A stretch of 32,861 bases of DNA from Rubrobacter sp. Lineage in GTDB: Bacteria > Actinomycetota > Rubrobacteria > Rubrobacterales > Rubrobacteraceae. Under the pieces are notes generated by a model. The model searched no databases, was not told the DNA's origin, and worked only from the letters and a program-made list of their open reading frames with translations. The stretch spans positions 1 through 32,861 of the forward strand of contig JADDPM010000002.1 in NCBI GenBank assembly GCA_016781885.1, given 5' to 3'. The translations under genes were made by a program, and so were the position numbers. Shown here in pieces: positions 1 through 32,861 of the stretch (position 1 is its first letter; every line of letters starts with the position of its first letter).

Positions 1-614
1 ACGAACATGGGGTTGAAGATCCCGGTCAGGGACGCCCCGAAGGAGTTGAGCACGCCCTCCGAAGCCACCTCGGAGTTGGGCCCGCCGCCCGTGGTCATGT
101 ACGTGTCTATGCCGGTCATAAGGACCATCCAGATCCAGATGAACGCCCCCATCGTAAAGCCGAGGAGCGCATGTCGGCGCTTGCTGAGGACGCTATAACG
201 GTCCCACTTGTAGTAGTAGGAGTACATCCCCCAAAGCGCGATCAGCATCGAAGCCATCGCAATCGCGATGATATAGAAGAACTGCGTAAAGAGCGCCGTC
301 GTGAGCCTCGGGTAGAAGCCGACTAGCAAGACCACAAACAACACCGCGAACGTGGCGCCGGTCGAGAAGGTGAGGACGTTGAAGCGCGCCATGGAATGGG
401 CGAGGCGGTCCATCCGGGGACTGCCGGTCCGCGCCCCCCACGCCTGCAAGACGGGCGCCGCGATCGCGAACCCGACGAACAACTCCGCGAAGAACATATG
501 CGTGAGCATCGTCACGCCTGTAAAGCTCCGAGGACCTCCGGGGAAATTAAAGCCCGAGTAGTCTATCTGGGCCAGGAGGTGGTATAGGCTCGCCCAAGTC
601 GTGATCAGACTCAT
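1..614 (-). CDS. cytochrome bd-type oxidase subunit I-like membrane protein (C-terminus runs off window edge)
   Basis: Hand translation of the minus strand from ATG at 614: MSLITTWASLYHLLAQIDYSGFNFPGG...HMFFAELFVGFAIAAPVLQAWG...HSMARFNVLTFSTGATFAVLFVVLLVGFYP...KRRHALLGFTMGAFIWIWMVLMTGIDTYM; multi-helix pattern resembling CydA-like proteins. Not in the ORF track because it is open at the edge. Confidence 0.5.
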   Translation of the reverse strand, partial: MSLITTWASLYHLLAQIDYSGFNFPGGPRSFTGVTMLTHMFFAELFVGFAIAAPVLQAWGARTGSPRMDRLAHSMARFNVLTFSTGATFAVLFVVLLVGFYPRLTTALFTQFFYIIAIAMASMLIALWGMYSYYYKWDRYSVLSKRRHALLGFTMGAFIWIWMVLMTGIDTYMTTGGGPNSEVASEGVLNSFGASLTGIFNPMF

Positions 615-631
615 CCTTTACAGAGCTCCTT

Positions 632-1279
632 CTAGGTACCCTGGGCACCCACTACGGACCCCCCGTGCTCGTTCGGACCTGCCCTATGTAAGACGGCCTG
701 GGCCACCGCCCGCGGTTCCATCCGTCCCTCTACTATATAGTAGTCGGCATTGTTGGTCTGCAAGATCTCCCGAATCGGCCGTATAAGGTGGCGCTCCCGG
801 GTCATGGCGAAGATCAAGACTTTACCCATCTCGAACTCGTCGTTCCAGGTGCCGGCCTCTGCCCTGGGCGCCTCCATGTCGGTTAGTATCGGCTGGGCCC
901 CCACCCTTGTGAACGACCCGGCCAGAAGGACCGCGGCCAGCGAGATGAACACCAGGAACGTCGGGAGGCCTATGGAGGGTACGACGGCGACGAAGAACAG
1001 CCCCAGCAGCACGAAGGCTATGGCGAAACCGACCGGCACCTCAAGGCCCCGCCTGTCATCGGGAATCACAATGTAGCGCGTCCCATCCGGGAACGGCTGG
1101 GGCTCGTCGGGATCCTTGCGTTTGAGGATGACCGTGAGGTCGTCCTTGCTCACGCCGAGGTCCCGGATCTCCCTGACCGATCGATTGAGCTCGGCGCCGT
1201 CGCTTACAACCCCTACGATAGTATACTCGGATACGCGCTCCTCAGAACCCGCTCCCGAAACCTCCCGCTCTTTCTCCAA
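632..1279 (-). CDS. hypothetical membrane protein with two central TM helices
   Basis: 215 aa ORF; central hydrophobic stretch VGFAIAFVLLGLFFVAVVPSIGLPTFLVFISLAAVLLAG; start codon uncertain. Confidence 0.6.
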   Translation of the reverse strand: MEKEREVSGAGSEERVSEYTIVGVVSDGAELNRSVREIRDLGVSKDDLTVILKRKDPDEPQPFPDGTRYIVIPDDRRGLEVPVGFAIAFVLLGLFFVAVVPSIGLPTFLVFISLAAVLLAGSFTRVGAQPILTDMEAPRAEAGTWNDEFEMGKVLIFAMTRERHLIRPIREILQTNNADYYIVEGRMEPRAVAQAVLHRAGPNEHGGSVVGAQGT

Positions 1280-1490
1280 AACCCTGCCCTCACCTTATCT
1301 CTGTGGAGAACCTCTTCCCTCGGCCCGATAGCTCCTTCGCGAGCCCTGCATCAGCATAGCGTTTTACTCCCCGGCGCACCAGTCCCGCCTACGCTTGGCC
1401 GGTATCGCGTTCACATTCTGCATACATAGCAGGAGAACCGCTGTGAAATCACCCCTATACCGACATCCACCTTCGGTTAAACTACCAACA

Positions 1491-2153
1491 ATGGATACCC
1501 GCGATCAACGACGCATCTTAGGCCACGAGCCGGAGCCCTACGACCACGACGAAGAACCGGGGCTCGGGACCTGGATCCGGCGCAACTCCTGGCTACTCGT
1601 CCGCCTGTTCATGGTCATGGTCTTCACCTTCGGCGCCACTACCACCGCCGCGAACTTCTCCTACGGGTTACAGGGCGAACCAACAGTCCTTGGCGTAGAG
1701 CAGATCAACGACGGCGAGTTGCCGGCGGGCGTACAACTCGGTGACTACGTGGAGGTTACTGGCACCCCGGATTTCGGTCCCAACCCCGAAGAGCCCCGAA
1801 TAGGCGTCTCCCAACGCTACAGCGCAGACTACTACTACTTCGCCCTCGAAGAGACCGGAGACAACCTGCTTATCCAGACCGCCCAGACCGGGCCGGACAC
1901 CTCGGAGACCGGTGAACAGGTCTGGCGCGGCAAGCTCGCAACCGTAGGCACCGTGATCTTTCACGACACTACCCAGAGCGGCCTGGAGATAGCCGGCCTC
2001 CCCCGGGACGAGTCTATCCCGGTCATAGAGACCGGCGACACCCCAGAATACTATCGCCAGATCTTCCCGGCCTACTCGGCCATCATCGGGCTCTGGCTCC
2101 TCTCCATAGCCTGGCTAGTCTGGAAGAAGAACAAGCCCTTCCTCGGTTTATAG
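1491..2153 (+). CDS. hypothetical membrane protein with N- and C-terminal TM segments
   Basis: ORF 1395..2153; likely start is ATG at 1491 (MDTRDQRRILGHEPEPYD...). Confidence 0.6.
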   Translation: MDTRDQRRILGHEPEPYDHDEEPGLGTWIRRNSWLLVRLFMVMVFTFGATTTAANFSYGLQGEPTVLGVEQINDGELPAGVQLGDYVEVTGTPDFGPNPEEPRIGVSQRYSADYYYFALEETGDNLLIQTAQTGPDTSETGEQVWRGKLATVGTVIFHDTTQSGLEIAGLPRDESIPVIETGDTPEYYRQIFPAYSAIIGLWLLSIAWLVWKKNKPFLGL

Positions 2154-2265
2154 TTCTAAGTCTTCAGCTTTCGCCGCGCAGCACTTGGGGTCCCTCGGTA
2201 CTAACGCATGGGCAGCTCGAAACTCCTTGTCCAACCCCTCTACTAAAACCGGTCGATAAACGAGC

Positions 2266-2294
2266 TAGACACCCTGCCGCTGGCTGGCTATATT
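2266..2294 (+). promoter_or_regulatory. sigma70-type promoter for NCS2 permease: TAGACA-N17-TATATT
   Basis: -35 TAGACA 2266-2271, 17-nt spacer, -10 TATATT 2289-2294; about 40 nt upstream of the start. Confidence 0.55.
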
Positions 2295-2336
2295 GCCGTT
2301 TGCACAGAGAGAGCGGTCTCGAAAGGGAGAAAGATA

Positions 2337-3701
2337 TTGGCCAGTTTCTTCAGGTTCTTCGAGCGGGGCACGAACCTCCGGACGGAGGTGATCGCCGGGC
2401 TTACGACCTTTATGACGATGGCCTACATCATCTTCGTCAACCCCGCCATCCTCGGCACCGAAGGTACCGGCCTCCCGGTGTCGGGCGTGTTCTTCGCTAC
2501 CTGCATCGCGGCGGCGGCGGCGAGCATAGCGATGGGCGTCTTCGCTAACTTCCCGGTCGCGCTCGCCTCCGGGCTGGGTCTGAACGCGGTCGTGGCTTTT
2601 ACCCTGATCCTGGGCCAGCAACTCCCCTGGCAGACGGCAATGGCGGCCGTAATCGTGGAGGGCGTGCTCGTAACGATCCTGGTGCTTACCAACCTGCGCG
2701 AGGCCGTGCTCAACGCCATCCCGCTCTCCCTGAAGTTCGCGATCGCGGTCGGCATCGGACTGTTCATAGCGTTTATCGGCCTCAAGAACGGCGGCATCGT
2801 GGTCCCGGACCCCGTTACCTACGTGAAGCTCGGGGACTTTACGCAGGGTCCCGTCCTGCTCGCGGCCCTCGGGCTCGCCCTGACCCTGGCGCTCGTGGCC
2901 CGTGGGATCAGGGGCGGCCTCATATTAGGTATCCTCCTCACCGGACTGGCCGGCATCATCTTTGGTCTGCTGCCGCTACCTGGCTCGGTCGCCTCCTTTA
3001 ACTTCGACACTTCGACGATAGGCGGCGGAGTGCTGGCGCTACCGGACGTGTTGCGGCTCTCGCTCGTGCCGATCATCTTCGCCCTGTTCATGACGGACTT
3101 CTTCGACACGATGGGAACCGTGATCGCGGTCGGCCAGGAGGCGAAGCTCCTGGATGAAGAGGGCCGGCTGCCGGACGCTAAGAGGGTGCTGCTCGTAGAC
3201 TCCCTGGCGGCGGTCGGGGGCGGGGCCGCAGGCGCGAGCTCCGTCACCAGTTACATCGAGAGCGGCTCGGGCGTGGCGGAGGGCGGCCGGACGGGGCTGA
3301 CCAGCGTGGTGGTGGGGATCCTCTTCCTGCTTGCGCTGCCGTTCGCGCCCATCATAGAGGTTATAGGACGGTCGATCTCGATCCCCGGTCCCGAGGGACA
3401 GGATATCTTAGTCTCCCCCGTCACGGCGCCGGCCCTGATCGTGGTCGGCTTCCTGATGATGACGGCGGTGCGCTTTATCCCCTGGGACCGCTCGGACGAG
3501 GCGATCCCCGCCTTCCTGACCATCCTGACTCTGCCGCTGACCTTCAATATCTCCTACGGGATCGGCTTCGGCTTTATCTCCTACGTGCTTATCAAGCTCG
3601 CCCGCGGCAAGCCTGGCGAGGTCCACCCTCTGCTCTACGCCGTCGCGATCCTCTTTGCCCTGGCCTTCGTCGCCCCCGCCTTGCAGGGACTCTTCTCTTA
3701 G
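2337..3701 (+). CDS. NCS2 family purine permease (guanine/hypoxanthine type)
   Basis: 454 aa: FFRFFERGTNLRTEVIAGLTTFMTMAYIIFVNPAIL... and FALFMTDFFDTMGTVIAVGQEA are AzgA/PbuG-type signatures; TTG start. Confidence 0.92.
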   Translation: MASFFRFFERGTNLRTEVIAGLTTFMTMAYIIFVNPAILGTEGTGLPVSGVFFATCIAAAAASIAMGVFANFPVALASGLGLNAVVAFTLILGQQLPWQTAMAAVIVEGVLVTILVLTNLREAVLNAIPLSLKFAIAVGIGLFIAFIGLKNGGIVVPDPVTYVKLGDFTQGPVLLAALGLALTLALVARGIRGGLILGILLTGLAGIIFGLLPLPGSVASFNFDTSTIGGGVLALPDVLRLSLVPIIFALFMTDFFDTMGTVIAVGQEAKLLDEEGRLPDAKRVLLVDSLAAVGGGAAGASSVTSYIESGSGVAEGGRTGLTSVVVGILFLLALPFAPIIEVIGRSISIPGPEGQDILVSPVTAPALIVVGFLMMTAVRFIPWDRSDEAIPAFLTILTLPLTFNISYGIGFGFISYVLIKLARGKPGEVHPLLYAVAILFALAFVAPALQGLFS

Positions 3702-3725
3702 CCTCTTCTCGCCCCCCCCGAGCGC

Positions 3726-3751
3726 GTTTACAGGGTATAACGGCGGGGTAA
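3726..3751 (+). promoter_or_regulatory. sigma-B/sigma-F-like promoter GTTTAC-N14-GGGTAA
   Basis: -35 GTTTAC 3726-3731 and -10 GGGTAA 3746-3751, about 100 nt upstream of a GlsB/YeaQ stress gene. Confidence 0.5.
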
Positions 3752-3852
3752 GAGCGGGGAGAAGAACAGCGCGTAGCTTGGCTTTAGGCTATATTGCTGC
3801 GGCCCGGTAGCATAAAGCACGATGGTAAGAGGGGAGGGGAGGTGAGAAAGTC

Positions 3853-4125
3853 GTGGACGTCTCAGCCGTAATAGCCCTTGTAGTAGTAGGGCTCATTGCG
3901 GGCGTGTTAGCGAAGATAGCCATGCCGGGACCGGACCCGGGAGGGATCCTGTTGACCATCGTCGTAGGCATCGCCGGCTCTTTCCTCGGATGGGTGATCG
4001 TCTACAACCTTCTGGGACTCGCGAACCCCAACTCGACGGGCCTTCTCGGCTCCATCCTGGTGGCTACTTTAGGCTCCATCATCCTCCTGGTTTTGTACCG
4101 GACGATCACACGCCGATCAGTGTAG
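3853..4125 (+). CDS. GlsB/YeaQ/YmgE family stress-response membrane protein
   Basis: 90 aa, three TM helices, ALVVVGLIAGVLAKIAMPGPDPGGILLTIVVGIAGSFLGW. Confidence 0.88.
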   Translation: MDVSAVIALVVVGLIAGVLAKIAMPGPDPGGILLTIVVGIAGSFLGWVIVYNLLGLANPNSTGLLGSILVATLGSIILLVLYRTITRRSV

Positions 4126-4200
4126 GAGTCCGGATACGCCGACAACCGTAGTCATCAAGAGCAGACAAGTTTTTGCAAGCGAAGGGAGTAAGGAGAGAGC

Positions 4201-4683
4201 ATGAGTGAACAGAGGAGCCAGCAGCAGCAGCAGGACAGCCCACTCCAGACAGAGCGTGGCAGCACCAGGATCGAGGACAGCGTCGTCTCCAAGATCGCCG
4301 GCATCGCCGCGCAAGAGGTGGACGGCGTGCGGATGGGCGGCGGCACCAGCCAGGCTATCGGCGGTCTTTTGAGCAACGTCCCCGGCATGGGCAGCAGCAG
4401 CAGCGAATCCCGCGGAGTCTCGGTCGAGGTCGGCGAGGTTGAGACCGCGGTTGACGCTACGTTAACGGTTGCCTACGGTAAGTCTATCCCTCAAGTAGCC
4501 GAGGCCGTGCGGAGGAACATCATCAACCGGGTCGAGAGCCTCGTGGGCTTGAAGGTCACCGAAGTGAACATCTCGGTCAACGACGTGTTCTTCCCGGAGC
4601 AGGAGCAGCAACAACAGCAGCAGCGCGAGATCGAGCAGCAGCAACAGCAGCGCCAGGCCGAGCAAGAGCAGAGGGTCCGGTAG
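4201..4683 (+). CDS. Asp23/Gls24 family envelope stress protein with poly-Gln N- and C-terminal tails
   Basis: SVVSKIAGIAAQEVDGVRMGGG...VEVGEVETAVDATLTVAYGKSIPQVAEAVRRNIINRVESLVGLKVTEVNISVNDVFF is a classic Asp23 core. Confidence 0.9.
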   Translation: MSEQRSQQQQQDSPLQTERGSTRIEDSVVSKIAGIAAQEVDGVRMGGGTSQAIGGLLSNVPGMGSSSSESRGVSVEVGEVETAVDATLTVAYGKSIPQVAEAVRRNIINRVESLVGLKVTEVNISVNDVFFPEQEQQQQQQREIEQQQQQRQAEQEQRVR

Positions 4684-4715
4684 AGAACATGACCGAGAGA
4701 TAGACGAGGTTCGCC

Positions 4716-5018
4716 TTGGCAGACGACCTACAAACGGCGAGGGCCGTACAAGATGCGGCCCTCGCCACCGAAGGGGTAGCCTCTCTGGGTACCGGACGTT
4801 GGGCCGAGGCTGCAACCTATGGCGCGCGCGACAAGGTGACCGGTGTGGTCGTAAGCCCTAACGAAGTGAGAGTACACATAGTAGTCAACTATCCGCCGCC
4901 CGAGCCTTTACCGGCGCTCGCCGAACGAGTTCGAGAGCGCGTAACGTCGAAGGTAGGCGGACGCCCGACGATAGTGGTAGTCGAGGACATTGAGGTGGTC
5001 CAGGATGAGAATCTTTAA
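4716..5018 (+). CDS. Asp23/Gls24-like small protein
   Basis: 100 aa, TTG start; VSPNEVRVHIVVNYPPPEPLPALAERVRERVTSKVGG...VVVEDIEVV; same operon as Asp23. Confidence 0.6.
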   Translation: MADDLQTARAVQDAALATEGVASLGTGRWAEAATYGARDKVTGVVVSPNEVRVHIVVNYPPPEPLPALAERVRERVTSKVGGRPTIVVVEDIEVVQDENL

Positions 5019-5583
5019 CAGGATAATAGTCATCCTGCTCCTCGCGGGGATAGTGGCTCTTGGCGTGACCACGGTATTCTACATCTTTGACGTGTCAGAC
5101 TATCATCTGGAGGATCTGTCGCGCACGCTGGGGCTGAACGGCCTCTACGACGGCGTAAACGGCTTCGTACAGAGGGCCGAGAACCGTAATTTGGACGTCC
5201 TGGACATTGTGGTGCTGGCCCTTGTCGCGCTCCTGGGGCTGGTGTTGCTGATCCTGGAACTCAAGCCCCCCTCTCCCCGCCGGGTTCGCATGCAGAAGGG
5301 TACCTACGTAACCAGAAAAGCCGTCGAGGATGAGGTCAACACCGCCGTGGAGGAGAGCCACGAGGTACTTCAATCCAACGTAAAGGTCAAGGCCCAGAGG
5401 AGACCGGGGGCCATAGTGAACGTCACGGCCAGCGTCCGTCCCGGAGAGAATGCCCGGAGTATAGAGGCAGACGTGCGGGATCGGGTAAAGCGGCGCCTTG
5501 ACCAAGTAGGCATACCGGTCGGTACCATCAACGTGCAGGTCAGGGAGTCCGACCCGCGCCAGACAAGGACGAGGGTGAAATGA
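5005..5583 (+). CDS. alkaline-shock-response membrane anchor (AmaP-like) protein
   Basis: MRIFNRIIVILLLAGIVALGV... two TM helices then an Asp23-like C-terminal domain; overlaps the preceding gene by 14 nt. Confidence 0.7.
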   Translation: MRIFNRIIVILLLAGIVALGVTTVFYIFDVSDYHLEDLSRTLGLNGLYDGVNGFVQRAENRNLDVLDIVVLALVALLGLVLLILELKPPSPRRVRMQKGTYVTRKAVEDEVNTAVEESHEVLQSNVKVKAQRRPGAIVNVTASVRPGENARSIEADVRDRVKRRLDQVGIPVGTINVQVRESDPRQTRTRVK

Positions 5584-6149
5584 ACGGTTTCAATCGCCTG
5601 ATCATGCTGATCCTGGCCCTGTTGCTGATCGCCGTGCCGGTGTTTCTACTCCTGATAGGCCTCGGCGTCCTCTCGGCGGACCAGATCAACGCATACACCA
5701 ACTACCGGGGCGGGCTCGACGCTTTGGGTAGGCTATCCGTCTCCGATTTCGAGGACCTTACGGTCAGGGTAATCGTCGGCATCATCGTAGCGCTGTTGAC
5801 GCTCCTGGCCGGTTACCTACTCCTGCGGGAGCTAACCTTCGGACGCCGCCTCTCGCGGCGTGCGTTGCTCGAGGAGGAGCCCGGGCGGGAGACCGCTATT
5901 ACCGCAACTGCGGTTCGTCACCTCGCCGAAGGCGCCGCCCGCGAGACGGGGGCGGCTTCCCCTACCTGCCGCCTGGCCTCCGACAAGAACCGCTACGAGG
6001 TAGGCTGCGATATACGCGTGCCGGGCTCAGGGAACTTTACCGAGATCGGCGCCAACAGTCGAGCCAACATCCGGAGGGTACTCGAAGAACAGCGAGTACC
6101 CCTAAAAGACGTCGAAGTCACGGTGCAGGGAACTGCATCTCAAGGATAA
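5580..6149 (+). CDS. second AmaP-like membrane anchor protein
   Basis: MNGFNRLIMLILALLLIAVPVFLLL...; same two-TM plus soluble C-domain layout; overlaps the upstream stop. Confidence 0.65.
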   Translation: MNGFNRLIMLILALLLIAVPVFLLLIGLGVLSADQINAYTNYRGGLDALGRLSVSDFEDLTVRVIVGIIVALLTLLAGYLLLRELTFGRRLSRRALLEEEPGRETAITATAVRHLAEGAARETGAASPTCRLASDKNRYEVGCDIRVPGSGNFTEIGANSRANIRRVLEEQRVPLKDVEVTVQGTASQG

Positions 6150-6158
6150 GGGAGGAAA

Positions 6159-6350
6159 ATGGCTACCTGGACCTACAAGCAGTGGGGGGCTCTAATCGGA
6201 GCTCTCGTGGCATTCTCTATAGGTCTGATCGGCTTTGACGAGACTATCCTCGTCGTGCTCGTCGGCGTCATTTGCTACTTCGTGGGCAAGTTCCTCGACG
6301 GGGAATTGGATGTCGAAGATATCAGGAACCGCGCCCAGCGCCGGGGGTAA
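6159..6350 (+). CDS. DUF2273-like small membrane protein
   Basis: 63 aa, two TM helices, GKFLDGELDVEDIRNRAQRRG; last gene of the Asp23 operon. Confidence 0.65.
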   Translation: MATWTYKQWGALIGALVAFSIGLIGFDETILVVLVGVICYFVGKFLDGELDVEDIRNRAQRRG

Positions 6351-6617
6351 GCGAGTTCCATCAGTCTGTTAGGCTCGTATAGAATTCGCGCGGTAAGAGA
6401 CCTCTAGAGATAGGGAGGTACGGGGAGCGTTACGGCGGCTGTCTGACTGGCTCTGGTTGCCCTCTTAATGGATCTGTCCACAGCGTGCTTCGCGTATCTA
6501 GGCGCTCAAGCTTTTGAGGATGGCGCTATTTCTGCTGGACCACTACCGTTATCACCGCATCCCTTTTACCCTTCCTGGTAACGAGGGTGAGGTAGAACCA
6601 ACTACAAAATACGCTCT

Positions 6618-6645
6618 AGCGGGCTCCATAAGGGGCCCGCTTTTT
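6618..6645 (+). terminator. Rho-independent terminator
   Basis: AGCGGGC tccataaggg GCCCGCT followed by a T-run (agcgggctccataaggggcccgcttttt). Confidence 0.7.
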
Positions 6646-6701
6646 GCGCCCGGTGGAGCCTCACCCACGCTTCTGGCGTTCTAAGCGTTTATGATGTCGC
6701 C

Positions 6702-7991
6702 ATGAACAAGGATTTGAAGGAGATACAGGAGACGGCGCTGGCGGCGGCGGAGCCCGGCAAGACGGTGCGCCGGGTCTTGAGCGCCGGAGACGGGCTTGTA
6801 GAGGTCGGAGAAGAGTCCTTCGAGCCGCAACGCGTCTTCGCGCTGGCTATAGGCAAGGCTTCCGGGGCGATGGCGCGGGCCGCTGCGGAGATCCTGGGCG
6901 ACGCGTTAGACGGTGGGTTGTGCGTGACGAAGGCCGGACACGAGCAGCCGCCACCTCCCTTCGAGACCGTCGTAGGAGGGCATCCGGAGCCCGACGAGGG
7001 AAGCGTCCGGGCAGCCGAAAAGGCAGAGGAGTTTTTGGACGGGCTAGAGGATGGGGACCTCTTCCTGGTCCTGGTGTCGGGCGGCGCGTCGGCGCTGCTG
7101 GCGGACGCGGCGGACGGTATCTCATTCGAAGACCTCAAGGCGCTCAACGGGGCGCTGCTGAAGAGCGGGGCGGCTATCGGGGAGATCAACACCGTCCGCA
7201 AGCACGTCTCGACTCTGAAGGGCGGCGGCCTCGTCCAGCGAGCCGCGCCGGCGCGGGTGGTCGCGCTCCTGCTCTCGGACGTCGTCGGTGACGAGCCCTC
7301 GTCCATCGGCAGCGGCCTTACGGCTCCGGACCCGACTACGCTCGAAGACGTATCGAAGATCCTGGATCGCTACGGCATAGAAGCGCCCGAGAGCGTCACC
7401 GAGCACCTCGCCGAGGGGCACGAGACGCCCAAGCCCGGCGACGAGGCGTTCGAGAAGCTCACGAACCTGGTAGTTGGTGGTGGACGACTCACGGCGACCG
7501 CCGCTGCTGAGAAGGCCCGCGCTTTGGGCTATGAACCGCTCCTGCTCTCCACTTACCTGACCGGGGACGCCAGGGACGTGGCCGGTCTACACGCGGCGGT
7601 GGTTAAAGAAGTACTGGAGAGCGCCAACCCCCTCTCCCCACCGTGCGCCATCGTTACCGGCGGGGAGGCGACGGTCGTGGTGCGTGGGGAGGGTACGGGC
7701 GGTCCCAACCAAGAGTTCGCGCTGTCTCTGGCCATAGAGCTGGAAGACGTGGAAGGCTGGGCAGCTCTCGCGCTCGACACCGACGGCAACGACGGTTCGA
7801 CGGACGCCGCCGGGGGCCTCGTGGACGGTACGGTCGCAGCCCGCATCCGCGAGGGCGGCGTGGACCCGGCTGAGGCCCTCGACCAGAACGACTCGTACCG
7901 GGCGCTCGAAGCCGGCGGCACCCTCGTCCGCACCGGCCCGACCGGTACGAATGTCAACGACCTGAGGGTAGTGCTCGTCTCCGGCCTCTGA
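6702..7991 (+). CDS. glycerate kinase, MOFRL/DUF4147 type
   Basis: 429 aa: AIGKASGAMARAAAEIL..., LFLVLVSGGASALL, CAIVTGGEATVVVRGEGTGGPNQEFALSLA, LDTDGNDGSTDAAGG. Confidence 0.93.
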   Translation: MNKDLKEIQETALAAAEPGKTVRRVLSAGDGLVEVGEESFEPQRVFALAIGKASGAMARAAAEILGDALDGGLCVTKAGHEQPPPPFETVVGGHPEPDEGSVRAAEKAEEFLDGLEDGDLFLVLVSGGASALLADAADGISFEDLKALNGALLKSGAAIGEINTVRKHVSTLKGGGLVQRAAPARVVALLLSDVVGDEPSSIGSGLTAPDPTTLEDVSKILDRYGIEAPESVTEHLAEGHETPKPGDEAFEKLTNLVVGGGRLTATAAAEKARALGYEPLLLSTYLTGDARDVAGLHAAVVKEVLESANPLSPPCAIVTGGEATVVVRGEGTGGPNQEFALSLAIELEDVEGWAALALDTDGNDGSTDAAGGLVDGTVAARIREGGVDPAEALDQNDSYRALEAGGTLVRTGPTGTNVNDLRVVLVSGL

Positions 7992-8349
7992 GCGTAGGAG
8001 ACGGAGATGAGTAACCACGACTACAGCGAGCGTCACTTCGTTCCAGCTAGAGAACGCGGAGAAAGGCGAGGTCAGCGGAGAGACCATCTTTTGCCGCCAG
8101 AAGGGCTCAGTAAACTGGGCAGCCTGCGCGGGAGGAGCGATAGGTCAGGTGCGCTGGTCGGGAAGACAGATGCAGACGTCAACCTCGCCTTTCCCTACCA
8201 GTGCCTCAACGCGCAGAGGGAGTTAGTGACGGTCCGATCAGATCCGCCGCCGAGGTCCTCGAAAACAGCCGCTACCGAGTACACGAGTCCCGACGGTTGA
8301 CGAGTGGCGACTGCTCTTCTCACCGCTCAGTAATCAAGGAGGTAGAACG

Positions 8350-9141
8350 TTGAGCATGGAGGACTGGAAGCGATTGCAGGAGTGGGGCAGGACTTTGGGC
8401 GTGGTCGCCCTGTTAACGGACATAGACGGGACGCTCGCCCCCATCGTCGCGACACCGGACGCGGTGGAGATCTCCGGGGAGCTGCGGGGGCTCCTGCGAC
8501 ATCTGAGCGGGGGTTGCCGGGTCGTGGCCGGGATCAGCGGACGGGCGGCTGTGGACGCCTTTCGTCTCGTCGGGCTGGAGGAGATCGTCTACTATGGCAA
8601 CCACGGGTTCGAGGTCCTGCGCGGTGGCGAGGTCGAGGTGGTTCCCGAGGCCGCGCCCTACGAGGAGAAGGTCGAAGAGCTGGAGAAACGAGCAAAAGAG
8701 GAGCTGGGACCGCTAGGCGCCTTCGTCGAGGAGAAGGGGATTACGCTCTCCGTCCACTACCGGAACGTCTCGACCGAGATCGGCGAGCGCTGCAAGGAGT
8801 TTGTAGAACGTGAGGGGGAGCGGCTAGGGCTCAGGGTAACCGTCGGTCGCGGCGTGGCAGAGGTCCGCCCTCCCATCCAGGCCGACAAGGGCACCGCCGT
8901 CCGCAAGATCGTCGAGGAGTACGAGCCCGAGAAGGCCCTCTTCATAGGCGATGACACCACCGACCTCGATGCCTTCCGGGAGCTCGAGAAACTGCGCGAG
9001 GAAGGCACTCTAAAGGAGACGCTGCGGATCGGAGTAAAGAGCGACGAAGGACCGCCGGAGATCGTCTCGGAGGCTGACGTAGTGGTGGATGGCGTCGAGG
9101 GGGTCGAAGAGGTGCTGCGAGTGCTCGTTGGCGAAAGCTAG
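8350..9141 (+). CDS. otsB: trehalose-6-phosphate phosphatase
   Basis: HAD motif LLTDIDGTLAPI, YYGNHGFEV, ALFIGDDTTDLDAF. Confidence 0.92.
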   Translation: MSMEDWKRLQEWGRTLGVVALLTDIDGTLAPIVATPDAVEISGELRGLLRHLSGGCRVVAGISGRAAVDAFRLVGLEEIVYYGNHGFEVLRGGEVEVVPEAAPYEEKVEELEKRAKEELGPLGAFVEEKGITLSVHYRNVSTEIGERCKEFVEREGERLGLRVTVGRGVAEVRPPIQADKGTAVRKIVEEYEPEKALFIGDDTTDLDAFRELEKLREEGTLKETLRIGVKSDEGPPEIVSEADVVVDGVEGVEEVLRVLVGES

Positions 9142-9279
9142 TCTCCGTTCCTGAACCGCCCAAGCCAACACGATTAGGTTCTTCAGCCCGACGAGGATGG
9201 CCGTGAGCCTCACAAAGACGGCAAAGTATCTTCCATCTATGTCGCTCACGGTGCTCGAAGAGGTGGTCTGGCTCCTCCT

Positions 9280-10767
9280 TTACCCGTACTGCTCCCGGTA
9301 AGCAGCTATGTCCTTTAATTGTATCTCCGCCCACTCCTCTATGGTGTTAAATCTGATGCTCTCCCTTAGCGCCTCGGCGCGGCGGGTGCGTTCGTCTTCG
9401 GGCATGGTGAGAGCTTCGTAGAGGGTTTCGGCCTGCTCGTCGATATCGAAGGGGTTTACGGTGAGGGCATGCTCGCCTAGCTCCTCGTGGGCGCCGGCGT
9501 TCTCGGAGAGGATCAGGACACCGTTCTTCTCGTTGGCGATGACGGCCTCTTTTGCGATGAGGTTCATGCCGTCGCGGACGGCATTTACTAGCAAGACATC
9601 GTAGTTCTTGTAGGCGGCGACCGAGAGCATGAAGTCGTCCTCCATGCTAAGAATTATGGGCTCCCAGGACTCCGTGGCGTGCTTCTGGTTGACCTCCTGC
9701 ACGCTCTTTTCGATGACCGCGGCATACTTTGCGTACTCGGGGATGTCGCCACGGGAGGGCTGGAGACGGGCGAGGAAGGTGACCTCCCCCTTCATCTCGG
9801 GATGTCGCTGCAGCATCCGGTCGTAAGCGCGGAAGCCTCGGACTATATTCTTTGAGAGGTCCGTTCGATCCACCCGGAGGAGGAGCTTGCCGGGGAGGTC
9901 CTTTACGGTCTCCTCCCGCTCCAGGACCGCTTCGCTCCTGGCTAGCTCCTCGAACTCGTTCGGGTCTATGGAGATCGGGTACGGACGCACCCACACCTCG
10001 CGGCCCTCGTAAGCTACCACGCCCTCCTCCTCGTCTACCTCAACCCCGAGCGTCTCGCGAACGGTACGGATAAAGCTCCGGGCGTAGCCTTTGGTGTGAA
10101 AAGCGACGACGTCGGCTTCGAGGAGGCTCTTCAGGACGCCCTCCCTGACGTAGCCGGGAAGTATGCGCCAGCCTTCTGGCTCGGGCCAGGGGATGTGGAC
10201 GAAGAGGGAGACGAAGGCGTCCCTACCGAAACGCTCCCTGAGGAAGTGCGGGACCATGTAGAGCTGGTAGTCATGGACGAGGATTATTGGCTCTCCGCCC
10301 TCAGGAGAGTTTTTGAGGAGGCGCGCTACGGCCTCGGCGAAGTTTTCGTTGACGGGGAGGTAGCCCTCTTCCCAGGCTCTCCTGGTCTCATCGCCAAGCT
10401 CCGGGGAGTACGGAAGGTCGTAGAGGCCGTGTTGTACGAGCCAGAGCAGGGGGTTGGCGAGATGGTTGTACATGAGGTCGTAGGCGTCGGTCTCGTGCTC
10501 GGCGAGCAGAATTCTCAGGCCCTCGACCTCGTGGGGTTCGCCGGTCTCGGAGGTCTCTTTAGCGACGCGGGCGTCCTCGTCGCTCTGGGCGGAGGCGATC
10601 CAGACGGTCTCTCTTCTCTGGCGGGAGAGGGCGTTTAGCGCGGTGACGAGCCCGCCGGCCCCACGGGAGTGCTCCCGCTCGCCGGAGTCGTTCCGGGAGA
10701 ACCTAACAGGCCCCCGGTTCGAGACGATCACGAGCCTCGCGTCCGGGTTGGTGTCTCGCTCGGCCAT
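9280..10767 (-). CDS. otsA: alpha,alpha-trehalose-phosphate synthase (GT20)
   Basis: 495 aa: LVIVSNRGPVRF, ILVHDYQLYMVPHFLRERF, FVHIPWPEPE, VNAVRDGMNLIAKEAV, LILSENAGAHEELG. Confidence 0.95.
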   Translation of the reverse strand: MAERDTNPDARLVIVSNRGPVRFSRNDSGEREHSRGAGGLVTALNALSRQRRETVWIASAQSDEDARVAKETSETGEPHEVEGLRILLAEHETDAYDLMYNHLANPLLWLVQHGLYDLPYSPELGDETRRAWEEGYLPVNENFAEAVARLLKNSPEGGEPIILVHDYQLYMVPHFLRERFGRDAFVSLFVHIPWPEPEGWRILPGYVREGVLKSLLEADVVAFHTKGYARSFIRTVRETLGVEVDEEEGVVAYEGREVWVRPYPISIDPNEFEELARSEAVLEREETVKDLPGKLLLRVDRTDLSKNIVRGFRAYDRMLQRHPEMKGEVTFLARLQPSRGDIPEYAKYAAVIEKSVQEVNQKHATESWEPIILSMEDDFMLSVAAYKNYDVLLVNAVRDGMNLIAKEAVIANEKNGVLILSENAGAHEELGEHALTVNPFDIDEQAETLYEALTMPEDERTRRAEALRESIRFNTIEEWAEIQLKDIAAYREQYG

Positions 10768-10794
10768 ACACGCGCTCCTTTGCGGAGTAGTCTC

Positions 10795-12045
10795 TTAGAC
10801 GCCCAGCAGTTTGGCGAAGAGCTTGAGGTCGTCGCGCAGAAGGCGTGGGGTGAGGTAGTGCTCCCGGACGTGCTCCTTACCGTGCCGGCCCATCTGGCGG
10901 GCGAAGTCCGGGTCCTTGAGGAGCTTGGTGCACGCGGCAGCGGTCTCGGGGACGTTGTTTACGAGGATGCCACCGCCTCCCTCGACCTGCATCGGGATAC
11001 CGCCGGCCCTGCCCGCGACCAGGGGACGCGCCTTCCACAGCGCCTCGGTCACCACGAGCCCGAAGCCCTCCCTAATGGATTTCTGGATCACCACGTCGGC
11101 TACGGACTGGAAGGCGTTGACCTCGATGGCGCCGACGTTGGTCAGGTTGGAGAAGAGAAAGATATCCCGGTCGCCCGAGGCGTAGTTGACGGTCTTGTAC
11201 CAGTAGTCCCAGCCCTCGGGGTCGTCGTGCGCCATCGAGCCGATGAGCACGAGCTGTATCTCGGGGATCTCCTCCTTCACCATCCGGTAGGCGTCTATTA
11301 CGCCTAGAGGGTCCTTCCACGGGTCGAAGCGCGAGACCTGCAAGAGGAACGGCCTCTCAGCATCTACACCGAACTGGTTGGTAATAAAGCGCGCGTCGTC
11401 GGCCGAGAGCGCCATGTTCTTGGGACTAAGCGGGTCTATGGCTGGCGGTATGACGACGAGGCCGGGGAACTCAACGTCCGGCGGGGTGTACTCCTTCATC
11501 GTGTAGATCTGGGCGTCGTAATCCTGGATATAAGGCGAGAGGTAGTCGAGAACCTCCTGGTTGGGGGACGAGGTATCTATGTGGCAGCGCCAGATCCACT
11601 TGGTCGTCTCCGAGAGGCCGCCGGAGAAGTGTTTGAGGAGGGCCGGCTGCGGGTCGTGGACAAAGACAATATCCCACTCTTCCCCGGCCTCCACGAGCGC
11701 CGCCGCCGACTGACGATTGTACTCTTCGTAGATCGCCCGGCTCTCGATGCTCAACTTATAAGGAGCGCCTTGCAGGGCGTTGTGAAAGTCCTTGGTGACG
11801 TTGAAGAAGGCCTCCGCCCCGTACATAACGCCCCACTCAGCGTCGAGCCCTGCGTCACGCATGAGCGGCACCAGGGTATACAGTATCTCCGCCACTCCCC
11901 CGCCGAAGCTCGTCGCGTTGATGTGCAGCACCCGCGCGCCCTTCAGCCGCTCCGAGAGGTCTCGCAACTCCTCATAGAGATCCCGCCGGACGATACTGCG
12001 ATAGTCAGCAAGGGACTTGTTCCCCGCGTTTACCCGCTGTAGCAA
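10795..12045 (-). CDS. treT: GT4 trehalose synthase, TreT type
   Basis: 416 aa: GARVLHINATSFGGGVAEILYTLVPLMRDAGLDAEW..., FLLQVSRFDPWKDPLGVIDAYR, SIREGFGLVVTEALWKARPLVAGRAGGIPMQV. Confidence 0.88.
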   Translation of the reverse strand: MLQRVNAGNKSLADYRSIVRRDLYEELRDLSERLKGARVLHINATSFGGGVAEILYTLVPLMRDAGLDAEWGVMYGAEAFFNVTKDFHNALQGAPYKLSIESRAIYEEYNRQSAAALVEAGEEWDIVFVHDPQPALLKHFSGGLSETTKWIWRCHIDTSSPNQEVLDYLSPYIQDYDAQIYTMKEYTPPDVEFPGLVVIPPAIDPLSPKNMALSADDARFITNQFGVDAERPFLLQVSRFDPWKDPLGVIDAYRMVKEEIPEIQLVLIGSMAHDDPEGWDYWYKTVNYASGDRDIFLFSNLTNVGAIEVNAFQSVADVVIQKSIREGFGLVVTEALWKARPLVAGRAGGIPMQVEGGGGILVNNVPETAAACTKLLKDPDFARQMGRHGKEHVREHYLTPRLLRDDLKLFAKLLGV

Positions 12046-12090
12046 GACCCTCCCCGATTGGTACTAGGCTCCTTACAAATTACGGGCAAC

Positions 12091-12118
12091 AGTATATTGT
12101 TGTATGAGAACAGCGCAA
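12091..12118 (-). promoter_or_regulatory. sigma70-type promoter upstream of treT: TTGCGC-N16-TATACT
   Basis: Minus strand -35 at 12113-12118, 16-nt spacer, -10 at 12091-12096; start codon at 12045. Confidence 0.45.
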
Positions 12119-12169
12119 GTCGTATGGAAGAATTTCCCGCAGGTTTGCGGTTTTGGTCTGGGAGACGGG

Positions 12170-12607
12170 CTAGGAGGAGGTTGCGCGCCGGACCATTCTG
12201 AGTCGCGTACCGCCCTCCGCCGTCGAGTCCACCTCCACCTCGTCAACGAGGCTCTGTATGACCGCGAGGCCGAACCCTCCATGCTCACCTGGCGTGGCCT
12301 TGAGGCTTCCTACCTCGAATCCTCCGCCCCTATCCACGACGACGACCTCGACAGCCCGAGAGAGCACCCTGTACTCAACCTGGAACTTCTCTACCGCCGC
12401 GTGCCGGATGACGTTGGTCGCAGCCTCGGTAACGGCTAGCTTCAGGTCGTAGACGTCTCCAGGTTCGAAGTCCGCGAGCCGTCCCACGCAGGAGACGACC
12501 AGTCGGGCGAGCAGTATATACCCCGAGTTGCTCGGCAACTCTAGTACTATAGGATCTGGGGGCTCGAGCCCTATGTTTTCGCTATTCTCCATAGTTTCGC
12601 TAGTCAT
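12170..12607 (-). CDS. RsbW-like anti-sigma regulatory factor (HATPase_c_2)
   Basis: YDLKLAVTEAATNVIRHA, VVVVDRGGGFE, HGGFGLAVIQSLVDEVEV (N-box and G-box motifs). Confidence 0.88.
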   Translation of the reverse strand: MTSETMENSENIGLEPPDPIVLELPSNSGYILLARLVVSCVGRLADFEPGDVYDLKLAVTEAATNVIRHAAVEKFQVEYRVLSRAVEVVVVDRGGGFEVGSLKATPGEHGGFGLAVIQSLVDEVEVDSTAEGGTRLRMVRRATSS

Positions 12608-12690
12608 ATCGTTTGTCCTTCAGGGAACCTGCGCGGAGGCCTCCACAGGCGCCAACCACGTTACCCATCCCTGTGCTACCGCGCACATCT

Positions 12691-12715
12691 CTACCCATGG
12701 GTCGAAAGGTTTAAC
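12691..12715 (-). promoter_or_regulatory. sigma-B/sigma-F-like promoter GTTAAA-N13-GGGTAG
   Basis: Minus-strand -35 at 12710-12715, -10 at 12691-12696, about 80 nt upstream of the RsbW-like gene. Confidence 0.4.
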
Positions 12716-12748
12716 CCGCGGCAGCCGATATAAGGTTTTCGTCGAGTT

Positions 12749-13651
12749 TTAGAGAGGATTCTCTCCGGTAGGCCGGTTCTCCACGGCCTCTTTGTAGAGG
12801 CGCTCAGCCTCCTTTTCCTCCCTGCGGCGCTCCTGCTGAGACTTCTGAGAGGAACCATCGCTCGCGGTGCCGTTCTGGCCGCCGCTTAGATAGGGCGTGA
12901 AGAGGTCCATCGGGATCGGAATGATTACGGTGGAGTTATTCTCCGAGGAGATTTCGCCCAGCGTCTGAAAGAGCCTGAGCTGGAGCGCGGTTGGACTCTC
13001 GAGCCTATCAGCGGCTTGCCGGAGACGCTCGGAGGCCTGGTACTCGCCCTCGGCGGCGATGATCTTGGCGCGCCGCTCGCGCTCGCTCTCGGCCTGGCGA
13101 GCCATCGCACGCTGCATCTGCTGCGGTATCTCGACGTCCTTAACCTCGACGACGCTGACTTTGATGCCCCAGGGGTCAGTCTGCTCATCTATTATCGTCT
13201 GAAGCTCATCGTTTATCTGCTCGCGGTTGGTAAGGAGGTCGTCGAGGTCCTTCTGGCCAAGCACGCTGCGCAGGGTAGTCTGGGAGATCTGGCTGGTCGC
13301 CAACACGTAGTTCTCGACCTCGATGACCGACCTGTTCGGGTCTATGACCCTGAAATAGACGACGGCGTTGACACGGGCGGGAACGTTGTCGCGGGTGATG
13401 ACATCCTGCGGCGGCACGTCCATGGTGACAGTCCTCAAGTCGACCTTGACCATCTTGTCGCGTATGGGGACGAGGAAGAATAGCCCCGGCCCTTTCGCTC
13501 CCTTGATCCGCCCTAACGAGAAGATGACGCCACGCTCATACTCGTTGACGATGCGCACCGCGCTGCCCACTAAAAAGATCACGAACAAAAGCGCCGCGAA
13601 CGCGACGATAACGAAACCAAACCCCGCCACCTGCAACAGCCCTAAGCCCAT
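12749..13651 (-). CDS. slipin / SPFH (stomatin-like) membrane protein
   Basis: ORF 12749..13711; likely start [11 protein letters not shown] at 13651. [16 protein letters not shown]...[61 protein letters not shown]. Confidence 0.93.
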
Positions 13652-13769
13652 CCGTAAGCTCCTTGTCTGGGATTCTCGGCACATACGGGACGGTCTGCGC
13701 GAGCGTCCCACTCAGCCCCTCAGAAGACCCACAGATTGTATCATCGGGACGCCATCCTCCGAGCACCGG

Positions 13770-13801
13770 AAAGGGGAGGCCTCGATCGAGGCCTCCCCTT
13801 T
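13770..13801. terminator. 32-bp perfect palindrome, probable terminator of the NlpC/P60 gene
   Basis: AAAGGGGAGGCCTCGATCGAGGCCTCCCCTTT, between stop at 13846 and the slipin start at 13651. Confidence 0.6.
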
Positions 13802-13845
13802 TGGATACTGCGCCGGGCTTCTTGCTAGAAGCTCTTAGGCCGACC

Positions 13846-15588
13846 TTACCGCGTAGGCCTCACCGCGAATGCGTAGGGCTCCATATCACTGATCGGAACT
13901 TCGATAACCTTCATATGATAATTGGAGGCGTGAATCATTGTGTCGGGACCCGTGGCCATAGCGATGTGATAGCCAGGCCAGACGAGGATGTCGCCAGCTT
14001 GGGGCGGACCCGAAACCACAGGTCCTGAGGCAGCCTGCCCTTCTATAGAGTCTGGCAGGGCCACGATCCCCCGGTACGCCCACATAGTGAAGCCCGTGCA
14101 GTCCATACCACTGAGGTCCTGCCCGCCTAGCACGTAGGGCACTCCCTGCGCCTTCCGCCCCTCGGCGATGACGTCCGCTCCACCGCCTCCCGAGACCGGA
14201 GGAGTTGCAGCAGGCGGGTTAGGGGTGGGCTGGGCGTTAGTGGGCGGGGTGGGCTGGGCGTTAGTGGGCGGGGTGGGCTGGGGCGGGGTGGGCTGGGCCC
14301 CTGCAGGTTGGGTCTTCTTCTGCTCTTCGGCCAAGGCTTTCTCCGCATTCTGCTTAGCCTGCTCGGCCTCTGCCGCCTTGTTCGCCTGCTCTCTGGCGGC
14401 AGCCTCGGCCTCTTGCGCCGCAGCCTGGGCCTGCTGCCGCTCCTGAGCAGTCTGAGCTGCCTCCGCCGCTTTCTTCGCATTCTCGGCCGCTATAGCCTGC
14501 TTCGCAGCGTCTTCCTTAGCCTTCTGCTCAATCTCCCTCTGCTCTGCCATGAGCGTGGCCTGCTCGTCCGCTGCCGCCCGAATCGCCTGCTTCTTGGCTT
14601 GCTCATTCGCTGCCGCCCGGCTCGCCTCCTCCTTGGCCTGCTCGGCCGCCGCTGCCCGGCTCGCCTCCTCCTGGGCCTTCTTCTCGGCCTCTTCCGCCGC
14701 AGCCTGGGCCTCTTCTGCCGCAGCCTGGGCCTCTCTCTGCTCCTGCTCAGTCTGGGCTTGCTCCAGTGCCTTCTTGGCCTCCTCTGCCGCTGCAGCCTGC
14801 TTCGCGGCGTCTTCTCTGGCCGCCTGCTCAGCCTCCATCTGCTCCGCAGCACTCTTCTCAGCAGCGAGCTTGGCCTGCTCCGCTGCGAGGTCCGGCGCCG
14901 ACTCCGTGTCGGCCGTCTGGAGTTGCGCGGCAAGCAGGCTCTGGGCCTCTTCTTCGGCGGCGGCAGTCTGACGCTCCCGCTCGGCCTCGATCTCAGCAAG
15001 GACAGCCTCATTCAGCGAGCCGAGATAAGCCTCCATCTCAGTCTCAAGAGTCCTAGCTTTCTCCCACCGTGCCTCCATCTCAGCAGCAGTCTGCTCATGG
15101 TTCTGAACCTGCTGCTGACGCCTCTCCGCCTCAGCCTCAAGCTCCTCCATAGCTGCGCGGAGTTGCGCAACCTCGTCCCGCTCTGTGATAAGGAGCCTTG
15201 CCACAAGATTCAACCGAGTAGTGAAATCGGAGGCGCTCTTCGAATCGAGCAGGATGTCCGCGAAGGCGACGTTGCCTTGCTTATATATCTCCCCCGCTTG
15301 ACTAGCGAGTTTCGCCTCAGCCTCTGCGAGACGGTTCTCAGCTGCCTCGAGATCCCGGGTCGTATTCGTTATATCGCCGTTTAGCCCCTGTAACGTGGAG
15401 GCGGCAGTGTTGTACTCCTCGGCAGCCTTTTCCTGGTCTATCCGCATCTGCGCGAGCGTTTCTTGGGCCTCTGCGACCTCGTCGGTCGTACCCGTTTCCT
15501 CTGACTGAGCCCCCGCCGTAAGGCTAAACGAAAGCACACTGACCGTGATCAGACCAAGAAGTACTGCAAGGTTGAACTTTCGAGGCAT
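13846..15588 (-). CDS. secreted NlpC/P60 hydrolase with PcsB-like coiled coil, Ala/Glu/Gln-rich repeats and Pro-rich linker
   Basis: Signal peptide MPRKFNLAVLLGLITVSVLSFSLTAGAQS, long coiled coil, QPTPPTNAQPTPP linker, VPYVLGGQDLSGMDCTGFTMWAY catalytic Cys and GDILVWPGYHIAMATG His; start at ATG 15588. Confidence 0.88.
   Translation of the reverse strand: MPRKFNLAVLLGLITVSVLSFSLTAGAQSEETGTTDEVAEAQETLAQMRIDQEKAAEEYNTAASTLQGLNGDITNTTRDLEAAENRLAEAEAKLASQAGEIYKQGNVAFADILLDSKSASDFTTRLNLVARLLITERDEVAQLRAAMEELEAEAERRQQQVQNHEQTAAEMEARWEKARTLETEMEAYLGSLNEAVLAEIEAERERQTAAAEEEAQSLLAAQLQTADTESAPDLAAEQAKLAAEKSAAEQMEAEQAAREDAAKQAAAAEEAKKALEQAQTEQEQREAQAAAEEAQAAAEEAEKKAQEEASRAAAAEQAKEEASRAAANEQAKKQAIRAAADEQATLMAEQREIEQKAKEDAAKQAIAAENAKKAAEAAQTAQERQQAQAAAQEAEAAAREQANKAAEAEQAKQNAEKALAEEQKKTQPAGAQPTPPQPTPPTNAQPTPPTNAQPTPNPPAATPPVSGGGGADVIAEGRKAQGVPYVLGGQDLSGMDCTGFTMWAYRGIVALPDSIEGQAASGPVVSGPPQAGDILVWPGYHIAMATGPDTMIHASNYHMKVIEVPISDMEPYAFAVRPTR
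14215..14290. repeat. 24-nt tandem repeat encoding the PTPPTNAQ linker
   Basis: gggcgttagtgggcggggtgggct occurs twice in tandem with partial flanking copies. Confidence 0.75.
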
Positions 15589-15838
15589 GGCGTCCAGGCT
15601 CCTCTCTGCCGCTAGTTTTCTATTAACTTTTGGTTTTAAGGGGATTCGCTGGATCCCCCCTCCTAAGTCCGGCACTCTAGAGAATCAGAACGTGATGCGC
15701 AACGCCCTTATTGTTTCAAAATAAACCCACTATAGGCCGGATGTGGCTTAAATAACGGGAATTCCTGTTTCCCCCACGAAACCTTTTATTAATAAACTTT
15801 AATATTTGCAACGCTAGCGTAAGCTGGGTGTAGTGTTG

Positions 15839-16651
15839 CTACGACTTCTTGAGTAGAAATTTGATCAGGGGGTTCAGGTTTGCGAGGAGGAAGGAGAGGG
15901 CGATGAAGGGCAGGGCTGGGAGCGGGCGGTTGAGGAGGAGGCCGGTAAGCATGGCAAGGAGTATAGAGGCGCAACCAAGGGCGAGGGTCATCCGGGGACG
16001 CAGACCTTCGAGGCGACGGGCTATGGCGGCGAAGAGCGCGAGGAAGATAAGGTCGGAGACGCCGAGGGCGAAACCGATGGGGTTTCCGAAAGTCGGGAAG
16101 AGCAACAGCAGAAGGCTAAGGAGGTCGGCGAGGAGAGACGGTTCGCCCCCCTCTACGCTCTCGGTGAGGGCTCTGGTGGGACCGGCGAAGACGCTGAACA
16201 GGTCGGCGGCGGTGGCGAGGACGGCTACGAGGACGGCTATCCCCGGCGAGATTACGCGGCGGGCGAGGGCCAGGCCTATGGAGGTTGCCGCTCCTATCTT
16301 CAAGACGTCGGCCAGAAAGAGGAGCGCGAGGAACAGCGAGAGGTCGGTCTCCTGCCCCTCCAATAGTCCTGCGCGGAGGCCTGAGTAGCCGATGGCGAGG
16401 CCCACGGTACCGGCGACGGCGCCGACGAGCAGGAGCTTTGGCACCTCCATGTTCGCGGCCAGGGCGAGCAGCCCGTAAAGGAGCGCGCCCACGGGTAGGA
16501 TGACGAGGACGTAGGCTTCGATCTGCCGGGCGAAGGCGGGGAGTCCGTAAGGTATGTTCCCCAAGAATGGCAGCGCCATTATGACGGCCCCGAGACCGAG
16601 CACGCCCAGGACCGCGATGAGCACAGCGGACCTCCTGGAGGGCGCGGTCAA
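15839..16651 (-). CDS. hypothetical polytopic membrane protein
   Basis: 270 aa, many hydrophobic helices; no recognised motif. Confidence 0.6.
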   Translation of the reverse strand: MTAPSRRSAVLIAVLGVLGLGAVIMALPFLGNIPYGLPAFARQIEAYVLVILPVGALLYGLLALAANMEVPKLLLVGAVAGTVGLAIGYSGLRAGLLEGQETDLSLFLALLFLADVLKIGAATSIGLALARRVISPGIAVLVAVLATAADLFSVFAGPTRALTESVEGGEPSLLADLLSLLLLLFPTFGNPIGFALGVSDLIFLALFAAIARRLEGLRPRMTLALGCASILLAMLTGLLLNRPLPALPFIALSFLLANLNPLIKFLLKKS

Positions 16652-16669
16652 GGACGTTGCCGCTCCACG

Positions 16670-17185
16670 TTAGTAGGAGCCTCCGTCGGGTGAGAGGACG
16701 CGCAGGGCGAGGAAAGCTCGCCAGAAGCAGCGTTTGGCCTCCGCGTCTTTGAGGGCCGAGTCGAGGGCGGGGAGTCTGAGGCCGGCGGTCCCCTCGGTCC
16801 AGGCGAACCACGAGCCCTCCGGGCTCTCCGAAAAGCACGCTTTGGTGAGCGGGTAGTGGATAGCGTCTATAGAGTGGGCGGCGGCCGGACCGACCGCGAC
16901 GAGGACGGTCGGTTCGAGGGCGAGTATCTCTTCAAGGCTCGGGGGGGCCCAGGTGACGTATGCTCGATCTAGTTTCACGGCGGCGAGGCTGCGGCGGAGG
17001 GCGTCCACGGTCCGCCCAGCCTCTAGAGCGGGCGGCTCCGCGACGAGCACGACGCCGGAGAGAGGGTCGCCGAAAGGCTCCGGGCCGGTGTGCCTTCTAC
17101 GCTGGGCGAGGCGGGAAACCTCGTGGGAGGTCTTCGCCGCGTACTCTCTCGCCGAGGGGGGAGTGGTCGCGGCCTTTTTCGGCAT
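16670..17185 (-). CDS. possible uracil-DNA-glycosylase-like fold protein
   Basis: ORF 16670..17677; likely start MPKKAATTPPS at 17185, avoiding overlap with the CDP-OH gene. PSLEEILALEPTVLVAVGPAAAHSI resembles the UDG family 4 'P..I..L.PK.ilalG..Aa' segment. Confidence 0.45.
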   Translation of the reverse strand: MPKKAATTPPSAREYAAKTSHEVSRLAQRRRHTGPEPFGDPLSGVVLVAEPPALEAGRTVDALRRSLAAVKLDRAYVTWAPPSLEEILALEPTVLVAVGPAAAHSIDAIHYPLTKACFSESPEGSWFAWTEGTAGLRLPALDSALKDAEAKRCFWRAFLALRVLSPDGGSY

Positions 17186-17196
17186 GCGGGGGCTTC

Positions 17197-17808
17197 TCAC
17201 TCCTTGGTGTTTGTAAGACGGCGGATGTGAAGGATACGTTGGGTGGTGGTCACGAGGGCGCCGACGGCGACGAGGCCGATACCGACGGCAAGGAACCCGG
17301 CGATAGAGAACAAAGAGAGAATCACGACGCGTCCCGCGCGCTCGAGGAGGCCGATCTCGCACGCTAAGCCGAGGCCCTCGGCGCGGGCGCGGGTGTAGGA
17401 GGTCATAAGCGAGAACGTCATCGCCATGCCGGCCAGGAGAGCCTCGTAAGGTTGCGAGTAAGACGCGTAGAAGAAGATCACGCCTACAAAGATCGCCGAC
17501 TCGGAGAGTCGATCCAGCGTGGAGTCCAGGAAGGCTCCAAAGGCGCTCATCCGGCCCGACTCGCGGGCGACCGCGCCGTCGAGAGCGTCGAAGAGCCCCG
17601 CGAAGAGCATCACGGCGCCCGCCGTCTTCGTATAGCCGAGCGCGAAGAGGACAGCGGCGGCCACCGCGAGAATCCACCCTGCAATAGTGAGGGAGTCCGG
17701 ACGAATCCGCATCGCCGAGAGGACGCGTGCCAGGGGCCGTATCATGCGGCGGAAGGCATCCTTATAAGAGAACGCTCGGCGCGGCTCCTCCTGGTGTGGC
17801 AGGCTCAT
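17197..17808 (-). CDS. CDP-alcohol phosphatidyltransferase
   Basis: FDALDGAVARESGRMSAFGAFLDSTLDRLSE matches DGx2ARx8Gx3Dx3D. Confidence 0.92.
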   Translation of the reverse strand: MSLPHQEEPRRAFSYKDAFRRMIRPLARVLSAMRIRPDSLTIAGWILAVAAAVLFALGYTKTAGAVMLFAGLFDALDGAVARESGRMSAFGAFLDSTLDRLSESAIFVGVIFFYASYSQPYEALLAGMAMTFSLMTSYTRARAEGLGLACEIGLLERAGRVVILSLFSIAGFLAVGIGLVAVGALVTTTQRILHIRRLTNTKE

Positions 17809-17810
17809 GA

Positions 17811-18974
17811 CTACCCCTCACCCTTTGCAGAGCCCTGAACGATTGCTGCCTCTCCCTCCGAGGACACGACGGCCGGAGCTTCGGGGGGGGCTTGGGTAAC
17901 GAGAGACTTGCGCCAGTGTTCGAAGAGGAGCGTCTCGCGCAGGTAGCGTAGGGTGGCGGCGACGATAGCGACTATCGGCACGGCAAAGATCGCGCCGACG
18001 ACGCCATAGAGGGCGGTAGCGGCCAGAGTGGCGAAGAGCACCCAGAGAGGATGTACACCGACGGAGCCGCCCATGACCCTCGGTACCAGAACGTTCCCTT
18101 CGAGCTGCTGGGCGAGGAGGAAGAGCGCTGAGACCAGGAGGGCCTGATCCAGACCGCCCGCAAAGAGCGCTATCGCCACCGCCGGGACCGCCCCGAGGAA
18201 GGCGCCGACAACCGGGATAATCTCCATCACGCCGACCCACAGCCCGATCAGGAGCGCGTAGTCGCGGAAGGTAAAGTAGACGATGGCCCAGCCTATACTC
18301 CCCATGATCCCGCAGAGCAACAGCTGCGCCTTGAGGTACTTGACGAGCGTGTCCTCGACGACGTGGAAGAGCTCCATGGTCTGCTCCCGCACCGTCTCCG
18401 GCACCACGGAGAGCGTGGCGAGCGTGATCCTCTCCCTATCCAGCAGAAGATAGATGGAGACGATGAGCATGAGGAAGAGGTTGAGTATCGTGCCGAAGAT
18501 GCCGAATATTCCGCCTATAAAACCCAGGGCACCGTTGAGGACCTGCCCTGCTGAGGGCGCGTTGCTCCGCACGAACTCCGAGAGCACCGCCCCGTCCACG
18601 GAGGAGATCTGCTCCCCCACGTAGGGTAGCTCCCTTGCCCGCTCCACGAGACTCGCTACCCCGTGGGTCAGGACCTCCGGGTTCTGTACGAGAGCCTGCG
18701 CCTCGCTGGCGGCGGGGAGGATGAGGACCAGTAGCGCCGCAAGCACCGCCGCGACGAGCGCCAAAAATACTCCGAGAACCGCCACGATCCTGGGTACACG
18801 CCACCCTTCGAGCATTCGTACCACGGGGTTGAGCGCGTAGGCCAGGACGGCCGCCAGCAGAAACGTCAGGAGGACGCCGCCCAACTGCCGGACGAACGCG
18901 AACAATAGCAGCGCGCCCAGCACGATGAATATATACTGTAGATAGGTTGAGACGACTAGCTTCTTAGCTGACAC
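17811..18974 (-). CDS. AI-2E family transporter
   Basis: 387 aa, FLLAAVLAYALNPVVRMLE..., VGVMEIIPVVGAFLGAVPAVAIAL, LAQQLEGNVLVPRVMGGSVGVHPLWVLFATL. Confidence 0.92.
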   Translation of the reverse strand: MSAKKLVVSTYLQYIFIVLGALLLFAFVRQLGGVLLTFLLAAVLAYALNPVVRMLEGWRVPRIVAVLGVFLALVAAVLAALLVLILPAASEAQALVQNPEVLTHGVASLVERARELPYVGEQISSVDGAVLSEFVRSNAPSAGQVLNGALGFIGGIFGIFGTILNLFLMLIVSIYLLLDRERITLATLSVVPETVREQTMELFHVVEDTLVKYLKAQLLLCGIMGSIGWAIVYFTFRDYALLIGLWVGVMEIIPVVGAFLGAVPAVAIALFAGGLDQALLVSALFLLAQQLEGNVLVPRVMGGSVGVHPLWVLFATLAATALYGVVGAIFAVPIVAIVAATLRYLRETLLFEHWRKSLVTQAPPEAPAVVSSEGEAAIVQGSAKGEG

Positions 18975-19065
18975 ACTCTCTCCGGTGCCTGGTGGGGACG
19001 CTCTTCTTGCCTACATGCCAACTCTTTCAAGAAATATACCAGCCGCTCGGGTATCGGGAGGCTCG

Positions 19066-19095
19066 TTTACACTCCGGGCATCCCTTCTGTATAAT
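19066..19095 (+). promoter_or_regulatory. sigma70 promoter TTTACA-N18-TATAAT
   Basis: -35 19066-19071, -10 19090-19095; suggests the ATG at 19107 is too close to be the real start. Confidence 0.55.
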
Positions 19096-19169
19096 CTCGC
19101 CCCGTCATGCATGGGGGTAGCGCACAAAGAACCCAACATCTTGGGTCGAGGCCGGGCAGGACCGGCGCG

Positions 19170-19958
19170 GTGACGGGCAGACAGCGGTCCGCGCCCCGGC
19201 GCGCTGGCGACCCTGCCAGCTACGTCACCACCGTCGGGCGCCGGGAGGCACGCAAGACGAAGAAGACGAGCGTGTACCGGCGGAGGAGGATGGTCGCCGT
19301 CTTCGCGGTCGTGCTAGGCGTCGCGGCGCTCGTCCTCGCGGTGCTCGTACAGTCCTCGGAGGCAAGGGATCGGGCGCTGCCGATAGACCCGAATAATGCA
19401 GGCCCGGACGCCGTACTGGGCGAAGCCGCCGGGGTTAGCATCTCCACTCCCGTCCGGCCCGAGGACGTAACGGGGCTCGGCTACCACCCGGAGGGTGGAA
19501 GCCTCGTGGAGATCTCACCTCGTGGCAAAAGCCTCTCCGCGAACGCCGTGACGGGCCTCTTCGCGGGCGGCTCTACCCCGGAGAAGATTCAATACTACGT
19601 AATGGACTCCGCTAGTCGGCAGGGGCCGGCCACGGGCGCTCTCGACGTCGGGGCCGAGGCGGGCACCACGGTCTACGCGCCGGTGAACGGAGTGATTACC
19701 GCGATACGCCCGGACCCCGTACTGCAGAAGGACGCCAGTGTCGTGGAGATAAAGCCCGCAGACGACCCGAACGTGCGCGTCTCCGTCTCCCTGGTGCAGG
19801 GCCTGGGCGACGGTATAGGGCCGAAGTCTCCCGTAACCGCCGGGACGACGGAGCTCGGGAGCGTGGCCGACTCTGCTCAGGTACTCAAGCCCCAGCTCGC
19901 CTCCTACACCTCCGACACCGGCAATCACGTCACTGTCTCGGTATCGAGGGCCAACTGA
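19170..19958 (+). CDS. membrane-anchored M23/LytM-like protein, probably catalytically inactive
   Basis: ORF 19107..19958, possible GTG start at 19170; TM MVAVFAVVLGVAALVLAVLV; TGALDVGAEAGTTVYAPVNGVITAI resembles the M23 'GiDi..p.Gt.V.A..dG.V' segment. Confidence 0.6.
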   Translation: MTGRQRSAPRRAGDPASYVTTVGRREARKTKKTSVYRRRRMVAVFAVVLGVAALVLAVLVQSSEARDRALPIDPNNAGPDAVLGEAAGVSISTPVRPEDVTGLGYHPEGGSLVEISPRGKSLSANAVTGLFAGGSTPEKIQYYVMDSASRQGPATGALDVGAEAGTTVYAPVNGVITAIRPDPVLQKDASVVEIKPADDPNVRVSVSLVQGLGDGIGPKSPVTAGTTELGSVADSAQVLKPQLASYTSDTGNHVTVSVSRAN

Positions 19959-20020
19959 GCACACCTCCCATCTGCCCCGCGCCCCCGACTACGCCCCAAC
20001 TCGCGTAATATAGTAAGGCG

Positions 20021-20662
20021 ATGTTCCTACTGCTCTTCGAACAGTCCCCGCTCGCGGCGGTGGCGCTGTTGGTCGGGGCTCTCGTCGGGATAGTGCTGCA
20101 CGAGGCGTCCCACGCCTACTCGGCCTACCTGCTGGGCGACGATACCGCTTATCGTATGGGCCGTGTAACGCTGAACCCGGCGTCGCACCTCGACCCTCTG
20201 GGCAGCTTGCTCATCGTGCTGGCCGGGTTCGGGTGGGGCAGGCCGGTACCGGTCCAACCGGCGAAGATGCGGGGAGGGGTATGGGGGCCGGTGGCCGTGG
20301 CATTCGCGGGGCCTACCGCGAACCTGGCGATAGTCGCGCTATGCGCTATCCTTATAAGGCTCGAACCTTTCCAGGGCCAGCTCGTGCTGTTCTCCATTCT
20401 GGGGGTGGCGTTCGTCAACGCGCTGCTGTTCGTCTTTAACCTGATTCCAATCCCCCCGCTCGATGGCTCGAAGGTGCTCTTCCCGTTCCTGCCACGCTCC
20501 CTGGACGGCTTCGTGAGCTTCATGAACCAGTACGGGCCCCAGATCCTGCTGGTCATCTTTCTCCTCACCTTCCTGCCAGGAGGAAGCTACGTACTAGGCT
20601 TTCTGCTCGCCCCGGTGCGACCGCTCCTTCTACTATTCGGGATTCCACCCCTGCTCGGCTAA
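20021..20662 (+). CDS. site-2-protease-type M50 zinc metallopeptidase
   Basis: GIVLHEASHAYSAYLLGDDTAYRMGRVTLNPASHLDPLG (HExxH) and NLIPIPPLDGSKVL. Confidence 0.93.
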   Translation: MFLLLFEQSPLAAVALLVGALVGIVLHEASHAYSAYLLGDDTAYRMGRVTLNPASHLDPLGSLLIVLAGFGWGRPVPVQPAKMRGGVWGPVAVAFAGPTANLAIVALCAILIRLEPFQGQLVLFSILGVAFVNALLFVFNLIPIPPLDGSKVLFPFLPRSLDGFVSFMNQYGPQILLVIFLLTFLPGGSYVLGFLLAPVRPLLLLFGIPPLLG

Positions 20663-20694
20663 ACCTTTACGAGAGGTTCATGGAGCACGCAAAA

Positions 20695-20749
20695 GGGGCA
20701 GCCTCGGTTCGCGGGGAGGGGGGAGAATCCACGAACCAAATGCTGCCCC
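20695..20749. terminator. two-part inverted repeat between convergent genes, likely bidirectional terminator
   Basis: GGGGCAGC (20695-20702)/GCTGCCCC (20742-20749) enclosing GGTTCG (20706-20711)/CGAACC (20732-20737). Confidence 0.5.
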
Positions 20750-20823
20750 GGTCTATTCTACAGAACCAGATTTCGGAGCGGTAGGGGAAACCTTAATAAA
20801 AACTAAAAAATGTTGAACTTTGT

Positions 20824-22668
20824 TTACTTGTCATGTTGAGTACCGAGCGGGAGCTCCACGGAGAAGGTGCTGCCGCGGTCTGGCTCGCTCTGGACGCGGA
20901 TATCACCGCCGAGGTGGTGGGCGATCTCGCCGGCCAGGGCGAGGCCAAGGCCGGTACCGTCGGCGCGGGAGGAGCCCTGGGCGCGGTAGAAGCGCTCGAA
21001 GATATGCGGTATCTCGGTCTCGGGGATGCCGCAGCCGCGGTCGGCGACGCTTACGAGGGCGTGGCCGTTCTCGCGGTGCAGGTCGATCTCCACGGGTTCG
21101 TAGCCTTCACGCCCGCCCGAGTACTTGAGGGCGTTGTCGAGGAGGATGGCGAGCATTCGGTGGAGTTGTATGGGGTCTGTCCTCACGGGCGGGACGCCGT
21201 CTTCGGCATGAATACGGATCTCGCGTCCCGTGTAGGCGAAGTCCCGCCTCAACTCGTGCAGCAGGTCTTCCAGGTCCACCTCTTCGAGGCGGAAGGTTAC
21301 GGCATTCGCGTCGAGGCGGGAGAGGTCGAGGAGGGTGCGGGCGAGGTTCTTCAGACGCTCGGTCTGCGCGCGCATGTCTTCGAGGAAGGTCTTGCGGACC
21401 GTCTCATCCTCCTCATCTTCGAGCATCTCCAGGTAGCCTGAGAGGGCGAAGAGGGGGGTTTTCAGTTCATGGGAGGCGTTGGCGATGAACTCGGCCTTGG
21501 CGCGTTCGATCTGGCGCTGCTCGGTGACATCGCGCAGGATGGCTAGAGCGCCGTCTTCGAGGGGGGCGGCCCGGACCTCGATAATCCTATCCCCCGCCCG
21601 GACCTCGGGTTCGGTGATCGGACCGGAGAAGCGGCTCTTCGCGAGGACCTGCTGGAGGCGTTCGTGGAACTCGGGGTCGGAGTTATCAAGGAGCTCGCGA
21701 GCGCGGAGGTTTAGGAAGGTGGCGTTCAGGTCTTGATCCACGCCGACCACCGCGTCGGTCATGCCATCGAGGATCACCTGGCTGCGAGCCTTCTCCTGCT
21801 GTGTCTGCCGGAAAGCGCCCTTCAGGGAGGACGCCATCGCGTTGAACGTCTCGCCTAGAGAGCCTATCTCGTCCTCGACGCTGGTGGTGATGCGCTCCTC
21901 GAAGTTGCCGGCGGCGAGACGGCGGGCGGCTACGTCGAGGCGGTTCAGACGGCGGGCAAGCAGGTTCGCCACCACGTACCCGGAGAAGCCGGCGATCAGG
22001 AGCGCCAGAGCCCCCGCGAGCAAAGCTAGGTTGTTTATCCTTCTAAGGTCCGAGTCGGCGGTGGAGATGTCGCTCTCGGTGTAGTATCTAGTAAAGATGA
22101 GTGCGGTCTCGGACTCGCCAGGCACCTCTACCGGGGCGGCGTAGGTCGCGAGCGTCTGGCCCTGACGTTCGCCGCTCTCGACCTCCCTGAGCTCTGTGTC
22201 AGGCCTCCCCTGGGCCAGGGCAGTCTGCACGGCCACCAGGTTGTAATCGACCGCATCTCCCATAAGAACCTCGCTGTCCGCAATTCGGACTATACTCCAG
22301 TTCAGGCCCCGGGTGATCGCATAGGTGTTTATGAACTGCTCGTCCAACTGAGGAGTTTTCTCTATATAATCCTCCAGGTTCTCGAACGCCATGTTGAAGC
22401 TCGCCTCGGCGGACTGCTCCAGGATATGTTCGAGCCGGGGGTAGATGATCGAGTACGCCGTTCCAGCGGCGAACGCGGTCACGAACAGAAAGAGCAGGGT
22501 GAGCCAGACCTGTATGCTCACGCGGGAACGCAGCAGACGCGCCCCAAGCTTTCTCGGCCAAGTTAAAATCACCTGCTCGGGACGGCTGCTCTGTTGGGGG
22601 AGGCGGACGCCAAGGGCGTCCCGGGGCTTCTTGCGTTTCGGGAGTAGCCGGTCCCTAACGGAAAACAT
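20824..22668 (-). CDS. sensor histidine kinase (2 TM, HAMP, PAS, HisKA, HATPase)
   Basis: Likely start MFSVRDRLLPKRKK at 22668; FIANASHELKTPLFALSGYLEML H-box; RGCGIPETEIPHIFERFYR; GTGLGLALAGEIAHHLGG. Confidence 0.93.
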   Translation of the reverse strand: MFSVRDRLLPKRKKPRDALGVRLPQQSSRPEQVILTWPRKLGARLLRSRVSIQVWLTLLFLFVTAFAAGTAYSIIYPRLEHILEQSAEASFNMAFENLEDYIEKTPQLDEQFINTYAITRGLNWSIVRIADSEVLMGDAVDYNLVAVQTALAQGRPDTELREVESGERQGQTLATYAAPVEVPGESETALIFTRYYTESDISTADSDLRRINNLALLAGALALLIAGFSGYVVANLLARRLNRLDVAARRLAAGNFEERITTSVEDEIGSLGETFNAMASSLKGAFRQTQQEKARSQVILDGMTDAVVGVDQDLNATFLNLRARELLDNSDPEFHERLQQVLAKSRFSGPITEPEVRAGDRIIEVRAAPLEDGALAILRDVTEQRQIERAKAEFIANASHELKTPLFALSGYLEMLEDEEDETVRKTFLEDMRAQTERLKNLARTLLDLSRLDANAVTFRLEEVDLEDLLHELRRDFAYTGREIRIHAEDGVPPVRTDPIQLHRMLAILLDNALKYSGGREGYEPVEIDLHRENGHALVSVADRGCGIPETEIPHIFERFYRAQGSSRADGTGLGLALAGEIAHHLGGDIRVQSEPDRGSTFSVELPLGTQHDK

Positions 22669-23362
22669 ACCCGACACCCCGGGCGGTATGGATGAACTCG
22701 GGGTTCCGGGGGTCGCGTTCGATCTTCTCGCGGAGGTGGCGGATGTGGACGTCCACGGTACGCTCGTCGCGGAACTCATCGCCCCACACCCTTGTCAAGA
22801 GCGTGCTGCGTGAGAACACCCTGCCCGGGTTGGAGGCGAGCGTCACGAGAAGCTCGAACTCCGTGTACGTAAGGTCTACCTCCTCGCCGACGACCGCGAC
22901 CCGACGGCTCGGCAGGTGTATCTTCAGACCGTCGTAGGAGAGCTCGTCCTGGCGCTGTCCTGCGGGCACGGAGACGCGGCGCATGATCGCGCGCACCCTG
23001 GCGACGAGCTCCCTGACCGCGAAGGGTTTGGTGACGTAGTCGTCGGCCCCGAGCTCCAGGCCCACGACTCGGTCGATCTCGTCGTCTTTGGCGGTGAGCA
23101 TGATGATCGGAACGTCGCTCTGCGCCCGGATCCTTCGACAGACCTCCGTACCGTCAATCTTGGGCAACATGATGTCCAGGATAATTAGGTGCGGCTCGTA
23201 GGACTCGAACGCCTCCAGCGCCGCCTCTCCGTCCCCCACCGCATGGACCTGGAAGCCCTCCCGCTCCAGAGCGTGCACGAGCATCTTCTGGATCGAGGGC
23301 TCGTCGTCCACCAGAAGTATCCTGCGAGTGGTTCCCTGTACGCCCTGTGCCATATCTGACAA
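22655..23362 (-). CDS. OmpR/PhoB-family response regulator
   Basis: RILLVDDEPSIQKML, LIILDIMLPKIDG, GADDYVTKPFAVRELVARVRA, winged helix ending DVHIRHLREKIERDPRNPEFIHTARGVGYVFR; overlaps the kinase start by 14 nt. Confidence 0.96.
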   Translation of the reverse strand: MSDMAQGVQGTTRRILLVDDEPSIQKMLVHALEREGFQVHAVGDGEAALEAFESYEPHLIILDIMLPKIDGTEVCRRIRAQSDVPIIMLTAKDDEIDRVVGLELGADDYVTKPFAVRELVARVRAIMRRVSVPAGQRQDELSYDGLKIHLPSRRVAVVGEEVDLTYTEFELLVTLASNPGRVFSRSTLLTRVWGDEFRDERTVDVHIRHLREKIERDPRNPEFIHTARGVGYVFR

Positions 23363-23411
23363 CCGTCCTTAAGACTACCCCAAAATTCCAAACATCTTGA
23401 CGCTTATTTTA

Positions 23412-25223
23412 TCATGCTCCGGCGGTCGCCCCCGTCATCCTACCAGCTACTCTCTCCACGGCCTCCGTAAGGCCCCCAGGCTCCCACAGACGCACCACCT
23501 CGACAGGGGCCTGGCGTCGCCTGAGGTACGCGGCGACGACCCGGGCCTCGTCTGCGCCCTTCCCGCCGGAGGGCGGCCCGGGGTTGGAGAGGACTTCTTC
23601 GGCGAAGAGGGTAAGGCCGGCCGTATCGCCGGGCTCGAAGCCCGCGTGGGATACGAGGCGGCCCTCGGCGAGGGCGAAGACCTCGATCATGCCGGGTTCG
23701 GTCGAGGGGGCGACGACCGCCTGAACGCCCCCGGCGCTCACGATGGCGCGCGTCAGACGGATGCGCTCGATGCCGGAGATCAGGTCTCGAAGCCGGGCAG
23801 CGGCCTCGAACTCCAGCTCACCCGCCAACCGCTTGCGCTCCTCGACTAGCGCCATCAGGTGCTCCTCACCGCCCTCGCCGCGCATGAGGGACGCGAGGCC
23901 CCCGATCACCTCGACCCGGTACTCCTCCTCGCTCATCCCGAGACAGGGGGCACAGCGGCCCATCTGTCCGTAGAAGCAGACACCTTCCTCGGGATCGCCG
24001 GAGCAGCACCTGAGGGGGAAAATTCTGCCGAATGCTTCGATACAGGTGTCTAGCACGCTCGCGCTCCGGTAGGGGCCAAGGTAGGTTACACCGTTCCGCG
24101 GACTGTTCTCCGGCGACCTCTCCGGGATGGGGTAGGGCTCGTTGAGATCCAACCTTATAAACCAACTCGCCTTCTCACCCCTTCCGGCGGAGTTGTAGCG
24201 CGGGAGGAGGCGCTTTATCTCGCGGGCCTCGAAGATCAGGGCGTAGAGCTCGCTCCTGGTCTCCTCGTAGCGCACCTCGGCGACCTCGCGCACGAGGCGA
24301 CCGATCTTGCGCCGCCCGTCCCCACCGTTGAAGTACGTCCTCACACGCGCCTTGAGGTCCTTCGCCTTGCCGACGTAGAGGACCGTTCCCCCTTTATCCA
24401 CGAAGTAGTAGACGCCCGGCGTGCGCGGGAGATCTTCGGCGAGGTGTCCTTTCTGCGGTTTGATCCTCACGCCCGACTTCTTCAGCGACGACGCCTCCCC
24501 CACGCTCTTCACCCCGGCCGAGGAGAGCAGCTTCGAGAGCTTGAGGAAGACTTCAGCGGTCGCCGCCGCGTCGGCGAGAGCCCTATGGTTCGGCGCCGCC
24601 CGCACCCCAAAATGCGAGACGAGCGAGGCGAGCCGGTACCGCTTGAGACCCGGCACGAGCGCTCGCGCGAGCTTCAACGTGTCGAGGACGGGGTTCGGGA
24701 GCGGCGGGAGCCCGTTGGCCACGCGTGCCGCCGCGACGAACGCGCAGTCGAACTGGACGTTATGACCGACGAGTACGCACCCCTCGACAAACTCCTCGAA
24801 GAGAGGCATGACCTCCGCGGCCGCCGGCGCGTCGGCGACCATGCGGTCGGTGATCCCGGTGAGCCGGACGACGAACGGCTCTATCCTACGTCCCGGGTTT
24901 ATCAGAGTAGCGAACTCGTCCACCACCTGCCCGCCGACGACCTTGAGCGCCCCGATCTCCGTAATAGCGCCCTTCTCCGCCGATGAGCCCGTGGTCTCGA
25001 CGTCGAAGACCACGTATGGCGCGTCGCCTAAAGGCAGGGAAGCCGCGTCCACGATCCGCAGAGATCCCTCTTCCCATAGAAAGCGTGGGTCGTTGGCGGT
25101 TAGCTCACCGACGAGGGAGTGCGCGTCACCGTTGGGGTGTGGTAGGGCGAGGAACTCTCGGGCGACCTCCTCGGGCGTTACGGGCTCGTGACCCTTGACG
25201 AAGCCGTAGAGGCTAGGGGACAC
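23412..25223 (-). CDS. DEDDh exonuclease fused to GIY-YIG/UvrC N-terminal-like nuclease
   Basis: Likely GTG start at 25223 (VSPSLYGFVKGHEP). YVVFDVETTGSSAEKGAITEIGALKV, GHNVQFDCAFV, HRALADAAATAEVF; LPRTPGVYYFVDKGGTVLYVGKAKDLKARVRTYF; UVR-like LAGELEFEAAARLRDLI. Confidence 0.93.
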   Translation of the reverse strand: MSPSLYGFVKGHEPVTPEEVAREFLALPHPNGDAHSLVGELTANDPRFLWEEGSLRIVDAASLPLGDAPYVVFDVETTGSSAEKGAITEIGALKVVGGQVVDEFATLINPGRRIEPFVVRLTGITDRMVADAPAAAEVMPLFEEFVEGCVLVGHNVQFDCAFVAAARVANGLPPLPNPVLDTLKLARALVPGLKRYRLASLVSHFGVRAAPNHRALADAAATAEVFLKLSKLLSSAGVKSVGEASSLKKSGVRIKPQKGHLAEDLPRTPGVYYFVDKGGTVLYVGKAKDLKARVRTYFNGGDGRRKIGRLVREVAEVRYEETRSELYALIFEAREIKRLLPRYNSAGRGEKASWFIRLDLNEPYPIPERSPENSPRNGVTYLGPYRSASVLDTCIEAFGRIFPLRCCSGDPEEGVCFYGQMGRCAPCLGMSEEEYRVEVIGGLASLMRGEGGEEHLMALVEERKRLAGELEFEAAARLRDLISGIERIRLTRAIVSAGGVQAVVAPSTEPGMIEVFALAEGRLVSHAGFEPGDTAGLTLFAEEVLSNPGPPSGGKGADEARVVAAYLRRRQAPVEVVRLWEPGGLTEAVERVAGRMTGATAGA

Positions 25224-26250
25224 GAACCTCCATCCGTTCGAGGTTCTCGCTCTTCGCCGCGGCCTCGGCGATGGTACGGGCCTGGGCCTCGGTGATGCCG
25301 GGGATGCCCACAAGGTTCTCGTAGGTGTACTCGGAGTCGAACAGGCCGCTGGCGAGCACCCGGGCGCGAGTCTTCGTGCCGATTCCGGGGAGCTTGGTGG
25401 TATGAAAGAGTTTGCCGCGCTGTATTCGCAGGGCGGGCACCCCGGCCAGCCTCTCACCCTCGATAAGGACGCGCCGCAGAACGTCGGCGAAGAGCGCTAC
25501 CTGCTCCGGGTAGTAGACGCTCCGGCCCATGAGGGACGGGGTCATCGGCAGCGGGTGCGAGAGGTTCGCGTTGCGGACCGTGGTGTGACCCGGCGGCTCG
25601 TTCGGGCCAAGGGGATCCGGGTCGCCCAAAGATTGGGCCCGGACCGCATGCGCAACGGCCTGCTCTTCGAGGTCCCCATCGAGGTCGAGCTCCGTAAAGA
25701 CCGGCGCGCCCCGGAAGCGATCGTTGCGGTTGGCGGCATAGAGGAAGCGGCGGGGGCTGCGCTCGTTCTTATAGAACTCGACCACCGCGTGCGCCCGCTT
25801 CTCCCCGAGCCCGGGCAAGCGCGCTAGCGATTTCGCGTCCTCCGTCTCTATCATCTCCCTGAGCTCGTCCGGGTCTATCGCCTCGGCGGCCTTGGCGGCT
25901 GCCCGCTTGTCCACACCACGGACGCGTTCGAGGATGCCCTGGACGCTCGCGGGGTCCATACAGCGCCTGAGGTGGTTGATCTTTCGCACCGCCGTGAACT
26001 CGTTGTGCTCCTCCCAGCGCCACACGAACTCCCGGACCCGCTCGACCGCCGCCGCGTCCTCGGGGACGAACTCTATCGTCACCGCCTCGCCGATGTAGCG
26101 GCCGTTGGCCCCCGGCAGTTGCTCGGCGGAGGACTGGACCTGCACCTTGACCATCGGAGAATAGAACGAGAAGTGTACGGGAACGCCCGGCGCGACCTCC
26201 TTCATCAGGCGGCGCCGGAAGACGTTGTCCTCGAAATCAGACTCGAACAT
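25213..26250 (-). CDS. RuvA-like helix-hairpin-helix DNA-binding protein with additional C-terminal HhH
   Basis: AIDPDELREMIETEDAKSLARLPGLGEKRAHAVVEFYKN resembles RuvA domain II; second HhH LVGIPGITEAQARTIAEAA; overlaps the nuclease gene by 11 nt. Confidence 0.7.
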   Translation of the reverse strand: MFESDFEDNVFRRRLMKEVAPGVPVHFSFYSPMVKVQVQSSAEQLPGANGRYIGEAVTIEFVPEDAAAVERVREFVWRWEEHNEFTAVRKINHLRRCMDPASVQGILERVRGVDKRAAAKAAEAIDPDELREMIETEDAKSLARLPGLGEKRAHAVVEFYKNERSPRRFLYAANRNDRFRGAPVFTELDLDGDLEEQAVAHAVRAQSLGDPDPLGPNEPPGHTTVRNANLSHPLPMTPSLMGRSVYYPEQVALFADVLRRVLIEGERLAGVPALRIQRGKLFHTTKLPGIGTKTRARVLASGLFDSEYTYENLVGIPGITEAQARTIAEAAAKSENLERMEVRVP

Positions 26251-26296
26251 CAGGACTAGATTTTACCACCAGCACTATCCTCGACCCTGTAAAAGA

Positions 26297-27541
26297 TCAA
26301 GCCCCACCGCCGAGCAGGACTTCCTCGCGCAGCACTATCGCCTCGACCGGCTCGCCTGCCTGCAGACCCTCTGACTCGGGCCCGATAAGCGCCAACGCGT
26401 CGGCTTTGGTGAGCGAACTAACGAGCCCCGACCCCTGCGCGCCTACGGACTCGGCTCTCCAGCCCTTCTCCGTTCGTTCCAGGGTCACCCGCATCGCGTG
26501 CATGCGGCCGAACTTGTTCTCGACGTCCTCGTCGAAGTAGACTTGTATGCGCAGACGGCGCACGTCCTCGCGGCCCGTCATCCGCATGAGTGCGAGCCGG
26601 ACGAAGAGCTCGAAACAGACCATCGCGGAGACGGGGTTGCCGGGGAGGCCGAAGAAGCGGGCGTCCTCCCGCGCGCCGAAGAAGACCGGCTTGCCCGGCT
26701 TGAGCTTGACCCCCCAGAAGATTTGCTCGACCCCGAGGTCGAGGAGCGTGCCCTTGACGAGGTCCTTCTCGCCGACGGAGACGCCGCCGCTCGTAACCAC
26801 TACGTCGGCTGTCGTGAGAGCTTCCTGCATCGCGGCGCGCAAGGTCTCGGCCTCGTCGGAGGCTGCGTGCATGCGGCGGGCGTCTGCACCAGCTTCGAGG
26901 GCCTGGGCGAGCAGGGCGAAGGAGTTGGAGTCGAAGATCTCACCAGGCCGGAGGTCGCGCGTACCGGGTTCGACCAGCTCGGTGCCGGTCGAGAGCACGA
27001 CGACCTTCGGTCGCCGGTACACCGGCAGCTCGCCGTAGCCCTGGGCGGCGGCGAGCGCGATCTCGGGGGCACCTATCTCGGTACCGGCGCGCAGCATCAC
27101 GTCGCCCTCGCGCACGTCCTCGCCGCTTCGGCGCAGGTTGTTGCCCGCCTTGGTCGGCTTCTTGAGCTCGAACTCCTCACCCCAGCCGGAGGTGTTCTCG
27201 ACCATCACGACCGCGTCGGCGCCCTCGGGCATCACGCCGCCCGTAAAGATCTTGATGGCCTCCCCCTCCCCCACCTCCTTCCGCGCCGGGCGCCCCGCCG
27301 GAGCCTCATCTACAACTTTGAAGGTGCGTCCGGCCTCTCTCGCGTCCACACTCCTGACGGCGTATCCGTCTACAGCGGAGTTGTCGAACGGCGGCGAGTC
27401 AAACCTCGCCCGCAGGTTCTCGGCGAGCGCGAGCCCCCGTGCGTCCATCAGCGACACGTGTTCGACGGACAGGCGGGGGGTCTCCTCCAGCACTAGCCGC
27501 ACTGCCTCCGCGTGATCTATGAGTCTCTCGAAGAGTTGCAT
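26297..27541 (-). CDS. moeA: molybdopterin molybdotransferase
   Basis: FDSPPFDNSAVDGYAVRS, FTGGVMPEGADAVVMVE, VLSTGTELVEPG, TSGGVSVGEKDLV, GLPGNPVSAMVCFELFV. Confidence 0.95.
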   Translation of the reverse strand: MQLFERLIDHAEAVRLVLEETPRLSVEHVSLMDARGLALAENLRARFDSPPFDNSAVDGYAVRSVDAREAGRTFKVVDEAPAGRPARKEVGEGEAIKIFTGGVMPEGADAVVMVENTSGWGEEFELKKPTKAGNNLRRSGEDVREGDVMLRAGTEIGAPEIALAAAQGYGELPVYRRPKVVVLSTGTELVEPGTRDLRPGEIFDSNSFALLAQALEAGADARRMHAASDEAETLRAAMQEALTTADVVVTSGGVSVGEKDLVKGTLLDLGVEQIFWGVKLKPGKPVFFGAREDARFFGLPGNPVSAMVCFELFVRLALMRMTGREDVRRLRIQVYFDEDVENKFGRMHAMRVTLERTEKGWRAESVGAQGSGLVSSLTKADALALIGPESEGLQAGEPVEAIVLREEVLLGGGA

Positions 27542-27674
27542 TCCCTCGCCCCCATTCTCTAAGAGCCAACTCTCTCCAAGCTACCACAACACCGTTCGGC
27601 GCGGGGCGTGAACCCTCCGTGGCAGCCTCCCGTCTCGGGGACTACGCCTGCGTGTATGCGGCTTTAGGGGATTT

Positions 27675-28115
27675 TCAGTCCCAGGAGTATGGGAGGAACT
27701 TGCCGTCATCAGTGATCCTGACGCGGGGGCCTTCCTCGCTCTCGACTCTCTCTATATCCAGATTGAAGGTTATGGCGCTCATGATACCGTCTCCGAACTC
27801 CTCGTTTGTGAGGGCCTTGATGGTGCCGTAGGCCTGGGTGATTCTCATGGATGCGATAGATGGTGAAGTCTACCGGTATGTCCCCTTCCAGGCTGCCGCG
27901 TATCGGTATCTCCTGCAACGCCCGGGCGACCTCGGAGTCGAGTCCAAGGAGGGCCACGACGGTCCCATCCTGCTCCGCGCTCCTCGGATGCTGCCACAGC
28001 AGGGCGGACGTGGTCTAGACTTCGTGCGCCCCGACCTTCTGGGCGATAGCCTCGAAGGTGAGCTCCTGCTCCTTTTGGCCTCCAGGACCTGCTCGGTCGC
28101 TTCTTCGCGGTTCAT
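27675..28115 (-). pseudogene. cynS: cyanate hydratase (cyanase) pseudogene
   Basis: Frame-corrected minus-strand translation: [145 protein letters not shown]; two frameshifts plus in-frame TAG at 28015-28017. Confidence 0.88.
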
Positions 28116-28330
28116 CTCGCTCCTCCCGTACGGTAACCTCGTTGACGAGCATAAGAAAGTGAACTACGCGCCCATCCGGTGGCGACCACTACCCCCTTTT
28201 CCTTCTCTCGCCCCATACTCTGTAGAGGATCACCCAAAATGCCGGAACATCGGCTCGTGGTAGTAGCGGGAACGCAGTTTACCGGGGTAGAGTTGTGGAC
28301 GAGACTTTTTGTTTGAGCAAGGAGGTTTGC

Positions 28331-29047
28331 GTGGAGAACGGGAGAGTGGCAGCGGTCCTGGGCGTGGGACCAGGGCTCGGGGCGGCGATAGCGAGGCGCT
28401 TCGCCCGCGAAAGCTTCGCGGTGGGCCTGATGGCGCGGCGAGAGGAGAGCCTGTCGGGGGCGCGCGAGGAGATCGAGGGCGAGGGTGGGACGGCGCTCGC
28501 GGTGGAGACGGACGCGACGGACGCGGCGTCTGTGGCTGGCGCCTTTGACCGGGTGAGAGACGAGCTCGGCGACCCGGATGTCTTTGTGTACAACGCCGGA
28601 GCCTTCCAGATGGGGGGCATCCTGGAGCTCAGCCCCGAGCAGTTCGATAACTGCTTCCGGGCGAACTGCTCGGGGGCCTTTTATGGGGCACAGCAGGTGC
28701 TCCCGGCGATGGCAGAGAGGGGGCGCGGCACGGTCATCCTGACCGGGGCGACGGCGAGTTTGCGGGGCTCGGCCAGATTCGCAGCGCTCTCGACGGGCAA
28801 GTTCGGTTTGCGGGCTCTCGCCCAGTCGATGGCCCGGGAGTTCTGGCCGCAGGGAATACACGTCGCCCACGTCGTGATAGACGGCCAGATCAACACCCCA
28901 AGGATGCGCGAGATGTCGCCGGACCGCGAAGAGCACACGATGCTCTCCCCCGACGCCATCGCCGAGGCCTACTGGCAGCTACACGCCCAAGATCCGACCG
29001 CCTGGGCGCTAGAACTGGACCTCCGCCCGGCGGTGGAGAGCTTTTGA
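28331..29047 (+). CDS. SDR-family oxidoreductase
   Basis: GTG start with RBS aaggagg just upstream; VAAVLGVGPGLGAAIARRFA Rossmann, YNAGAF, GTVILTGATASLRG, FAALSTGKFGLRALAQSMAREFWPQGIHVAHVVIDG. Confidence 0.88.
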   Translation: MENGRVAAVLGVGPGLGAAIARRFARESFAVGLMARREESLSGAREEIEGEGGTALAVETDATDAASVAGAFDRVRDELGDPDVFVYNAGAFQMGGILELSPEQFDNCFRANCSGAFYGAQQVLPAMAERGRGTVILTGATASLRGSARFAALSTGKFGLRALAQSMAREFWPQGIHVAHVVIDGQINTPRMREMSPDREEHTMLSPDAIAEAYWQLHAQDPTAWALELDLRPAVESF

Positions 29048-29808
29048 GGCTGGCCACGAGGAGGTGGGGCGAGGAGATTAATCCGCTCGCCATCCTCGTG
29101 CACGGAGTATCGGCCTCCTCGCGCACCTGGTGGCGGGTCGGCCCCTGGTTCGCGAGTAGAGGCTGGCACGCGGTCGCGGTCGACCTGCGCGGGCACGGTG
29201 AGAGCCCGCGAGCTACAGAGAACCTCGGACTGGAGGGCTTGGCCGAAGACCTGTACGAGACCATCTACGGGCTGGCAGGGGAGCGCGTATACGTGCTCCT
29301 CGGACACTCTCTGGGCGCGCTCGCCGCCCTCGAACTCTGTCGGAGGCACGCAGACCTCGTCAAGAGGTTGGTGCTGGAAGAGCCGCCGGGCTCGGAGAGC
29401 ACGGACTTCGCCGAGATCGCCCAGGGTATTGAGGCCGACGCCGTCCGGGCGAGGGAAGCACCCGAAGCCTTCGAGCGCGAGCAGCTCGCAGAGAACCCCT
29501 TATGGTCTGAGGAGGACTCTGTGGCGAACGTATTGGGCCTGCGACAGTGCGACGCCGGATCGGTAGCCGCGATGGTCCGGAAAGGTTTACGCTACGACCT
29601 GAAGGATCTGGCAAGGTCGGTAAAGGTCCCGTCCTTGCTCATTCTGGGGAGCGAGGCACGAGGCTCGTCTCTACCCGAACCCGAACGTACGTCCGTCGCT
29701 AGCGCGTTGAGCGGTGGCAGGATCGAGGTGTTCGACGCCGGTCACGGCGTACACCGGGACAACTACGAAGGCTACGTCCGACTCCTGGAGGGCTGGCTCC
29801 GAGAATAG
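29044..29808 (+). CDS. alpha/beta hydrolase
   Basis: ILVHGVSASSRTWW, DLRGHGES, LLGHSLGALAALEL, FDAGHGVHRDN. Confidence 0.92.
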   Translation: MRLATRRWGEEINPLAILVHGVSASSRTWWRVGPWFASRGWHAVAVDLRGHGESPRATENLGLEGLAEDLYETIYGLAGERVYVLLGHSLGALAALELCRRHADLVKRLVLEEPPGSESTDFAEIAQGIEADAVRAREAPEAFEREQLAENPLWSEEDSVANVLGLRQCDAGSVAAMVRKGLRYDLKDLARSVKVPSLLILGSEARGSSLPEPERTSVASALSGGRIEVFDAGHGVHRDNYEGYVRLLEGWLRE

Positions 29809-29841
29809 GCTGCGCTGGAGGCTATAAGAAAGGCCCCAATA

Positions 29842-30116
29842 TTACATGTTCTCGTCCTGGGCGACGTCGCAGATGGTGATCCCCTCTCCCACGAAGCCTT
29901 TTCGTGGCCCATCTCCTGGAACTGCCCCTCATCTTCTGTAAGTGTTGGCGAAGTAACGCTTGACGATGGCCCAGCGAAGGTCAGTCTGGTGGAGATCTGG
30001 CGGTTACTCATGCCGTAGGCGATGAGCAGCAATATCTCCAGTTCACTGGCGGAGACTGCGTCACCCGCTCCCCCCAATGCCTCTTTGAGCGCCTCCCGCA
30101 GCCTCCCCGCTATCAT
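29842..30116 (-). pseudogene. LuxR-type C-terminal HTH regulator remnant
   Basis: VSASELEILLLIAYGMSNRQISTRLTF then, in another frame, IVKRYFANTY...; KM.GSSR in a third frame; then EGITICDVAQDENM. Confidence 0.72.
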
Positions 30117-30284
30117 GCTCTACCCTTCGGAGAGACCGCCACGCGGACCGGGCGAGCAGGTGCTCGGAGGAGGAGCTCTTGACCAGCTAGACCTTACCCC
30201 CCGACGTACTGGCTATCGTAATGTATGTTATCGCGCCGAGCTTCCTACCTTTCGAGGCTCTTTCTGGCGACGGGGCCGGTTCCG

Positions 30285-31049
30285 TTAGCCCTTCCGGAGA
30301 CGGTTAGCGACGGAGGCGAAGGCAGCTCTCTCGGCGGAGTCGTCAAGTGGTTCGAGCTCCGCGCGCTCGTCCACGCGACGCAGGGCGCCCAGGATGAGCT
30401 GGTCGGTGAGCCAGGGGTTCTTGGGGAGAAGCGAGCCGTGCAGGTAGGTGCCGTAGGCGTTGAGGCGGCGCGCACCCTCGGTGCCGTCGCGGCCGTTATT
30501 GCCGTAACCTACTATCACGTCCGCGAAGGGCTCCGCGTCCTCGGCCAGCTCGGTGCGACCGCCGTGGTTCTCGAAGCCGGCGACCTCGCGGACTACGCGA
30601 TCTTCCTCCGGGTCGCGGACACGGGCGAGGACGTTTCCGATCAGACGCACCTCGTCTCCTCTACGCGGCCTCGTGTACATGTCGAAGACGCCGATGCCGG
30701 GTAGCTTCTGCCCCTCCGGCGTCTCGTAGTAGTGGCCCATGAGTTGGTAGCCCCCGCAGACGCCGAGGATCACGCCCCCGTCCTCGACGATAGCCCGGAG
30801 GTCCGCGCCCTTCGTACCGGAGAGGTCCTCGACGAGGAGCGTCTGCTCTCGGTCCTGCCCCCCGCCGAAGAGGAAGAGGTCCGCGGAGGAGGTAGGACTT
30901 ATAGGCTCGCCGATCCCCACGTCCACGACTTCGACCGCGATACCGCGCCACTCGGCGCGCTTCTTTATGGCGATGACGTTCCCGCGGTCGCCGTAGAGGT
31001 TCATCATGTCCGCGTAGAGATGGTGGATGGTGAGCTTGATTTGTCCCAA
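30285..31049 (-). CDS. gatD: lipid II isoglutaminyl synthase glutamine amidotransferase subunit
   Basis: LTIHHLYADMMNLYGDRGNVIAIKKRAEWRGI, FLFGGGQDREQ, GVILGVCGGYQLMGHYYE (nucleophile Cys), YLHGSLLPKNPWLTD; TTG start with gggag RBS. Confidence 0.92.
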   Translation of the reverse strand: MGQIKLTIHHLYADMMNLYGDRGNVIAIKKRAEWRGIAVEVVDVGIGEPISPTSSADLFLFGGGQDREQTLLVEDLSGTKGADLRAIVEDGGVILGVCGGYQLMGHYYETPEGQKLPGIGVFDMYTRPRRGDEVRLIGNVLARVRDPEEDRVVREVAGFENHGGRTELAEDAEPFADVIVGYGNNGRDGTEGARRLNAYGTYLHGSLLPKNPWLTDQLILGALRRVDERAELEPLDDSAERAAFASVANRLRKG

Positions 31050-32070
31050 TGCATAACTCCCTTCGTGTTTGTGGCCCCTATCGTAATCTCCACGGTGCCG
31101 TCCGCGCGGACCGCAGCCCGCAGGCCAAGCCTCACGTAGAGTTCCCGGAACCTCCCGCCCCGGGCGGCCTCGGCGGCGAGGCGCTTGTCGGCCAGTTCCT
31201 CGTCGGTGAGGTACCTTATTCTATCGGGTGAGCATATAGATGCCGAACGGGTTGTCGGGCGTCCGCTCGTCGGGTACGGTCTCGTACTCGCGTACCCGGA
31301 CCTCCGGCCCCACGAACTACGGCAGGTCGCGCAGATACTCCTCGACCAACTCCGGCAACTCCTCAAGCTCCCGGAGGCGGGCCTCCCCATCCGCGAGTAC
31401 CGCGAGCCGCGCCTCCAGGTTCTCGCGCTCCTCCGCCAGCGCGTCGAGCTTCTCGCGGAGCTTAGTCATTGAGATCAAGCCCTCCGCCTGATGGTCGCGG
31501 AAGTTGTCCGCAACGAGCTCAAGTTTTGCGAGGCGCTCGCGTGCGCTCGTCCTCTCCCTCGCGTTGCGGAGCCAGGGTTTAGACTCCCGCTCAGCCCTCA
31601 CCTGCTGCTCCACCTGCTCCCGGAGGACGTTGGGGTCCTTAATGAGGCGCACGGCGAACTCACGCCCGCGCTCCTCCAAGGGCTCGGCGCGGTGGTTGCG
31701 GTTCGGGCAGCCCGACCTCCCCTTCTCCTCGACCTTCATCATACAGAGGTAGTAGTGGTACGGCCCTCGCTTGCGCCCCTTCGGCGCCACCGTGTGCCCG
31801 GAGAGGCCGCGACCGCACTCGGCACACGCCGCGAACCCCCCGAAAGCTCTCAGACGCGCCGCCCCGCCTTCGGTGCGAGGAGCCTGAGCCCAACGTTGCG
31901 CCTAGCCCTCTCCGCCACCTCCCTCAGGACGCCCGAGTCGGGGACGGGGAGGGCTATCCACTCCTCGCGGGGTTTCTCGGTGTGCTCGCGGACGTCGCGG
32001 TAGGTACCGTCAGGCCGCCTCTTGCGCCCGAGGACCTTCCAGTCGTGCCTCCCCGACCACGTGATGCCGT
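31050..32070 (-). pseudogene. large serine recombinase remnant (recombinase domain end, zinc ribbon, coiled coil); N-terminal catalytic domain absent
   Basis: SGRHDWKVLGRKRRPDGTYRDVREHTEKPREEWIALPVPD in one frame; CAECGRGLSGHTVAPKGRKRGPYHYYLCMMKVEEKGRSGCPNRNH + coiled coil in a second; RIRYLTDEELADKRLAAEAARGGRFRELYVRLGLRAAVRADGTVEITIG in a third; in-frame TAGs at 31317-31319 and 31221-31223. Confidence 0.82.
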
Positions 32071-32081
32071 AGCTCGCGTCC

Positions 32082-32861
32082 TTGTCCAGCCGAGCGCCCT
32101 TGCGCGTGAGGGGCGAGCAGGAATACCCCGTCTTACCCCTGACGCTGCCCTCCTCAACCCAGAATCCAACAGAGGAGGAGATCCTAACAACCCCCTCGGG
32201 GCGGCTTTTTGTGGAGCGCACCCGGGCAGCCTCTCCTTTCTTTTCGCTCACTACTGAGAACGCCTCTTCGGTGGCGGCGATCTGCTGGCGGCTAGCCGGA
32301 CTGCCCTTGGCTCTGGAGCTGGCCGCGGCGAAGGTGAGCCTCCTTGAGCCCCAAGCCCTCCTCTCCAGGCTCGACCAGGCGCTTTCTATGGCGTGGGCTC
32401 GCGACCTACCCGAGCACCAGAGGACCATGCACGTCACACTGGACTGGAGTCACGAGCTGCTCTCAGAGCCGGAGCGCAGGCTTTTCCGTTGTCTGTCAGT
32501 ATTCGCGGGAGGCTTCACGCTGGAAGCCGGCCGAGACGGTCGGGGCGAGCGAGGAGCCAGAGGATGTGCTGGGTCTATTGGGTGCCCTGGTGGAGCAGTC
32601 GCTGGTCGTAGTGCAGTCGCCTAAGGAGGGCGGCGAGGCGCGCTACGGGACGCTCGAGCCGGTCAGGCAATACGCGCTGGAAAAGCTGGAGGGAAGCGGG
32701 GAGGGCGAGCGGGTCGGCATGCGGCACGCCGAGTACTACCTAGCGCTCGCGGAGCAGGCGTGCGGAGCTACAGGGACCGCGCCAGGCGGAGTGGCTGGAC
32801 GATCTCGCCCGCGAGCACGACAACGTGAGGGCGGCGATGGCGTGGCTGCTCGAGCGAGACA
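32082..32861 (+). pseudogene. NB-ARC/AfsR-LuxR-type regulator remnant, 5' truncated, frameshifted; continues past window
   Basis: SSRAPLRVRGEQEYPVLPLTLP...GRLFVERTRAASPFFSLTTENASSVAAICWRLAGLPLALELAAAKVSLL...HQRTMHVTLDWSHELLSEPERRLFRCLSVFAGGFTLEA / ETVGASEEPEDVLGLLGALVEQSLVVVQSPKEGGEARYGTLEPVRQYALEKLEGSGEGERVGMRHAEYYLALAEQA / ELQGPRQAEWLDDLAREHDNVRAAMAWLLERD across three frames. Confidence 0.85.

Follow-up and report, generated by a model that had tools for sequence, protein, structure and literature searches.

An apparently Rubrobacteria-specific HhH protein encoded in a putative dicistron with a Cho-like+Exo nuclease

Helix-hairpin-helix (HhH) units are found across many unrelated DNA-binding proteins. 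In a Rubrobacter sp. window of 32,861 nucleotides (the whole stretch of DNA that was analysed), the gene of one such protein overlaps that of a nuclease related to UvrC, which raises the question of whether the two products act together and whether the pair is something new. The initial annotation of this DNA answered yes to both, seeing in the HhH protein a subunit that provides DNA-structure targeting in trans, and our analysis partly supports that interpretation. The relevant features, all on the minus strand, are:

26297 to 27541, minus strand: moeA, conserved neighbour upstream of the pair
26260 to 26265, minus strand: TAAAAT, a TG-extended -10-like box 9 nt before the ATG of the HhH gene
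25213 to 26250, minus strand: HhH protein gene, 345 aa, ATG start; family limited to Rubrobacteria
25951 to 26250, minus strand: N-terminal domain of the HhH protein, residues 1-100, without known family
25759 to 25944, minus strand: HhH unit 1, residues ~103-164, RuvA domain II-like
25414 to 25758, minus strand: middle domain of the HhH protein, residues 165-279, without known family
25246 to 25413, minus strand: HhH unit 2, residues ~280-335, generic (HhH)2
25226 to 25231, minus strand: GGAGGT, Shine-Dalgarno-like, within the 3' end of the HhH gene, immediately ahead of the nuclease start; in 21 of 26 loci
25213 to 25223, minus strand: 11-nt overlap of HhH stop and nuclease GTG, its register constant among loci
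23412 to 25223, minus strand: Cho-like+Exo nuclease gene, 603 aa, GTG start; NF005906 / PRK07883 family
25026 to 25223, minus strand: N-terminal extension of the nuclease, residues 1-66 (~70 aa), Rubrobacteria only
24519 to 25025, minus strand: DEDDh 3'-5' exonuclease domain; D74, E76, D159, H213 and D218 invariant
24189 to 24437, minus strand: GIY-YIG endonuclease domain; G270, Y272, Y283, G285, R293, E332 and N344 invariant
23940 to 24008, minus strand: C4 cysteine cluster; C407, C416, C424 and C427 invariant
23763 to 23849, minus strand: UVR (UvrB-binding) motif, 23 bits in a C-terminal fragment (cut-off 21.5)

The 345-aa reading frame is present as first described, with an ATG start, and the middle portion that had been likened to RuvA domain II does resemble it. 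Residues 107-157 align to RuvA positions 77-127 of the NCBIfam model TIGR00084 with 37.5 bits, below that model's cut-off of 85 bits; unit 1 also matches RuvA domain II in a profile search of solved structures, and its predicted fold superposes on RuvA 7oa5 over 53 columns with an rmsd of 1.1 A and 34% identity. Pfam finds HHH_5 in two stretches (1.2e-10, 42 bits) as well as HHH (7e-9), and all 29 scanned relatives match HHH_5. The additional C-terminal HhH segment that had been claimed is real, at about residues 285-330; this second unit lies weakly nearest to the RuvA and RadA/Rad51 N-terminal HhH domains, and its hhalign comparison with UvrC was weak, the UvrC stretches used ending inside their HhH domain. 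The N-terminal ~110 aa, on the other hand, had been called beta-rich, and we find ~100 aa predicted at low confidence to be mixed alpha/beta. Pfam scans of this N-terminal domain (1-100) and of the middle domain (165-279) gave nothing convincing, and the whole model retrieved nothing from a fold library at E 0.001. Two of the four parts of the protein are without a fold assignment because the AlphaFold2 model, built from a 29-sequence alignment, is poor (mean pLDDT 59), with the N-terminal and middle domains at low confidence. Mean column identity across Rubrobacteria reaches 87% in the N-terminal domain, and the middle domain carries the near-invariant motifs EPPGHTT.R..N and PMTP.LM.R, which by their conservation look like a functional site of some kind. 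An internal duplication, with the N-terminal domain and unit 1 repeated as the middle domain and unit 2, was rejected (hhalign probability 4%).

Because HhH unit 1 resembles RuvA domain II both by sequence and by fold prediction, one may consider that the protein is simply a diverged RuvA, or else a piece split off UvrC. We regard this as very improbable, since canonical RuvA and UvrC, both over their cut-offs, are encoded elsewhere in 36 and 39, respectively, of the same 40 genomes, the N-terminal domain gives no alignment with RuvA, and Pfam does not find the UvrC RNase H domain in the middle one. RuvA domains I (OB) and III are likewise not detectable, so that the protein falls outside the RuvA family. 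Other origins were also rejected: there was no match among 50,697 phage or 72,556 plasmid records, a viral fold library gave generic HhH matches only, and in a search for defence systems PADLOC matched only the DEDDh fold of the nuclease, the HhH protein having just a weak 12.9-bit match to Cas3c.

What, then, is the partner? The nuclease, judging from its sequence, is of an already known kind. It scores 572 bits against NF005906, 'DEDD exonuclease domain-containing protein' (cut-off 495). Although the mechanical reading frame starts at 25457, we prefer the GTG at 25223 as its start because conservation begins there. Its DEDDh domain is fused N-terminally to a UvrC-type GIY-YIG domain, the C4 cluster and the UvrB-binding motif are kept, and the EndoV-HhH part is lost; the DEDDh, GIY-YIG and C4 residues are all invariant over 27 sequences. 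With neither a PF08459 nor an HhH match it is without the catalytic RNase H and HhH domains of UvrC, whereas the full UvrC of the same genome shows PF22920, PF08459 and HHH_5. Precisely this arrangement was classified in 2006 as an actinobacterial variety, Cho-like+Exo, having an N-terminal PolC-type exonuclease, a GIY-YIG domain, the Cys cluster and the UvrB-binding motif (class C4-UvrBb with N-terminal exonuclease) and lacking the EndoV-HhH part, i.e. a UvrC cut short ahead of its second nuclease domain and its HhH domain (PMC1564403). The HhH protein is new to the libraries searched; the nuclease has been described since 2006. We take Rv2191-type proteins to be Cho-like+Exo nucleases too. 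Alongside their full UvrC, Rubrobacteria have this nuclease as a second GIY-YIG protein of the UvrC type (24189-24437 region; locus L119).

The Rubrobacteria nuclease does differ from its relatives elsewhere, which have neither its ~70-aa N-terminal domain nor an overlapping HhH gene upstream. In a model of pLDDT 85 residues 5-57 of this extension form three helices and a beta hairpin, a predicted winged-helix-like arrangement, and Pfam finds nothing above cut-off in it. The Rubrobacteria copies have this extension and nine other actinobacterial copies do not, so that among the aligned nucleases it is confined to the one lineage in which the HhH protein occurs.

The two genes are closely bound to one another. 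The order moeA, HhH gene, nuclease gene holds at 30 of 30 Rubrobacteria loci, the HhH gene always directly upstream, and so the two genes are linked wherever the HhH protein occurs in the loci examined. The overlap is also as first reported, with the HhH stop (TAG) at 25213-25215 and the nuclease GTG at 25221-25223. This GTG is kept in 26 of 29 loci. One locus (L007) has an overlap of 8 nt, its HhH stop coming one codon sooner, and in three others (L008, L018 and L019) the GTG is replaced by GCG or GGG; there the sole nearby start-like codon is an in-frame ATT, well spaced after the GGAGGT, and rare initiation at ATT is possible.

Strong evidence in the upstream sequence points to a promoter belonging to the pair and to a leaderless transcript. 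In 29 of 29 loci a TANAAT hexamer stands 8-11 nt ahead of the HhH start codon (with TG in front in 20); the hexamer turns up just 36 times across 231,644 positions of the same loci and before none of 26 moeA starts. These 29 loci come from related genomes and are not independent events, although outside the box the intergenic sequence is highly variable. A box so close to the ATG implies a leaderless mRNA, and with its own promoter the pair is judged to be a transcription unit separate from moeA. No -35 element is evident, and a generic -35/-10 scan did not list the TAAAAT box. An extended -10 (TGnTANAAT) placed directly before an ATG, with no clear -35, may be a common arrangement in Rubrobacteria.

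The distribution of the HhH protein is narrow and, within its limits, complete. It is found in 22 of 22 near-complete Rubrobacteria genomes and in 38 of 40 overall; one genome (G014) has the nuclease and no HhH match, its contig breaking off ~280 bases beyond the GIY-YIG match. Full-length copies share 73-94% identity within Rubrobacteria, and the median pairwise identity is 75% for the HhH protein versus 68% for the nuclease. Outside this class, ~360 other actinobacterial genomes yielded no full-length relative, their sole matches being RuvA-like stretches of ~50 residues, and when the N-terminal and the middle domain were searched for with a profile of their own, neither turned up in the 226 other genomes scanned with each. 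A scan of 85,462 species genomes with two peptide patterns, which distant relatives in other phyla could escape, returned only Rubrobacter or Rubrobacteraceae records and unplaced actinobacterial bins. Judged by the libraries and literature that were searched, the HhH protein would thus be an undescribed, lineage-specific family, and we found no study of its pairing with a Cho-like+Exo nuclease in that literature. The initial annotation had suggested looking for neighbourhood conservation across Actinobacteriota, and outside Rubrobacteria the pair is not co-conserved (~360 genomes; 20 nuclease loci), which by that annotation's own standard counts against its reading: in 20 other actinobacterial genomes with the nuclease no HhH reading frame lies within ~4 kb of it, RuvA serving as positive control. 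Since the Cho-like+Exo family is widespread in Actinobacteriota without an HhH neighbour, an HhH partner is not needed in general, and the HhH protein and the winged-helix-like extension look like Rubrobacteria additions to a wider nuclease family.

How might the two proteins work? Together they hold the GIY-YIG, C4, UVR and HhH elements of UvrC; neither matches the catalytic RNase H domain, and whereas UvrC joins that domain and (HhH)2 in one chain, here the HhH element is on a separate protein and the pair is not a UvrC. That HhH is just the domain that the nuclease lost relative to UvrC supports our preferred reading, in which the HhH protein serves as an accessory subunit for DNA recognition and supplies the lost function in trans, a reading to which we give close to an even chance. 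The two genes would form one leaderless, translationally coupled dicistron for a two-protein DNA-repair nuclease module. UvrC and Cho nick 3' of the lesion; the nuclease here would nick by its GIY-YIG domain, and its DEDDh 3'-5' exonuclease could digest from an end. An earlier proposal for such enzymes has the GIY-YIG domain nick and the exonuclease digest from the nick through the lesion (cited in PMC1564403). The two HhH units may bind bent, bubbled or branched DNA, where the HhH protein would deliver or orient the nuclease, possibly through contact with the Rubrobacteria-only winged-helix extension. The fuller proposal, of a two-subunit repair nuclease in which the HhH protein targets the Cho-like enzyme to DNA structures independently of, or in parallel to, UvrABC and which may aid radiation resistance, is more doubtful, and we hold it only tentatively.

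For a pair linked so tightly one may also consider that the two proteins take part in one repair process without binding each other, the HhH protein acting alone on branched or damaged DNA and the operon merely co-regulating the two. HhH proteins often bind DNA alone, and members of the nuclease family elsewhere in the phylum do without one as a partner. Nor is there an excess of rate covariation: in a mirror-tree style test, which has little power within one class, the partial correlation of HhH-protein and nuclease distances given MoeA was 0.09, not above background. The tight coupling, universal in Rubrobacteria, and the lineage-matched extension of the nuclease speak against this, and we consider independent action a real, if minority, possibility. 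A further explanation is that the HhH protein belongs to another DNA transaction (replication, recombination or chromosome organisation) and that the neighbourhood is gene order inherited within one class. All compared genomes do come from one class, and moeA is equally syntenic, its distances correlating more with both the HhH protein and the nuclease. Yet the pair is set apart from moeA by its own putative promoter, and the genes overlap, with an internal ribosome-binding-type sequence, which makes mere inherited order unlikely.

The accessory-subunit reading has parallels in concept. In XPF-ERCC1 and SLX1-SLX4 (PMC8287910) alike the nuclease depends on its partner for activation or DNA-structure recognition, and SLX1 is, like the nuclease here, a GIY-YIG enzyme; the likeness does not extend to shown homology of the partners. 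Rubrobacter is extremely resistant to radiation and desiccation, and R. radiotolerans RSPS-4 is without lexA and without irrE, pprA and ddrA-D, the Deinococcus-specific factors looked for in it (PMC4148983). An HhH protein that is universal in the class, highly conserved and confined to it, and whose gene is coupled to that of a repair nuclease, makes a concrete candidate for a repair step peculiar to Rubrobacteria. The pair, for which a transcription unit of its own and the Rubrobacteria-only winged-helix-like extension are new here, also offers an experimentally simple route to the role and substrate finding of Cho-like+Exo nucleases, which are present in mycobacteria and many other Actinobacteriota.

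Two other observations concern the surroundings of the pair. Directly downstream of the nuclease, on the same strand, lie genes for an OmpR-type response regulator and a WalK/PhoR-like histidine kinase (20824-23362, minus strand), and at 30285-31049, also on the minus strand, there is a GatD-like lipid II isoglutaminyl synthase subunit that scores below its family cut-off.
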